Part shown: piece after piece, positions 1 through 64,000 of the stretch
Layout: each line of letters opens with the position of its first letter
Numbering within the stretch: position 1 is the first letter of the stretch
Assembly (NCBI RefSeq): GCF_005405545.1
Contig: NZ_BJEG01000004.1
Span: forward strand, 4,946 to 68,945
Direction of reading: 5' to 3'
DNA length: 64,000 bases
DNA from: Weissella hellenica
GTDB lineage: Bacteria; Bacillota; Bacilli; Lactobacillales; Lactobacillaceae
The notes under the pieces: model-generated
What the model was told of the DNA's origin: nothing
The model's input: only the letters and a program-made list of their open reading frames with translations
Database searches by the model: none
Position numbers and translations under genes: made by a program

Positions 1-1
1 T

Positions 2-718
2 CGTACAACAGAAGAACAAATTATAGATGAGATGCATGATGATGGGATTACTTATCGTACATTATCCAAGAATCGTACAACTGGATCATATATAGCTGGT
101 AAAGATGGTAAGAATATTTTGTCAGCACATCAAACACAATTAAATCATAATTGGAAAAGTAAAATGGTGGGCGATACGTTGAAAGTAACGATGCCTACAC
201 CAGTTAAACTACATTACCCTAGTAAAAATGACGTCCATGCTTTGAATGATTTTATAAAGAAGGAAGATCAAGTTATTAATGGGACCCAATATAAATTGAG
301 TACTAAATTGAGTGAAATTGCACAAAAAAATAATAAATCAGCCAATAAATTATATGTTTATGTAAAAAAAGTTGGCAATGAAAAAAGAACTTTTATTACA
401 AAGCGTGCGCAAATTGTTTTTGAAGTAACGCCAAATCACGAAATTAAAGGATACGAACAAAGTTATATCAGTGATACGCAGTATCTGCGAGATGATGTCC
501 AATTAATTTCTGAAGAGCAAGCTTTGATTTCGTTATACCAGTATAATGATTTATCAAATAACAGCCAGATTACCCTTTCACAATTAGGATATGACGAAAT
601 GACGACAGTAGGTAAAGATATTATTTTTGTACCAACATGGCAATTTCTAGTGTCAAATAATAAACAAAAGGCAACGATTGTTACAGTTAATGCAATAAAT
701 GGTGCAATTATGAAATAA
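2..718 (+). CDS. walI: WalI/YycI regulatory protein, 5' end outside window
   Basis: This is the C-terminal part of a YycI-family protein. The frame is open from base 2, so the true start and the N-terminal membrane anchor lie upstream. In Firmicutes YycI is a single-pass membrane protein that works with YycH to modulate the sensor kinase WalK, which controls cell-wall metabolism. The visible part is the extracellular domain of about 235 residues, ending with the family-like segment FVPTWQFLVSNN and then NAINGAIMK. The call rests on this together with walJ and htrA immediately downstream, the usual order of the wal operon. Sequence similarity within YycI is low, so gene order carries much of the weight. 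Confidence 0.85.
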   Translation, partial: RTTEEQIIDEMHDDGITYRTLSKNRTTGSYIAGKDGKNILSAHQTQLNHNWKSKMVGDTLKVTMPTPVKLHYPSKNDVHALNDFIKKEDQVINGTQYKLSTKLSEIAQKNNKSANKLYVYVKKVGNEKRTFITKRAQIVFEVTPNHEIKGYEQSYISDTQYLRDDVQLISEEQALISLYQYNDLSNNSQITLSQLGYDEMTTVGKDIIFVPTWQFLVSNNKQKATIVTVNAINGAIMK

Positions 719-761
719 AGATTTTACAACGTGTTAAAATATAACAAGTGGTGGAATCAGA

Positions 762-810
762 AATAAAAAGCCGCTTGTTTTAGGATGACTAAAATAATCG
801 GCTTTTTATT
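762..810 (+). terminator. Two-tier hairpin between walI and walJ
   Basis: A perfect 12-bp stem (762-773 with 799-810, ending in CGGCTTTTTATT) encloses a second 6-bp stem (778-783 TTTTAG with 789-794 CTAAAA). The T-rich end resembles an intrinsic terminator. The walJ ribosome binding site (AAGGAG, 815-820) starts five bases later, so it may act as a partial terminator or mRNA-processing hairpin that lowers walJ and htrA expression. Confidence 0.7.
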
Positions 811-826
811 TGATAAGGAGTTAGGA

Positions 827-1627
827 ATGTCAAATGATTTTAAAGTATCAATGTTAGCATCTGGTAGTAAAGGTAATGTGACATACATTGAAACTCCCAG
901 ACATAAGGTACTTGTCGATGCGGGTTTATCCGGTAAAAAAATAACAGCGCTCATGTCACAAATCGGGCGTTCACTAAATGATGTTGATGCATTATTTGTG
1001 ACACACGAGCACAGTGATCATATTGCTGGTGTAGGCGTTTTGGCCCGTAAGTATGGTATGGATGTTTATGCTAATCAAAAAACGTGGCAGGCGATGGCTG
1101 GTAAAATTGGTAAAATCAATACTGACCAAGTCCAGTTATTTGAACCAGGTCAAACCAAGCTGATGGACGATTTAGACATTGAAAGTTTTGGTGTTTCACA
1201 TGATGCAGCTGATCCACAGTTTTATGCCTTTCATCATGATAATAAGACTTTTGCTATGTTGACGGACACGGGTTATGTAAATGATCGTATTGTGGGTACA
1301 TTAAAAAATGCAGATGCAATTTTGATGGAGGCTAATCATGATTATGAAATGTTACGTATGGGCAGTTACGCCTGGCCACTAAAACAACGTATTTTGGGTG
1401 ATCAAGGACATCTATCTAATGAAGATGGTGCGTTGGCGCTAACCCAAATACTAGGGAATCGTACAAAACAAGTTTATTTAGGTCACTTGAGTCAAGAAAA
1501 CAATCAAAAACCGTTGGCTCATTTGACTGTACAATCAGTTTTGTCAGAACATGATTTTGGGGTAGATCATGATTTTAACTTGTTAGATACAGATCCAGAT
1601 GTTGCGACGCGATTGATTCAAATATAA
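827..1627 (+). CDS. walJ: WalJ/YycJ (VicX) metallo-beta-lactamase-fold hydrolase
   Basis: A 266-residue protein of the YycJ/VicX family, cytoplasmic MBL-fold hydrolases encoded with the WalKR two-component system and linked to cell division and DNA metabolism. The metal-binding signature THEHSDH is at residues 59-65 (H60, H62, D64, H65). The N-terminal strand MLASGSKGN and the later LTDTGY and EANHDY segments are typical of the family. I chose the ATG at 827 because AAGGAG lies seven bases upstream. An in-frame ATG at 785 lies inside the preceding hairpin and would add 14 unlikely residues. Its place between walI and htrA is the standard one. Confidence 0.93.
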   Translation: MSNDFKVSMLASGSKGNVTYIETPRHKVLVDAGLSGKKITALMSQIGRSLNDVDALFVTHEHSDHIAGVGVLARKYGMDVYANQKTWQAMAGKIGKINTDQVQLFEPGQTKLMDDLDIESFGVSHDAADPQFYAFHHDNKTFAMLTDTGYVNDRIVGTLKNADAILMEANHDYEMLRMGSYAWPLKQRILGDQGHLSNEDGALALTQILGNRTKQVYLGHLSQENNQKPLAHLTVQSVLSEHDFGVDHDFNLLDTDPDVATRLIQI

Positions 1628-1727
1628 ATAGGGGGTTAAGGCGATTTAAAGGGAATCAGCTTAAAGTAACAGATAATGTTAGTTGTGATAAATAAATGAT
1701 TAAATGAATAAGATATGGGGCATAGAT

Positions 1728-2945
1728 ATGAAATTATCTTCGGGAACAAAAATTGTTGTCATGAGTGTTGTTGCTGGTCTAATTGGTGGCGGTGTTGCTG
1801 CAGGTGGCGTTGTTCACTTCACGCAAGGGGATCAGGCAGCAAACGTGACTACTGCAAAAAGTAATGCAGTTAAAGTTAGTGAAAATAATGTAAAGGGAAA
1901 GTCTAGCGCAACTAAAGCGTTTAAAAACGTTTCTGGTGCAGTTGTGTCTGTTATTAATTTGCAAAAGCAACAATCATTGCAATCTGATTTTTTTGGGGAT
2001 CAAACACAAAATCGTGATAGTGATTCGTCAGATTTACAAACAGCTTCAGAAGGATCAGGAGTTGTTTATAAAAAGAGCAACAATACGGCATATATTGTGA
2101 CAAATAATCACGTGGTGGCGGGCTCGAATGCGATTCAAGTGCTACTAAGTGATGGGACAAAATTAACTGCAAAATTAGTGGGAACTGACGAACAAACTGA
2201 TTTGGCAGTTTTGAAGGTGAAAGCTGATAAAATTAGTGAAGTTGCTAATTTTTCTGATTCAAGTAAAGTTGAAGCAGGTCAATCAGTATTAGCTATTGGA
2301 TCGCCATTAGGCTCGGATTATGCCACTTCTGTAACGGAAGGTATTATTTCAGCAACGAAGCGTCAAGTTGATGCAACTGATGAATCAGGGAATTCCCTTG
2401 GTAAAGCAAATGTTTTGCAAACCGATGCGGCTATTAATCCAGGTAATTCTGGTGGGCCGCTGGTTAATCTAGCTGGCCAAGTTGTTGGTATTAATTCCAT
2501 GAAATTGGCATCATCTGAAGATGGTACATCAGTTGAAGGAATGGGATTTGCAATTCCTTCAAATACAGTGGTTTCCATTATTAATGGTTTGGAAAAGGAT
2601 GGTAAAATTGAACGACCAGCCTTGGGTGTCTCGATGGTTGATTTGAGCAATGTATCAGCTAGCGACCAAAGAGAGGTGTTACGTTTACCAGATAGTGTTT
2701 CTGATGGTGTCATTATTGTTGAGGCGCAAGAGGATTCTCCAGCAGCAAAGGCTGGATTGGAACGGTATGATGTGATTACGAAAATTGCCGATACAAAGGT
2801 TAGCGATTCGGGTGAATTACGTGATGCGCTTTATAAACATAAGGTTGGCGATTCTGTTAAAATTACGTACTATCACAAGGGACAAGAAAAGACTGTCACA
2901 GTTAAATTAGATAAAACAACAAGTTCTTTAAATAATGCACAATAA
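1728..2945 (+). CDS. htrA: HtrA/DegP-like membrane-anchored serine protease
   Basis: Surface quality-control protease of about 405 residues that degrades misfolded exported proteins. Residues 8-30 form an N-terminal hydrophobic segment that anchors or exports it. A low-complexity linker follows, then the trypsin-like domain with catalytic His128 (TNNHVVAG), Asp158 (QTDLAVLKV) and Ser241 (GNSGGPLVN). One PDZ domain covers about residues 300-395 (PAAKAGLERYDVI). I prefer the ATG at 1728. An in-frame ATG at 1704 adds eight residues ahead of the membrane segment; neither has a strong ribosome binding site. It ends the wal operon. The rlmH gene that often follows in relatives is absent here. Confidence 0.95.
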   Translation: MKLSSGTKIVVMSVVAGLIGGGVAAGGVVHFTQGDQAANVTTAKSNAVKVSENNVKGKSSATKAFKNVSGAVVSVINLQKQQSLQSDFFGDQTQNRDSDSSDLQTASEGSGVVYKKSNNTAYIVTNNHVVAGSNAIQVLLSDGTKLTAKLVGTDEQTDLAVLKVKADKISEVANFSDSSKVEAGQSVLAIGSPLGSDYATSVTEGIISATKRQVDATDESGNSLGKANVLQTDAAINPGNSGGPLVNLAGQVVGINSMKLASSEDGTSVEGMGFAIPSNTVVSIINGLEKDGKIERPALGVSMVDLSNVSASDQREVLRLPDSVSDGVIIVEAQEDSPAAKAGLERYDVITKIADTKVSDSGELRDALYKHKVGDSVKITYYHKGQEKTVTVKLDKTTSSLNNAQ

Positions 2946-2953
2946 AAATGACG

Positions 2954-2986
2954 AGAAAGTACACTTCGAGTATACTTTCTTTTTTG
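2954..2986 (+). terminator. Terminator after htrA
   Basis: The 8-bp stem AGAAAGTA/TACTTTCT (2954-2961 with 2973-2980) is followed by a T-tract. It closes the wal operon. Confidence 0.9.
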
Positions 2987-3048
2987 TTTTTAAAACGAAA
3001 GAATTATGAAACTTTTTTGTAACTTTGATTGTATATATTATATATATT

Positions 3049-3196
3049 CACTTTTGTTAGTGGAATTCATTACTCCCCAAAGTATATGAAATTACATAGT
3101 TCCCCAAACTATGTATCCCCCCCTTCGCTGGTTGCGATAGTAGCCGGCGGTGGACCATCGTTGCGTTCCCCCTCTTGCACGATGGTCTTTTTTTTA
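3049..3196 (+). ncRNA. Candidate trans-acting small RNA with C-rich hairpin loops
   Basis: An intergenic unit of about 145 bases with no plausible ORF. It shows hairpin 1 (TACT/AGTA around CCCCAA, 3071-3084), hairpin 2 (ACATAGT 3094-3100 with ACTATGT 3108-3114, loop TCCCCAA), a single-stranded run of seven C at 3117-3123, and a terminator (GACCATCG 3153-3160 with CGATGGTC 3180-3187, then T8). The terminator loop GTTCCCCCTCTT is also C-rich. Four exposed CCCC motifs that could pair with Shine-Dalgarno sequences are the hallmark of Firmicute regulators such as RsaE/RoxS, LhrC and the streptococcal csRNAs; I see no direct sequence homology to them. An AT-rich promoter-like stretch lies at about 3013-3048 but cannot be pinned, so the 5' end is approximate. 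Confidence 0.65.
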
Positions 3197-3200
3197 TCTA

Positions 3201-3256
3201 AAAAACCGTTTACAAAAGAATTGACAAGTGTCAATCTATTTTTGTAAACGGTTTTT
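3201..3256. terminator. Bidirectional terminator, 17-bp stem
   Basis: Positions 3201-3217 and 3240-3256 form a perfect 17-bp inverted repeat with A and T runs at its ends. It encloses a second perfect stem (ATTGACA 3220-3226 with TGTCAAT 3229-3235). It ends the leftward DUF1934 gene and insulates the small RNA. Confidence 0.9.
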
Positions 3257-3262
3257 GTTTTA

Positions 3263-3706
3263 TTATTTAGCTTTTGCTATTGCTAGATTTAAGGTATAAG
3301 TACCAATGATGCTATCATTATTAAGTAATGAATAAGTGATTGCTAGTTTACCGTAAGGGTGTTCAGCAGTGATTTGATTAACAAATGTATCGGTACGAAC
3401 TGCTATTGGGATATTTCCCTGAGTAGTAACGTACTGCGTTTGAAAGGTTTTATTTGGTGCGAAATGCAGCTGCATGTCAGTGAAGTCATTGTGGCGATGT
3501 AATAAAATATCATCAATTTTTGATATTTTAAATGTAACAGGTGTCTCAAGATCTTGTTGTCGCTCTGTGTAACGAATATATAATGCGTTTTGAGTAAGTG
3601 TTAAAATACCTTCTTCTTCAAATGAGAATTCTTCACGACTGTTATCTTGGGTGATTTGTGTGGTGAGGGTGACGACTGTTGGCCAACTTTTTCGTGTTGT
3701 TTGCAT
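3263..3706 (-). CDS. DUF1934 (YwiB-like) beta-barrel protein
   Basis: A 147-residue protein matching the DUF1934/YwiB family in length and composition. These are small cytoplasmic proteins with a lipocalin-like barrel and no assigned biochemical role. The alternating strand pattern (GILTLTQNALYIRYTE, then FNL-type strands ending IGTYTLNLAIAKAK) fits. There is no signal peptide or membrane segment. AAGGAG sits seven bases before the ATG on the minus strand. It is a single-gene unit facing leftward into the bidirectional terminator. The family call is from pattern recognition. Confidence 0.8.
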   Translation of the reverse strand: MQTTRKSWPTVVTLTTQITQDNSREEFSFEEEGILTLTQNALYIRYTERQQDLETPVTFKISKIDDILLHRHNDFTDMQLHFAPNKTFQTQYVTTQGNIPIAVRTDTFVNQITAEHPYGKLAITYSLLNNDSIIGTYTLNLAIAKAK

Positions 3707-3810
3707 GTTAAACTCCTTATAATTAAAGATTGCTTCAGTTTATTATACCGTGTTCAATAAGGTATAATATAGTGAAATAGGTATTATTCGTCAGAATTAG
3801 AAAGGATATC

Positions 3811-5175
3811 ATGGCACAATTTATTAAAACAGGTTCGGAAAAAGTTTTTAGGGATCCTGTGTTAAATTCAATACGAGTAAAAGATCAAGTTATTCTCGAT
3901 CTTATTGGAACGTCAGAATTTCAGCGGCTACGTCGTATTAAACAACTAGGTGTTGCTAGTGCAGTTTTTCATGGTGCTGAACATTCTAGATTTTCACACT
4001 CCTTGGGCGTCTATGAAATTGCACGTCGGTTTGCAAATCATTTGGCGCAATTTCATCCTTCGCAAGAGGCAGGGGATGGCCTATGGGATGTTAATGAACA
4101 GTTGGTATTATTATGTGCAGCGTTACTACATGATGTTGGTCACGGTCCGTATTCTCATACTTTCGAACATATTTTTAATACTGATCATGAAGCTTATACG
4201 CAATCAATTATTTTGTCACCCGATACTGAAATTCATCAGGTGTTGGTAAAAGTAAGTCCAGATTTCCCACAAAAAGTTGCGAGTGTTATTGCCAAAACAT
4301 ACCCAAATCCACAGGTTGTCCAGTTAATTTCTAGTCAAATTGATGCTGATCGCATGGATTATTTATTACGTGATGCTTATTATTCTGGTGCTACATATGG
4401 ACAGTTTGATTTATCACGTATTATTCATATGATGCGCCCGTATGCAGGTGGGATTGCCTTTGATGATAAAGGATCGTATGCTATTGAGGACTATGTTGTG
4501 TCACGGTACCAAATGTATGTTCAAGTTTATTTCCACCCAGTATCACGTTCATTTGAAGTTGTATTGCAGCATTTACTAGAGCGAGCTAAGTTTATATATG
4601 ATGAAAGTAAACGCGATTCTCGCGTTAATATCAACTTCATTTCGCCAACTTTACGCCCGCTTTTTGCGGGGAATTTAACCTTGCAACAGTATTTGATGCT
4701 AGATGATGCTGTGATGATAGCTGATATTAGCACTTGGCGGCATGCTGAAGATCCCATTTTAAGGGATTTAGCGACACGCTTTATTGATCGTAAACCATTA
4801 AAATCAATTGTGATTACAGATGAAACACGAGATTTATTGCCAACCATCAAACAGTTGATTGATTCAGCTGGATTTGATGCACGGTATTATACTGCTGAAA
4901 ATGATAGCTTTGATTTGCCGTATGATGCTTACGATCCCAAAGTCAAAAAACCACGTACCCAAATTGAATTAATGCAGTTAGATGGTTCATTGATTGAATT
5001 ATCAACGCAAAGTGCTTTGGTAGAAGCGATGACGGGGCGCGTATTTGGTAATGCTCGCTTTTTCTTTCCGCGTGAAATGTTGGTACAACATGCCGTGGAT
5101 GATATTATGGCGCCGATTTATGCAGATTTTCAAAGGTATGTGCATAACGAAACGCTGGTTGCACCAAAATTATAG
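3811..5175 (+). CDS. HD-domain phosphohydrolase (YwfO-like)
   Basis: A 454-residue protein of the HD superfamily, related to dGTP triphosphohydrolases and B. subtilis YwfO. These metal-dependent enzymes remove phosphates from nucleotides, and the exact substrate cannot be read from sequence. The motifs run in order: GAEHSRFSHSLGVYEIARR (His63 metal ligand), LLHDVGHGPYSHTFEH (His107-Asp108, the HD pair) and IDADRMDYLLRDAYYSG, a typical third signature. The start has AAAGGA upstream. It is followed 27 bases later by the Cof-type phosphatase, so the two are probably co-transcribed. Confidence 0.9.
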   Translation: MAQFIKTGSEKVFRDPVLNSIRVKDQVILDLIGTSEFQRLRRIKQLGVASAVFHGAEHSRFSHSLGVYEIARRFANHLAQFHPSQEAGDGLWDVNEQLVLLCAALLHDVGHGPYSHTFEHIFNTDHEAYTQSIILSPDTEIHQVLVKVSPDFPQKVASVIAKTYPNPQVVQLISSQIDADRMDYLLRDAYYSGATYGQFDLSRIIHMMRPYAGGIAFDDKGSYAIEDYVVSRYQMYVQVYFHPVSRSFEVVLQHLLERAKFIYDESKRDSRVNINFISPTLRPLFAGNLTLQQYLMLDDAVMIADISTWRHAEDPILRDLATRFIDRKPLKSIVITDETRDLLPTIKQLIDSAGFDARYYTAENDSFDLPYDAYDPKVKKPRTQIELMQLDGSLIELSTQSALVEAMTGRVFGNARFFFPREMLVQHAVDDIMAPIYADFQRYVHNETLVAPKL

Positions 5176-5202
5176 AGTAAATGAGTAGGGGATATTATTA
5201 AA

Positions 5203-6039
5203 ATGGGAATTGAATTAATTACAATTGACATTGATGACACATTGGTGAATTCAAATAAAAAAATTACACCACGTGTAAAAAAAGCGTTACAGGATGCGAC
5301 TGAGCAAGGGGCTAAAGTCGTGTTAGCAACGGGGCGCCCATTATCTGGTGTCAAAGATTATTTAGTAGAATTAGGATTGGATGATAAAACAGACCAATTT
5401 GCGATTACATACAATGGTAGTGTTGTACAAACGACAGCTGGCGAACAATTGGGTGGTCATGAATTATCATTAGTAGATTTCAAAAAATTTAAGGCTATTG
5501 CTGATGAATTCGGTGCGTATTTTCAAATTGAATCGTTAGATTATGCCATTACTGCCAATACGTTGATTAATCGTTATGCAAATGGTGAAAACGATATGGT
5601 ACAAATGCCGTTACGAATTAAGGCAGTTAATGACATGTCGACTGATGAGCACTATGTCAAATTTATGTTTATTGATGAAACAGATATAATCGACAAATTA
5701 GTCGCTAATATGCCAAAAGAGTTGCAAGAAAATTATTATATTGTGCAATCGACACCTAATTTCTTAGAGGTAATGCACAAGGAATCAACAAAGGGTAATG
5801 GTTTAGCAATTTTGGCAGATAAATTAGGCATTGATTTATCAAAGACGATGGCTTTAGGTGATCAACATAATGATTTAACGATGATTCAACAAGCCGGTTT
5901 GGGTATTGCAATGGCAAATGCAGTTGATGAAATTAAAGAGAATGCTAAATATATAACAGCTTCGCAAAATGAAGATGGTGTTGGTTTGGCTGTAGAAAAG
6001 TGGGTTTTAGGTAAAAGTGTTCCTGAGTTAGAAAATTAA
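5203..6039 (+). CDS. Cof-type HAD sugar/nucleotide phosphatase
   Basis: A 278-residue class IIB HAD hydrolase of the Cof/YidA group, which dephosphorylates small phosphorylated metabolites. Motif I is TIDIDDTLVNS (Asp9 nucleophile, Asp11), motif II ATGRPLSG, motif III the Lys in HKESTKGNG, and motif IV GDQHNDLTMI near residue 230. The cap domain lies between motifs II and III. AGTAGGGGATA upstream of the ATG is a GGGG-type ribosome binding site. The true substrate is not predictable from sequence. Confidence 0.93.
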   Translation: MGIELITIDIDDTLVNSNKKITPRVKKALQDATEQGAKVVLATGRPLSGVKDYLVELGLDDKTDQFAITYNGSVVQTTAGEQLGGHELSLVDFKKFKAIADEFGAYFQIESLDYAITANTLINRYANGENDMVQMPLRIKAVNDMSTDEHYVKFMFIDETDIIDKLVANMPKELQENYYIVQSTPNFLEVMHKESTKGNGLAILADKLGIDLSKTMALGDQHNDLTMIQQAGLGIAMANAVDEIKENAKYITASQNEDGVGLAVEKWVLGKSVPELEN

Positions 6040-6118
6040 AGTGAAAAAGATTTGCTGAAAAGCTAGAAATATTGTAGTATTAGACATTGAGTAAGATTGC
6101 GAAAGGACGTGCAGTGAT

Positions 6119-6724
6119 TTGGCATTAACACAATTTGACGGCCAAAATAAGGATGAGCTTTCAATGATTGAAGTTGCTCGTGCAATTTTGTCGGACCGTA
6201 ATGAAACCATGGGATTTAATGATTTGCTGAATGAAGTACAATCATTCACAGGTAAGTCGGATGAAGAGATTCGTGCGCGCTTATCACAATTTTATACTGA
6301 TTTGAATATTGACGGTTCATTTATTTCATTGGGTGATACGATGTGGGGATTGCGTTCGTGGTACCCAATTGATTCAATTGATGAGGCCGTTCATTTGGAT
6401 CTAGAAGAAGAAGTTGAAGGCAAGCCAAAGAAGAAGAAGCGTAAGAAGATTAACGCCTTCTTGGCAGATGCTGACGATGATGATGACGTTATTGATTATA
6501 ATAATGATGATCCTGAAGACGATGATTTTGATGTAGATGCGACTGATGATGAAGTGGCAGATGCAGCAGATGAAGACGATATCGATGAGGACGATACTGA
6601 TGAAGACGACAGTTCAGATGATGATTTTGGTCATGATGAAGTTGCCGGCGGCATTGGTGATGAAATTAGCGGTATTAAGACGGATGTCGATGATGATTAT
6701 GGTTCAGGAGATATTGAACATTAA
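6119..6724 (+). CDS. rpoE: RNA polymerase delta subunit
   Basis: A 201-residue delta factor, a Firmicute-specific RNA polymerase subunit that increases promoter selectivity and enzyme recycling. The N-terminal HARE-type domain covers residues 1-90 ([20 protein letters not shown], then [12 protein letters not shown]). A short basic patch KPKKKKRKK at about 102 precedes a disordered tail made almost entirely of Asp and Glu, a defining feature. Translation starts at TTG, supported by AAAGGA about 11 bases upstream and the conserved N-terminus; no in-frame ATG fits. The gene precedes pyrG, the usual order in Firmicutes. Confidence 0.95.
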
Positions 6725-6756
6725 TTAATCGATTGAAGTTATCTTTGGTTAACCGC

Positions 6757-6799
6757 TTGACAGTTATGTAATTCTAATGTATAGTTAAATTCCGGGCTC
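6757..6799 (+). promoter_or_regulatory. pyrG promoter with GGGC start (reiterative-transcription type)
   Basis: TTGACA (6757-6762), a 17-base spacer and TATAGT (6780-6785) form a near-consensus sigma-A promoter. Eight bases later the sequence is GGGCTC (6794-6799). Firmicute pyrG transcripts begin GGGC; when CTP is scarce, polymerase stutters and adds extra G residues. The match in sequence and spacing is direct. Confidence 0.88.
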
Positions 6800-6836
6800 T
6801 TGTATTAATATACAAGGCGTAATCAAAGTTGATTAA

Positions 6837-8522
<1,686 letters not shown>

Positions 8523-8534
8523 TTAAATTATATA

Positions 8535-8573
8535 AAAAAAGGGTTGATAATTTGAAATTATCAACCCTTTTTT
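8535..8573. terminator. Terminator after pyrG
   Basis: A perfect 17-bp stem (8535-8551 with 8557-8573) with an A-run on one side and a T-run on the other. Confidence 0.92.
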
Positions 8574-8666
8574 AGGTTATTATAGTGTTCAGTTGTTATA
8601 AAGAAATATATAGTTATTTTTCGAAAATTTTGTATTATTTTAAGGATGTTTAATAACGACATGTTG

Positions 8667-8820
8667 TTGTAATTTAAATGTAACTACTGTAAAATTGACT
8701 GAGTATATTATTCATGATGATATGGGATCATTATCGTTTGGCGATAGTCATGCGAAGTAAAATAACAAAAATTTTGAATGAATGGACCTTGATTAAGGAT
8801 GATAGAGTTTTAACTCTAAA
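8667..8820 (+). promoter_or_regulatory. murA promoter and leader (in the 310-base gap 8523-8832)
   Basis: TTGTAA (8667-8672), a 17-base spacer and TAAAAT (8690-8695) make a plausible sigma-A promoter about 130 bases before murA. The leader contains a perfect hairpin TAGAGTTTTAACTCTA (8803-8818) ending just before AAAAGGA. Whether it regulates is unknown. I see no other feature in this gap beyond the pyrG terminator. Confidence 0.5.
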
Positions 8821-8832
8821 AGGATTAATAAA

Positions 8833-10095
8833 ATGAAGAAGTTGATTATCCATGGTGGACGGCGGCTCAGTGGTGAAGTAACCATTGGGGGGGCTAAAAA
8901 TTCGACTGTCGCGTTAATTCCAGCAGCTATTTTGGCTGAGACACCGGTGAAATTCGACAGTGTACCCGATATTTTAGATGTTTATAATTTGCAAGCTATT
9001 TTAAGTTCAATGAACGTTAATTCAACGTTTAAGGGTGGCGAGTTGATGATTGATCCAACAGCAATTGTTGAATCAGAATTACCATCAACAGCCATTAAGT
9101 CTTTGCGTGCATCTTATTATTTTATGGGATCTTTGTTGGGACGCTTTGGTCGCGCAACAGTGACTTTCCCAGGTGGAGATAATATTGGGCCACGTCCAAT
9201 TGACCAACATATTAAAGGATTTGAAGCCTTAGGTGCAACTGTTTATGAAGAAAATGATACAGTTTATATTAATGCTGAAAACGGTTTGAAAGCTGCTCGT
9301 ATCTTTTTGGATGTTGTTTCAGTAGGCGCCACAATGAATATTATTATGGCTGCTGTGCATGCTGAAGGCACGACAATTTTAGAAAACGCTGCCCGTGAAC
9401 CAGAAATTATTGATTTAGCAACATTTTTGAACAATATGGGTGCCCAAATTCGGGGTGCAGGAACTGATGTTATCCGTATTACTGGTGTTTCACGTTTAGA
9501 ATCTAAAAATACGCATACAATTATTCCTGATCGTATTGAAGCAGGAACGTATCTTGCTTTGGCTGCTGCGCAAGGAGATGGTGTTTTAGTTAAAAATGTG
9601 ATTCCAGAGCATTTGGAATCATTTACAGCTAAGTTACTTGAAATGGGTGTCAAGTTAGATGTTCGCGAGGATAGTATTTACGTACCCAAGTCAGTTGACT
9701 TACAGCCTATTCAGATAAAAACGGCACCATTCCCTGGCTTTGCAACAGATTTGCAACAACCAGTGACGCCATTACTAACATTAGCAAATGGTGAAAGTGT
9801 TGTGCATGAAACAATCTATCCAGAGCGTACACGTCATGTACCAGAGTTACAAAAACTTGGGATGGTAGTTTCAAATCCCGAACACGGTAAAATGGTAGTC
9901 GCTCAGTGTAGTGATTTCCATGGCGCGCGTGTTTCAGCTGCTGAAATCCGTGCCGGTGCGGCACTGGTCTCAGCTGGATTGATGGCTGATGGTGTAACAG
10001 AAGTGATCAATGCAGAACACGTATTACGTGGTTATGATCGCATTGTTTATAAGTTAACAATGTTGAACGCTGATATTGAAATTGCTGAAGAATAA
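8833..10095 (+). CDS. murA: UDP-N-acetylglucosamine 1-carboxyvinyltransferase, Asp-type
   Basis: A 420-residue MurA, first committed step of peptidoglycan synthesis: transfer of enolpyruvate from PEP to UDP-GlcNAc. [12 protein letters not shown] (residues 19-30) includes the conserved Lys-Asn pair, and [15 protein letters not shown] is standard. The residue equal to E. coli Cys115, the target of fosfomycin, is Asp116 here: the codon is GAT in [12 protein letters not shown]. Asp at this position is known from M. tuberculosis and Chlamydia MurA and makes the enzyme naturally fosfomycin-insensitive. AAAAGGA precedes the ATG. A second murA elsewhere in the genome cannot be excluded. Confidence 0.96.
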
Positions 10096-10100
10096 TTATT

Positions 10101-10159
10101 AAAATGTAAAAGTCGAACAGTCATGAAAGCGGACTCATTTTGATTTTTACATTTTTTTT
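10101..10159 (+). terminator. Terminator after murA
   Basis: AAAATGTAAAA (10101-10111) pairs with TTTTACATTTT (10145-10155), followed by further T residues. The loop is long, with an inner AGTC/GACT pairing. Confidence 0.75.
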
Positions 10160-10251
10160 GAGTGATTAGGCAAAAAAAAGATGTAAATGGTTGCTAATTA
10201 CTGATTATAAGGATAAACTAGATAAGTTACAAAAATTAGCGGACGATTACT

Positions 10252-10297
10252 AAAAACAGACGCAGTAGGGACGCCGGATTGTGTCTAGTCTGTTTTT
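10252..10297 (+). terminator. Terminator-like hairpin in the cshA leader
   Basis: AAAAACAGAC (10252-10261) pairs with GTCTGTTTTT (10288-10297). The loop holds a further AGAC/GTCT pairing and a GC-rich core. It lies 65 bases upstream of cshA. GCTAAT (10193-10198) and ATTAGC (10235-10240) could form an alternative upstream stem. It may be an attenuator for cshA or the end of a short RNA. Confidence 0.55.
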
Positions 10298-10361
10298 ATG
10301 TTGATAAGTTCAAGACAATTAGAGAACGTTTGTTGCGGCAATCGTTACTGGAGGAAAAATT

Positions 10362-11912
10362 TTGAAGTTTTCAGAGTTAGGTCTTACACAAGACCTTTTG
10401 ACAGCCATTGAGAAGCATGGCTATGTAGAAGCTACGCCAATTCAGGAAAAGACAATTCCGTTGACAATGGCTGGTAAAGACGTTATTGGTCAAGCCCAAA
10501 CAGGAACCGGTAAGACAGCTGCATTTGGTTTGCCAATCCTAGAAATGATTGACAATGATAATAAAGATGTTCAAGCCTTGGTTGTTTCACCAACCCGTGA
10601 ACTAGCTATCCAAACCCAAGAAGAATTATTCAAGCTTGGTCGTGATAAGCATGTTCGTGTACAAGCTGTTTTCGGTGGTGCTGATATTCGTCGCCAAATT
10701 AATGGCTTGAACCATGGTGCCCACATTGTTGTTGGAACACCTGGTCGTTTAATTGACCATATTCGTCGTGGTACGATTAACCTATCACATGTTAAGACAT
10801 TGGTATTAGATGAAGCCGATGAAATGTTGAACATGGGATTCTTAGAAGATATTGAATCAATCTTGAAGGCCGTCCCTGATGAGCGCCAAACATTGTTGTT
10901 CTCAGCAACAATGCCTGCAGCTATCAAACGTATTGGTGTTCAATTTATGACTAATCCTGAGCACATTCAAATTGCTGCTAAGGAATTGACAACAGACTTA
11001 GTTGATCAATATTATGTACGTGTACGTGATTTTGAAAAGTTTGATGTACTAACTCGTATTTTGGATGTACAACAACCACAACTAGCAATTATGTTCGGTC
11101 GTACAAAGCGTCGTGTCGATGAATTGACACGTGGTTTGGAACTACGTGGCTTTAATGCTGCTGGTATCCACGGTGATTTAACACAACAAAAGCGTTCACA
11201 AGTTTTGAAGCAATTCAAGAACGGTGAAATCCGCATTTTGGTTGCAACTGATGTTGCTGCTCGTGGACTAGATGTTTCTGGTGTTGATTACGTTTATAAC
11301 TTTGATATTCCACAAGATTCAGAATCATATGTTCACCGTATTGGGCGTACAGGTCGTGCCGGTGCTCATGGTACTTCTGTAACATTTATTTCAAATGCTG
11401 AAATGGATTACTTGAAGGACATTGAAAAGCTAACTAAGAAGCGTATGCAACCATTAAAGCCATATACGCACGAAGAAGCACTTGCTGGTCGTATGAGTGT
11501 TGCGGCTGCATCCGTTGATGCAATTGTTAAGACAACTGCAAATGTTGCTGATTCAGATCTAGTTGACCAATTAGCTGAAAAGTATGATGCTCGTGAATTA
11601 GCAGCTGCCTTGTTAGGTTCTGCTGCTAACGTTGAAGAGATGGATGCTGAATTTAAGCTATCACACGAACGTCCATTACCACATAAGCATGGTGGTAACA
11701 GTGGTCGTCGCGGTGGTGGTAGCCGTGGTCGTCGCGATGGTGATCGTCGTCATGGTAATGGCGGTGGTGGTTACCGTGGTAACCGTGGTCAACGTGAGCG
11801 TCGTTCATATGATCGTGGTTCACGTACTGGTTCAGGTGATCGCTCACAACGTGGACATTCAGGTGCACCACGTCGTCAATCACGTAACTTTGTTATTAAT
11901 AATAACGACTAA
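10362..11912 (+). CDS. cshA: DEAD-box RNA helicase with RGG-rich tail
   Basis: A 516-residue ATP-dependent RNA helicase of the CshA type, acting in RNA decay, ribosome assembly and cold adaptation. It begins with the Q-motif region (FSELGLTQDLLTAIEKHGY...TPIQ). Then come motif I AQTGTGKT, Ia PTRELAIQ, Ib GTPGRL, II DEAD, III SAT, IV MFGRTKRR, V ARGLDVSGV and VI HRIGRTGRAG. After residue about 440 the tail is rich in Arg and Gly (SGRRGGGSRGRRDGDRR), a disordered RNA-binding segment. It starts at TTG, with GGAGG eight bases upstream and the start matching the conserved N-terminus. Confidence 0.96.
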   Translation: MKFSELGLTQDLLTAIEKHGYVEATPIQEKTIPLTMAGKDVIGQAQTGTGKTAAFGLPILEMIDNDNKDVQALVVSPTRELAIQTQEELFKLGRDKHVRVQAVFGGADIRRQINGLNHGAHIVVGTPGRLIDHIRRGTINLSHVKTLVLDEADEMLNMGFLEDIESILKAVPDERQTLLFSATMPAAIKRIGVQFMTNPEHIQIAAKELTTDLVDQYYVRVRDFEKFDVLTRILDVQQPQLAIMFGRTKRRVDELTRGLELRGFNAAGIHGDLTQQKRSQVLKQFKNGEIRILVATDVAARGLDVSGVDYVYNFDIPQDSESYVHRIGRTGRAGAHGTSVTFISNAEMDYLKDIEKLTKKRMQPLKPYTHEEALAGRMSVAAASVDAIVKTTANVADSDLVDQLAEKYDARELAAALLGSAANVEEMDAEFKLSHERPLPHKHGGNSGRRGGGSRGRRDGDRRHGNGGGGYRGNRGQRERRSYDRGSRTGSGDRSQRGHSGAPRRQSRNFVINNND

Positions 11913-11932
11913 TCATTAAATAAAAAATTATT

Positions 11933-11974
11933 AAAAGCATCACAAGAATTTATTCAAATTCTTGTGATGCTTTT
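11933..11974. terminator. Terminator after cshA
   Basis: A perfect 19-bp stem (11933-11951 with 11956-11974) around a 4-base loop, ending in TTTT. Confidence 0.9.
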
Positions 11975-12056
11975 GTATATGGTAGAATAAAAATTAAGCG
12001 AATATATTTGGGTATAGAGGGTATAATGAAATTAGTATTTTTTGGGAGGAAACAAC

Positions 12057-13574
12057 ATGATCGTGGGACATGGAATTGATGCACAAATGATTAGTCATGT
12101 TGCCGACGTTGCAAAACGACGGCCGAGCTTCATTGATGTTATTTTGACACCAGCTGAACGGGCAGTGTACAATGCTCGAAAAGGCAAGCATCAAAAAGAA
12201 TTTTTAGCAGGTAGGTTCTCAATTAAAGAGGCATACAGTAAGGCAATTGGGACCGGTATTGGCACGCATGCTCGTTGGCAAGACATTGAGGTTTTACCAA
12301 ATGAATCAGGTCAGCCGGTTATGGTTAAGCACCCTAAACAAGGGGAAGCTAACGTACATATTTCCATATCACACACAGGTGATATGGTTCATAGTTCTGT
12401 TATTTTAGAAATGGCTACACCACAAATAACTGAACCACATCAACTCGATGTCATTGATCAAGCTGTTATTAGTACTCGGCGTCCGGCTTGGGTTGAAGTT
12501 TCGGCAAGTGCCATTGCACATAATATAACGGCAATACGCCATTTAACTGGAACTAAACGATTTATTGCAATCGTGAAGGCCAATGCATATGGTCATGGGT
12601 TAACACAAGTTGTATTAGCTGCGCAAAAGGCAAATATTGATGGCTTTGGTGTCGCAACAATTGATGAAGCCATCTGGTTACGTGAATTTGGCATCGACTT
12701 ACCAATTTTTATCCTCGGCGTAACACCAGCTTCATATGCAGTTGATCTTGCTAGATACCAATTAATACCAGTTGTATCTAGTGAAGCTTGGTTAGATGAG
12801 TTAATTAACAATATCCCTGCAGAAAAGCAATTAGTTGTATCAATTGGGGTCGATACGGGTATGGGACGGATTGGTATTCATCAAAAAGATGAATTGGCAC
12901 GAGTGGTCGAAAAGATAACCACACATCAACAATTATCTCTAAAAGGAATTGGTATGCATTTTGCAACGGCTGATCAAAAAGATATAGCTTACTATCAAAA
13001 GCAACTTCAAAATTGGCATAACTTAGTTGATGATTTAGATTTGCCAGCAGATGTTTGGTATCACATGGCTAATTCAGCAACGACGCTATGGCACGACCAA
13101 CCAACGTTAGACACAGTACGTGTTGGTGCCGCTATGTACGGCTTTAATCCGTCTGGTAATGAATTAGCAACTGATAAGTTAATCGCTGCTTTATCGTTAA
13201 AAGCAGCTTTAGTGCATGTTAAACAGGTAGCGGCAGGTACATCTGTATCCTATGGTGCAACCTATACAACGACTCAACCAGAATGGATTGGGACGTTGCC
13301 AATTGGTTATGCAGATGGTTATGCACGTCAATTACAAGGAATGTACGGTTTGCTAGCAGACGGTCGCCGTGTCGAAATTATTGGTCGCATTGCAATGGAT
13401 CAATTAATGGTTCGTTTACCAGAAGCATTACCAGTGGGAACTGTGATAACGTTAATTGGTCAAGCTGGTCAAGAGACCATCACGCTAGAAATGTTAGCCG
13501 ATCGCTTAGGTACAATTCCGTATGAAGTAGCAACCAGTTTAGCGCCCCGCTTACCACGAAAATTAGTGAAGTAA
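12057..13574 (+). CDS. acpS-alr: Natural fusion: holo-ACP synthase (AcpS) + alanine racemase (Alr)
   Basis: One 505-residue frame carries two enzymes normally made separately. Residues 1-118 are AcpS, which attaches phosphopantetheine to acyl carrier protein: VGHGID with metal ligand Asp8, LTPAE, and EFLAGRFSIKEAYSKAIGTG with Glu58. Residues 119-142 are a linker. Residues 143-505 are alanine racemase, which supplies D-Ala for the cell wall: WVEVSASAIAHN, PLP-binding Lys174 in AIVKANAYGHG, and catalytic Tyr399 in SVSYGATYT. In most Lactobacillales acpS and alr are adjacent genes, so this looks like loss of the intervening stop and start. GGGAGGA supports the ATG at 12057; an in-frame ATG at 12042 lacks support. 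Confidence 0.95.
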   Translation: MIVGHGIDAQMISHVADVAKRRPSFIDVILTPAERAVYNARKGKHQKEFLAGRFSIKEAYSKAIGTGIGTHARWQDIEVLPNESGQPVMVKHPKQGEANVHISISHTGDMVHSSVILEMATPQITEPHQLDVIDQAVISTRRPAWVEVSASAIAHNITAIRHLTGTKRFIAIVKANAYGHGLTQVVLAAQKANIDGFGVATIDEAIWLREFGIDLPIFILGVTPASYAVDLARYQLIPVVSSEAWLDELINNIPAEKQLVVSIGVDTGMGRIGIHQKDELARVVEKITTHQQLSLKGIGMHFATADQKDIAYYQKQLQNWHNLVDDLDLPADVWYHMANSATTLWHDQPTLDTVRVGAAMYGFNPSGNELATDKLIAALSLKAALVHVKQVAAGTSVSYGATYTTTQPEWIGTLPIGYADGYARQLQGMYGLLADGRRVEIIGRIAMDQLMVRLPEALPVGTVITLIGQAGQETITLEMLADRLGTIPYEVATSLAPRLPRKLVK

Positions 13575-13584
13575 AGAGAGACGT

Positions 13585-13947
13585 ATGGTAAATAAAAATG
13601 AAATTAAACGTGGTGATATCTTTTTTGCAGATTTATCACCCGTTATTGGTTCAGAACAAGGTGGTCAACGACCTGTTGTTATTATTCAAAATAATGTTGG
13701 TAATCAACACTCGCCAACTGTTATTATTGCTCCAATTACGGCGAAAATCGCAAAGCCCAAATTACCAACGCATGTTGGTTTACCGGCAGAAGCGACAGAG
13801 GCTGGCATTGGTCGGGATTCCGTTATTTTGTTAGAACAAATTAGAACCATTGATAAACGACGCTTGCAAGATCGTATCGGTATGATCCCGGGTGGTTTGT
13901 TAGTTAAGGTTGATCAAGCATTAGTCATTAGTTTGGGTCTAGTATAA
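13585..13947 (+). CDS. mazF: MazF/PemK-family endoribonuclease toxin
   Basis: A 120-residue MazF (NdoA-like) mRNA interferase that cleaves single-stranded RNA at short motifs. Family signatures are KRGDIFFADLSPVIGSEQGG near the N-terminus, RPVVIIQN, and TVIIAPITAKI. The C-terminal LEQIRTIDKRRL helix is also typical. It lies 10 bases after alr, as in many Firmicutes, but no antitoxin ORF fits between alr and mazF. In B. subtilis the antitoxin gene ndoAI lies in exactly that position. The antitoxin may be encoded elsewhere, or the toxin may be kept for housekeeping RNA decay. Confidence 0.93.
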   Translation: MVNKNEIKRGDIFFADLSPVIGSEQGGQRPVVIIQNNVGNQHSPTVIIAPITAKIAKPKLPTHVGLPAEATEAGIGRDSVILLEQIRTIDKRRLQDRIGMIPGGLLVKVDQALVISLGLV

Positions 13948-13960
13948 TTTAATGTTAGAT

Positions 13961-13998
13961 AGGTGGATAAGGCGTTAATGCTTTAGCCGCCTGTTTTT
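13961..13998 (+). terminator. Terminator after mazF
   Basis: AGGTGG (13961-13966) pairs with CCGCCT (13987-13992), followed by GTTTTTAT. Moderate stem with one G-T pair. Confidence 0.7.
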
Positions 13999-14028
13999 AT
14001 TAATAACATCTGTGAAAAGGAGGATAGC

Positions 14029-16329
14029 ATGGCTGAAGAAAGAGAACTGGAACAACACAGATTAAACAATGTCGCGCAAGAAATTGATAAGCAATTACAA
14101 AAAGCCGAAACATTTTATGATAAAGCACATTCAGAAACGCGAGCAGTTGAGAGTAATTATATTGCTAATACTTCAATTAATACAGCTGAAGTAGATGATG
14201 CAATGGAAACAAATGCCGAAATTCAACAGCAACGAAATATTGTTGCGCGTGTTACTGAAACTGAAAATATCATGGCTAAGACAGTCACTACGCTTAAACT
14301 ATTGCGGACAAGTCCTTATTTTGGCCGCGTAGATATTATTGAAGATAATTGGCCTGAAACCTTATATATTGGTTTAGCATCTTTACAAGATGAAACGGGT
14401 GATTTTTTGATTTATGATTGGCGGGCACCAATTAGCGGTATTTATTATAACGGAACATTGGGTAAAGTTAGTTATCCAACGCCAAGTGGTGAACAAACAG
14501 TTGATTTACAAAAAAAGCGACAATTTGTTATTCATGATGGTCAAATCACGAGTATGTTTGATACAAATGAAACTGTTGGGGATGAAATGTTGCAATATGC
14601 ACTTGGACAACAAAATGATGATGTGATGCGTAATATTGTGGCTACTATTCAACAAGAACAGAATCAAATTATTCGTGATACGACTAGTGATTTGTTAGTC
14701 GTACAAGGTGTTGCTGGTTCCGGTAAAACATCGGCTATTTTGCAACGAATTGCTTTTTTGCTTTTCCATTCTAGAGAAGAGCTAAATTCTGATCAAATTG
14801 TATTATTTTCACCTAATCGTTTATTTTCAAGTTATATTGCGGATGTCTTACCATCACTTGGTGAACGAAATATGCGTCAGGTAACGTTAGCAGAGTTTTT
14901 TAGTGCTCGCTTACAAGGGTTAACCGTTCAGACGTTGTTTGATCGTTATGAGCAAGAGCAACATTTTATCGGTCATGCAAGTTACTCGGTACGCCAAGAA
15001 TTGGAAAGTGAACAGATTGTATCAGTAATTGATGATTATATTGCACAATTATCTACTAATGATATCCATTTTTTTGATATTTACTACGAAGACAAGATTT
15101 TCTTTGGTGCGCAAGAATTTCAGACGTATCTGGCAACAATACCAACCAGTTATACAATACGTGAACGGATTAGTCAGCTTCAAAAACATTTTATGCAAGT
15201 ATTAACTGATCGTATTGAAAGTTTGCAGGATGCTGATTGGGTACTAACAGAACTAGATAATCTAACGGACCAAGAATATCAAAATTTAATTGGCGATGAT
15301 GACCTTGAAGAAACCTTGGTTTCTGAAAATGAAGACACTGTTATTTCACTAGTTGCTAAACGTTATTTAACAAAACAATGGCAAGTTATTGATGATGCTT
15401 TGTATAATAATTTTTATTTAGATATTTATCAACAATATCGTTCATTTTTGCAATATGTTACTGAACAAAAAATTGATGAACAATCTGAATGGTGGCAAGC
15501 TAAGCAACGCCGGTTTGATCTGCAGTTAGAATACCATCGCATTGATTTAGAAGATGCTGCACCCCTATTATTTTTACGAGACAGATTAACTGGCGGGGGC
15601 ATTAATCAGGCGATGTCGTATGTCTTTATAGACGAAATGCAAGATTATGCAATGGCGCAGTTGCTATATTTGAAGCATGCTTTCCCAAAGGCTAAATTTA
15701 CCGTGTTAGGAGATTCTGAACAAGCGTTATTCCGCCAAGTTGAGACACCGCAGACGCTGCTGAATAAATACGCACAAGGGTTTGATGCACAAAAACCGGC
15801 ATTAATTAAATTAAACAGGGCTTATCGTTCAACGCATGAAATTATGAATTTTGCCAAAGCACTGTTACCCGATGGTAATGACATTATGACTTTTACCCGA
15901 CATGGAGAAAAACCAATCTTACGACAAGCGTATCCAGATACTAGTGTGGCCGTTTTAAATGATGAAGTAGCCAAGCTACGCCAAAGTTTTCAAACTGTTG
16001 CTATTTTAACGAAAACAGCAGAACAAGCCGAATTAGTACTGGAAGCTTTACGCCGTTACCCAGAAAAAGTACAATTGCTACATGCAATGGATCGTACACG
16101 GACGGCAAATGTTTTAGTGATGCCAATTTATTTAGCCAAGGGGTTAGAATTTGACGCAGTTATTGGTTATGACGTATCACAAAATAATTATCCTGATGAT
16201 AAAGCAATTGGTTTGTTATATACATTGGCATCTAGAGCAATGCATGCGTTGCATCTTGTAACAGTTGGACCGGTATCACCATTGATAATTCAAGTACAAA
16301 ATACGTTGGCGTCATCATTATTAGAATAA
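14029..16329 (+). CDS. helD: HelD-like UvrD-family helicase, RNA polymerase recycling factor
   Basis: A 766-residue superfamily 1 ATPase of the HelD group, which binds RNA polymerase and releases it from stalled or post-termination complexes. The long N-terminal coiled coil (residues 1-100, many Glu, Gln and Lys) is the part that reaches into the polymerase channels and separates HelD from true UvrD/PcrA. FLIYDWRAPISG is a family marker. Walker A is GVAGSGKTSA near residue 228. Motif II reads FIDEMQDYA, and GDSEQALFR and LNRAYRST follow. AGGAGG precedes the ATG. Confidence 0.9.
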   Translation: MAEERELEQHRLNNVAQEIDKQLQKAETFYDKAHSETRAVESNYIANTSINTAEVDDAMETNAEIQQQRNIVARVTETENIMAKTVTTLKLLRTSPYFGRVDIIEDNWPETLYIGLASLQDETGDFLIYDWRAPISGIYYNGTLGKVSYPTPSGEQTVDLQKKRQFVIHDGQITSMFDTNETVGDEMLQYALGQQNDDVMRNIVATIQQEQNQIIRDTTSDLLVVQGVAGSGKTSAILQRIAFLLFHSREELNSDQIVLFSPNRLFSSYIADVLPSLGERNMRQVTLAEFFSARLQGLTVQTLFDRYEQEQHFIGHASYSVRQELESEQIVSVIDDYIAQLSTNDIHFFDIYYEDKIFFGAQEFQTYLATIPTSYTIRERISQLQKHFMQVLTDRIESLQDADWVLTELDNLTDQEYQNLIGDDDLEETLVSENEDTVISLVAKRYLTKQWQVIDDALYNNFYLDIYQQYRSFLQYVTEQKIDEQSEWWQAKQRRFDLQLEYHRIDLEDAAPLLFLRDRLTGGGINQAMSYVFIDEMQDYAMAQLLYLKHAFPKAKFTVLGDSEQALFRQVETPQTLLNKYAQGFDAQKPALIKLNRAYRSTHEIMNFAKALLPDGNDIMTFTRHGEKPILRQAYPDTSVAVLNDEVAKLRQSFQTVAILTKTAEQAELVLEALRRYPEKVQLLHAMDRTRTANVLVMPIYLAKGLEFDAVIGYDVSQNNYPDDKAIGLLYTLASRAMHALHLVTVGPVSPLIIQVQNTLASSLLE

Positions 16330-16426
16330 TATTGATTTAAGTGCTTGTTATCGTACGAAAAAACTTTTACAATTGGGTTTGACGAATTTAAATTTGTGGT
16401 TTAACTGCATAGAAAGAAGAAAAGAT

Positions 16427-17446
16427 ATGGATGAAAAGAAAGTTTTGTTAACTGGTGATCGCCCAACTGGCAAATTACACATTGGACATTATGTTGGTTC
16501 TTTAAAAACACGTGTTGCAATGCAAGATTCTGGTTTGTACGAGCCATATATTATGGTTGCTGATAAGCAAGCATTTACGGATAATGCACGAAATCCTGAA
16601 AAACTTCAAAACTCTCTTTTTGAAGTTGTTTTGGATTACTTAGCGGTTGGCATTGATCCTAAGAAAACAACAATTTTTGTGCAATCAGCAGTACCTGAAT
16701 TATCTGAATTAACGGAATATTTTCTTAACTTAGTTTCAGTTGCACGTGTACAACGTAACCCAACTGTTAAAGCAGAGATTCAACAAAAAGGTTTTGGTGA
16801 AAGCATTCCAACGGGATTCTTTATTTATCCTGTATCCCAAGCAGCTGATATTGCATTGTTTAAAGGACAGGTCGTTCCGGTTGGGGATGATCAAAAGCCA
16901 ATGTTGGAGCAGACGCGCGAATTAGTTCGTACGTTTAATCGTTATTACAATACAGATATTTTGGTTGAGCCAGAAGGTATCTTCCCACCAGAGGGTCAAG
17001 GACGTATTCCGGGATTAGATGGTAATGCTAAGATGTCAAAATCTTTGGATAATGCGATTTACTTGAGTGATGATGAAGAAACATTATGGGCAAAAGTTAA
17101 GTCAATGTATACAGATCCAACACATGTTCGTCTAACTGATCCAGGTCATATTGAAGGCAATATGGTCTTTACATATCTTGATATTTTTGATGAAGATAAA
17201 GCATATGTTGCTGATCTTAAAGCACAATATCAAGCAGGTGGCTTAGGTGACATGAAAATTAAAAAGTATTTGTTTGAAGTATTAAACAAGGAGTTAGCAC
17301 CAATTCGTGAACGTCGTGCGCGATATGCAGGGGACCGTGATGCTGTTTTGCAAATCGTTAAAGAAGGTTCAGAAAAAGCGCGCTTAATCGGACAACAAAC
17401 CATGGCTGAGGTTCGCCACGCTATGGGTGTTGATTATTGGGGTTGA
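16427..17446 (+). CDS. trpS: Tryptophanyl-tRNA synthetase
   Basis: A 339-residue class Ic synthetase that charges tRNA-Trp. The HIGH motif is KLHIGHYVG at residues 16-24; the KMSKS motif is AKMSKSLDN near residue 204. Length and the DRPTGKLHIGH opening match the Lactobacillales form. I chose the ATG at 16427, preceded by GAAAGAAG; an in-frame ATG at 16373 would add 18 non-conserved residues. No T-box leader is visible in the 97 bases after helD, so regulation by uncharged tRNA is not supported. Confidence 0.96.
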   Translation: MDEKKVLLTGDRPTGKLHIGHYVGSLKTRVAMQDSGLYEPYIMVADKQAFTDNARNPEKLQNSLFEVVLDYLAVGIDPKKTTIFVQSAVPELSELTEYFLNLVSVARVQRNPTVKAEIQQKGFGESIPTGFFIYPVSQAADIALFKGQVVPVGDDQKPMLEQTRELVRTFNRYYNTDILVEPEGIFPPEGQGRIPGLDGNAKMSKSLDNAIYLSDDEETLWAKVKSMYTDPTHVRLTDPGHIEGNMVFTYLDIFDEDKAYVADLKAQYQAGGLGDMKIKKYLFEVLNKELAPIRERRARYAGDRDAVLQIVKEGSEKARLIGQQTMAEVRHAMGVDYWG

Positions 17447-17476
17447 TGATTAATTAGTACCTTTAAGGAGTATTAA

Positions 17477-18406
17477 ATGAGTTATTTAGCAGTCATTGAC
17501 TTGGGTTCAAACTCAACTCGTATGGTAGTTGAAGAACTGCAAGCAGATGGAAATTTTATTGAATTACGTCGCCGTAAATTGGACACGCGTTTGGCAGAAG
17601 GTATGGCCGAAAATGATGGTGAATTGACAGACGCAGCTATGACACGTGTTGTTAATGCATTATTGGAATTTCAACAAGATTATATGATGTTTGATGATGT
17701 GACAGTTGTGGGAATTGCAACCGCAGCTGTGCGTGAGGCTGAGAATCAAGCTGTGTTCTTGGATAAAGTTTTCCGTGCAGTTGGTGTGGAAATTCGAGTA
17801 CTAACAGGTGATCAAGAAGCTTATTATGATTATCTGGGTGCTGCATCAGCATTGGATATTACTGATGCGTGGTTGTTAGATACTGGTGGTGCGAGTGTTG
17901 AATTAGTTGGCATCGAAGATCGAATGGCGACCAACATGATGAGTTTGCCATTTGGTGCCGTTAATTTATCAGAAAAATTTAAATTGAATGTTGCAGGGGT
18001 TGTGTCACCTGATTCAATTGAAAAGGCGGCTAAATATGTTAATACACAGTATGCTAAGTTGCCTTGGCTAGATGATACAGTCACACTACCAATTATTTTG
18101 TTAGGTGGTGCTAACCGTTCACTGGCGCGATTGGATCGGGTAAAACATGGTTTACCTGCTGATTCCGATTTTCATGGCTATGAAATGTCAACATCGGCAG
18201 TTGTGGAAACTTATCATAAATTAACGACGATGACTAAGGATGAACGAGAAGAACTATTAGACTTAGAAGCTAATCGTGCTGATATTATTGTTAGTGGACT
18301 GTTACCTTTGATTGAATTAATCAAACGCACTGGTGCAAGTAAAGTGATTTTTTCTGCTTCAGGGGTTCGTGAAGGTTTGTTACAAGAATATCGGATGGAA
18401 AATTAA
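17477..18406 (+). CDS. ppx: Ppx/GppA family phosphatase
   Basis: A 309-residue protein of the exopolyphosphatase/pppGpp phosphatase family (ASKHA fold). The phosphate-1 loop AVIDLGSNSTRMVV is at the N-terminus and LLDTGGASVEL is the phosphate-2 loop; LLGGANRS and SASGVREGLL follow. This is the short single-domain form without the C-terminal HD-like domain of E. coli Ppx. Substrate (polyphosphate or pppGpp) cannot be decided from sequence, and no ppk lies nearby. AAGGAG precedes the ATG; it follows trpS by 30 bases and probably shares its mRNA. Confidence 0.88.
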   Translation: MSYLAVIDLGSNSTRMVVEELQADGNFIELRRRKLDTRLAEGMAENDGELTDAAMTRVVNALLEFQQDYMMFDDVTVVGIATAAVREAENQAVFLDKVFRAVGVEIRVLTGDQEAYYDYLGAASALDITDAWLLDTGGASVELVGIEDRMATNMMSLPFGAVNLSEKFKLNVAGVVSPDSIEKAAKYVNTQYAKLPWLDDTVTLPIILLGGANRSLARLDRVKHGLPADSDFHGYEMSTSAVVETYHKLTTMTKDEREELLDLEANRADIIVSGLLPLIELIKRTGASKVIFSASGVREGLLQEYRMEN

Positions 18407-18410
18407 TCTA

Positions 18411-18446
18411 AAAAAGCGTTTGGAGCGGTGTTCCAAACGCTTTTTT
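18411..18446. terminator. Terminator after ppx
   Basis: The 14-base arm at 18411-18424 (AAAAAGCGTTTGGA) pairs with 18432-18445 (TCCAAACGCTTTTT), then T. Confidence 0.92.
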
Positions 18447-18474
18447 GTTTAATTATCCAAAACGGTAGTTGTAT

Positions 18475-18623
18475 CCGCAGATTGGCAACGCTCTCCATAA
18501 ACGCGCACCGACCAGCAACATTCCTTATATAAGCCCAATTTTGACCCAGTCGCTTGACAGCGTCGGGGCACAAAACAGGTCTTATACCGGAATGCTAACC
18601 GCAGATTGGCAACGCTCTTCATA
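18475..18623. repeat. Direct repeats flanking a long imperfect hairpin
   Basis: Two copies of a 25-base repeat (18475-18499 and 18599-18623, CCGCAGATTGGCAACGCTCT then C or T, then CATA) match at 24 of 25 positions. Between them an inverted repeat (18517-18535 with 18578-18596) extends through TTTTG/CAAAA, CCC/GGG and CGCT/AGCG pairings to a short loop. No ORF is present. It looks like a mobile or tandemly built intergenic repeat unit, or a structured RNA. Family unknown. Confidence 0.6.
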
Positions 18624-18624
18624 T

Positions 18625-18660
18625 AAAAAGCCGCCGGTTCGTTGACCCGCGGCTATTTTT
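18625..18660. terminator. Terminator ending the leftward noncoding unit
   Basis: GC-rich stem AGCCGC/GCGGCT plus GG/CC pairs, with an A-run on one side and a T-run on the other. It can work in both directions; leftward it would end the cre-controlled transcript. Confidence 0.75.
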
Positions 18661-19095
18661 GTTAGATATGATACTTCTAACAAGGGGTGCACTTTAATTT
18701 GCAACCCTGTATTCAATTGTAATGGCAACTACTAGAAGTTTAATCTGCAGATTTAAACGACTGTCGCTAGCAATTACCCAAACCAACTACATCTTGCTGC
18801 AACTACTACTGCATCCAAAATTATCCGTTTAAAAAGCGAATCGTGTCGGGAGCAGCCTCCAAATCAAGCTATATGCTTACGCCCTGATGAGGGTTATCAT
18901 AGCTCGTTGAAGAAACTGATGCTAATGATAACAAGATAGTCAATTCATGACTTAATGTTTATCTTTAAAATTTGATACTTAAATTATCTTGTTTCATTAC
19001 TGTAACACGCCCATATGGATTCGTGTAGAAGAAGTGATATTTGTGGTTAGATTAATATAATCTGTCAAATCACTACCTACCTTTCCTTTTGGTAC
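18627..19095 (-). ncRNA. Candidate catabolite-controlled structured noncoding RNA, about 470 bases
   Basis: No convincing gene lies here on either strand. A leftward promoter (19130-19102) and a terminator (18660-18625) bracket it. Internal pairings: a 15-bp stem with one bulge (around 18922-18937 and 18984-18998); AGCTAT/ATAGCT around CCCT/AGGG (18868-18905); TTGTTAGA/TCTAACAA close to the terminator; AGTGAT/ATCACT near the 5' end. One tiny frame starting TTG at 19068 (23 codons, ending 18997) has GGAAAGG-like bases upstream, so a short peptide is possible. I find no tmRNA, RNase P, SRP or T-box signature. Confidence 0.45.
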
Positions 19096-19101
19096 ACCTA
19101 T

Positions 19102-19130
19102 ATAGTAGCATTTAATGAAAGCGGTTACAA
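19102..19130 (-). promoter_or_regulatory. Leftward promoter overlapped by a cre site
   Basis: On the minus strand TTGTAA (19130-19125), a 17-base spacer and TACTAT (19107-19102). The plus strand at 19116-19129 reads TGAAAGCGGTTACA, a full match to the CcpA consensus, covering the -35 and spacer. CcpA-HPr(Ser-P) would repress. It reads away from the oxidoreductase gene into the gene-free region. Confidence 0.65.
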
Positions 19131-19145
19131 GAAACAACCCTTAAT

Positions 19146-20201
19146 TTAATCATTAAAATTTACGATATGAGGGCTAGAAGCTGATGCACCAGCTTCTAGA
19201 ATACTAATTGTTGTTACTAATTGTTCATTGGAAACAAGTTTATCTTGATGATTAACAAGAGTTTCATAGACGGCATCATATACACGCCCGTAGTCTCCAT
19301 TAATAGTAGGAATTATTTTTTCGATACGATCGTTATTTTGGTTATAGTAAGTGACTTTACCATAATCTTGTGGTGCATCAGTACCAAATCCTGCATCACC
19401 AGGCATAATACCAGTTTTTAAATCATACTCTTGTTGATCAATGTTGTATTTAATGTATGAACCTTTAGTACCATGCAAAATCCACTTAGGATAGTGTACA
19501 GCTGTCATTTCGCTAGATTGAATAGTTGCTTTAAAGGCATCCTGATAAAATAGGTTGACTTCAAATTGGTCGGATAAACTGGCTGATAAATCACGGGCGA
19601 TGCGTAAGTCGTATGCAACGTGTTGTGGTTTACCAAATAAAGAAACCATTTGATCTACTAAGTGCGCACCGTGATCAAACCAAGTTGTTTCCATAACGCC
19701 ACCAGATTGTTTAGCGTCATTAGGGCGATAGTGATCCATGTGTAGCTCAAGTTCAATTGGACGACCAATATAACCAGCGTCTAACACATGTTGTAAAGTG
19801 ATAAAGTCACTATCAAAACGCCGATTTTGGAATGGCATAAAGAAGGCGTCATGTTGTTTAGCTAAATCAATTAATTCAGTGATTTCTTTAACAGTTGCAA
19901 CAACAGGCTTATCAATCAAAACATTTTTACCAGCAGCTAGTAATTGTTTAGCAACAGCAAAATGAGTTGGAGCAGGTGTGACAACAACGACTAAGTCTAG
20001 TGTGTTATCAGCAATGATATCTTGAATATCTGTTGAAAAGACGGTTCCGGTAGCTTCTAGCTTTGCACGATCATCCGGACGCTTATCAATATGGGGTGCG
20101 ACAATACGACTGATGTGAAATTGTTCAAAACGTTCTTTAACGTAAGGAATATGGTAACGATTAGTACTTTTACCAAATCCAATATAAGCAATATTAAGCA
20201 T
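19146..20201 (-). CDS. Gfo/Idh/MocA family NAD(P)-dependent oxidoreductase
   Basis: A 351-residue oxidoreductase with an N-terminal Rossmann domain (NIAYIGFGKSTNRYHIP, residues 3-19; the usual GxGxxG reads GFGKST) and a C-terminal alpha/beta substrate domain. DKPVVATVKE carries the conserved Lys-Pro of the family, and WFDHGAHLVDQ holds the catalytic-type Asp/His. Members oxidise sugars, inositols or related hydroxy compounds; the substrate is not readable. AGGAGA precedes the start on the minus strand. It is divergent from nnrD across about 158 bases. Confidence 0.88.
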   Translation of the reverse strand: MLNIAYIGFGKSTNRYHIPYVKERFEQFHISRIVAPHIDKRPDDRAKLEATGTVFSTDIQDIIADNTLDLVVVVTPAPTHFAVAKQLLAAGKNVLIDKPVVATVKEITELIDLAKQHDAFFMPFQNRRFDSDFITLQHVLDAGYIGRPIELELHMDHYRPNDAKQSGGVMETTWFDHGAHLVDQMVSLFGKPQHVAYDLRIARDLSASLSDQFEVNLFYQDAFKATIQSSEMTAVHYPKWILHGTKGSYIKYNIDQQEYDLKTGIMPGDAGFGTDAPQDYGKVTYYNQNNDRIEKIIPTINGDYGRVYDAVYETLVNHQDKLVSNEQLVTTISILEAGASASSPHIVNFND

Positions 20202-20359
20202 ACAAGTTCTCCTAAAATATTAATTACTATTATTGTTACTTAATTAATGTATTTGTGCAATAGATGATAGAATAGTAATATGAAATAAAAATATCGATTG
20301 ATCTTATACCACTATCTGGACGCGGTATGATTGATATACTAGACAAATGGAGAGTGACC

Positions 20360-21208
20360 ATGGCTATTAATGAATTAAAATCAGATATTTTACATGAAGT
20401 TATTTTAAGACGTCCTGACGATAGTCATAAAGGGGATTTTGGCCGTGTTCTGTTAATCGGGGGAAGCATGCAATATGGTGGTGCCATCTTAATGGCTGGT
20501 CAAGCTAGTGTTGGTGCTGGAGCAGGTTTGACAACGGTGGCAACGGATAAAGTTAATTTAACTGCTTTGCACACGCGAACACCGGAAGCCATGTTTTTGG
20601 ATTGGCGAGATGACGACCAGTTACTGACTAATATTGAAAAAAGTGATGTTATTGTGATTGGTCCAGGATTGGGGGTTGATCAACAGGCATTACATCTGGT
20701 GAAATTAGTATTTAAAGCGGTAACTAATAAGCACATTTTGGTTGTTGATGGTTCTGCTTTGACGGTGATGGCTGACAATCACTTAACTTTTCCACGGTCA
20801 GCATTTACAATTGCGACACCGCATCAAATGGAATGGGCCCGTTTAAGCGGCATTCAATTAAATTATCAGACAGAGCATCAGTTAAATGAAGTGCAACGAC
20901 AAATTTTAAATTTGGACGTCTTAGTATTAAAACAACATCATACGTTAATTTATGCTGAAAATGTGTTACATCAGCTGATGATTGGTGGTGCGTACCAAGC
21001 AACTGGTGGCATGGGTGATGTCTTGGCCGGTATTATTGGTGGTTTTGTTGGTCAGTTTAAGCAAAACCATCTTAAAGCAACAGAAGCAGCTGTCTATGCG
21101 CATTCGATTATTGCGCAAGAAATGGCGGTGCATAGTTATGTTGTTAAACCTTCATTTATAGCGGATGCCATATCAAATTATATGTCACGCATTCAATCTA
21201 ATTTGTAG
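20360..21208 (+). CDS. nnrD: ADP/ATP-dependent (S)-NAD(P)H-hydrate dehydratase
   Basis: A 282-residue YjeF C-terminal-domain (ribokinase-like) protein that repairs hydrated NADH and NADPH by ATP- or ADP-driven dehydration. Signatures are KGDFGRVLLIGGS near residue 24, GGAILMAGQASVGAGAGLTT, IGPGLG, and the catalytic GGMGDVLAGIIGGF around 215-228. The partner epimerase domain (NnrE), fused in many bacteria, is absent. The ATG at 20360 follows GGAGAG; an in-frame upstream ATG at 20327 would add 11 residues and is less likely. Confidence 0.92.
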   Translation: MAINELKSDILHEVILRRPDDSHKGDFGRVLLIGGSMQYGGAILMAGQASVGAGAGLTTVATDKVNLTALHTRTPEAMFLDWRDDDQLLTNIEKSDVIVIGPGLGVDQQALHLVKLVFKAVTNKHILVVDGSALTVMADNHLTFPRSAFTIATPHQMEWARLSGIQLNYQTEHQLNEVQRQILNLDVLVLKQHHTLIYAENVLHQLMIGGAYQATGGMGDVLAGIIGGFVGQFKQNHLKATEAAVYAHSIIAQEMAVHSYVVKPSFIADAISNYMSRIQSNL

Positions 21209-21291
21209 GTTAGCCTAAACTAAGGTGTGTAATAATATAAAGAAGTGTATAATTGAGAACAAATATGAATGACTCTTGGAGGGATTTACAA

Positions 21292-22707
21292 ATGGTAAAA
21301 CAATGGCATGCTGAAGCCTTAAAATATGAAGATGATTTATTAGCAGATTTAAAAGAAATGTTAGCAATCAAATCTGTTCGTGATGATGACGCAGCAACAA
21401 CTGATGCACCTTTAGGGCCAGGTCCTGAGGAAGCTTTGTTGAAATTTGAAGCGTTTGCAAAGCGTGATGGTTTCCGTGTTGGTAACTACAAAAATTTGGT
21501 GGCCTATGCTGAATTAGGTCCAGAAGATGCTGAAGAGACAGTTGCCATTATTGGTCACTTGGATGTGATGCCTGAAGGGGATGGTTGGACTAAGGATCCT
21601 TGGACACCAGTTATCGAAGATGGTCGTTTGTATGCTCGTGGTTCATCTGATGATAAAGGGCCAACTTTTACGGCTTACTATGCTTTGAAGATGATCAAAG
21701 ATTTGGGCTTGAAGCTAAATCGTAAACTAGTCTTAGTTGTTGGAATCGATGAGGAATCTGACTGGACTGGCATGGACGAATTCTTTGAAGCATATGGTGA
21801 ACCAACAATGGGATTCTCTCCTGATGCAGAGTTCCCAATCATCAATGGTGAAAAAGGAAATGTTTCAGTTGTCACACGCTTTGCTGGTACACAAGGTGGT
21901 TCATTGAAGTTGATATCATTTACAGCCGGTGAACGTCCAAACATGGTGCCTGGTGTTGCCAAAGCTGTTGTTGAGACTGCTGATGCTGATGCATTAGTTG
22001 CTGCCATGAACGATTATCTAGCAGCTGAAACTCGTGTTAAGGGTGAAGCAGATGTTTCAGATAACCAAGTAACGTTTACCTTCTATGGTAAGCAAGTGCA
22101 CGGTGCTTCTCCTGAAACTGGGGAAAATGCTGGAACTTACTTGGCTAATTTCCTTCAAGAGCAAGACTTTGGTGGTAATGCACAGGGATTCCTAACATTC
22201 TTAGGCACACAATTGCATGATGATACAGTTGCATCTAAGATTGGTGCTAAGACGCATGATGACTTGATGCATGATTTGTCAATGAACGTTGGTATTCAAC
22301 GCTTTGCTGACGGTGAAGATGGTTTTGTTAATGCTAATTTCCGTTACCCACAAAATACGACAGCACAAGAAATTGAAGGCCATGTTGTCGCATCTTTGCC
22401 AGAAGGCTTTGATGCTACTGTTAAGGTGGAAGGCCATGCGCAAGTACCACACTACGTACCTGGTAATGACCCACTAGTCCAAACATTGTTGCAAGTTTAC
22501 CGTGATCAAACAGGTTTGCCAGCAGCAGAACAAGTTATTGGTGGTGGAACATTTGGTCGTTTGTTGAAGCGTGGTGTTGCCTTTGGTGCAATGTTTGAAG
22601 GTGTTCCTGACACGATGCATCAAGCTGATGAATTCTACCCAGTTGCTGACTTAACACGTGCAATGGCTATTTTTGGTCAAGCAATGTATGAATTAGCAAA
22701 CGTTTAA
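21292..22707 (+). CDS. pepV: Dipeptidase PepV (M20 family)
   Basis: A 471-residue dinuclear zinc dipeptidase, a cytoplasmic enzyme that splits dipeptides with an N-terminal hydrophobic residue in lactic acid bacteria. Metal-site motifs are IGHLDVMPEGDGW, ARGSSDDKGP, GIDEESDWTGM and FSPDAEFP; the last metal His is in DTMHQADEFYP near the C-terminus. GGAGGG lies before the ATG at 21292. An upstream in-frame start at 21253 is rejected because it would bury this site. It fits with the oligopeptide importer downstream in the window. Confidence 0.95.
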   Translation: MVKQWHAEALKYEDDLLADLKEMLAIKSVRDDDAATTDAPLGPGPEEALLKFEAFAKRDGFRVGNYKNLVAYAELGPEDAEETVAIIGHLDVMPEGDGWTKDPWTPVIEDGRLYARGSSDDKGPTFTAYYALKMIKDLGLKLNRKLVLVVGIDEESDWTGMDEFFEAYGEPTMGFSPDAEFPIINGEKGNVSVVTRFAGTQGGSLKLISFTAGERPNMVPGVAKAVVETADADALVAAMNDYLAAETRVKGEADVSDNQVTFTFYGKQVHGASPETGENAGTYLANFLQEQDFGGNAQGFLTFLGTQLHDDTVASKIGAKTHDDLMHDLSMNVGIQRFADGEDGFVNANFRYPQNTTAQEIEGHVVASLPEGFDATVKVEGHAQVPHYVPGNDPLVQTLLQVYRDQTGLPAAEQVIGGGTFGRLLKRGVAFGAMFEGVPDTMHQADEFYPVADLTRAMAIFGQAMYELANV

Positions 22708-22754
22708 TCAAATAAAAAATAGGGTCTAGCAACAATAAATCACCTATTCTAACG

Positions 22755-22792
22755 AAAGCAAATTGCCAACATTGTTGGTGATTTGCTTTTTT
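22755..22792 (+). terminator. Terminator after pepV
   Basis: AGCAAAT/ATTTGCT and CCAAC/GTTGG stems with TTTTTT at the end. Confidence 0.85.
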
Positions 22793-23075
22793 AAAAGACG
22801 TTTTTCAAATGCAAAAGCTTGCAATGATTTTTTCGTTTTCAATAAAAGTGTGTTACAATTATGTTACATGTAGATGAGTGATTGGTGCTTAAAGAACAAA
22901 GTGTTTTAAAATATAGGTCGTCACATAAAAGCATGTACAATCTTGTGCATGCTTTTATTGTGAGAAATTAATGTGTTAATTAAACTAAAAAGTAAAAATT
23001 AAAACAAAATGTTAGGGAACCTTAAGCATAACGCATTATACTGATAATAGTTAATTAAAGAGAGTAGAAAGAGTT
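22793..23075 (+). other. Gap with an 18-bp imperfect hairpin
   Basis: Part of the 368-base gap after pepV. TGTTACA occurs twice (22852-22867). A long hairpin at 22922-22962 (CACATAAAAGCATG against CATGCTTTTATTGTG, one bulge) ends without a T-tract, so it is not a clean terminator. GATAAT-like -10 sequences near 23030-23050 may start the downstream gene. Nothing else was identified. Confidence 0.4.
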
Positions 23076-23651
23076 ATGAATCGAAAAATATTCGTTTTGA
23101 CGGGCAATACTGGCACTGGGAAAACGACGGTTGCTAATTATTTAAATGAATTTTATGAAATGCCGCAAGTGATTACGCATACCACGCGGCCACCGCGTGA
23201 GGGAGAAATTGATCAAATTGATTATTATTTTGAATCAACTGACAGCTTTGCAGAAAATCATTATTTAGAAAGTGTTGCGTATGCTAATTTTCAGTATGGT
23301 TCATCATATGAAGGATTGGAGCGAGCATGGGAAAAGAGTCCCTTAATTACAATTGTTCTAGACACAGCGGGGGCTAAAACATACGCTGATAAACTAGGAG
23401 ATGAAGCGGTGATTATTTTTTTGACCGTGACTAAAACAGATGAAATTTTAGGGCGGCTATCTAAACGTGGCGATAATCTAGAAGAAATGCGCCAACGTTT
23501 AACAAGTCAAGAGTATCAACGCGATATTCAATTACCAACGTCATTACAAGATACTGCTCATGTGGTGGTAAATGATGACTGGCAAAGTACTAAAATGGCA
23601 ATTGATAATATTGTCAAACAAGCTGTGGTTGTTGAACCAGAGGAGGAATAA
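23076..23651 (+). CDS. Guanylate kinase-like P-loop protein
   Basis: A 191-residue protein with the guanylate kinase fold. The P-loop GNTGTGKT is at residues 10-17, and THTTRPPREGEIDQIDYYF is the canonical GMP-binding region. The lid region (LSKRGDNLEEMRQRL) is shorter than in housekeeping Gmk. It is probably a paralogue rather than the essential enzyme, since the main gmk usually sits by rpoZ and priA. It may phosphorylate a nucleotide or serve as a regulatory homologue. It leads a three-gene run with the next two genes (3-base gap, then 1-base overlap). Confidence 0.75.
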   Translation: MNRKIFVLTGNTGTGKTTVANYLNEFYEMPQVITHTTRPPREGEIDQIDYYFESTDSFAENHYLESVAYANFQYGSSYEGLERAWEKSPLITIVLDTAGAKTYADKLGDEAVIIFLTVTKTDEILGRLSKRGDNLEEMRQRLTSQEYQRDIQLPTSLQDTAHVVVNDDWQSTKMAIDNIVKQAVVVEPEEE

Positions 23652-23654
23652 CGT

Positions 23655-24119
23655 ATGGTATACCGTACACCACCATTTATGACACCAGTGGCATTGGTGT
23701 CAATTATTTTAGCAGTTAGTGCTGGAAATGCGATTGTTAACGTGTCAACGAATTCATCAAACGGGGCACCTAAATCATCAGTAGTATCCACAAATACATC
23801 AACATCTGAGATTGACTCAACGAATAGTAATAAATCATCTAGTGAGTCAGAAAATTCCGATGCAACTAGTAGTCAATCTGCCGAAGATGACACGGATGTT
23901 TCTTCATCTAGCTCAGTATCATCAGTTAGCGATGCAAGTAGTAGCCAAGTAGACGAACAGCAATCATCAAGTGAAGACACAACCGATAATGCCGACCAGG
24001 CATCAAGTAGTAGCGATGCTAGTGTAGCGAATGATGTTACCCCTGATACAGATAATGCAACAAATGATGCCACGAATAATGCGACAGATAATGCATCTCA
24101 GGAAGGAGTAACTAATTAA
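23655..24119 (+). CDS. Uncharacterised Ser/Asp/Asn-rich exported protein
   Basis: A 154-residue protein I cannot assign. Residues 8-28 are hydrophobic (TPVALVSIILAVSAGNAIV), a signal peptide or anchor. The rest is low complexity: Ser-rich with Asp and Glu, then repeats of NATxNAT type near the end. There is no LPXTG motif and no Cys. Such a segment is typically a disordered extracellular stalk or wall-associated tail. The stop codon overlaps the next start (TAATG), implying translational coupling with the membrane protein that follows. The reading frame is real by ribosome site (GAGGAGG) and coupling, not by homology. Confidence 0.65.
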   Translation: MVYRTPPFMTPVALVSIILAVSAGNAIVNVSTNSSNGAPKSSVVSTNTSTSEIDSTNSNKSSSESENSDATSSQSAEDDTDVSSSSSVSSVSDASSSQVDEQQSSSEDTTDNADQASSSSDASVANDVTPDTDNATNDATNNATDNASQEGVTN

Positions 24120-24925
24120 TGTTAACAATCTTAGATTTACTTAATCATTATTTGGGTATGTTCAATGTGAATGCTCGTTGGAAGGGTCAAGTATACTCGA
24201 TTCTTGCAGGTGTTGGTAATTTTTATATTTTGTATTTAGCAATACGACATATTCAAAATGGCGCATATTTACGAGGCGCCGGCTTATTAATTGCCTTTTT
24301 GTTTATTTTGTATTGTGCCATTCTGAATATCCTTTATTATTACACTAAAAAAACTGTTAAATGGGATATTTCACCGTTACTTGAAAAAATGTTAGGTGGT
24401 TCACAAACAGCTAAAGCAGACAATGGCTCTGCTGCAATGCCTTATGTCCCAGCAAATGGTTTATATGATAAACAACAAGTGTTACCAGCCACGGCTGTAT
24501 CTGATGGTGATATGGCAGCTGAACTAAGTAAAGTTGTGGATCAATTGCGTGAGAGTGGTATGTTTACTGATAATTATGGTGGTTTATCAGAAAAAGAACA
24601 AATGGCTTTTTTGGCTACAGGTCAGCCCCATATTTTTGCTAATCATCCGGGGACACCATTACCCTATTTCCGTTTAGAAGAAGAACGGGGGGGCTTGTCA
24701 GTTTATGGTGGTGTTAATGAAATGCTATCATCACGGTTAGCTCGCATCCAAACCATCGGCTTACAACCGGTAGACTTGGCTTTAAAATCATACAATTTAT
24801 ATATTACTTCGGTGGTGGTCTCTGGTGGTCCTGGTAAGGCCCGTGGACGTAGTTCCTTGGCCTCAGTTGAAAAACCTTACTTTTTATCAGTTGAATTAGC
24901 ATATACCAAAAAACAATCAATTTAA
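24119..24925 (+). CDS. Conserved membrane protein of unknown function, two TM segments
   Basis: A 268-residue protein resembling an uncharacterised Lactobacillales family (possibly DUF6681). Residues 27-45 (YSILAGVGNFYILYLAIRH) and 50-74 form two transmembrane helices. A cytoplasmic domain of nearly 190 residues follows, with PYVPANGLYDKQQVLP and YFLSVELAYTKKQ as likely conserved parts. It starts inside the previous stop codon and so is co-translated with the Ser-rich protein. Function is unknown; the pairing suggests an envelope role. Confidence 0.7.
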   Translation: MLTILDLLNHYLGMFNVNARWKGQVYSILAGVGNFYILYLAIRHIQNGAYLRGAGLLIAFLFILYCAILNILYYYTKKTVKWDISPLLEKMLGGSQTAKADNGSAAMPYVPANGLYDKQQVLPATAVSDGDMAAELSKVVDQLRESGMFTDNYGGLSEKEQMAFLATGQPHIFANHPGTPLPYFRLEEERGGLSVYGGVNEMLSSRLARIQTIGLQPVDLALKSYNLYITSVVVSGGPGKARGRSSLASVEKPYFLSVELAYTKKQSI

Positions 24926-25010
24926 ATGAACTAATTTCACATGTCGTGTTAATAAACTTAACAAGATGTTTGACATTTTAGATAATTTCAGATTATTATT
25001 AGTTTAGCGA

Positions 25011-25043
25011 CCCGTCACGAAAAAATCGCGACGGGTTATTTTA
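25011..25043 (+). terminator. Terminator before the amino acid ABC operon
   Basis: ACCCGTC pairs with GACGGGT, with CGA/TCG inside, followed by TATTTTA. Confidence 0.88.
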
Positions 25044-25091
25044 TATACTAAGATAATCCATTAGGGGGATTATCTATAAGGAGGAACCGTT

Positions 25092-25826
25092 ATGTCGATG
25101 ATCGAGTTCAAAGATGTCAACAAATTCTATGGTGATTACCATGCATTGACGGACATTAATTTAAAGGTAGAGGCTGGTGAAACAGTTGTTTTAATCGGAC
25201 CTTCTGGGTCAGGTAAATCAACATTGATTCGAACAATTAACGGTCTAGAACCGGTACAAGGCGGTCAGCTAATTGTTAATGGGCAAGACTTAGCTAATCC
25301 TAAAACGGATATGAATCGTACGCGTAAAAATGTGGGAATGGTTTTCCAACACTTTAACTTGTATGCAAATAAAACAGTTTTGGAAAATATTATGTTAGCA
25401 CCACGCTTGGTGCTACATCGTGATGAAGATGAAAATAAGAAAACAGCAATGGCGTTGTTGGATCGGGTTGGCCTAGTTGACCAAGCTGAAAAAGTACCAT
25501 CAGCATTATCTGGTGGTCAACAACAACGTATTGCGATTGCACGTTCACTAGCTATGAAGCCAAAAGCATTGTTGTTTGATGAGCCAACTTCAGCCTTGGA
25601 TCCGGAAATGGTTAATGGTGTTTTGAAAATTATTAAAGACATTGTTAATGATTCATCAATGACAACATTAGTTGTAACGCACGAAATGGGATTTGCTAAA
25701 CAAGTCGCTGACCGTGTTATTTTCATGGATCAAGGACAAATCTTGGAGGATTCACCAACTGATGAATTCTTCGCGCAACCAAAGGAACCTCGTGCACAAG
25801 AATTCCTATCGCAAATTATTCGTTAA
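25092..25826 (+). CDS. glnQ: Polar amino acid ABC transporter ATPase (GlnQ-type)
   Basis: A 244-residue ATP-binding subunit. Walker A GPSGSGKS is at residues 36-43, the signature is LSGGQQQR, Walker B is LLFDEPTSALD, and the H-loop is VVTHEMGF. It powers import of glutamine, glutamate or a similar amino acid through the two permeases encoded downstream. First gene of a four-gene operon in the order ATPase, binding protein, permease, permease, the order of B. subtilis glnQHMP. AAGGAGG precedes the start. Confidence 0.92.
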   Translation: MSMIEFKDVNKFYGDYHALTDINLKVEAGETVVLIGPSGSGKSTLIRTINGLEPVQGGQLIVNGQDLANPKTDMNRTRKNVGMVFQHFNLYANKTVLENIMLAPRLVLHRDEDENKKTAMALLDRVGLVDQAEKVPSALSGGQQQRIAIARSLAMKPKALLFDEPTSALDPEMVNGVLKIIKDIVNDSSMTTLVVTHEMGFAKQVADRVIFMDQGQILEDSPTDEFFAQPKEPRAQEFLSQIIR

Positions 25827-25837
25827 GGAGGTGCAAC

Positions 25838-26689
25838 ATGAAAAGTAGATTTCAAGTTGTGGTGAAGTCAATGTTAGCGGCTTCAGCCTTTGCTTTGTTT
25901 ACTGGGATATCGGCGACAAATAATGTCCATGCTGCTGATAATACTAAAAACGAAACATACAACCGTATTATGAAAAATGACCGCATGAATTGGGGTGTTA
26001 AAGGTGACACTAAATTAATGGGGTTGATGAACATTAAGACTGGTAAACTAGAAGGTTTCGATGTTGAGATGGCTAAAGAAATCACAAAGCGTGTTAATCC
26101 AGATGCTAAGGTTGTTTATACACAAATTACATCAGGAACGCGTGTACCAATGTTAATTAATGGGAACATTGACGCTATTATTGCAACAATGTCTGTTACC
26201 CCTGATCGTCAAAAAGTTGTTGATTTTTCACAACCTTATTTTAATGCGGGGCAATCCATTTTAGTAAAGAAATCAAGTAAGTACCATAATGTTAAAGAGC
26301 TTAACACGTCTAAAGCACGCGTTTTGGCAGTGCAAGGGTCAACATCAATTGATGAAATTAAGGAATTTGCACCTAAAGCAAAGGTTGTTGGTCTTCAAGA
26401 CTATGCAACCGCTTTGACTGCCTTAAAAGCTGGTCAAGGGGATGCATTGACAACCGATAATGGTATTTTGTATGGTATGGCAGCAGGTTCTAAGTCATTA
26501 GAAGTTCGTGGTGGTACCTTTACAAAGGAACCATATGGTGTTGCGATGCAAAAGCAAAATCCAAAGTTAGTAAAAGCTGTTGATAAGGCCGTTGATGACA
26601 TTAAAGCTGATGGTACTTACGAAAAGATGGCTAAAAAATGGTTTGGTAACGTAAAGGGTATGGACTGGAAGGAGTTGGCTGGAGAATGA
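25838..26689 (+). CDS. Amino acid ABC transporter substrate-binding protein, no lipobox
   Basis: A 283-residue periplasmic-binding-protein-like subunit of cluster F (PBPb). Residues 1-33 are a signal peptide ending NNVHA, with likely type I cleavage. Unusually for a Firmicute there is no lipobox Cys, and no Cys anywhere in the protein, so lipid anchoring is impossible. MGLMNIKTGKLEGFDVEMAK and SVTPDRQKVVDFSQPYF are the characteristic ligand-binding segments for glutamate, glutamine or aspartate. The stop overlaps the next start (ATGA). Its retention at the surface must depend on charge or the permease. Confidence 0.9.
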   Translation: MKSRFQVVVKSMLAASAFALFTGISATNNVHAADNTKNETYNRIMKNDRMNWGVKGDTKLMGLMNIKTGKLEGFDVEMAKEITKRVNPDAKVVYTQITSGTRVPMLINGNIDAIIATMSVTPDRQKVVDFSQPYFNAGQSILVKKSSKYHNVKELNTSKARVLAVQGSTSIDEIKEFAPKAKVVGLQDYATALTALKAGQGDALTTDNGILYGMAAGSKSLEVRGGTFTKEPYGVAMQKQNPKLVKAVDKAVDDIKADGTYEKMAKKWFGNVKGMDWKELAGE

Positions 26690-27339
26690 TATCATTATTT
26701 CAATCCCATGCCGGTGAATTTCTAACCGGTTTTGGTTGGACGATTTTGTCGTCTATCTTAGCATTAATTGGCTCAACTATTTTAGGAACAGCTTTTGCGC
26801 TTATGGAAGTCGTGCCTAATAGATTGGCCAATATTATCGGACGTATTTATATTGAAATTGTACGTAATATTCCTTTGTTGGTTATCACGATGTTCTTCTA
26901 TGTTGTAATTGCTAATGTGATTAAAATTAGTGGTTTTGCAGCTGGAACATTTGGTTTGACATTATACACATCAGCTTTTATTGCTGAAACAGTTCGTGCT
27001 GGAATTAATGCCGTGCCCAAGGGGCAACTAGAAGGTGCGATGTCGAATGGTTTATCATGGTGGCAAGGAATGCGTTATGTGGTTTTGCCACAAGCCTTTA
27101 AACTTGTGATTCCACCTCTAGGTAACCAATTTATCAATTTGATTAAGAACTCATCTGTTTTGGCATTCGTTGCTGGATTAGATTTGATGTATCAGGCTAA
27201 CCAAATTTCTCAGACAACTTTTGATACATTTGGCCCATTCATTATTGTTGGTATTTTCTATCTTATTTTGACGATGCCTTTGAGCTATTACATGCGTTAT
27301 TTGGAGAATCGTCTTGAGAAGAAAGGAGGCCGAGCATGA
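26686..27339 (+). CDS. Amino acid ABC transporter permease 1
   Basis: A 217-residue inner-membrane permease of the HisM/GlnP type with about five transmembrane helices. The EAA loop for contact with the ATPase is around AVPKGQLEGAMSNGLSWWQGMRYVVLPQA. It overlaps its neighbours on both sides by four bases (ATGA), so translation of the three genes is coupled. Pairs with the second permease as a heterodimer. Confidence 0.92.
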   Translation: MISLFQSHAGEFLTGFGWTILSSILALIGSTILGTAFALMEVVPNRLANIIGRIYIEIVRNIPLLVITMFFYVVIANVIKISGFAAGTFGLTLYTSAFIAETVRAGINAVPKGQLEGAMSNGLSWWQGMRYVVLPQAFKLVIPPLGNQFINLIKNSSVLAFVAGLDLMYQANQISQTTFDTFGPFIIVGIFYLILTMPLSYYMRYLENRLEKKGGRA

Positions 27340-27992
27340 GTGAATTCTTTTCAGCCTTTTCATGGGTTAATTTACGTTTCCTGATGTCTGGATTGGGTGT
27401 TACGGTCGAAGTAGCTGTCATTTCAGTTATTTTAAGCTTTGTTATTGGCTCGATTTTAGGTGTTATTAGATATGTAAAGATTCCATATTTTTCACAAATT
27501 GTTGGGTTTATTATTGATTTAATTCGTAATTTGCCGCTATTGTTGATTATTTTCTTCACGTACTTTGCTTTGCCTAAGGTTGGTATTCATTTTGGTGTCG
27601 TGACGTCAACTATTTTTGCCTTGACGATTTTTGAATCAGCGATGTTAGCTGAAATTATTCGTTCAGGTATTATGGCTGTGCCAAAGGGACAATTAGAAGG
27701 AGCACTATCGAACGGTTTGAACTTTAAGCAGGCATTATGGCATATTATTTTGCCACAAGCCTATAAGAAGATGATTCCACCGATTGTTTCACAATTCGTT
27801 TCATTGATTAAGGATACGTCGTTGGCAACTATTATTATGTTGCCTGAGGTGACTTATCGTGCACAAATTGTTTATGCACAAGAGCCAGGTGCAATCGTTT
27901 CAATGTTCTTTGCTTTGGCTGTCATTTACTTTATCCTAAATTTCATTATCTCAAAAATTGGTGATATGTTGGATCGTCGTATGGCTGCATAA
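27336..27992 (+). CDS. Amino acid ABC transporter permease 2
   Basis: A 218-residue permease, partner of the preceding one and similar in layout: five or so transmembrane helices, with EAA loop AVPKGQLEGALSNGLNFKQALW. The two loops are nearly identical (PKGQLEGAxSNGL), showing that the pair arose by duplication. Last gene of the operon; a strong terminator follows. Confidence 0.92.
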   Translation: MSEFFSAFSWVNLRFLMSGLGVTVEVAVISVILSFVIGSILGVIRYVKIPYFSQIVGFIIDLIRNLPLLLIIFFTYFALPKVGIHFGVVTSTIFALTIFESAMLAEIIRSGIMAVPKGQLEGALSNGLNFKQALWHIILPQAYKKMIPPIVSQFVSLIKDTSLATIIMLPEVTYRAQIVYAQEPGAIVSMFFALAVIYFILNFIISKIGDMLDRRMAA

Positions 27993-28046
27993 CCAAATTT
28001 TGAATATAAAAGAAAAACATATGCCAATTAAGTTTTGGTTATGTTT

Positions 28047-28094
28047 AAAAAGCGTCAATCTACCATGCTAAAATGGCTAGATTGACGCTTTTTT
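28047..28094. terminator. Terminator after the amino acid ABC operon
   Basis: Long stem AAAAAGCGTCAATCTA with its complement, plus inner CCAT/ATGG, ending in TTTTTT. Confidence 0.93.
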
Positions 28095-28156
28095 ATTTTA
28101 ATGAGAATTTCAATCATAATAAAATGAGTCTAAAATGAGAAACTTCATTTTAATGA

Positions 28157-28262
28157 AACGTTTTAATATGCTGGTTTATCAACGTTTTAAGGATAAAAAA
28201 GGGAGTTTATTAAAAATAATCTTAAATAAATTGTTGACTCCTACAATTGTTTATTATACTAT
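28157..28262 (+). promoter_or_regulatory. oppA promoter with upstream direct repeats
   Basis: TTGACT (28234-28239), a 17-base spacer and TACTAT (28257-28262) form the promoter. Upstream, AACGTTTTAA occurs twice in direct orientation (28157-28166 and 28181-28190), 24 bases apart. An inverted repeat AAAATGA/TCATTTT sits at 28132-28151. Direct repeats at this spacing suit a response regulator or a similar dimer; the regulator is unknown. These lie in the 324-base gap before oppA. Confidence 0.55.
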
Positions 28263-28316
28263 TATGAAAAAGTTAGCACGTATTATGAATGCGGTTATAA
28301 GGAACGGGGAACGATT

Positions 28317-29933
28317 ATGAATAAGACATTAAAGGTAAGTGCTCTGTTGTCTGGTGCAGTGATCTTAGGATCAGCGATTGTACCAGTTACAGCAAGTGCC
28401 GCAAAGTATAAGACAATTAACTGGACAGAAGGCGCTAATGTTGGAACGATGGATCCTTCAAAGACGACGGCTGCAATTGATTTTACATATCTACAATCAA
28501 TTGGTGAAGGATTGTACCGTACGGATAAGTCAGGAAAACCAGCACTAGCTGGTGCAACGTCAGTTGATAAGTCTGAAGATGGTTTGACATTTACCTATCA
28601 TTTGCGTGACGCAAAGTGGTCAAATGGTGATCCCGTTACAGCTAATGACTATGTATACGGCTGGCAACGTACTAACGACCCTAAGACTGCATCACAATAT
28701 GCATATCTATTCTCAGGTATTAAAAATGCTGATGAAGTTCAAAATGGTGACAAGCCTGTAACTGACTTGGGTGTTAAAGCAATTGATGATAAGACACTTG
28801 AAGTAACGCTTGATCGCCCAATGCCACAACTAGAATCAGTTATGACAATGGCTACTTTTGAACCACAAAACAAGAAGTTTGTGGATAAGGTTGGTAAGAA
28901 ATATGGTACTGCTTCAAAGTATACAATTTCTAACGGACCATTTGTTATGAAGGGCTGGACTGGTTCAAATAACAAGATTTCTTTGGTAAAGAACAAAGAT
29001 TACTGGGATGCTAAGACCGTTAAGACACCAAAAATAAATATTCAAACTATTAAGGACCAAAACACTGGTTATAACTTATACAAGTCAAAGAAGGTTGATT
29101 ATACAACCTTGTCACCTGATCAATATAAGGCTTCAAAGGACAAGAAGGACTTCACTGTTATTTCACAAGCTTCAACAGCCTTTATTGAATTCAATGAAAA
29201 CAAGAAGCCATTAGATAACACAAATATCCGTAAGGCATTGTCAAAGTCAATTGACCGTAGCACAATGTCATCTAAGATTCTTGGTGGAGGAGGTAAGCCA
29301 GCTTACTCATTTACTGCCACAAAGTTAGCTAAGGATTCTAACTCAGGTAAGGACTTTGCTAAGGTAGCAGCTGATAAGGATGCCAGCGGTTACGATCTAA
29401 AGGAAGCCAAGAAGTTATGGAAGCAAGGCTTGAAGGAAACTGGTAAGAAGAAGGTTAACCTACAATACCTAACAGATGATACTGATGGTGCCAAGCGTTC
29501 AGCACAATTCGTCCAATCACAAATGGAGAAGTTGCCAGGCTTAAAGGTTACAATTAAGACGGTGCCATTTAAGCAACGTATCTCATTATCAGATGATAAG
29601 AAGTTCGATATGGTTAACACAATTTGGGGTGGTGACTATGCTGACCCATCAACATTCTTAGATTTGTATACATCTGATTCATCATTTAACAATGGTAGCT
29701 GGAAGAATGCCGACTACGATAAGTTGATGAGCGATGCTAAGACAACTGATGCCAATGATGAGAATAAGCGTTATGAAGACTATGCTAAGGCTGAAAAGTT
29801 GCTACAAGATGATGCAGCAATTGCGCCAATATACTACCAAGCAAAGCCATCACTATTGAACACATCAGTTAAGAGTGTTGTTTCAAATACAACTGGAGCA
29901 CCATTTGACTGGAAGTGGGCTTATAAGAAGTAA
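28317..29933 (+). CDS. oppA: Oligopeptide-binding protein OppA, non-lipidated
   Basis: A 538-residue extracellular peptide-binding protein (SBP family 5). The signal peptide (residues 1-28) ends VTASA-AKY, a type I cleavage site; the family normally has a lipobox Cys, and this protein contains no Cys at all. YTFHLR-type signature reads TFTYHLRDAKWSNGDPVTANDYVY. Codon choice is strongly biased to AAG, CTA and CGT, unlike neighbours, which marks very high expression. It starts its own transcription unit; the ribosome site GGGGAACG (28306-28313) is complementary to a C-rich loop of the small RNA at 3049-3196. Confidence 0.94.
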   Translation: MNKTLKVSALLSGAVILGSAIVPVTASAAKYKTINWTEGANVGTMDPSKTTAAIDFTYLQSIGEGLYRTDKSGKPALAGATSVDKSEDGLTFTYHLRDAKWSNGDPVTANDYVYGWQRTNDPKTASQYAYLFSGIKNADEVQNGDKPVTDLGVKAIDDKTLEVTLDRPMPQLESVMTMATFEPQNKKFVDKVGKKYGTASKYTISNGPFVMKGWTGSNNKISLVKNKDYWDAKTVKTPKINIQTIKDQNTGYNLYKSKKVDYTTLSPDQYKASKDKKDFTVISQASTAFIEFNENKKPLDNTNIRKALSKSIDRSTMSSKILGGGGKPAYSFTATKLAKDSNSGKDFAKVAADKDASGYDLKEAKKLWKQGLKETGKKKVNLQYLTDDTDGAKRSAQFVQSQMEKLPGLKVTIKTVPFKQRISLSDDKKFDMVNTIWGGDYADPSTFLDLYTSDSSFNNGSWKNADYDKLMSDAKTTDANDENKRYEDYAKAEKLLQDDAAIAPIYYQAKPSLLNTSVKSVVSNTTGAPFDWKWAYKK

Positions 29934-29960
29934 TTTAATATTTAGATTAAATGACTGATT

Positions 29961-30006
29961 AAAAAGGGGGGAGTGACGAATGCAGATTTGTCCTGCTCTC
30001 TTTTTT
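29961..30006 (+). terminator. Leaky terminator between oppA and oppB
   Basis: A stem with several G-T pairs (29961-29973 with 29996-30006) and a T6 tail. Partial readthrough would give much more OppA than transporter. The rest of the 328-base gap (to 30261) is AT-rich, with a possible TAAAAT -10 near 30152 that could give oppBCDF its own promoter. Confidence 0.65.
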
Positions 30007-30261
30007 AGTCTCTAAAATAAGTGAAAAATTAGCATAGCTGTTGTTAATAAGGTTCGGATAATGCTTGATTTTATTAGGAAAACACGTATATAAATTAAAT
30101 GATTATGTGAAAAATTATCACAAACTCTTTTATAAATAGTGAACGTCTGGTAAAATTAAAAACATCTAATTAATAACTATGAGATATGAGAGTATGGTTA
30201 TTTCAAAAATGACTTTCTAGCATATTATGAATAGAAGTAAAAAATAGGGGAAGGCATAGCC

Positions 30262-31182
30262 ATGTTCAAATATATAATTAAGCGGTTAGCAATTATTGTG
30301 TTAACTTTGGTCTTGATTATTTCAGCCACATTCTTTTTAATGAAGCTGATGCCAGGATCACCGTTGGCTAACGCAGAACGTTTATCTGCCAGTCAACAAA
30401 AGATGATTGAAGCACAGTATGGTTTAGATAAGCCGTTAGTCGTGCAATATGTTACTTACCTTTGGGATGCACTGCACTTTGATTTTGGTGTATCGTTCCA
30501 ATTTGCTAACCAAGAAGTTTCAACTTTGGTGGCACAACGTCTTGGTCCATCTGCTCAACTTGGAATTCAAGCATTGATTTTTGGTCTAATCGCTGGAACA
30601 GGATTGGGAGCTGCGGCTGCTGTTCGACGTAACACAAAAACTGATACCTTCTTATCAATTTTGGCAGTGTTGGGTATTTCAATTCCATCATTCGTATTCG
30701 CCGCTTTGTTGCAATATTGGATTGGATTGAAATTAGATTGGTTACCAATTGCTGGTTGGAAAGGCTTTGCCGCAACTATTCTACCAACCATTGCGTTGGG
30801 GATGAGTCCATTGGCAACATCAGCACGTTTTATTCGTACCGAAATGGTTGATGTTTTAGGTTCTGACTATATTGAATTGGGACGTGCTAAGGGTCTTTCA
30901 AGCAATGAACTGATTTGGAAGCATGCGCTTCGTAATTCATTGATTCCATTGGTAACTTTGGTTGGTCCAATGGCAGTTAACTTGCTAACCGGATCAATTG
31001 TTGTGGAGAATATTTTTTCAATTCCTGGTATTGGTAGCCAATTCGTTGATTCGATTTTGACTAATGATTACCAAATAATTATGGGAACAACAATTGTTTA
31101 TTCAATGATGTTAATGGTTATTTTGTTAATTACAGATATCCTTTACGGTGTTATTGATCCACGTATTCGATTGGCTAAATAA
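30262..31182 (+). CDS. oppB: Oligopeptide ABC transporter permease OppB
   Basis: A 306-residue inner-membrane permease. It has an N-terminal helix (IIKRLAIIVLTLVLIISATFFLM) followed by the typical periplasmic segment with MPGSPLA, then five more helices. The EAA loop is YIELGRAKGLSSNELIWKHALRN around residue 210. First gene of the oppBCDF block and partner of OppC in forming the membrane channel. Confidence 0.95.
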   Translation: MFKYIIKRLAIIVLTLVLIISATFFLMKLMPGSPLANAERLSASQQKMIEAQYGLDKPLVVQYVTYLWDALHFDFGVSFQFANQEVSTLVAQRLGPSAQLGIQALIFGLIAGTGLGAAAAVRRNTKTDTFLSILAVLGISIPSFVFAALLQYWIGLKLDWLPIAGWKGFAATILPTIALGMSPLATSARFIRTEMVDVLGSDYIELGRAKGLSSNELIWKHALRNSLIPLVTLVGPMAVNLLTGSIVVENIFSIPGIGSQFVDSILTNDYQIIMGTTIVYSMMLMVILLITDILYGVIDPRIRLAK

Positions 31183-31196
31183 GGAAGGAGCCGCTC

Positions 31197-32228
31197 ATGT
31201 CTGAAAAAGTAAATTTAACAGCAGATGATTTTAAATTGCTTCCCGCTGATCGTCATACTGATAATGAAGAGATTTTAAAGCCATCGGTCAGCTTTTTGAA
31301 AGATGCCTGGCGTCGTTTAAAGAAAAATAAAGGGGCATTCGTTTCACTTTGGATTTTAATTGCCGTTTTTATAGTGGCCTTTGCGTCATCACCAGTGGCT
31401 AATTCAAAAGCAACTTCACGTCAAGATGTGACGATTCAAAATTTGCCGGCACGTCTACCAGGTGTGCTAGGTGAGGTCCCTGGTTTTACAGGTGAGGCTA
31501 AATTAGATGGTACTAAAATTGATCAATATGAATCAGCTGGTGTGTCTGATAAGAAAAATTATTGGTTTGGAACTGATCAATTCGGTCGTGACATTTTCAA
31601 ACGTGTCCTATATGGAACACGTATTTCATTAGAGGTTGCCTTAATCGCAACATTAATGGATTTGGTGATTGGTGTTATCTATGGTATTACGTCAGGTTGG
31701 CGTGGTGGTAAAGTTGATATCGTGATGCAACGAATTATTGAAATCGTTTCTTCAATTCCAAATTTGGTTGTCTTTGTCCTTTTGATTTTAATTATGAAGC
31801 CAGGTATGTTGTCAATTTCATTGGGAATTGCCTTAACTTCTTGGACTTCCATGGCCCGGCTGGTTAGAGCGCAGGTGCTAACAGCTAAAGAACAGGATTA
31901 TATTCTAGCAGCACGTACTTTGGGTTCATCTACTTGGCGCATTGGGTTACGTCATTTAGTACCTAACCTAAGTTCAACGATTATCGTACAACTAATGTTC
32001 ACCATTCCATCAGCAATCTTCTTCGAGGCATTGCTTTCATTTATTGGATTGGGAATTCCAGTGCCAATGGCTTCATTGGGTACGTTGTTAAATGATGGAC
32101 AAAAAGCAATGCAATTCTATCCATATCAATTAGCAATTCCAGCTGTGATCTTGGGAATTATCATGATTGCGTTTAACTTATTAGGTGATGGATTACGTGA
32201 TGCGTTTGATCCACGTACAAAGGATTAA
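31197..32228 (+). CDS. oppC: Oligopeptide ABC transporter permease OppC
   Basis: A 343-residue permease. It has the OppC-specific N-terminal cytoplasmic tail (about 45 residues before the first helix) and HWFGTDQFGRD-like motif NYWFGTDQFGRDIF. The EAA loop is YILAARTLGSSTWRIGLRHLVPN. Starts 14 bases after oppB with AAGGAGG. Its stop overlaps the first possible oppD start. Confidence 0.95.
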   Translation: MSEKVNLTADDFKLLPADRHTDNEEILKPSVSFLKDAWRRLKKNKGAFVSLWILIAVFIVAFASSPVANSKATSRQDVTIQNLPARLPGVLGEVPGFTGEAKLDGTKIDQYESAGVSDKKNYWFGTDQFGRDIFKRVLYGTRISLEVALIATLMDLVIGVIYGITSGWRGGKVDIVMQRIIEIVSSIPNLVVFVLLILIMKPGMLSISLGIALTSWTSMARLVRAQVLTAKEQDYILAARTLGSSTWRIGLRHLVPNLSSTIIVQLMFTIPSAIFFEALLSFIGLGIPVPMASLGTLLNDGQKAMQFYPYQLAIPAVILGIIMIAFNLLGDGLRDAFDPRTKD

Positions 32229-32245
32229 TGGAAGAGAGTGAAGAA

Positions 32246-33349
32246 ATGGCAGAAAAAATTCTTGAGGTCGATGACCTTAAAATTAATTTCAATACCTATA
32301 ATGGAAGTGTTCAGGCCATCCGCGATGTTTCATTTGACTTGTATAAGGGTGAAACATTGGCAATTGTTGGTGAGTCTGGATCAGGTAAGTCGGTAACGAC
32401 ACGTTCATTAATGGGATTGTTGGCAAAAAACGCCCGAGTGGAAAAAGGTTCAATTACTTTTAAAGGTGATGAAATTATTGGTAAAACAGAAAAGCAGATG
32501 CAAAAAGTCCGTGGTTCTGAAATTGCAATGATTTTCCAAGACCCAATGACATCTTTGGACCCAACAATGAAAATAGGACAACAAATTGCAGAACCGTTGA
32601 TTAAACATCAAAAAATGAGTAAAAAGCAAGCATGGGAAAAAGCTTTGGAGATGATGAAACTTGTTGGTATTCCAAATGCTAAAGCCCATATTAACGATTA
32701 TCCACACCAATTTTCTGGTGGGATGCGTCAACGTATCGTTATTGCAATCGCCTTGATTGATAATCCTGAAATTCTAATCGCCGACGAACCAACAACTGCG
32801 TTGGACGTTACAATTCAAGCACAAATTTTGTACCTGATGAAGGATATTCAAGCACAATCAGATACGTCAATTATCTTCATCACCCATGATTTGGGTGTTG
32901 TTGCTGGTATGGCTGATCGTGTTGCTGTGATGTATGCAGGTGAAATTATTGAAATTGGTAAAGTAGATGAGGTCTTTAATTTTCCGCAACACCCATATAC
33001 TTGGGGATTGTTGAATTCAATGCCAACAACTGCAACCGAACGTGGAACACTAGAAGCAATTCCAGGTACGCCACCTGATTTGTTGAATCCACCCAAGGGT
33101 GATGCCTTTGCAGCACGTAATCGTTATGCAGTTGCTGCTGATGAAAAGGTTAAGCCACCGTTCTTTAAATTGTCACAAACGCACTATGCTGCAACTTGGT
33201 TATTGGATAAACGTGCACCAGAAGTTGTACCACCGGCAGAAGTTCAAAAACGCTGGACGCGTTTCCAAGCTGAGCACCCTGAAGCTGATCGGTCAAAGGC
33301 AGTTGCCGTTGAAAACTCAGCTGTCCTTGGTAATGGAGGTGGCAAATAA
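32246..33349 (+). CDS. oppD: Oligopeptide ABC transporter ATPase OppD
   Basis: A 367-residue ATPase. Walker A is GESGSGKS, signature SGGMRQR, Walker B ILIADEPTTALD, followed by the C-terminal oligopeptide/dipeptide domain (QHPYTWGLLNSMP). I chose the ATG at 32246 because the product then begins MAEKILEVDDL as in homologues and GAGAG lies upstream. The ATG at 32228, overlapping the oppC stop, is also possible and adds six residues. The C-terminus extends about 40 residues past the usual end. Confidence 0.94.
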   Translation: MAEKILEVDDLKINFNTYNGSVQAIRDVSFDLYKGETLAIVGESGSGKSVTTRSLMGLLAKNARVEKGSITFKGDEIIGKTEKQMQKVRGSEIAMIFQDPMTSLDPTMKIGQQIAEPLIKHQKMSKKQAWEKALEMMKLVGIPNAKAHINDYPHQFSGGMRQRIVIAIALIDNPEILIADEPTTALDVTIQAQILYLMKDIQAQSDTSIIFITHDLGVVAGMADRVAVMYAGEIIEIGKVDEVFNFPQHPYTWGLLNSMPTTATERGTLEAIPGTPPDLLNPPKGDAFAARNRYAVAADEKVKPPFFKLSQTHYAATWLLDKRAPEVVPPAEVQKRWTRFQAEHPEADRSKAVAVENSAVLGNGGGK

Positions 33350-34302
33350 TGGCTGATGAACGTAAAAAATTAGTTGAGCTAAAAGGTTTAGACATCACGT
33401 TTAATGCAGGTAAATCTAACGAAACTAAGGCTGTTCAAAATGCTTCATTTGATATTTATGAAGGTGAGACATTTGGTTTAGTTGGTGAATCTGGTTCTGG
33501 TAAAACAACCATTGGACGTGCAATTATGAAATTGTATGAACCAACTGGTGGTCAAATTTTGTTTGAAGGCGAAGATTTGGCAAAGCTTAAAAAGCGTAAT
33601 AAGTTAAGTAAATTTCGCCAGGCAGTTCAAATGATTTTCCAAGATCCGCAAGCATCTTTAGATTTACGTATGAAAGTTAAAGATATCGTTGCCGAAGGAA
33701 TTGATGTTAATCATTTGGCTAAAAATGATGCTGACCGTGCTAAGCAAGTGGAAGACTTATTGGAGATAGTTGGGTTGAATCGTGATCATTCGAGTCGTTA
33801 TCCGCATGAGTTTTCTGGTGGACAACGACAACGTATTGGTATTGCCCGTGCACTAGCTGTTCAGCCAAAGTTTATCATTGCTGACGAACCAATTTCAGCG
33901 TTGGACGTTTCTATTCAAGCACAAGTTGTTAACTTGATGAAGGAGCTACAACAAAAGCAAGGCCTAACATACTTGTTTATTGCGCATGATTTGTCGATGG
34001 TTAAATATATTTCGGACCGTATTGGGGTTATGCATTGGGGAAAAATGGTTGAGATTGGACTTGCCGATGAGGTTTATAACCATCCCTTACATGACTATAC
34101 GCGTTCATTATTGAGTTCAATACCAGTACCTGATCCAACTGTTGAAGAGCAACGTGTCCCAATTGTCTATGATCCGACTGCTGAATTAGACGGTCGTGAT
34201 CGTCAGATGATTGAAATTGCACCGCAACATTTTGTTTGGGCAGCTGAGGATGAAATTGCCATGTATCAAGAGCGTGCGCGTGAGTTTGGGTTGATTGACT
34301 AA
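33349..34302 (+). CDS. oppF: Oligopeptide ABC transporter ATPase OppF
   Basis: A 317-residue second ATPase of the importer. Walker A GESGSGKT, signature SGGQRQR, Walker [15 protein letters not shown], and the C-terminal family motif [19 protein letters not shown]. It starts inside the oppD stop (TAATG), so translation is coupled. Final gene of the block; a strong terminator follows. Confidence 0.95.
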
Positions 34303-34352
34303 TAGCCTGACTACTTGTAGGAAATAGCGTAAAAATTTAATAAAATCAATTA

Positions 34353-34397
34353 AAAAAGTTTGTAAAGTTGACACTTTGTCAGCTTTGCAAACTTTTT
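34353..34397. terminator. Terminator after oppF
   Basis: AAAAAGTTTG (34353-34362) pairs with CAAACTTTTT (34388-34397), with AAAG/CTTT and TGACA/TGTCA inside. Confidence 0.93.
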
Positions 34398-34572
34398 AGT
34401 TATGTGTTTTATTTTGTAGTGAGACACCCAAGATTAGTCATTGATGCTTGTAAATTAATTGTGAGCGCTTGATTAGGAAGTGTTTGTAGGCTTTTTATGC
34501 AAATTTAGCAGTATTTTATTGCAAAGTTCCTTTATGTTATAATGATACGATACAAATAAAATAATAGGCTAG

Positions 34573-36588
34573 GTGAAACGGGTGAGAAAATTTACGGCGT
34601 TACCGACATTCTTTAAAAACCAACGCCTTGGTAGTATGGCAGCATTAGTGTCATTTATTGCCGTTGTAGGAGCAATTTTAGCATGGTTAGTTAATTGGGT
34701 TGTAGGAATCATTTGGGTAATACTAGTTGTTATTGCATTGATTGTTATTTTTAAAACTTTGCAAGATCTAAGTGAACAAACAACACATTATATTGAAAAT
34801 TTGTCTTATCGTATTAATCGTGGTGAACAAGAATCAATTATTCAAATGCCACTAGGTGTTATGTTGTTTACTGATAATGGTGATATTGAATGGGTTAATC
34901 CCTATTTACAACAATTACTTGGTGAACAAACAATTGTTGGTCAGAACTTAAAAGATGTTTCAAATACATTAACTGAAATTGTTGAATTATGGTCAGATAA
35001 TGAAAAACGCATGACTGAATGTGATTGGTTAGATCATTTTTTTCAAGTACAAGTTCAGCCAGAATTAAATGCGATTTATTTAATGGATATGACGGCATCA
35101 GCACAAGTTACAGCTGATTATGAGAATCATAAATTGTTTTTAGGGATTGTTTCTTTAGATAATTACGATGAAGTTACAGAGGGGATGAGTGACGCAGAGG
35201 CGTCAACATTACGAACTTATGTAACTAAAACACTATCCGATTGGATGACGGAACATGATATTTATGCACGACGTCTTTCTGTTGATCGTTACTTATTAGT
35301 TGGTTATCGTGAATCCTTGATAAAAGCAGAAAATGATAAATTCAATTTATTAAAGGTTATTCGTGAGTCAACATCAATGCAAAATACGCAAATTACATTA
35401 AGTATTGGTATTGCTTATAATGAAATGGCAATTGATGTGTTAGCAGAAAATGCGCAGTCTAACTTGGATCTGGCACTTGGTCGTGGTGGTGATCAAGTTG
35501 TTGTTAAATCTTCAACTGGCTCAGCACGCTTTTATGGTGGTAATACTAACCCAATGGCTAAGCGTACGCGTGTTCGTGCTCGCGTAATTTCACAAGCGTT
35601 AGCTGATTTATTTGATCAAGCTGATCAAGTATTTGTGATGGGACATAAACGCCCTGATATGGATTCATTTGGTGGGGCATTAGGTGTTCGACGGTTAGCA
35701 GAAATGTTAGGTAAACCAGCATGGGTTGTGTATGAAGAAACTGGTCAAGAACATTCTGATATTCGCTTATTATTAGATCAAATGGCAACGGATGCTTCTG
35801 ATGAAAATGCTATTTTAGCACCAGATGACGTTATTGCTCAGATGACGGATCAAAGTTTATTAGTAATTGTCGATCACTCAAAACCATCATTATCAGAATC
35901 AAAGGATGTTTATGAGGCAATGAAAGACAGTGTCGTGATTATTGATCATCATCGTCGTGGCGAAGAGTTTCCTGATGAGGCTCAGTTGGTTTACGTTGAG
36001 TCGTATGCGTCATCAACTTCTGAATTGGTAACGGAATTATTTGAGTATCAACCACGTCGGGCACAAGGATTACGTCGTTTAGAAGCAACTGCGATGTTAG
36101 CGGGTATCCAAATTGATACCAAATCATTTACGTTACGTTCAGGTACCCGAACATTTGATGCAGCTAGTTACCTACGTGCAGTGGGTGCAGATGGTTCATT
36201 GCTACAGGATTTCATGAAGGAGTCAGTTGGTTCATATCGACAACGCGCTCATTTAATTGAACGAGCAAAAATCCATGATAGTGCTGCTATTGTTACAGGT
36301 GAAGATGATATTCAATATGATTCAGTAGTGGCTGCACAGGCAGCTGATTCATTGCTTCAAATGATTGGGGTTCAATCAGCATATGTTATTAGTCGTCGTG
36401 ATAATAATACAGTTGCTGTATCAGCACGTTCGACTGGTAATGTCAGTGTCCAATTAGTAATGGAAGCTATGGGTGGCGGTGGCCATCTAAGTAATGCAGC
36501 AACACAAGTTAAGGACACAACGACAGATGATGTTTATGAATTACTGTTAACAAAACTTAATAAAGATAATGATCAAGAGAATGAATAG
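34573..36588 (+). CDS. gdpP: Cyclic-di-AMP phosphodiesterase GdpP
   Basis: A 671-residue membrane enzyme that hydrolyses the second messenger c-di-AMP and so affects potassium and osmolyte balance and cell-wall stress tolerance. Order: two N-terminal transmembrane helices (residues 20-65), a PAS-like domain (85-180), a degenerate GGDEF domain (to about 310), then DHH (VFVMGHKRPDMDSFGG, VIIDHHRRGEEF) and DHHA1 (GGGGHLSNAATQ). The start is GTG at 34573; a second GTG at 34582 is also possible. A TATAAT -10 lies at 34538-34543. It leads the conserved gdpP-rplI-dnaB set. Confidence 0.96.
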   Translation: MKRVRKFTALPTFFKNQRLGSMAALVSFIAVVGAILAWLVNWVVGIIWVILVVIALIVIFKTLQDLSEQTTHYIENLSYRINRGEQESIIQMPLGVMLFTDNGDIEWVNPYLQQLLGEQTIVGQNLKDVSNTLTEIVELWSDNEKRMTECDWLDHFFQVQVQPELNAIYLMDMTASAQVTADYENHKLFLGIVSLDNYDEVTEGMSDAEASTLRTYVTKTLSDWMTEHDIYARRLSVDRYLLVGYRESLIKAENDKFNLLKVIRESTSMQNTQITLSIGIAYNEMAIDVLAENAQSNLDLALGRGGDQVVVKSSTGSARFYGGNTNPMAKRTRVRARVISQALADLFDQADQVFVMGHKRPDMDSFGGALGVRRLAEMLGKPAWVVYEETGQEHSDIRLLLDQMATDASDENAILAPDDVIAQMTDQSLLVIVDHSKPSLSESKDVYEAMKDSVVIIDHHRRGEEFPDEAQLVYVESYASSTSELVTELFEYQPRRAQGLRRLEATAMLAGIQIDTKSFTLRSGTRTFDAASYLRAVGADGSLLQDFMKESVGSYRQRAHLIERAKIHDSAAIVTGEDDIQYDSVVAAQAADSLLQMIGVQSAYVISRRDNNTVAVSARSTGNVSVQLVMEAMGGGGHLSNAATQVKDTTTDDVYELLLTKLNKDNDQENE

Positions 36589-36606
36589 AAAAGAAGGTAT
36601 AAATTA

Positions 36607-37059
36607 ATGAAAGTTATTTTCTTAGAAGATGTTAAAGGTCGCGGTAAAAAAGGCGAAGTTAAAAATGTGCCTGATGGTTACGCAAATAATTTTTTAATCA
36701 AAAATAATAAGGCTAAACCAGCATCAAATGCCAATGTTTCAGCATTACGCGGACAAAAAAAAGCAGCTGATCGTGAAGCGGCTGAAGAAAAAGCAGCCGC
36801 CGTTGCATTGAAAGAGCAATTAGAAGATGATAAAACAGTTATTGAATTAAAGGCCAAAGCTGGTAAAGATGGTCGTTTATTTGGTGCTATCTCATCAAAG
36901 CAAGTTGTTGCTGGTTTGCTCGATCAATTTGGTATTAAAATTGATAAGCGTAAAATGGATATGAAGGAACCTATTCGTGCATTGGGTTACCGTAATGTAA
37001 AAGTTAAGTTACATCATGATGTTGAAGCAACTATTCGCATTCACACTGATGAGCTATAA
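36607..37059 (+). CDS. rplI: Ribosomal protein bL9
   Basis: A 150-residue large-subunit protein. The N-terminal domain has the L9 signature [19 protein letters not shown]; a long charged helix (residues 45-80) leads to the C-terminal RNA-binding domain ([12 protein letters not shown]). It begins 18 bases after gdpP with AGAAGG upstream, so the two are co-transcribed. Confidence 0.98.
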
Positions 37060-37076
37060 TTAATCAAATTTATGAT

Positions 37077-37128
37077 AATAGGGTTGGTCCATGGTTTCAT
37101 TAACCTAGGATCGGCCTATTTTATTTTT
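37077..37128 (+). terminator. Terminator after rplI
   Basis: AATAGG (37077-37082) pairs with CCTATT (37115-37120), with GGTCC/GGATC inside, followed by TTATTTTT. Confidence 0.7.
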
Positions 37129-37173
37129 CCCATTCTGATTATTAATTTGGTACAATGTAATTTAGCGTTAACC

Positions 37174-37208
37174 CAAATCTCGTTGTGGTTTAATAACAAC
37201 GAGGTTTG
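37174..37208 (+). promoter_or_regulatory. dnaB leader hairpin
   Basis: CAAATCTCGTTGT pairs with ACAACGAGGTTTG over 13 bp (one T-G pair), with no T-tract. A TACAAT -10 lies at 37151-37156, so the hairpin would sit close to the 5' end of a dnaB-specific mRNA and may stabilise it. Confidence 0.5.
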
Positions 37209-37243
37209 AGACTTATCTACAATGGAAAGGAGGTTGTGTTCAC

Positions 37244-38659
37244 ATGGCTGATCAAAATGATGGTGTGCCATTACAGGTACCGCAAGATGTTGAAGCTGAG
37301 CAAGCGGTTTTAGGATCAATTTTATTGGCAACCGATCCACAGGATTTGTTGGCTGATATTATGACAGTTTTAGCACCAGATGATTTTTATCGTACAGCTC
37401 ATCGATTAATTTATACGGCCATCTTGGCTTTAGATGAGACACAAAGAGCAATTGATATTCTAACGATTACAGATGAGTTAGATAAAGATAATCAAGTTGA
37501 AAATGTGGGTGGCATGGCCTACCTAACAGAATTAGCGTCAAGTGTGCCAGTTGCTGGTAATGCAATGTATTATGCGCGGATTGTGCGGGAACGTTCTGTA
37601 CGTCGTAATATGATTGACACCTTGCAAAATAGTTTGACACAAACTTATGAAGGTAGTGATTCTGTTGATGACGCTGTCGCTGATTTATCGACAAAATTAG
37701 ACTTAATTAATAGCGGTGAAAAAAGTGCCGACTTTAAAAACATTGCCGATGTTGTTAATAAATCCTTTGAAGAAATTGAAGAAAATTCTCGTACTGAGGA
37801 TACTGTTACTGGCTTAGCATCAGGTTTCCCGGCGTTAGATAATTTAACAACAGGTTTTCATGACGGTGAAATGATTATTATTGCTGCACGACCTGCAGTT
37901 GGAAAAACAGCTTTTGTTTTAAATATTGCACAAAAAGTCGCAGTAGCTGATCCGAAATTACCAGTGGTTATTTTTTCATTAGAAATGCCGGATACATCCC
38001 TTGTCAATCGTATGTTAGCAGCGGAAGGTAATATTAATTCGCAACACATGCGTACTGGTCAATTAGAATCAGAAGAATGGGATTCATTAGTTGTTGCAAC
38101 GGATTCATTGGCACGAACGAATATCTATATTGACGATACTCCTGGTATTCGCGTAACAGATATTCGTTCAAAATTACGTCGTTTGTATAAACGTGAGGGA
38201 CAATTAGGCTTAGTCATTATTGATTATTTGCAGTTGATTGAAGGAACACGTAGTGAAGGACGTCAGCAAGAAGTTTCAGCCATTTCACGTGCAATTAAAA
38301 TGATGGCAATGGAAATGAATGTGCCAATTATTGCCTTATCACAGTTATCACGTAGTGTGGAACAACGACAAGATAAACGACCAATGTTATCAGATATTCG
38401 TGAATCTGGATCTATTGAGCAGGATGCGGACATTGTGGCGTTTTTATATCGTGATGATTATTATGAGAAGTCAAATGAAGATGATGACAATCAAAATGAC
38501 CCACGTGATGAAGAACAACAAGATATTGGTGAAATCGAAGTTATCTTGGAAAAAAATCGTTCAGGGGCACGTGGAACAGCACGATTACTATTTGTAAAAT
38601 CTTATAATAAGTTTTCAAATATTGATTATCATAATGAAGAATCGGGTAATTTTAATTAA
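37244..38659 (+). CDS. dnaB: Replicative DNA helicase DnaB (DnaC in Bacillus)
   Basis: A 471-residue hexameric helicase for the replication fork. The N-terminal domain (residues 1-110, VPQDVEAEQAVLGSIL) is followed by a linker and the RecA-like motor: Walker A AARPAVGKTAF, Walker B IIDYLQLIEG, and SDIRESGSIEQDADIVAFLYR. AAAGGAGG lies 10 bases before the ATG. The position after rplI is conserved in Firmicutes. Confidence 0.97.
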   Translation: MADQNDGVPLQVPQDVEAEQAVLGSILLATDPQDLLADIMTVLAPDDFYRTAHRLIYTAILALDETQRAIDILTITDELDKDNQVENVGGMAYLTELASSVPVAGNAMYYARIVRERSVRRNMIDTLQNSLTQTYEGSDSVDDAVADLSTKLDLINSGEKSADFKNIADVVNKSFEEIEENSRTEDTVTGLASGFPALDNLTTGFHDGEMIIIAARPAVGKTAFVLNIAQKVAVADPKLPVVIFSLEMPDTSLVNRMLAAEGNINSQHMRTGQLESEEWDSLVVATDSLARTNIYIDDTPGIRVTDIRSKLRRLYKREGQLGLVIIDYLQLIEGTRSEGRQQEVSAISRAIKMMAMEMNVPIIALSQLSRSVEQRQDKRPMLSDIRESGSIEQDADIVAFLYRDDYYEKSNEDDDNQNDPRDEEQQDIGEIEVILEKNRSGARGTARLLFVKSYNKFSNIDYHNEESGNFN

Positions 38660-38670
38660 ACAGGCATAAT

Positions 38671-38716
38671 AAAGAGACGGGGTTGATGATATTTATCATT
38701 GACCTCGCTCTATTTT
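38671..38716 (+). terminator. Terminator after dnaB
   Basis: AGAG...CTCT and GGGGTTGATGAT against ATCATTGACCTC form a long stem with a few mismatches, followed by TATTTTAT. Confidence 0.8.
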
Positions 38717-38741
38717 ATGTGGATGAAAAGAAAAGAGGGTT

Positions 38742-39941
38742 ATGATGCAGCAGGTTAACAAGGGCATGTCATTACGTTGGCTATTAATAGCAAGTTTTAT
38801 TAACAGTTTTGCGTTTGGCTTTATTTGGCCACTAACATCTGTTTATTTGTATAATGAGCTATATCAAACATTAGTAACGATTGGGTGGGTTATGATGGCC
38901 AATGCTGTAGGGCAAGCAATTGGTTCGTTAATTAGTGGTCGTTTATTTGATCGGTTTAAACCATATGTGTTGATTCAGTTTGGTGTGATTGCAATGATCA
39001 TTCTCCAAATTACCTTTATTTTTTGGCATGGTTGGCCAGTTTACGCCATTATTTTAACATTAGTCGGCTTTTTTGGCGGTTGGATTACGGCGGCTGTTAA
39101 TTCATATGGGACGCAAGTACGTTCTCATGATGGCCGTTTTGTGTTTAATATGTTGTACTTTACAAGTAACTTTGGCATGGTTTTTTCAACGGCATTAGTT
39201 GGTCCAATTTATCCTTTGGGTATTACGTGGTTATTTATTCTGGCGCTAATTTTATATCTTGTTTTATTTGTCATTGTACATGCCAAATTTAATTTCACAC
39301 TAAAAAATCGATCAACTAGTCAAGCAATTACTAAAATTAAATTACCTAAATGGAATATGGCGTTGGTTTATGCGAGTGTCTTAGGATTGGTTGTACTATG
39401 GATTTCATATGCGCAATGGCAGGGAAACTTGTCAGTTTATATGAACAGTGTCTTAAAACTACCATTATGGCAGTATTCGATGTTGTGGACGATTAATGGT
39501 ATTTTAATTGCTGTTATTCAGTTAGGAATGAATGCTTTGAACTTATCAAGTAACCATCGTTCAATGTTTATTCAGATTTTCTTAGGCATTATCATGTTTG
39601 GCTTATCATTTTTGATTTTGCCATTTAGTCATCATTTTTTTGGCTTTGCCGTCGCAATGATTATTACGACAATCGGCGAGGCAACAGCTTTTCCAATGAT
39701 TCCAGCACTAGTTAATGAATTAACCCCAGTATCATTAAAAGGACGCTACCAAGGGTTGTCAGCAGCAGCCCCATCCGTTGGTCGCGCTGTGGGACCGTTA
39801 GCAGGGGGGTTAATCATTCAGCAACAAGGTTATGGCACTTTATTTTATGCAGCAGCAGCCTTAACATTTGTTGCATTCTTTGGCTTGTTATTTAGTATCC
39901 TTACGGGATATCGTCATACTATACGTTATGAAGAAAATTAA
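38742..39941 (+). CDS. MFS transporter, multidrug-efflux-like
   Basis: A 399-residue protein with about 12 predicted transmembrane helices. GSLISGRLFDRFKPY (residues 60-74) is the MFS signature between helices 2 and 3, and GRYQGLSAAAPSVGRAVGPLAGG resembles drug:H+ antiporter motif C. The substrate is not predictable. Two ATG codons overlap at the start (ATGATG). It is a single gene between two terminators. Confidence 0.85.
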   Translation: MMQQVNKGMSLRWLLIASFINSFAFGFIWPLTSVYLYNELYQTLVTIGWVMMANAVGQAIGSLISGRLFDRFKPYVLIQFGVIAMIILQITFIFWHGWPVYAIILTLVGFFGGWITAAVNSYGTQVRSHDGRFVFNMLYFTSNFGMVFSTALVGPIYPLGITWLFILALILYLVLFVIVHAKFNFTLKNRSTSQAITKIKLPKWNMALVYASVLGLVVLWISYAQWQGNLSVYMNSVLKLPLWQYSMLWTINGILIAVIQLGMNALNLSSNHRSMFIQIFLGIIMFGLSFLILPFSHHFFGFAVAMIITTIGEATAFPMIPALVNELTPVSLKGRYQGLSAAAPSVGRAVGPLAGGLIIQQQGYGTLFYAAAALTFVAFFGLLFSILTGYRHTIRYEEN

Positions 39942-39955
39942 ATAATGCAATAGTG

Positions 39956-39991
39956 AGCGTTGATCTAATGGTTTTTAGATTGACGCTTTTA
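39956..39991 (+). terminator. Terminator after the MFS gene
   Basis: AGCGT...ACGCT and ATCTAA/TTAGAT stems followed by TTTTATT. Confidence 0.82.
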
Positions 39992-40120
39992 TTATGTGCA
40001 AAAAAGTCGTCAGAATGTAACGTGTGACAATTGGTTTCAAGTCATCTTTTGTTATACACTTTTTTGCGTATTATGAAAGAATAGATTAAGATTATTTTAG
40101 AATACTACGAGGAGTATAAG

Positions 40121-41380
40121 ATGACAGATCAAGATAAAATAGCTTTATTAAGCGATTTGGTAGCTATTAATACGGTTGCTGATCATGAAAAAAAGATTGC
40201 TGTGTATTTACAAGACTATTTTGCACAACATGGTATTGATAGTAAATTGGTAGATGTTGCGCCAAATAGAGCCAATTTAATTGCTGAAATTGGTGATGGC
40301 AAAGGTCCGGTATTAGCTTTTGCTGGCCATCTAGATACGGTACACGAAGGTGATTTCAATACTTGGGATACCGACCCGTTTACGTTAAATATACAAAATG
40401 ATAAATTATTTGGTCGTGGTGTTACAGACATGAAGGGCGGATTAGCCGCCTTTGTGATTGCTTTTATGGAATTACACGATCGTCATGAGCCACTGCATGG
40501 TACGTTACGTTTTATTGCAACAGCTGATGAAGAAAAAAATGAATTAGGTGCTGATAAATTAGCAGCAGAAGGGTATTTGACAGATATTGATGCGGTTATC
40601 ATTGGGGAACCTACAGGTGTTGCTTTGAATGAAATTTCAGAGTATTTCACTAGTGGTGGTGCCGTTATTGACCCGTCAACCTTGAAAAAATTACAGCAGG
40701 CGGCGGTCACTTCGAAGGCGGCGGAACAGCATTTTATCTTTTTTGCTCATAAAGGTTTTTTGGCCTATGATGTTACAGCAACGGGTAAAGCAGCCCATAG
40801 TTCCATGCCTAAATTAGGGGTGGATGCGATTAATCATTTGGTGCAATACTATCAAGCAGAACAAACGCTTTATGATACTTTACCTGAAGAGAGTCCCATC
40901 TTAGCTAAAACGATGCGTGGCGCTAATATTATACAGGGAGGTGCTCAACAAAATTCAGTTTCTGATTTGGCAACATTAACTGAATTAACACGTACTATTC
41001 CAGAATTACCAGCCCAAACGTTGATTGAACGGTTACAAGCATTAATTGCTAATCTTAATCAAGGTGATGAGACAATGAATTTATCATTACACGTTAATGC
41101 ATATGATGATGCGGTTGTGACACCACGAGATAGTCAATTGATTAAAATTGTGCAGGACATCATCCCTAATTATTTAATTGAACCCATGGTTGCACCAACA
41201 ATAGCCGTTTCATTAGGCACAGATGCTGCTGCATTTGTTCATGCAAATCCAAATGTCCAACTAGCTATAATTGGACCAGGAAATACAACGGCGCATAAAG
41301 CCAATGAATATGTGTCACAACAGGCTTATTTTGCGATGGTTGATATTTATCGTGAGGTCGCAAAACAATATTTAAAGTAA
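40121..41380 (+). CDS. ArgE/DapE-family M20 deacylase
   Basis: A 419-residue zinc deacylase, probably succinyl-diaminopimelate desuccinylase or a related amidohydrolase. Motifs are AFAGHLDTVHEGD, GRGVTDMKGGLAAF, TADEEKNELGA and IGEPTGV; the dimerisation domain follows (AHSSMPKLGVDAIN) and the last metal His is in NTTAHKANEY. Around residues 168-200 it has an insertion-like stretch (FTSGGAVIDPSTLKKLQQA) that I do not expect in typical DapE. GAGGAG precedes the ATG. Exact substrate uncertain. Confidence 0.85.
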   Translation: MTDQDKIALLSDLVAINTVADHEKKIAVYLQDYFAQHGIDSKLVDVAPNRANLIAEIGDGKGPVLAFAGHLDTVHEGDFNTWDTDPFTLNIQNDKLFGRGVTDMKGGLAAFVIAFMELHDRHEPLHGTLRFIATADEEKNELGADKLAAEGYLTDIDAVIIGEPTGVALNEISEYFTSGGAVIDPSTLKKLQQAAVTSKAAEQHFIFFAHKGFLAYDVTATGKAAHSSMPKLGVDAINHLVQYYQAEQTLYDTLPEESPILAKTMRGANIIQGGAQQNSVSDLATLTELTRTIPELPAQTLIERLQALIANLNQGDETMNLSLHVNAYDDAVVTPRDSQLIKIVQDIIPNYLIEPMVAPTIAVSLGTDAAAFVHANPNVQLAIIGPGNTTAHKANEYVSQQAYFAMVDIYREVAKQYLK

Positions 41381-41385
41381 AGTAA

Positions 41386-41422
41386 AAAACAATTGGTAGT
41401 GCGTAGACTAACCAATTGTTTT
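41386..41422. terminator. Bidirectional terminator
   Basis: AAAACAATTGGT (41386-41397) pairs with ACCAATTGTTTT (41411-41422). It serves the convergent M20 and DUF454 genes. Confidence 0.9.
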
Positions 41423-41429
41423 CGATACC

Positions 41430-41813
41430 TTATTTTTCGACAAACCACTTTGTGAGCCACCAACCACGATAGAAGCCTTCCATTGCTAAAATTTGGGATA
41501 GTGATGCGAGAATTAAAGTTATTTGTAACCAAAGCTTACCTGACATAAAGAATGGTATACACATGAAAGCAGCTGTCACAATATAAATAACAATGCGATT
41601 TTGCTGCGTCAATTGACGTTTATAAATACCATCATGGATATACCGTTGGTAATACTTATTATGCTCTAACCAATTCTGTAAACGTTTTGAAGAGCGACTC
41701 CAAAAGTAAGCGGTTAGTAGATAAAAAGGAGTTGTCGGAATACCCGGCACCCAAATAAAAACAGTACCGATACCAAAAGTAATTAGACCTAGAATAATGT
41801 AAATAAAACGCAT
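41430..41813 (-). CDS. DUF454 (YbaN-like) small membrane protein
   Basis: A 127-residue inner-membrane protein of the DUF454/YbaN family, no known function. The family opening is clear: a first helix GLITFGIGTVFIWVPGIPTTPFYLLTAYFWSRSSKR, with the conserved PGIPTTPFxL motif and the following basic stretch. Two more helices lie at about 78-115. AAGGAG precedes the start on the minus strand. Confidence 0.88.
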   Translation of the reverse strand: MRFIYIILGLITFGIGTVFIWVPGIPTTPFYLLTAYFWSRSSKRLQNWLEHNKYYQRYIHDGIYKRQLTQQNRIVIYIVTAAFMCIPFFMSGKLWLQITLILASLSQILAMEGFYRGWWLTKWFVEK

Positions 41814-41953
41814 AGCAACTCCTTAATAAATATATAAATGTAAGTATAGCAATAAAATGATGTTAGGCAAAGTTGAAATCTTTCGGGTGGTTATTTAACA
41901 ATTTCGTTCAACTTGCTATAATTAACATAATGTTATGAAAGGATTAAGCCGCG

Positions 41954-42826
41954 ATGGAAGTATTAGAGCAAGCGTACGCTAAGTTAAATATTAGCCTTGA
42001 TACCCCATTTCTCCATGCTAATGGCGAACAAGAATGGGATATGTTAATGGTAGCTATCGATCTAGCTGATACAGTGACCATTCGTACGACTACTGACCAT
42101 CAAGAAATTGTGGTTGAGTCGACAAGTGGTGTCCTGCCACTCAATGAAAAGAATTTAGCTTACCAGGCTGCCCGTTTAATGCGAGAAATTGCTGGTAAGA
42201 CTGATGGTATTGAAATTCATATCATGAAACGAGTGCCAGTAGCAGCCGGGTTAGGCGGTGGCTCTTCAGATGCTGCAGCCGTCCTTCGGGGGCTAAATCG
42301 TATTTGGCAATTAAATTATACGGAAGAAAAATTAGCTGTGATTGGTTTGAAAATCGATGCCGATGTTCCTTTTTGTGTTTATTCACGGCCAGCACGTGTT
42401 CGGGGGCGTGGAGAAATAGTGGAACCGTTAAAGCAAGCGTTACCACCACTATGGGTAATTGTTGCTAAACCAGGTATTAGTGTTTCAACCCCTAAAATAT
42501 TAAAAATGGTTAACTATAATACCATGCAACATGGTAATATGGCGGCTTTGATGACAGCTGTCAATCAAGCAGATTTTCAAACGGCTTATCGACAAATGTT
42601 TAATGTATTAGAATCCATAACCGGTGGTAAATATCCAGAAATATTGAAACTTAAACAAAAAATGTATGAGTTTGGTGCTGAAGCAGCACAGATGTCAGGA
42701 ACTGGGCCAACGGTATTTGCAGTTACTGAAAAGGCATCACGTGCCAAACGTATTTACAATGCTGTGAGTGGTTTTGTGCCAGAATCTTATTTGGTACGCC
42801 TGGTTAATTCTGAAAAATGTAGATAA
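41954..42826 (+). CDS. ispE: 4-diphosphocytidyl-2-C-methyl-D-erythritol kinase-like protein (IspE)
   Basis: A 290-residue GHMP kinase matching IspE throughout. Lys10 (AYAKLNISL) and Asp137 (IDADVPF) are the catalytic pair; the ATP loop is VPVAAGLGGGSSDAAAVLRGL (residues 94-114 region); and MSGTGPTVFAV is motif 3. In the MEP pathway IspE phosphorylates CDP-methylerythritol, yet lactic acid bacteria usually make isoprenoids by the mevalonate route. Orphan ispE genes are known in Lactobacillales, Listeria aside, and the true substrate there is unsettled. AAAGGA lies upstream. No other MEP gene is in this window. Confidence 0.93.
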   Translation: MEVLEQAYAKLNISLDTPFLHANGEQEWDMLMVAIDLADTVTIRTTTDHQEIVVESTSGVLPLNEKNLAYQAARLMREIAGKTDGIEIHIMKRVPVAAGLGGGSSDAAAVLRGLNRIWQLNYTEEKLAVIGLKIDADVPFCVYSRPARVRGRGEIVEPLKQALPPLWVIVAKPGISVSTPKILKMVNYNTMQHGNMAALMTAVNQADFQTAYRQMFNVLESITGGKYPEILKLKQKMYEFGAEAAQMSGTGPTVFAVTEKASRAKRIYNAVSGFVPESYLVRLVNSEKCR

Positions 42827-42832
42827 TTAACG

Positions 42833-42867
42833 AAACGTTCGTGTTTTGACACTGTAACGTTTTTTTT
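42833..42867 (+). terminator. Terminator after ispE
   Basis: AAACGTT pairs with AACGTTT, with GTGT/ACAC inside, followed by a T-run. Confidence 0.85.
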
Positions 42868-42979
42868 GTGCTTTTTTTCAGGAAAATACTTTAATTTTGG
42901 AACATTATACATTATATTTAATGAGTAGTTCGTAATTATCGAACAATATAATTGGTTTTTTGATAAAAAGGAGTAAAAA

Positions 42980-44029
42980 ATGGCTTCAAACGCAAAGATG
43001 TGGGTGGCAGGTGCCGCAGTTGTAATTATTGCAGGGGGTGCATATGCCGCTTGGTCTGGAAACAAGTCAGGTGATACTAAGGATGATAAAACCTCAGTTG
43101 CCTTGATAACTGATGGTGGTGGAATTGATGATAAGTCATTCAATCAATCAGCTTGGGAAGGTATGAAAGCTTGGGCAAAGGATAATGGTGTTAAAGAAGG
43201 AAAGGGTGGCTATGCTTACTATCCTTCAAAGACCAGTGCAGATTTTACCACTAATATAGATCAAGCACGTTCTGATGGTTTTAAGAACATTTATGGTATT
43301 GGTTTCCAATTGGTTTCAACAATTAACGAACAATCAAAGAAAAATCCAAATACTAACTATATGATTATTGATGATATTGCTAAAGCACGTAAGAATACGG
43401 TTTCGGTAACGTTTAAGTCTGAGCAATCATCATACTTGGCTGGTGTTGCGGCTGCTAAGACAACCAAAACAGACAAAGTTGGGTTTGTCGGTGGTATGAA
43501 GTCAGCGGTTGTGCAATCGTTTGAAAAGGGCTTTACTGCTGGCGCTAAGTCAGTTAACCCTGATATTGAGGTTGATGCACAGTATGTTGGTAGCTTTACT
43601 GATGCTGGTAAGGGTAAGACCATTGCCTCAACGATGTATCAAAGCGGTACTGATGTGGTCTTTACGGCCGCTGGTGGTTCTGGAGCCGGTGTATTTACAG
43701 AAGCTAAGGATCTAAACAAAGCTCAAAATGCAGCTGATAAAGTTTGGGTAATTGGTGTTGACCGTGATCAAAATTCTGACGGTGCCTATACAGCGAAGGA
43801 CGGTAAATCTAACTTTACACTAACATCTTCTGTTAAAAGGGTTGGTAAGGCTGTGAGTGATGTGACTGAAAAGACTGCTAAGGGAAACTTCCCTGGTGGT
43901 AAGCACCTTGTGTATGGATTAGATGATAAGGGTGTTGCTTTGACACGTGGTCATATGTCTAAGGACACATGGGCAGCTGTACAAGATGCTCAGAAGAAGA
44001 TTATCGATGGTGATGTTAAAGTTCAGTAA
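42980..44029 (+). CDS. BMP/PnrA-family nucleoside-binding protein, lipobox lost
   Basis: A 349-residue extracellular binding protein of the BMP family (TmpC/PnrA/Med), which captures purine nucleosides for ABC import. ALITDGGGIDDKSFNQSAWEG (residues 36-56 region) is the family hallmark, and VGFVGGMKSAVVQSFEKGF follows. The N-terminus (MWVAGAAVVIIAGGAYAAWSGNKSGD) has the shape of a lipoprotein signal, but where the Cys should be it reads AAWSGNK; no Cys occurs in the protein. It may stay membrane-anchored by this helix. No ABC ATPase or permease is adjacent, so it works with a system encoded elsewhere. Confidence 0.9.
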   Translation: MASNAKMWVAGAAVVIIAGGAYAAWSGNKSGDTKDDKTSVALITDGGGIDDKSFNQSAWEGMKAWAKDNGVKEGKGGYAYYPSKTSADFTTNIDQARSDGFKNIYGIGFQLVSTINEQSKKNPNTNYMIIDDIAKARKNTVSVTFKSEQSSYLAGVAAAKTTKTDKVGFVGGMKSAVVQSFEKGFTAGAKSVNPDIEVDAQYVGSFTDAGKGKTIASTMYQSGTDVVFTAAGGSGAGVFTEAKDLNKAQNAADKVWVIGVDRDQNSDGAYTAKDGKSNFTLTSSVKRVGKAVSDVTEKTAKGNFPGGKHLVYGLDDKGVALTRGHMSKDTWAAVQDAQKKIIDGDVKVQ

Positions 44030-44051
44030 AATAAGTAAATAATAATTACAA

Positions 44052-44084
44052 ACAAGTATCGTTTATCCGATGCTTGTTTTTTTT
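44052..44084 (+). terminator. Terminator after the BMP gene
   Basis: ACAAGTATCG pairs with CGATGCTTGT (one G-T pair), followed by T8. Confidence 0.9.
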
Positions 44085-44131
44085 ATTTCCGATAAATAGG
44101 GTAAACCAAAAAACTTGGTACTAATAACAGG

Positions 44132-44177
44132 GGTAAGCGGTTACAAATTTGACTTTACATTATTAGTGAATAATAAT
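44132..44177 (+). promoter_or_regulatory. cre-like site and promoter of the second MFS gene
   Basis: GGTAAGCGGTTACA (44132-44145) differs from the cre consensus at one position. It lies just upstream of TTGACT (44149-44154), a 16- to 17-base spacer and TAATAAT (44171-44177). A cre here could activate or repress. Confidence 0.6.
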
Positions 44178-44254
44178 GAGAATTATATTCGTTGCGTTAT
44201 TATCGGTAATGCAACAGTATAGGTTTAAATAAATAGGTTTAATGGAGAAGGTTT

Positions 44255-45442
44255 GTGGTAAATACAGAGAAGTTGTTTAATAAAGGGTTTATCAGTGTCA
44301 CATTGATAAATTTTTTGGTTTATTTTGTTTATTATTTATTGATGGTTATTATTGCAGTGGTCGCCCAAGATAAATTAGGTGCAACACTGAGTCAGGCAGG
44401 TTTAGCATCAGGTATCTATGTTATTGGTACGTTAATTGCCCGTCTTTATATTGGTAAAAAGCTTGAGGTTATGGGGCGTAAACAGGTATTAAGAATCGGT
44501 ATTGTATTATATTTAGTAACAACAATTATGTATTTATATATGCCATCACTGATTGTGTTATACGTCATCCGTTTATTAAATGGTTTCTTTTATGGTATGG
44601 TGTCTACGGCAACTAATGCAATCGTTACAGCGTATATTCCTCTTGAACGACGTGGGGAAGGGATTAATTATTATGGATTAAGTACGAGTTTAGCCGCAGC
44701 AATTGGTCCATTTTTAGGAATGTTATTATTACACACAACGAGTATTAATTTTATTGTTATCATGGCTAGTGTTATGTTAATCGTTACAACAATTGGTTGT
44801 TTTACAATCAAGGTTAACAATATGCACTTAACGACTGAACAGCGCCTTAGTGCTAATAGTTGGCAAATAAGTACCTTTATTGATACGAAAGTTATGTTTA
44901 TTGCCGGGATTGCATTTCTGATGGGGCTGGCATATTCAAGTGTTTTGTCGTTTTTAGCGTCGTATGTTGTCACAATTAATCTTGTATCAATTAGTTCGTT
45001 ATTTTTCGTTGTTTATGCACTAGTTATCACAATTACACGACCAATAGCAGGGCGAATTTTTGATCAATATGGTGAGAATTCGGTGATGTATCCAAGCTAT
45101 ATTTTCTTAGCAATCGGATTGTTAGTATTAAGTATGACAACGTCATCATGGTCATTATTATTATCAGGAGCTTTGATTGGATTAGGATATGGTACCTTTA
45201 TGTCAAATGGGCAAGCAGTTGCTTTACATTTAGAAAAAGATATTAGTCGTATCGGGGTTGCATTATCGACTTATTTTGTGGGATTAGACTTAGGCATTGG
45301 TGTTGGACCTTACTTATTGGGTGCTTTGCGCCGATTTGTTGATTTTAAGCAAATGTATACCATGGTGGCAGTGTTACCAATTATATGCGCGGTGCTGTAT
45401 CGTTTGTTTTATAAAGGGCTTCCTAAAAAGCAGCATAATTAG
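44255..45442 (+). CDS. MFS transporter
   Basis: A 395-residue, 12-helix major facilitator. RLYIGKKLEVMGRKQVLRIG (residues 63-82 region) is the MFS loop 2-3 signature; the second half repeats it as RPIAGRIFDQYGENSVM. It resembles sugar- or drug-efflux members (YfhI/AraJ-like); substrate unknown. Translation starts at GTG, with GGAGAAGG seven bases upstream and no better in-frame ATG. A cre-like site in its promoter suggests carbon-source control. Confidence 0.83.
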   Translation: MVNTEKLFNKGFISVTLINFLVYFVYYLLMVIIAVVAQDKLGATLSQAGLASGIYVIGTLIARLYIGKKLEVMGRKQVLRIGIVLYLVTTIMYLYMPSLIVLYVIRLLNGFFYGMVSTATNAIVTAYIPLERRGEGINYYGLSTSLAAAIGPFLGMLLLHTTSINFIVIMASVMLIVTTIGCFTIKVNNMHLTTEQRLSANSWQISTFIDTKVMFIAGIAFLMGLAYSSVLSFLASYVVTINLVSISSLFFVVYALVITITRPIAGRIFDQYGENSVMYPSYIFLAIGLLVLSMTTSSWSLLLSGALIGLGYGTFMSNGQAVALHLEKDISRIGVALSTYFVGLDLGIGVGPYLLGALRRFVDFKQMYTMVAVLPIICAVLYRLFYKGLPKKQHN

Positions 45443-45490
45443 TAAATTTAGTAATTAAAAATTCGGTTACATATTAAAAAACAGATATTT

Positions 45491-45540
45491 CCTGCGTAAT
45501 GTTCGTTATTAACGAACGCTGCGCAGGATTTTTATTTTTA
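45491..45540 (+). terminator. Terminator after the second MFS gene
   Basis: CCTGCG/CGCAGG and inner GTTCGT/ACGAAC stems, followed by TTTTTATTTTTA. Confidence 0.88.
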
Positions 45541-45575
45541 TTCAGAGTGTTAGGGCTTTAAAGACGAATTATTTG

Positions 45576-45604
45576 TTTACAATATCCATTTTTTGGGATA
45601 TTAT
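45576..45604 (+). promoter_or_regulatory. Promoter of the G-rich-loop small RNA
   Basis: TTTACA (45576-45581), a 17-base spacer and TATTAT (45599-45604). The start is expected near 45611, immediately before the first hairpin. Confidence 0.65.
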
Positions 45605-45610
45605 AAATAT

Positions 45611-45757
45611 AATGCTTGAGGGGAAACGCAAGCGATATAAAATACATATAGGGATATGTGATAGTAGTTAAAAAGATGCTTACAAATATTGGGGTAATTA
45701 CGCTTTAACTTATCATAATCTAAAAAAGGTTGGTAAATTTACCAACCTTTTTTAGTC
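45611..45757 (+). ncRNA. Candidate small RNA with G-rich hairpin loops
   Basis: A unit of about 147 bases with its own promoter and a perfect 32-base palindromic terminator (45722-45753, A6...T6). There is no plausible ORF. Hairpins: GCTTG/CAAGC (45614-45633) with loop AGGGGAAACG; ACATAT/ATATGT (45644-45659) with loop AGGG; ATT/AAT (45688-45698) around GGGG. Bases 45618-45631 are complementary to 3161-3174 of the C-rich-loop RNA at 13 of 14 positions. The first loop also copies the argG ribosome site (GAGGGGAAAC). It could be a sponge for the other RNA. The downstream gene has its own promoter (CTGACA, 17 bases, TATACT), so this is not simply its leader. Confidence 0.6.
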
Positions 45758-45840
45758 TTGATATAAAATAGCGATGCCTGACAAAGATAATGATATCCGT
45801 TATACTTGTTAAAAAGAGATGAGAGAAGTAAGGAGAATAA

Positions 45841-46668
45841 GTGCGCATGGATAACCAAGATGAAGAATTACGCAATGATAAGCTACTAGATGCAATAGCA
45901 GTTTTTCGTGAAGAACAAAATGAGGTTACGGAACATAATTTTATTCAAGCATTGATTGATGCTGTTTTTATTGCACCCGTGAATTTTTCAGAGCCACCTA
46001 TTATTAAAGAGGATGGGGATGGTATTGAAATTCCAGAAAATGCGCAGATGCAGTTGGTAACATTTGAATTAGAAAATGGTAATGGAGTCTTTCCAGTTTT
46101 CACTGATTTGGATGCCTATAATGCACACACGATTGAAGCAGATTTGCCTGTTTATCCTTGGGGAATGTCGTTGTCAGATTATCTACCTATTTTGCAGAAT
46201 GATGACACTCAAAGTATTGAAGGTTTAGCGGTTAATCCATTTACTAATGGTATGCCAATTACCAGAGATAATATTATGTATATTGCACAGCAAGTTGCAG
46301 AATCTGTCCAAGAAGAAGATAATGCTGCTGAGAATGCTGGCGATAGTGATATGGAAATTTCATCTGCTGAAGAGATTATTCCAACGCCATTACGTTATGA
46401 GTTAATTGGTATTGCAGATGATGCAATGGGTGCAATCGAGAGTATGTATCTATTGTGGCTAACAAACAATGATGCACAAACATCAAATTATTTGTTAGTC
46501 GTGAGCGGGCCTGATCGTGAAGACGTGCAGGCCTTATATCAAAAAATTGCCACGACATTTGAAGAAAAGTCAGGTGAAGAAGGTAGTGCTGTAGATATTG
46601 TCTTTGCGGATGATTTCCAAGTTGATCTGTCTGAATTTGATAGTCTATATAATCGTACGTTAGATTAA
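45841..46668 (+). CDS. SseB-like protein of unknown function
   Basis: A 275-residue acidic cytoplasmic protein. The central part (LVTFELENGNGVFPVFTDLDAY, then the WGMSLSDYLPIL stretch) looks like the SseB N-terminal domain, found in proteins of uncertain function including enhanced-serine-sensitivity SseB. The second half (PTPLRYELIGIADDAMGAIESMYLLW) resembles the SseB C-terminal domain. No membrane segment. AAGGAG favours the GTG start at 45841; an in-frame ATG at 45847 is equally possible. It lies 36 bases before the reductase gene and is probably co-transcribed. Confidence 0.7.
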   Translation: MRMDNQDEELRNDKLLDAIAVFREEQNEVTEHNFIQALIDAVFIAPVNFSEPPIIKEDGDGIEIPENAQMQLVTFELENGNGVFPVFTDLDAYNAHTIEADLPVYPWGMSLSDYLPILQNDDTQSIEGLAVNPFTNGMPITRDNIMYIAQQVAESVQEEDNAAENAGDSDMEISSAEEIIPTPLRYELIGIADDAMGAIESMYLLWLTNNDAQTSNYLLVVSGPDREDVQALYQKIATTFEEKSGEEGSAVDIVFADDFQVDLSEFDSLYNRTLD

Positions 46669-46704
46669 ATGTTATAAATAAGGATGTTTAGAAAGTGTGA
46701 AGTA

Positions 46705-47718
46705 ATGAATGAAGACGTTGATTTAACAATTGTTGGAGCTGGTCCAGTTGGAATGTTTGCAGGCTTTTACGCAGGTTTACGTGAATTAAAAGTTGTCATT
46801 GTTGAAAGTTTAGCTGATTTGGGTGGTCAAGTTACGAATTTTTATCCTAAAAAAACCATTTTAGATATTCCAGGCTATGTGAATGTTTTGGGAAAAGACA
46901 TCGTGGCTGATTTAACAAAGCAACTAGAACAATTTGAACAAAAAGTGTTACTTGGTACAACTGTGACAGATATCATTTCAAGTGGCGATGGTTTCCAAAT
47001 TAAAACCGATCAACAAGATAGTTTTCATACAAAAGGTGTTTTATTAGCTACTGGTGCTGGTGCTTTTGAGCCACGCCGAATTGCGGCTGAAATTTTGGGT
47101 GATAATGTTAACCAAAATATTCATTATTCGATTCATGATCTAAATATTTTTGCGGGAAAACGTGTGTTAGTAGCTGGTGGTGGTGACTCAGCAGTCGAAA
47201 TGGCATTAAAATTAGAAACAACCGCCAAAAACGTTAAATTAACACATCGCCGTGACAAGTTTCGTGCACTTGAACATAGTTTAACGAAGTTATCAAATTC
47301 ATCAGTGACGTTAGAAACGCCCTATACAATTAAGCAAATTACCAGAGATACAACAGGTGCGTTATTAGTAACGCTACAATTGGCGCGATCAGAAGAGACC
47401 AAGGACGTTATTGTTGATGAAATAGTCATTAGTTATGGGTTTCAAACAGAAAATAAAATTATGGCTGGTTGGTCAATTCAACCAGAACATGATGCACAAA
47501 ATAAAATTGTCGTTACCCAAAATATGGCAACGACAGTACCAAATGTTTATGCAATCGGGGATGTTGCTGTGTACGCTGGTAAGTATGATGTTATTGCAAC
47601 CGGGTTTGGTGAAGCGCCAACGGCAATTAATGATCTCATGACACATATTTTATCTGATGTTAAGGGACCAGCACATTCAACTGCATTAACGGTGGAAGAT
47701 GGTACAGTTAAACACTAA
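46705..47718 (+). CDS. Ferredoxin/flavodoxin-NADP+ reductase (YumC type)
   Basis: A 337-residue FAD- and NADPH-dependent flavoprotein of the thioredoxin reductase-like fold. FAD site VGAGPVGMFAGFYAG (residues 9-23 region) and NADPH site VAGGGDSAVEMALKL are clear. The CxxC redox motif of thioredoxin reductase is missing, and GGQVTNFYPKKTILDIPG is typical of the YumC ferredoxin-NADP reductase group. It would pass electrons between NADPH and ferredoxin or flavodoxin. I chose the ATG at 46705; an in-frame ATG at 46684 touches its ribosome site and adds seven residues. Confidence 0.9.
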   Translation: MNEDVDLTIVGAGPVGMFAGFYAGLRELKVVIVESLADLGGQVTNFYPKKTILDIPGYVNVLGKDIVADLTKQLEQFEQKVLLGTTVTDIISSGDGFQIKTDQQDSFHTKGVLLATGAGAFEPRRIAAEILGDNVNQNIHYSIHDLNIFAGKRVLVAGGGDSAVEMALKLETTAKNVKLTHRRDKFRALEHSLTKLSNSSVTLETPYTIKQITRDTTGALLVTLQLARSEETKDVIVDEIVISYGFQTENKIMAGWSIQPEHDAQNKIVVTQNMATTVPNVYAIGDVAVYAGKYDVIATGFGEAPTAINDLMTHILSDVKGPAHSTALTVEDGTVKH

Positions 47719-47795
47719 TTAACATCAGTAACTACTAAAACTTCGTGAAATTTGTTACAATAGTAACGAAGAAAAATAAAAAAAGAGGTGTACCA

Positions 47796-48515
47796 ATGGC
47801 AAAGTTAGTTTTAATTCGTCACGGTCAAAGTGAATGGAACGCATTAAACTTATTTAATGGATGGGTTGATACAAAGTTGAGCGATAAAGGTATCGCGCAA
47901 GCAAAGGAAGCTGGACAATTGTTGGCTGAAAAAGGCATTCAATTTGATCAAGCTTATACGTCAGTTTTGACACGTGCTATCACAACATTGCACTTGGCTT
48001 TGGAAGAAGCTGATCAATTGTGGGTACCTGAAGTTAAGTCATGGCGCTTGAACGAACGTCACTATGGTGCTTTGCAAGGTTTGAATAAGGCCGATGCTGC
48101 AACTAAGTGGGGTGATGAACAAGTTCACCAATGGCGTCGTTCATATGACGTTTTGCCTCCACTACTAGAGGAACAAAGTGAAACAATGACTATTGACGGC
48201 AAGTCATATCCTGCAATGGATCGTCGTTACCAAGATGTACCTGCTGGTGAATTACCAAAGGGTGAAAACTTGAAGGTTACTTTGGAACGTGTATTGCCAT
48301 TCTGGGATTCAGACATTTCAAAGGCATTGAAGGACGGTAAGAACGTTGTTATCGGTGCTCACGGAAACTCATTGCGTGCCCTAGTAAAGCACATTGAGCA
48401 AATCTCTGATGAAGATATCATGGGTGTTGAAATCGCTAACGGTCAACCTTGGGTTTACGACCTAGATGAAAACTTGAATGTTGTTTCAAAAGACATTTTG
48501 ACGCCTGAAGCTTAA
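47796..48515 (+). CDS. gpmA: 2,3-bisphosphoglycerate-dependent phosphoglycerate mutase
   Basis: A 239-residue glycolytic enzyme that interconverts 3- and 2-phosphoglycerate. [20 protein letters not shown] carries the phosphorylated His in [15 protein letters not shown] and [12 protein letters not shown] hold the other active-site residues. Codon use is strongly optimised, as expected for a glycolytic gene. AGAGGTG precedes the ATG at 47796; an upstream in-frame ATG at 47745 is in the promoter region and rejected. Confidence 0.97.
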
Positions 48516-48533
48516 TTAGAATACAAATTGATG

Positions 48534-48569
48534 AGACTACTGACAGTGATGTTGGTAGTCTTTTTTTTT
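48534..48569 (+). terminator. Terminator after gpmA
   Basis: AGACTAC (48534-48540) pairs with GTAGTCT (48555-48561), followed by T8. Confidence 0.9.
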
Positions 48570-48713
48570 GTGCTATGGTGGTGGACATTCGTGATGCGTG
48601 AATCATTAAATATTCGATTAGTATTCTGAGATTAGTTTTTAATTTTTTAAGCAAAGGGCATTGCTATTAATTTACTAAATGGTGAACTAATGGTTTAAAT
48701 ATGCAATATAAAA

Positions 48714-48776
48714 TGAATATTAACGAAAATAATGTATAAAAAGCAAAAAACGTTGCATTTTATGTATATTTATTCT
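48714..48776 (+). promoter_or_regulatory. Two ARG-box-like sites upstream of argG
   Basis: TGTATATTTATTCT (48763-48776) matches the ArgR consensus TGAATAATTATTCA at 11 of 14 positions. TGAATATTAACGAA (48714-48727) is a weaker match. Both lie in the 296-base AT-rich gap before argG. ArgR repression by arginine is the expected logic. Confidence 0.5.
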
Positions 48777-48811
48777 ATTATTTAAAAAACGGTCAAAGAG
48801 GGGAAACAATT

Positions 48812-50035
48812 ATGAGCAAAAAGAAAGTGGTTTTAGCATATTCTGGTGGATTAGATACCTCAGTTGAAATTGCCTGGTTAAAAAATGCGGGGTATGACGT
48901 GATTGCATGTTGTATTGATGTTGGGGAAGAGAAGGATTTGGTTAAGATTCAGGAGAAGGGGAAGCAAGTTGGGGCTAGTGAATCTGTTGTTATTGATGCG
49001 CAACAGGAATTTGCAGAGGAATATGTATTAGTTGCGCTACAAGCGCATGCTTATTATGAAGGTGAGTATCCTTTGATTTCAGCGTTATCACGACCATTGA
49101 TTGCAAAGAAACTTGTTGAAGTTGCTAACAAGTATGGGGCAACAGCAATTGCTCATGGTTGCACGGGTAAAGGTAATGATCAGGTACGTTTTGAAACAGA
49201 AATTCATGCATTAGCGCCAGAAATGAAGATTGAAGATCCTATCCGTGATCAACATATGTCACGTGAAATGGAAATTGCGTATGCAAAAGAGAATGGCATC
49301 CCTGTTCCAATTACAAAAGAAAGTCCTTATTCCATCGATGAAAATCTTTGGGGTCGTGCCAATGAATGTGGTTTATTGGAGGATCCATGGGCAACAGCAC
49401 CCGAGGATGCTTATGAGCGGACAAATGCACTAGAAAATACGCCAGACACACCAGACTATGTAGAAATCACCTTTGATCAGGGAATCCCAGTGGCGCTTAA
49501 TGGTCAAACATATGAATTGGCTGAGCTCATTAAAGAACTTAATCAAGTGGCTGGTAAGCATGGAATTGGGCGTATCGATCATGTAGAAAATCGTTTGATT
49601 GGTATCAAGTCACGTGAAATTTATGAAGCACCTGGTGCCGAAGTTTTGCTAAAAGCGCATAAAGATTTGGAAGATTTAACAACGACAAAAGATTTGGCAC
49701 ATTTTAAGCCAATTATTGAGAAACAAATTGCTGAGACCATTTATAATGCTTTACGGTATACACCATTATTTGATTCATTAAAGGCATTTATTCGTGAAAG
49801 TCAAAAAGAAGTGAACGGTGTTGTTCGTGTCAAAATGTTTAAAGGCAATGTGATTTGTGAAGGTCGCCAATCAGACAACTCTCTATATAGCCTGGATTTG
49901 GCTACGTATACTTCAGCAGATGCCTTTGATCAGGAATCAGCTGCGGGCTTTATTAAACTGTATAGTTTACCTTCAGTTGTTCATGCCCAAGTGCAGCAAA
50001 AATTAACAGCAGCTGAACAATTAGTTTTAAAGTAG
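48812..50035 (+). CDS. argG: Argininosuccinate synthase
   Basis: A 407-residue enzyme that joins citrulline and aspartate using ATP. The ATP loop [10 protein letters not shown] is at residues 9-18, with [23 protein letters not shown] and [12 protein letters not shown] following. It leads a two-gene operon with argH. The ribosome site AAGAGGGGAAAC (48796-48807) pairs at 11 of 12 positions with the C-rich loop of the small RNA at 3049-3196. Compared with neighbours it uses more GGG, AAG and GAG codons at the start, a slight hint of different origin. With only G and H here, the cell may convert citrulline rather than build arginine fully. Confidence 0.97.
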
Positions 50036-50050
50036 AAAGTAGGCAAATTA

Positions 50051-51436
50051 ATGGCAACAAATCAAATGTGGGGTGGTCGCTTTGAAAAGGGCAATCGATC
50101 AGATGTTGTGGCATTTAATGCATCGATTGCGTTCGACCAACGATTAGCAAAACATGATTTGATCGGTTCGATAGCTCACGCGAAGATGTTGACCCACACT
50201 AAGATACTTTCAAAATTAGAAGGAACGCAAATTGTTGCAGGACTCGAAAAATTACAACAAAAATTGATGGCAGGTGAATTAGGTTTTTCGGATACGTTTG
50301 AAGATATTCATATGAATATTGAACATCTCTTGCAGCAAGAAATTGGGGATGTAGCTGGTAAATTGCATACAGCTAGAAGTCGAAATGACCAAACGGCTAC
50401 CGACATGCATCTTTTTATGAAGGATGAAATCGTGACGATCATGTCATTATTAGACGAGCTACTGGAAGTTGTGGTCACAAAAGCTGACATGAACATCAAG
50501 ACGTTGATGGCAGGGTATACTCATTTACAACACGCACAGCCCATTTCATATGCCCATTATTTGATGGCTTATTATGAAATGTTTTCACGTGATCGTGAAA
50601 GATTTCAAACAGCCTATAATAGTGCAAATCAATCCCCATTAGGGGCTGCTGCCTTAGCGGGAACAACATTTCCGATTGACCGTGAGTACAGTGCACAAAT
50701 GTTACATTTTGCAAAAAATTATCAAAATTCAATTGATGCAGTATCCGATCGTGATTATCTATTGGATTTTTTACATGCTTCAGCGACTTTAATGATGCAT
50801 TTAAGTCGTTTCTGTGAAGAAATTATTCAATGGAATTCTTATGAATTTGGTTATATTGAAATCAGTGATGAATTTGCTACGGGTAGTTCGATCATGCCAC
50901 AAAAGAAGAATCCAGATGTTGCCGAATTGATTCGAGGAAAAACTGGTCGCGTTTATGGTTCGTTATTTTCGTTACTAACCACACTAAAAGGGTTGCCGCT
51001 GGCTTACGATAAAGATTTGCAAGAAGATAAAGAGGGTGTTTTTGACACAATTGATACCTTGAAAGCGTGTGTTTCACTGTTTACTGACATGTTAGCGACA
51101 CTTCAAGTTAAAGCAGATAAACTACAGGACTCATTGACAGATGATTTTTCAAATGCAACTGAGCTCGCAGATTACTTGGCTGATAAGGGATTACCATTTC
51201 GACAAGCGCATCAGGTCGTGGGTAAATTAGTTCATTACGGTATTGCGAATTGTGCCCCGCTGCAAGAAATGTCATTGACACAGTTGCAAGAATTTGAACC
51301 ACTGATAACGGCCGATGTCTATGCTATCCTTGACCCAGAAAACGCAGTAGCGCGTCGGATTTCTTTAGGGTCCACTGGGTTTGATCAGGTAAAGTATCAA
51401 ATTAATAAGGCCAAAGAAACGTTGATTGAAAAATAA
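50051..51436 (+). CDS. argH: Argininosuccinate lyase
   Basis: A 461-residue lyase of the fumarase/aspartase superfamily that splits argininosuccinate into arginine and fumarate. MWGGRFEKG opens the protein, [20 protein letters not shown] is the substrate loop, [12 protein letters not shown] the second motif, and [12 protein letters not shown] near residue 281 the mobile signature loop with the catalytic Ser. It begins 15 bases after argG and shares its mRNA; the ribosome site is weak, which suggests coupling. Confidence 0.97.
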
Positions 51437-51446
51437 CACTAGTAAA

Positions 51447-51506
51447 AAACACATGCGTTAGATAATGTTGTCCAGCGAGACAAATCTAACGCATGTGTTT
51501 TTATTT
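51447..51506. terminator. Terminator after argH
   Basis: A 16-bp stem (51447-51462 with 51485-51500, AAACACATGCGTTAGA and its complement) followed by T residues. Confidence 0.9.
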
Positions 51507-51677
51507 TTTAATCCATTTATCGTTGTAGTAATATTTGATAGTAAATTTTAATTTTGAGCTTAGTATAATGGTTGTTTTTATAATACGTTGCTTTTAATTT
51601 TAGGTTACTAAAAACATTTCGTTTATAAAAACCATTGGTATAATAAGGTACAAGGTTGTTACGAAAGGGAAATGCTT

Positions 51678-52592
51678 ATGTATCAAGAAAAAGTTGTTTT
51701 AAATGGTCAGCACTGGATTAGTGTGATTGATCCGAAAGATGAAGATATACAGCAATTAAAAGCAAAATTTCACCTAACAAGTAAATTTCAGTCTTATGTG
51801 CAGGATGCAAGAGAGCGTTCACGATTTGAATATAATGATCAGACTAAAACAGCAATGCTAATTTGGCAAGTGATTGTTAAACATGAATCAATGACCGAGT
51901 ATCAAGTGATACCCGTTAGCTTTATTGTGACAGAAGATACTTTGATTTCAATTCATCCTAAAAATGCTAGTTTGGTTACTCAGGCATTACAAGCATTGTT
52001 TGAGCAGCAGGGGACGCCATTAACAAGTATGCTGAGGATTTTATTGCAACTGTTATGGCGATTAAATGATCACTATATGGATCAAATTGATGAGATTAAT
52101 ATACTACGTGAGGCGTTGACAAAGTTTCATAATAATCCAAGTAACCGACAAATTAAGAGATTGTCTTCATTGAGTAATCAGCTTGTTCATTTAACGACCG
52201 CAATCGACAATAATGTAATGGCGATTCAACAGATAAAAATAAATGGCAATGATGCGACAGATGAGCTTGTTCTAACTGATAAAGAACGAAATTTGATTGC
52301 AGATGTCGAGGTTGAAACGAAACAAAGTCAGCAAATGACGCAGGATACAGCTGAGTTAGTGGACCGCTTATCAAACACATATAATAATTTATTGAATAAT
52401 ACTTTAAACGATACAATGCGCTTCTTAACAATTTGGTCATTAATTTTAGCAGTACCACCAATTATTTCGGGCTTCTACGGAATGAATATGCATCTGCCAT
52501 TGGCAAAAGGAAACTTCGCTTGGCTGGGGACAATAATGATGACAGCTATTTTAATTATTAGTATTGTGTATTTAGTTAAGAAAAGAAAATGA
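51678..52592 (+). CDS. corA: CorA-family magnesium transporter
   Basis: A 304-residue divalent-cation channel. A large cytoplasmic domain (residues 1-240) with long helices (LSNQLVHLTTAIDNNVMAIQ) leads to two C-terminal transmembrane helices joined by the selectivity loop YGMNMHLP, the GMN motif. The tail VKKRK is basic as usual. I chose the ATG at 51678, spaced eight bases from AAAGGG; the ATG two codons earlier is too close. Confidence 0.93.
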   Translation: MYQEKVVLNGQHWISVIDPKDEDIQQLKAKFHLTSKFQSYVQDARERSRFEYNDQTKTAMLIWQVIVKHESMTEYQVIPVSFIVTEDTLISIHPKNASLVTQALQALFEQQGTPLTSMLRILLQLLWRLNDHYMDQIDEINILREALTKFHNNPSNRQIKRLSSLSNQLVHLTTAIDNNVMAIQQIKINGNDATDELVLTDKERNLIADVEVETKQSQQMTQDTAELVDRLSNTYNNLLNNTLNDTMRFLTIWSLILAVPPIISGFYGMNMHLPLAKGNFAWLGTIMMTAILIISIVYLVKKRK

Positions 52593-52598
52593 ACGTAA

Positions 52599-52652
52599 AA
52601 ATGCCCATAATTGTTGGCTTATACACCTAACAATTATGGGACATTTTTTTTA
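52599..52652. terminator. Bidirectional terminator between corA and katA
   Basis: CCATAATTGTT and AACAATTATGG form the stem, with ATG/CAT further out, flanked by A and T runs. It serves both convergent genes. Confidence 0.9.
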
Positions 52653-52660
52653 AGGATTAA

Positions 52661-54106
52661 TTAGATTTCAATATCATCGATATTAACGCCAATTGCATCA
52701 GCAACCCGCTTACCGTAATCCATATCAGCACGAGCCATTTGTTGCACCATTAGTTGCTTGTTTTCAAGACTGTCAATGGTACCAAGATTGCTCTTAAATG
52801 TTTCTACTAAACGTTGCTTTTCGTCTTCAGGCATTAAGCTGTACAAACGACCAGCAGCAGAATAGTAATCCGTATCGTATGGTTCGTATGCACCAGTCAT
52901 CCCTTGGAACATGTCGCTAGTAATTGACGCATGTGGATCTTCAACGGGACCATTTTGGCTATTAGGCTCATAATTAACACTGCCATCTTGACCTTGTGCC
53001 ATAAAGCCATCGCGAGCATAGTTATGAACTTCATTGCGTGGACGGTTAGCCTTCAATTGTTCATAGTTAGCGCCCAAACGATAACGTTGTGCGTCCTTGT
53101 ATGAGAACAAACGACCTTGTAGCAACTTATCCATTGAAAGTTCGATACCTGGTACTAAGTTAGCGGGTGAGAAAGCAATTTCTTCAACGTCTTCAAAATA
53201 GTTGTCAGGATTTGCATTCAAAGTCATGACACCAACCTCATGGAGTGGATAGTCTTTATGGGATACCGTCTTTGTTACATCAAAAATATCATACTTATAA
53301 TCAAGACCTTCTTGATAAGGAATAATTTGCACTGAAAGGGTCCATGAAGGATAATCACCCTCTTCAATGGCGTTAAACATTTCATTCTGTAGGTAATCAG
53401 TGTCTTCACTAGCTAATTTAGCAGCTAGTTCATTAGACATGTTTGACACACCTTGGTCACTGATAAAGTGGTACTTGACCCAGAATTGTTCACCAGCAGC
53501 GTTGACCCACTTGTAAGTGTGGCTACCGTAACCATTCATCGTACGCAAACTAGTTGGATTACCACGATCTCCCATTAGGTAAGTGACTTGGTGAATTGAT
53601 TCGGGTGAATGTGCCCAAAAGTCAAATTGCATATTCACATCACGCCGATGCGTACGAGGGTCACGCTTTTGCGAGTGGATAAAGTCTGGGAACTTCAAAG
53701 GATCATTGATAAAGAAAACAGGGGTGTTATTACCAACAATGTCGTAATTACCATCTTCTGTATAGAATTTAACTGAAAATCCGTGAACGTCACGGATTGT
53801 ATCAGGGTAACCAGATTCACCAGCAACTGATGAGAAACGGACGGCGAGTGGTGTTTCTTTGTTCTCCCCATTGAACAAATTTGCCTTGGTAAATTGACTC
53901 ATGTCGTGGGTCAATTTAAAGACACCCTTGGCACCAGCTCCCTTAGCATGAACTACTCGTTCGGGTATCCGTTCACGATCAAAGTGGGCTAGTTTTTCTA
54001 GTAATTGGTAGTCTTGCATCAAGACAGGGCCACGTGCACCAGCCGTTAAGCTATGTTGGTTATTAGCCCAAGGTTGTCCTGTTTGTGTTGTTAACTTATC
54101 GTTCAT
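52661..54106 (-). CDS. katA: Heme-dependent monofunctional catalase
   Basis: A 481-residue small-subunit catalase that breaks down hydrogen peroxide. Distal His53 sits in RVVHAKGAGAKG, Asn126/127 in VGNNTPVFFIND, and the proximal heme-ligand Tyr336 in RLFSYKDAQRYRLG. All active residues are present, so the enzyme should be active when heme is available. Lactic acid bacteria generally cannot make heme, and no heme genes are in this window, so activity would depend on imported heme. The ribosome site is GGGGG on the minus strand. Single gene with its own promoter. Confidence 0.97.
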   Translation of the reverse strand: MNDKLTTQTGQPWANNQHSLTAGARGPVLMQDYQLLEKLAHFDRERIPERVVHAKGAGAKGVFKLTHDMSQFTKANLFNGENKETPLAVRFSSVAGESGYPDTIRDVHGFSVKFYTEDGNYDIVGNNTPVFFINDPLKFPDFIHSQKRDPRTHRRDVNMQFDFWAHSPESIHQVTYLMGDRGNPTSLRTMNGYGSHTYKWVNAAGEQFWVKYHFISDQGVSNMSNELAAKLASEDTDYLQNEMFNAIEEGDYPSWTLSVQIIPYQEGLDYKYDIFDVTKTVSHKDYPLHEVGVMTLNANPDNYFEDVEEIAFSPANLVPGIELSMDKLLQGRLFSYKDAQRYRLGANYEQLKANRPRNEVHNYARDGFMAQGQDGSVNYEPNSQNGPVEDPHASITSDMFQGMTGAYEPYDTDYYSAAGRLYSLMPEDEKQRLVETFKSNLGTIDSLENKQLMVQQMARADMDYGKRVADAIGVNIDDIEI

Positions 54107-54144
54107 TTTATTCCCCCATTTATCTCTTGTGTTTACCAGATAGC

Positions 54145-54200
54145 ATATAGATTTTGATAATCTATATAAGTCATTATACTGTTAATTGTTCATTATGCAA
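54145..54200 (-). promoter_or_regulatory. katA promoter with operator-like palindrome
   Basis: On the minus strand TTGCAT (54200-54195), a 16-base spacer and TATAAT (54178-54173). A perfect 9-bp inverted repeat ATATAGATT/AATCTATAT (54145-54167) begins at the expected start site. Further upstream TTATAATGCATATAC (54213-54227) partly resembles a PerR box. A peroxide-responsive repressor is a reasonable guess. Confidence 0.6.
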
Positions 54201-54336
54201 ATTAATTCACTTTTATAATGCATATACTTTATATATAAAAATATGCTATAAAACTAGTTTGGATCATTGGTTGGATTACTTTTAATGTTTTAGGTGAAAA
54301 GAAAGGATTAGGGTTGTTGCAGCAGTTAAATGAATA

Positions 54337-54374
54337 TAAAAAAATTGGGTCCAAAGAAGGTATCCCAATTTTTT
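54337..54374. terminator. Terminator of the alcohol dehydrogenase gene
   Basis: AAAAAATTGGG pairs with CCCAATTTTTT. It lies downstream of the leftward adh gene, inside the 345-base gap before katA. Confidence 0.85.
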
Positions 54375-54451
54375 AGTTAAAAATGTATTAATTTTGAGCC
54401 CACAATTTTAATAGCATAAAGCATTACAAAAGTATGAAATTATTGGATAAG

Positions 54452-55468
54452 TTAATGGGTGAAGTCAATTACCATACGGCCAATAATTTGATTATTTTTC
54501 ATTTCATCAATGATATCGTTAATTTCAGATAATGAGCGTGTTTTAACAATTGGCTTGACATGATGTTCAGCACCAAATTGAAAAGCTTCGGCTAGGTCTT
54601 GACGAGTACCTACTAATGAACCAGCAACTTTAATACCATCCAAAACAGTTTTAGAGATATTTAATCCCATGTCTCCCTTAGGCAGAGCGATCGCAACTAA
54701 GGTACCATCAGGACGTAAGGCATTAACAGCTGTTGTAAATGATTCAGAATTAACGGCAGTAATCAGTGCACTATGAACACCACCAACTTGGTCTTGTAGA
54801 ATTTTTGAGGCATCTTCCTTGTTTGAATTAATGGTTAAATCGGCACCTAATACTTTGGCAGTCATCAATTTTTTGTCATCAATGTCCACTGCTGCAACGT
54901 GGGCGCCAAACACATGATGTGCATATTGAACGGCTAAATTACCTAGGCCACCAGCACCAACGATTTCTACCCATTGACCAGGCTGCACATGACCAGTTTT
55001 TAATCCTTTGTAGACTGTTACGCCAGCACAAGTTAGTGAGGTTGCTTCAATTGGATCGAGACCTTCAGGCACTTTAATAGCATAATCAGCTGGTACAATA
55101 CATTCTTCAGCCATGGCACCATTTACATTAAAGCCTGAGTTTTCAACATTACGGCATAAAGTTTCACGGCCAGTTGTACAATATTCGCAGTGACCACAAC
55201 CACGATAGAACCAGGCGACTGAAACGCGGTCACCAATTGCAAGATTATCGGCACCGTCATCTAATTTGATGACTTTACCAACGCCTTCATGACCAATAAT
55301 GCGACCAGGTACGTTACCAAAATCACCGGCCGCAACATGTAAATCTGTGTGACATAAGCCACAATATTCCATTTTAATAAGTGCTTCACCATATTTTAAT
55401 TCACGTAATGTAACATCTTTTATGTCGACATATCCATCGCAAGTATCTCTGACAACTGCTGCTTTCAT
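54452..55468 (-). CDS. adhP: Zinc-dependent alcohol dehydrogenase (AdhP-like)
   Basis: A 338-residue medium-chain dehydrogenase that reduces aldehydes with NADH or oxidises alcohols. The catalytic zinc site uses Cys36 and the His in GHEGVGKV; the structural zinc has four Cys in [15 protein letters not shown]. The NAD fold shows [14 protein letters not shown] chose the ATG at 55468, preceded by GGGGG on the minus strand; the longer in-frame start at 55507 would add 13 residues not seen in homologues. In heterofermentative bacteria such enzymes help regenerate NAD+. Confidence 0.94.
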
Positions 55469-55639
55469 AATGTTTATCCCCCTGATAATGTTAGTTGTTA
55501 AAAACAATTAAAGTATAACAAAAACTCAATTATAGATAAAGTGAAAACATTCACAATATTTAAAGAGATATGAAATGAGTATCTATTTAAGTCAAAAATG
55601 GTACTATTATCTTAATTAATAAGGCAGTAGGGGATAAAA

Positions 55640-56656
55640 ATGGCAAGTATTCAAGATATTGCAACATTAGCTGGTGTTTCAAAAGCAACGGTTTCCAGAA
55701 TATTAAATCAAGATCCAAGTTTTTCAGTTTCAGATGTTACGCGCAATCGCGTTTGGCAAATAGCAAATCAATTACATTACAAATTAGCGAATGTTGCTAA
55801 CCGCAATCATCAAGATAAATTACATTTAGCAATTGTGACGGCTTTAACAGCACAAGAAGAATTAACGGATCCTTATTTTCAAGAAATATTAGCTGGTATC
55901 AATGAACAAGCGACACTATGGGGCATGAAAATCGCAGATAGTATTAGACTGCCAGCAAACAACGATGTTGACTGGCAAAATTTGGCAGTTTACGGCGCAG
56001 TTATTATTGTGGGTATGCTGTCAAATGATGTGTTAGCAACAATTTATCAATATAATAAAAATGTTGTGATTATCGATGATAACCGCATTTTTGATAATTA
56101 TGATGTCATTCAAAATGATTTTGGACGCCAAACAAAACGATTATTAGATTTGCTTTTTGCTAAAGGACATCGGCAAATCACTTTTATAGGTGGTGAAAAA
56201 AAGCTAGTTGGCGAGCAAAAAATTAAAAAAAGTGAATTGTTAGACGTACGCCATCAAGCCTATTTAGATTGGATGACGTTGCATCAACTAGAGGCGTACA
56301 AAGATACTCATATTACGAATTGGACATCTGAAGATGCGATGCAGGTGACCAAAAAAATCTTGCAACGAGCAAAACGCCCCACTGCAATTTTTGCAAGTAA
56401 TGATTTACAAGCGATTGGCATTTATCGTGTCATCCAAGAAATGGCTTATAAAATACCAGATGATATTGCAGTTGTTAGTTTTGATGGGATTGAGATGTCT
56501 GAATATTTGTATCCTTCCTTAACAACGGTACGACCAGCCACGAAAGAAATGGGGAAAGAAGCCATTAACTTAGCTCGTGAAAAATTAGTTGGTGATCGTG
56601 AATCTGCAATTCAATTAACTATTAATTCAAAATTAATAATACGAGATAGTATATAA
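55640..56656 (+). CDS. LacI/GalR-family regulator of the alpha-galactoside genes
   Basis: A 338-residue repressor. The helix-turn-helix is at residues 4-24 (IQDIATLAGVSKATVSRILNQ), followed by the hinge and a periplasmic-binding-like sensor domain (AIVTALTAQEEL, then TAIFASNDLQAIGIYRVIQE and VVSFDGIEMSEYLYPSLTTVRP). It lies directly upstream of the galactoside transporter and alpha-galactosidase genes, so galactose or melibiose is the likely inducer. GGGG precedes the ATG. GTGAA/TTCAC at 55539-55553 upstream could be an operator for its own control. Confidence 0.9.
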   Translation: MASIQDIATLAGVSKATVSRILNQDPSFSVSDVTRNRVWQIANQLHYKLANVANRNHQDKLHLAIVTALTAQEELTDPYFQEILAGINEQATLWGMKIADSIRLPANNDVDWQNLAVYGAVIIVGMLSNDVLATIYQYNKNVVIIDDNRIFDNYDVIQNDFGRQTKRLLDLLFAKGHRQITFIGGEKKLVGEQKIKKSELLDVRHQAYLDWMTLHQLEAYKDTHITNWTSEDAMQVTKKILQRAKRPTAIFASNDLQAIGIYRVIQEMAYKIPDDIAVVSFDGIEMSEYLYPSLTTVRPATKEMGKEAINLAREKLVGDRESAIQLTINSKLIIRDSI

Positions 56657-56682
56657 ATAAAAAAGAATTTGTTTATCATTTT

Positions 56683-56724
56683 AAAAGCCTAAGATAGGAT
56701 AATACCTGTCTTAGGCTTTTATTT
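56683..56724. terminator. Terminator after the lacI-type gene
   Basis: AAAAGCCTAAGA and TCTTAGGCTTTT form a long stem with AGG/CCT inside. Confidence 0.9.
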
Positions 56725-56732
56725 GAAATAAG

Positions 56733-56761
56733 TTGATTTTTAAAAAGAAAGCGGTTACAAT
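56733..56761 (+). promoter_or_regulatory. Galactoside operon promoter with overlapping cre
   Basis: TTGATT (56733-56738), a 17-base spacer and TACAAT (56756-56761). AGAAAGCGGTTACA (56746-56759), one mismatch from the cre consensus, covers the spacer and -10, so CcpA should repress in glucose. Confidence 0.75.
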
Positions 56762-56776
56762 TTAATTATTGGATTG

Positions 56777-56815
56777 GTAAACAAGTAAACAAAGGGACGC
56801 TATTTACTTGTTTAC
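56777..56815. promoter_or_regulatory. 13-bp inverted repeat, operator candidate
   Basis: GTAAACAAGTAAA (56777-56789) and TTTACTTGTTTAC (56803-56815) match perfectly around 13 bases. Each arm holds two GTAAAC-type half-sites. It starts about 10 bases after the likely transcription start and lacks a T-tract. It could be the operator for the adjacent LacI-type protein or an mRNA hairpin. Confidence 0.6.
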
Positions 56816-56849
56816 AGACACTGTTTTAATAAATCTTAGGGGAAGTATT

Positions 56850-58816
56850 ATGGAAAAAATGAACGATCAGGCTAGACAAAGTCCGATGCAAAAAGCAATT
56901 TCGCGGGTTTCGTATGCATTCGGTGCGTTTGGTAATGATGTTTTTTATGGCGCATTATCAACGTACTTTATCATGTTTGTGACAACCCACTTGTTTAACA
57001 CAGGTGATAAGGCACAAAATGATCGCATGATTATGTATATCACGGCGATTATTACGATTTTACGTGTTGTGGAATTAATTATTGATCCATTTATTGGTAA
57101 TTGGATTGATCGCACGAAAACGCGTTTTGGTCAATTTAAACCATGGGTTGTGATTGGTGGAACGATTACATCAATTATGTTGTTGTTACTATTCACTGAT
57201 TTGGGGGGATTGAATCAAAGCCATCCTTATTTATATTTAGTAGTCTTTGCAATTTTATATATCATCATGGATATTTTTATGCCTTTAAAGACGTTGCATT
57301 TTGGTCAATGATTCCGGCATTGTCGTTTAATTCAAAAGAACGTGAACGGACATCATCATTTGCGCGTATTGGTTCAACTTTAGGTGGTGGCCTTGTTGGT
57401 GTTGTGGTAATGCCATTAGTATTGTTCCTTTCAGTTAACCAAGTAAATGGTACAGGTGATTCACGTGGTTGGTTTGCCTTTGGTTTAATCGTTGCTTTGG
57501 TTGGTATTGCAACTTCATGGGTTGTTGGTTTGGGAACCAAGGAAGTGCAGTCTGACTTACGTAAAAACGTTAAAGATACCGTTGGTTTCAAACAAATTTT
57601 TTCAACATTAGCTAAGAACGACCAATTGATGTGGATTGCTTTAACGTATGGTATTTATGCAATTGGTATTAACATTGAAAATTCGCTAGTTTTGTACTAT
57701 TTTACATTTATCATGGGTAAGTCGACCCTGTTTTCAATTTTCCAAGGTGTCAATATTGTCATTAGTTTAATTTCTGTTTCAATCTTTCCCAAGTTAGTTG
57801 ATCGCTTTAACCGACGCCGGGTCTTTGCAACATGTATTGGGATTATGTTGGCAGGACTATTGTTATTCTCATTAGCTGGTAAGTCATTTGCCATGGTTAT
57901 TGTTGCCGCTGAAATGTTCCAAGTGCCACAGGCAGTTATCTTTTTGGTTGTTTTGATGATTATTTCAGACTCAGTTGAATATGGTCAGTTAAAATTAGGT
58001 CATCGTGATGAATCATTAACATTGTCAATTCGACCATTATTGGACAAATTAGGTGGTGCGCTTTCAAATGGTGTTGTTGGACAAGTAGCTGTTATTGCAG
58101 GAATGACAACGGGAGCAACAGCAGCGTCAATCACAGCTAGTGGTGCCTTTAGATTTAAATCGATGATGTTTGGTGTGCCAGCTGTATTGTTAGTTATTTC
58201 TTTCATTATCTTTTGGCGTAAGTCAACGTTAACTGAAGAACGACACGCAGAAATCGTTGATGAATTAGCTAAGACTTGGGGTAAAAATATTACTGTTGAA
58301 CAGGAAGAGACACCAAATGCACAAAATATTGTTTTAACCACGCCTGTTGATGGTCAAATTAAACAATTAGCGTCAGTATCAGATCAGACGTTTGCGAGTG
58401 GTCAAGTGGGTAAAGGATTTGCAGTTGTACCAACTGATGGTAAAGTATACGCGCCATTTGATGCAACAGTTAAGCAGGTTTTCCCAACTCGTCATGCAGT
58501 GGGATTGGTTTCAGCAGATGGCGTTGCCCTACTAATTCACATTGGTTTTGGGACAGTTCATATGAATGGTACTGGTTTTGTCAGTTTGGTGACAGAAGGT
58601 CAAACTGTTAAAAAAGGTGATCAATTAATTGAATTCTGGGATCCGGCCATTAAAAAAGCGGGTTATGACGATACAGTAGCTGTTGTGGTAACAAATTGGC
58701 AAAACTTTAAAGACTTTAATGTCGTAACACCGATAGATAAACAAGTGACAGCAGTGAGCGAAGCAGTTTTTACTTTAAGCAAAGCGGCCAACGATAATAA
58801 AGGAGTAAGCAAATAA
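56850..58816 (+). pseudogene. GPH-family galactoside transporter with IIA domain, frameshifted
   Basis: Two overlapping frames encode one LacS/RafP/MelB-like transporter. The first (56850-57311) gives the N-terminus and ends at a TGA shortly after IIMDIF. The second (from about 57279, open to 58816) continues with [23 protein letters not shown], then helices and a C-terminal EIIA-Glc-like domain with the phosphorylatable His in LLIHIGFGTVHMNG. Adding one T to the run at 57274-57278 restores a continuous protein ([19 protein letters not shown]). Either the gene is broken, varies by slippage at the T-run, or the base was lost in sequencing. Start ATG 56850 follows TAGGGG. Confidence 0.88.
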
Positions 58817-61017
58817 TGACACCAGGTAATTTAATTGAATTTGATGAAAAGACGCAATCCTTCCATTTGCATAACGATGAAATTTCATATGTACTGGGTA
58901 TTGAAGAAGATGGCGTTTTAGCGCACCTGTATTATGGACAAAGAATTAAGCAGTATCGTGGTCACCTCAAGAGTCCTAGACTTGATCGTGGCTTTTCGGG
59001 TAACTTACCAGGCTCATTAGACCGCACATACTCATTAGATGCAATTTTGCGTGAATATAGTTATGAGGGGGATGGGGATTATAGATCGCCAGCGCTGGTG
59101 ATTCGTCAAGCAGATGGAAGCCGGTCAGCATTCTTCAAATACCAAGATCATACAATTTCGGATGGTAAACCTAAGTTAGTGGGGTTACCAGCGACATATG
59201 TTATGGATGATACTGAAGCACAGACATTGACCATTAATTTAGTTGATGAAGTGAGTCAATTAAATCTGGCGATGAATTATACGATTTATCGCCAACGACC
59301 AGTTATTACTCGTTCTGTCCAAATCATTAATAATGGTGATCAAGCGGTTCACGTAGAGAAAGTGGCCTCAATGATGATTGATTTACCGGCCGGCGCAAAG
59401 GACGTCATTTCCTTGCCAGGTGGACAAGTTAATGAACGTAATATTAACCGCGAACCAATTACGTTTGGTACGAAAGTATTCCAAAGTCGCCGTGGTACGA
59501 CAAGTCATCATATGAATAATTTTATTGCAATTGCCGATACGCATGCTGATGAATTTCAAGGTGAAGTATTTGGATTAAGTTTTGTTTATTCGGGAAATCA
59601 TAAAGAAGAAGTCAGCAAGGATCCATATGGTACGTATCGGATTGCTGTTGGTGTTAATGATGACCAATTTGATTGGGAGCTTGCACCAAAAGATAGTTTC
59701 CAAACGCCCGAAGTGATTATGACGTATTCGCATACTGGTTTGAATGGCATGAGTCAGGCACTGCATGATGTCTTACGACAACGCATTGTTCGTAGTAAAT
59801 ATAAAAATACAGCACGACCAATTGTTGTGAATAATTGGGAAGCAACTTTTATGGACTTTGATGAAGCCAGATTACAACCAATTGTTGATGAAGCCAAAGA
59901 AATGGGCATTGAGATGTTTGTGCTTGATGATGGCTGGTTAGGTCATCGTGATGATGACAACACATCATTAGGCGATTGGCAGGTATTAGCAAAGAAATTC
60001 CCACAGGGATTGCAACATTTCGCAGATTATATTCATGAACGTGATTTACAATTTGGTATCTGGTTTGAACCAGAAATGATTTCGATTGATTCTGATTTGT
60101 ATAAAAACCATCCAGAATATATGCTTAAGGTTCCAAACCGTAACCCCAGCCCATCACGTAATCAATATGTATTAGATATCGGGCGACCAGAAGTTCGTGA
60201 AAATATTCATGCCCAAATGAAGACCATTCTTGATAATGCGGACATTGATTATGTGAAGTGGGATATGAACCGTAATTTGACTGACATTTATGCAACTGAT
60301 TTACCAGCAGATCGTCAGGGTGAAGTGATGCACCGTTATGTCTTGGGCTTGTATCAATTGCTAGAAGATTTGACGACTGAGTACCCAGATATTCTGTGGG
60401 AAGGTTGCTCGGGTGGTGGAGGCCGTATTGATGCTGGTTTCATGTATTACATGCCACAATCTTGGGCTAGTGATAACACCGATGCTGTTGCGCGCATGCA
60501 GATTCAATATGGGACATCAATTGCTTACCCAACTTCATCGTTTACTTCACACGTTTCAGAGGCACCAAATCAGCAAACGGGACGCTATACATCACTTCAG
60601 ACACGTGGTGCAGTTGCAATGAGTAGTGTCTTTGGCTATGAGTTGGATCTTACTCAGATGGATGATGAAGAGAAACAAGCTGTTAAAGAGCAAGTCGCAC
60701 AGTATAAGCAAATACGTCAATTAGTACAATATGGGCAATATAGTCGTTTACTGGATCCAAGTGAAGGTAATCGGGGAGCTTGGATGTTTGTTAGTGAAGA
60801 TAAAAATGAAGCTTTAGTATTCTCGTTTAATATTTTGTCACAGGCCCAGCCAGAAAATAACACGCTTAAGTTAGTGGATTTGGATGCTGATAAAGTATAT
60901 CAAAATGTTGTTACGGGTGATGAATTTGGTGGGGATGAATTAATGCATGCCGGCATTTATGAACCAGCTGTATTTTCAGATTTTAATGCAGTAATTTACC
61001 ATTATAAGGCTAAGTAA
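58816..61017 (+). CDS. agaA: Alpha-galactosidase, GH36
   Basis: A 733-residue glycoside hydrolase family 36 enzyme that releases galactose from melibiose, raffinose and stachyose. Layout: N-terminal beta-supersandwich (to about 330), TIM barrel with FVLDDGWLGHRDDD, nucleophile Asp483 in YVKWDMNRNLTD, WEGCSGGGGRID, and acid/base Asp553 in SWASDNTDA, then a C-terminal beta domain. No signal peptide, so it acts inside the cell on imported sugar. The start overlaps the transporter stop (TAATG), so translation is coupled. All catalytic residues are intact. Confidence 0.97.
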   Translation: MTPGNLIEFDEKTQSFHLHNDEISYVLGIEEDGVLAHLYYGQRIKQYRGHLKSPRLDRGFSGNLPGSLDRTYSLDAILREYSYEGDGDYRSPALVIRQADGSRSAFFKYQDHTISDGKPKLVGLPATYVMDDTEAQTLTINLVDEVSQLNLAMNYTIYRQRPVITRSVQIINNGDQAVHVEKVASMMIDLPAGAKDVISLPGGQVNERNINREPITFGTKVFQSRRGTTSHHMNNFIAIADTHADEFQGEVFGLSFVYSGNHKEEVSKDPYGTYRIAVGVNDDQFDWELAPKDSFQTPEVIMTYSHTGLNGMSQALHDVLRQRIVRSKYKNTARPIVVNNWEATFMDFDEARLQPIVDEAKEMGIEMFVLDDGWLGHRDDDNTSLGDWQVLAKKFPQGLQHFADYIHERDLQFGIWFEPEMISIDSDLYKNHPEYMLKVPNRNPSPSRNQYVLDIGRPEVRENIHAQMKTILDNADIDYVKWDMNRNLTDIYATDLPADRQGEVMHRYVLGLYQLLEDLTTEYPDILWEGCSGGGGRIDAGFMYYMPQSWASDNTDAVARMQIQYGTSIAYPTSSFTSHVSEAPNQQTGRYTSLQTRGAVAMSSVFGYELDLTQMDDEEKQAVKEQVAQYKQIRQLVQYGQYSRLLDPSEGNRGAWMFVSEDKNEALVFSFNILSQAQPENNTLKLVDLDADKVYQNVVTGDEFGGDELMHAGIYEPAVFSDFNAVIYHYKAK

Positions 61018-61054
61018 GCTTAATTAGAACAAAGCTACATTTTTAAAATGCAAT

Positions 61055-61102
61055 CAAGAGGATCATTTTTAGATTTTAAATCTAGAAGGGATGCTCTTTT
61101 TA
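61055..61102 (+). terminator. Terminator after agaA
   Basis: AAGAG/CTCTT and GATC/GAT pairings around TAGATT/AATCTA, followed by TTTTA. Confidence 0.75.
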
Positions 61103-61105
61103 GCG

Positions 61106-61157
61106 TTAATGGCCAATTATATTTTGCCATTAATTGTATATTTAGAGAAATATACAA
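61106..61157. promoter_or_regulatory. Two tandem palindromes before the ASCH gene
   Basis: TTAATGGC/GCCATTAA (61106-61113 with 61126-61133) is followed directly by TTGTATATTT/AAATATACAA (61134-61143 with 61148-61157). A TATAAT -10 lies at 61169-61174, so the second palindrome covers the -35 region and may be an operator. Confidence 0.5.
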
Positions 61158-61197
61158 TAAAAACAAGTTATAATAGCGTCATGGAAGGGAGCATGAC

Positions 61198-61659
61198 ATG
61201 GTAAATAACAGACAAGTGACACAATATTGGGGAAATTTTTGTGCGTTAAAAGGGATATCACCAGCAACGCCTTATTCAGCTTGGGCATATGGGGATAGCC
61301 CAGAAATGGCAGATGAATTAGCTGAGCTAACACGGCGCGGCATCAAGACGGCGACAACATCTGCAGCTGATTTATACGAGTCAGACGAACCCCAACCTTA
61401 TGTCGGTGAATATAATCTAATTTTAGATGGTCACCAACAACCAGTTTGTATTACAGTAACGAAAGTAGTCGAGGTAGTACCGTATGATGTCGTTTCAGCT
61501 GAACATGCGTATCATGAAGGGGAGGGCGACCGTTCGTTAGCTTATTGGCGACAGGTTCACCAAAAATTTTTTAAAGCAGAATATGCTAGTATAGGGCGGC
61601 AATTTAATGAGCAAATACCTTGTATTTGTGAAGTTTTTGAAGTGGTGTATGTTTTTTAA
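61198..61659 (+). CDS. ASCH-domain protein
   Basis: A 153-residue protein with the ASCH fold, a PUA-like domain thought to bind RNA or modified nucleosides. The RGIKTATTSAADLYE stretch carries the conserved GxKxxT motif, and VTKVVEVVPYDVVSAEHAYHEGEGDRSLAYWRQVH is the characteristic second half. Some members hydrolyse N4-acetylcytidine; others are of unknown role. GAAGGGAG precedes the ATG. Its 3' end is close to the SDR gene (22 bases), so it may be co-transcribed. Confidence 0.88.
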   Translation: MVNNRQVTQYWGNFCALKGISPATPYSAWAYGDSPEMADELAELTRRGIKTATTSAADLYESDEPQPYVGEYNLILDGHQQPVCITVTKVVEVVPYDVVSAEHAYHEGEGDRSLAYWRQVHQKFFKAEYASIGRQFNEQIPCICEVFEVVYVF

Positions 61660-61681
61660 AATGAAGAGGGGTAAATAGACG

Positions 61682-62461
61682 ATGACACAAGACACATTTC
61701 GTATGACACAATTTGATTTGACAGGAAAAGTTGCTATTGTTACAGGTGGTGCATCAGGATTAGGGCAATATTATACAAAGGCACTTAGTACAGCAGGTGC
61801 TGATGTTTTAATTATTTCTCGTTCACAAAAAGGCTGGGACGACATTAAGTCTCATGCGCAAATGACGGGTCATCGCGCTGAATTTTTGGCGATTGATATT
61901 ACTGAAGATGACGCTGCTGATAAAATTGTGGCTTATGCGATGGCAACTTTTGGAAAAATTGATATTTTGGTTAATAATGCTGGTATGACAATTCGTCATG
62001 AATGGGATGAATTTCCAAAAGAGGATTGGGATAAAGTGATTAATTTGAATTTAAATGCGCTATATTATCTATCGCAGGCGGTTGCTAAAGTTATGGCAAA
62101 GCAAGAAAGCGGTAAGATTATTAACGTTGCTTCGATGCAATCATATCGAGCAGGAAAGTTTATCTATCCATACGCAGCCAGTAAGCATGGGGTTGTTGGT
62201 TTAACCAAAGCATATGCTGATGCATTAGCAGCTCATAATATTCAAGTTAATGCGATTGCACCCGGGTATGTGAATACTGATATGACAAAGCCGTTGCAAG
62301 AAGATCCTGTACGTGGTCCTGAAATTTTGAATCATATTCCAGCAGGCCACTGGGCGGATCCTTCAGAATTGATGGGTGTCGTCGTCTTTTTGGCGAGTGA
62401 TGCTGCTAGTTATATAACCGGCGTTACGCTACCTGTTGATGGCGGGTATTTGTTACGTTAA
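61682..62461 (+). CDS. SDR dehydrogenase, gluconate 5-dehydrogenase/KduD-like
   Basis: A 259-residue short-chain dehydrogenase. NAD-binding TGGASGLGQ near residue 20, NNAG, catalytic Ser in NVASMQS, and YAASK (Tyr and Lys) are all present, and the end ITGVTLPVDGGYLLR is typical of the 2-deoxygluconate/gluconate 5-dehydrogenase group. It is followed by a GntP-type permease, so import and oxidation of gluconate, idonate or a related sugar acid is the likely role. The ribosome site is AAGAGGGG. Confidence 0.88.
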   Translation: MTQDTFRMTQFDLTGKVAIVTGGASGLGQYYTKALSTAGADVLIISRSQKGWDDIKSHAQMTGHRAEFLAIDITEDDAADKIVAYAMATFGKIDILVNNAGMTIRHEWDEFPKEDWDKVINLNLNALYYLSQAVAKVMAKQESGKIINVASMQSYRAGKFIYPYAASKHGVVGLTKAYADALAAHNIQVNAIAPGYVNTDMTKPLQEDPVRGPEILNHIPAGHWADPSELMGVVVFLASDAASYITGVTLPVDGGYLLR

Positions 62462-62481
62462 GGTGAATAAATAAACTCTCA

Positions 62482-62640
62482 TGAAAGCGATTAAAGAACA
62501 TTAAATCAAGTATTTAATTATGGGGCAAAAATTAGATAAAATTAATGTGAAAAAGGGCTAGTCAAAACTTGTGAAAGCGATTACAATAAAATGTACCGTT
62601 TTAGATTGTGAACGGTATTGTTGATATTTTGTTGATATTT
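62482..62640 (+). promoter_or_regulatory. Control region of the GntP gene
   Basis: TGAAAGCGATTACA (62572-62585) is a full cre match; TGAAAGCGATTAAA (62482-62495) is a weaker one. TACCGTT/AACGGTA (62594-62600 with 62611-62617) is an operator-like palindrome. TGTTGATATTT is repeated in tandem (62619-62629, 62630-62640). A TACAAT -10 overlaps the main cre. Confidence 0.65.
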
Positions 62641-62667
62641 AAATTGCTATCTTAAGGAGAAATTATT

Positions 62668-63999
62668 ATGCCATTATTTTGGGTTTTCGTGGGCATTGTT
62701 TTATTGATTTTATTAATTGTTAAATTCAAATTAAACACCTATGTCTCATTGTTAGTGACAGCTGTATTTTTAGCACTTGTGTTGGGGATTCCCGTCGATA
62801 AAATTGGTCCAGCCATTGAAACAGGAATTGGGGGTCAATTGGGCCACTTAGCGATTGTCTTTGGTCTTGGATCAATGATTGGAAAATTGGTTTCTGATAC
62901 TGGTGGTGGATACAGAATTGCAAATACTTTGATTCAAAAGTTTGGTCGCAAGCAAATTCAAATTGCGATTATTCTAGCTTCATTCATTGTTGGAATTGCC
63001 CTATTCTTTGAAGTTGGTTTAGTTGTGTTGCTACCAATTTTGTTTGTGATTGCTAGTGAGCTTAAAATCCCACTACTATATCTTGGTATTCCAATGGCTG
63101 CTACGCTGAATACAGCGCATGCATTCTTACCACCTCATCCGGCACCAACGGCTGTTGCAGGGGTCTTTAATGCAAGTATTGGTCAAGTTTTGTTGCTAGG
63201 AATAATTGCCGCTATTCCAACAATTATTATCGCAGGGCCAATCTTCAATATCATTTTGAAAAAAGTGTATCCAAGTGTGTATCATAAGGAAACGCCAAAC
63301 GTTTTTGGAGAATTCAAGACATTTAAAATTGAAGAAACACCCGGTTTTGGTATTAGTATCTTAACATCAATGATGCCTGTTATTTTGATTGGAATTGCGA
63401 CAATTTTAGAACCATTCTTGTCTACTAAGTCAGTCATTGGTCAAACAATTACATTTATTGGTAGTCCAGATATTGCGATGTTGCTATCATTAATCTTTGC
63501 AGTATTCACAATGGGTGTGATGCGTCATGTTAAGATGACAGAAATTGGTAATACGCTGACAGAATCGATTAAGCAAATTGCCATGATGCTACTAATCATT
63601 GGTGGTGGTGGGGCCTTGAAAGAGGTTCTTATCGAAGGTGGTATTTCAGATTATGTATCAGCATTATTCGCTGATACTTCAATGTCACCGATTATTGCGG
63701 CTTGGTTAATAACGGCAGTTTTGCGTGTTAGCCTAGGTTCTTCAACTGTTGCCGGGATTACAGCCGCTGGTTTGATTGCGCCATTAGTTGCTTCATCAAC
63801 GATTAACCCTGCCTTGATTGTTTTGGCAATTGGAGCTGGTTCAGTCTTTGCTGATCACGTTAATGATGCTGGTTTCTGGATGATCAAGGAGTACTTTGGT
63901 CTATCACTAAAGGAAACGCTACTATCATGGACAACTTTGACTAGTGTATTGGCAGTAGCTGGCCTAGGATCAGTGCTTGTTCTATCATTATTTGTTTAA
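62668..63999 (+). CDS. GntP-family gluconate/sugar-acid permease
   Basis: A 443-residue inner-membrane permease with 12 or more helices. FGLGSMIGKLVSDTGGGYRIANTLI is the family signature near residue 70; AHAFLPPHPAPTAVAG and GAGSVFADHVNDAGFWMIKEYF are the other conserved parts. It should import gluconate or a related hydroxy acid by proton symport. Ends just before the window edge with its own TAA, so it is complete. AAGGAG precedes the ATG. A gluconate kinase would be expected beyond the window. Confidence 0.94.
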   Translation: MPLFWVFVGIVLLILLIVKFKLNTYVSLLVTAVFLALVLGIPVDKIGPAIETGIGGQLGHLAIVFGLGSMIGKLVSDTGGGYRIANTLIQKFGRKQIQIAIILASFIVGIALFFEVGLVVLLPILFVIASELKIPLLYLGIPMAATLNTAHAFLPPHPAPTAVAGVFNASIGQVLLLGIIAAIPTIIIAGPIFNIILKKVYPSVYHKETPNVFGEFKTFKIEETPGFGISILTSMMPVILIGIATILEPFLSTKSVIGQTITFIGSPDIAMLLSLIFAVFTMGVMRHVKMTEIGNTLTESIKQIAMMLLIIGGGGALKEVLIEGGISDYVSALFADTSMSPIIAAWLITAVLRVSLGSSTVAGITAAGLIAPLVASSTINPALIVLAIGAGSVFADHVNDAGFWMIKEYFGLSLKETLLSWTTLTSVLAVAGLGSVLVLSLFV

Positions 64000-64000
64000 G

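Follow-up and report, generated by a model that had tools for sequence, protein, structure and literature searches.

Does the G-rich small RNA encoded at 45611–45757 of this Weissella hellenica sequence act as a sponge for a second, C-rich small RNA encoded elsewhere in the window, by which we mean the whole 64-kb stretch of DNA analysed? A first-pass annotation had proposed that G-rich loops of the first RNA (here G-RNA) titrate the C-rich RNA (C-RNA) by loop–loop contact. The genes of the two RNAs share a strand and are separated by 42 kb, so that G-RNA is not a cis-encoded antisense RNA of C-RNA. A perfectly conserved 17-base segment of G-RNA is able to pair with the terminator loop of C-RNA, and G-RNA is for this reason probably a decoy. 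We judge base pairing between the two RNAs to be likely, somewhat more so than the action of G-RNA as a stand-alone decoy, a reading that we mildly favour on the strength of its sequence and that claims no homology to the known RNAs RosA or RsaI.

Architecture of the G-RNA locus

G-RNA, predicted to comprise about 147 nt, is flanked by genes for an MFS transporter and for an SseB-domain protein; its features all lie on the plus strand. The unit had been credited with its own promoter and a perfect terminator, and our analysis bears out both at the level of sequence and predicted fold. A promoter-like TTTACA-17-TATTAT is found at 45576–45604, with 10 of 12 consensus matches and an expected transcription start near 45611, and TTTAC and the −10 region are kept in six species. 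At the other end, the predicted fold contains an intrinsic terminator with a perfect 16-bp stem (45720–45755), which a simple terminator scan missed, probably because the T run sits inside the stem. The fold z-score of the whole RNA is −5.1, largely owed to this terminator. Together with homologues in five further Weissella species, these features point to a small RNA gene. The SseB-domain gene downstream has a promoter-like sequence of its own (45778–45806).

The 5′ hairpin of G-RNA carries the predicted C-RNA-pairing element, GCTTGAGGGGAAACGCA(A/G), at 45614–45631. Further downstream are a block that we refer to as the second invariant block, AAATACATATAG (45640–45651), a second G-rich loop, AGGG (45650–45653), and a third G-rich segment, TTGGGGTAAT (45689–45698).

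A structured C-rich RNA in six genera

C-RNA occupies positions 3047 to 3195, approximately, of the plus strand, between htrA (1704–2945) and a DUF1934 gene on the minus strand (3263–3706). Its conserved, covarying structure presents four C-rich unpaired segments, including loop 1, CTCCCC (3073–3078), and loop 2, TTCCCC (3100–3105). The 3′ end forms a terminator hairpin with the loop GUUCCCCCUCUU, where the putative pairing site, TTGCGTTCCCCCTC, resides (3161–3174). In an alignment of sequences from 17 genomes, CCCCCTCTTGC of the pairing site and the first loop, CTCCCCAAAG, are invariant, and the stems covary, with both-sided changes in 21 of 46 pairs.

By BLAST, C-RNA was matched at E ≤ 1e-4 in 21 of 28 Weissella genomes, to which a covariance model added one more (G013). 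Across the family, the model found C-RNA in 34 of 251 genomes and in 6 of 40 genera, namely Weissella and five further Lactobacillaceae genera; three distant matches that we inspected have a similar layout, with the loop CCCCCCTCTTGC. C-RNA is apparently an undescribed structured sRNA of these six genera, with CCCCCTCTTGC almost invariant in its terminator loop. Judged by its unpaired segments, it belongs to the C-rich-loop sRNAs, which in other Firmicutes block ribosome-binding sites: like RoxS/RsaE, FsrA, LhrC and the hairpins of RNAIII, it has several unpaired C-rich loops complementary to ribosome-binding sites, although, unlike these, it matched no Rfam family at the gathering score. One of the C-rich hairpins of RNAIII, H14, is likewise its terminator (PMC8383071). 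Most Weissella have C-RNA without G-RNA, and the C-rich loop is equally well conserved where G-RNA is absent; its conservation therefore cannot be credited to G-RNA and must have other reasons. Upstream of the homologue in another genus (L217–L219), TTCACA/TTCATA-like direct repeats occur with a spacing of about 11 bases, which could be a response-regulator box.

Complementarity between the two RNAs

The complementarity at the heart of the proposal was confirmed exactly: GAGGGGAAACGCAA (45618–45631) and TTGCGTTCCCCCTC form 13 of 14 possible Watson–Crick pairs, with a single internal A/C mismatch. At least 13 of 14 pairs to C-RNA were reached by 0.56% of 5000 dinucleotide shuffles of G-RNA and by 0.3% in a repeat (p ~0.005). 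When each of six species was compared with its own partner, shuffle p values ranged from 0.000 (of 1000) to 0.047; in five of the six, the best G-RNA 14-mer against the cognate C-RNA was this very site at 13/14, and W. paramesenteroides reached 12/14 there. In the 64-kb window, 45618–45631 is the only site with at least 13 of 14 pairs to a C-rich loop; the other site of that quality, at 58877, is AT-rich and pairs with a stem arm of C-RNA. In the whole genome, leaving out the antisense strand of C-RNA itself, the loop complement occurs with at most one mismatch in two places, one being the G-RNA element and the other a ribosome-binding site that belongs to an HD-domain protein gene.

Both segments had been placed largely in hairpin loops, and the predicted folds agree: the probability of being unpaired is near 1.0 for the C's of the pairing site, and GGGGAAA of G-RNA is mostly unpaired, with the flanking GCUUG/CAAGC forming a stem. 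The predicted duplex joins GC-uu-GAGGGG-a-AACGCA of G-RNA with UGCGUU-c-CCCCUC-uu-GC of C-RNA. Hybrid energies of cognate pairs lie between −27 and −31 kcal/mol, and cofolding of the two RNAs yields −103.1 kcal/mol versus −90.0 kcal/mol for the separate molecules, a gain of about 13 kcal/mol. Whole-molecule RNAduplex energies were uninformative, since long loops are allowed (−56 kcal/mol observed, shuffle p 0.04, with many coding segments scoring better), and ungapped 14-mer counts were used in their place. The match is of the kind expected of a sponge, which should be specifically complementary to the seed of its partner sRNA, provided that the terminator loop serves as the seed of C-RNA.

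Conservation of the pairing element

G-RNA homologues were found in five other Weissella species only, each upstream of the SseB-domain gene, giving six species in all: W. hellenica itself, W. sagaensis, W. bombi, W. paramesenteroides, W. thailandensis and W. fangxianensis. A search of the genus by BLAST and by pattern with two mismatches returned no homologue outside these six, and a plasmid collection returned no match. Other Weissella genomes keep the SseB-domain gene without a preceding G-RNA, among them G003, G005, G006 and G007 and genomes presumably of the W. confusa/cibaria type. G-RNA is therefore restricted to one clade and probably recent.

Within the six-species alignment, GCTTGAGGGGAAACGCA (45614–45630) is invariant in 17 of 17 columns, the longest invariant run, for which p = 0.0007 in 200 columns under an assumed 50% chance of invariance per column, a conservative assumption. 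By comparison, 15 of 75 columns are kept in the body from 45654 to 45720 and 14 of 45 in the terminator. The two further G-rich loops of the first-pass annotation are present in W. hellenica and are said to face C-rich partners with shorter matches; they are short and not conserved among the six species. The second reads AGGG, AGGGG or GGGG in three species and AGAGG or AGTGG in the other three, and the third has a counterpart in W. sagaensis only. Only one clear contact between the RNAs is left, not three.

The most serious alternative is that something other than C-RNA keeps the element conserved, for instance a protein or nuclease that binds its hairpin or some other partner of a G-rich site, and that its match to C-RNA is incidental. 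The block AAATACATATAG, also invariant in all six species, speaks for it: the best pairing of this block with C-RNA is only 9/13, which indicates that G-RNA is under other constraints as well. Moreover, a shuffle p of 0.005 is not extreme when many segments have been compared. Against this stands the coincidence of the invariant 17-nt block with the span of the predicted duplex. In addition, where the right arm of the hairpin is altered (CAAGC to CAAAGC/CAGAGC), the duplex segment is unchanged, and in W. thailandensis and W. fangxianensis, despite such an altered arm, a duplex pair is restored. We consider an incidental match unlikely.

The restored pair lies at the edge of the duplex. Written as C-RNA base and G-RNA base, the two positions facing each other at G-RNA position 45631 read T and A in W. 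hellenica, W. sagaensis and W. bombi, C and A in W. paramesenteroides, and C and G in W. thailandensis and W. fangxianensis. A T–A pair has hence become C–G in the last two species, and W. paramesenteroides shows a C/A mismatch. In its own consensus hairpin the changed base of C-RNA is bulged, and that hairpin therefore does not explain the change. This is one compensatory event with an intermediate state, which proves little alone. Co-variation of the paired loops, suggested earlier as a check, is accordingly seen at one edge pair in two species, with W. paramesenteroides mismatched; and a change of one loop without the other, which had been named as evidence against the pair, occurs at this single edge pair in W. 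paramesenteroides. A sponge pair remains the best reading, with the complementary block the most conserved and its edge pair compensatory.

A possible decoy ribosome-binding site

The HD-domain protein gene that shares the loop complement carries GAGGGGGAACGCTATG as its ribosome-binding site, a near-perfect match in the same genome. As this is the only other near-perfect match in the genome, the G-RNA element looks like a mimic of a target site, with the caveat that GAGGGG is also a common ribosome-binding-site motif. We propose that the 5′ hairpin of G-RNA displays AGGGGAAACG, resembling the ribosome-binding sites that C-RNA would target. Contact would begin between the G-RNA loop and the C-rich terminator loop of C-RNA, and the duplex would then zip along GC-uu-GAGGGG-a-AACGCA. 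The zipped duplex would sequester the C-RNA seed, perhaps opening C-RNA to an RNase, and target mRNAs would be freed from repression when G-RNA is made.

Two candidate targets were considered and rejected. For the HD-domain gene, most genomes of the nearer groups retain GAGGGGG, but GAGGGGGAACGC is found in W. hellenica and W. sagaensis only, and GA is inserted in W. bombi. Close to the loop complement as well is the ribosome-binding site of argG (48797–48814), which reads AAAGAGGGGAAACAATTATG, or AAAGAGGGGGAACGATTATG in W. paramesenteroides. At this gene (48812), GAGGGGAAACAATTATG and, in W. paramesenteroides, GAGGGGGAACGATTATG match the loop, but the match is not conserved, the counterpart in W. 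thailandensis and W. fangxianensis being GAGAGGGAATTG.

A further alternative casts G-RNA as a short mRNA or a leader, with its G-rich site being targeted by C-RNA. A frame of 19–24 codons (MLEGKRK....IHIG..) does run across the element in W. hellenica, W. sagaensis and W. bombi; in the second of these, GAGGGG also precedes ATG AAA TAC ATA TAG, and B. subtilis RosA likewise contains a tiny ORF (PMC8216469). However, the frame begins at or beside the expected transcript start and has no ribosome-binding site; in W. paramesenteroides it starts with TTG and stops after 9 codons, and in W. thailandensis and W. fangxianensis TAG occupies the start position. No reading frame is common to all six homologues, and no start codon is conserved downstream of the element. 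A coding or leader role is accordingly improbable.

Relation to known sponges

For the decoy reading of G-RNA, the closest likeness is RosA of Bacillus subtilis, a proven sponge of the sRNAs RoxS and FsrA. In 2021 it was presented as the first stand-alone sRNA sponge to be confirmed in Gram-positive bacteria (PMC8216469). RosA is controlled by CcpA and has three G-rich regions (PMC8216469); it exposes RoxS to decay. Both RNAs are stand-alone, G-rich and complementary to a C-rich, older sRNA, and both have a narrower range than their partners (PMC8216469). G-RNA differs in having one conserved G-rich site versus three regions, and in its predicted pairing with the terminator loop of the partner. 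Homology to RosA or RsaI is not claimed: G-RNA matched no Rfam family at the gathering score. Rfam matches to FsrA (minus strand), rli38, STnc390 and STnc430, with low E-values, fell far below gathering on the AU-rich terminator and were discarded.

Less close is RsaI (RsaOG) of Staphylococcus aureus, in which a G-rich segment pairs with the C-rich tracts of the sRNAs RsaG, RsaD and RsaE (PMC8383071). RsaI also binds mRNAs by a CU-rich segment of its own, and none is evident in G-RNA. G-RNA might in principle also regulate other C-rich sequences in trans and independently, with C-RNA as one of several partners. Such a role would follow the dual one of RsaI, which binds mRNAs and several C-rich sRNAs (PMC8383071), but seems hardly probable, as G-RNA is little conserved outside the element and one AU-rich block and has no apparent C-rich mRNA-binding segment.

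The first-pass annotation knew of no such pair in this lineage. The literature that we searched, which left many subscription papers outside, agrees in describing no sRNA sponge in Lactobacillaceae, yet the arrangement itself is known from RosA with RoxS/FsrA and from RsaI. We advance tentatively, as something short of an even prospect, a more specific history: a recent sponge of the W. paramesenteroides/W. hellenica branch may have gained a decoy ribosome-binding site directed at the terminator loop of an undescribed C-rich sRNA widespread in Lactobacillaceae. If true, this would be the first sRNA–sRNA pair described in Lactobacillaceae, as far as the searched literature shows, and its sponge would attach to the loop of an intrinsic terminator. 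Few stand-alone sRNA sponges have been confirmed in Gram-positive bacteria; another example beside RosA, from lactic acid bacteria associated with food and with an old partner and a young sponge, would show how decoys arise and would also point to an undescribed C-rich sRNA family in several Lactobacillaceae genera. Laboratory strains of several Weissella species, of which some have the sponge and others lack it, make the idea testable.

Upstream region of G-RNA

Three exact matches to a purine-box-like motif (42935–42947, 43322–43334 and 45498–45510) lie around a PnrA-like lipoprotein gene and upstream of G-RNA; with one mismatch allowed, the motif shows no enrichment across the window. The motif, AWWWNCGAACWWT, resembles the purine repressor box of PurR; the copy at 42935 precedes the lipoprotein gene, and the one at 45498 lies about 110 bases before G-RNA. 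All six species retain AATGTTCG or, as its reverse complement, CGAACATT upstream of G-RNA; putative purine-box control of G-RNA is a lead only. W. bombi (L005/L093) lacks the MFS transporter gene that separates the lipoprotein gene from G-RNA. Its SseB-domain protein is 96% identical to that of W. hellenica, yet its intergenic region is only 71% identical, versus 90% and 89% in W. sagaensis, a contrast that suggests recombination.
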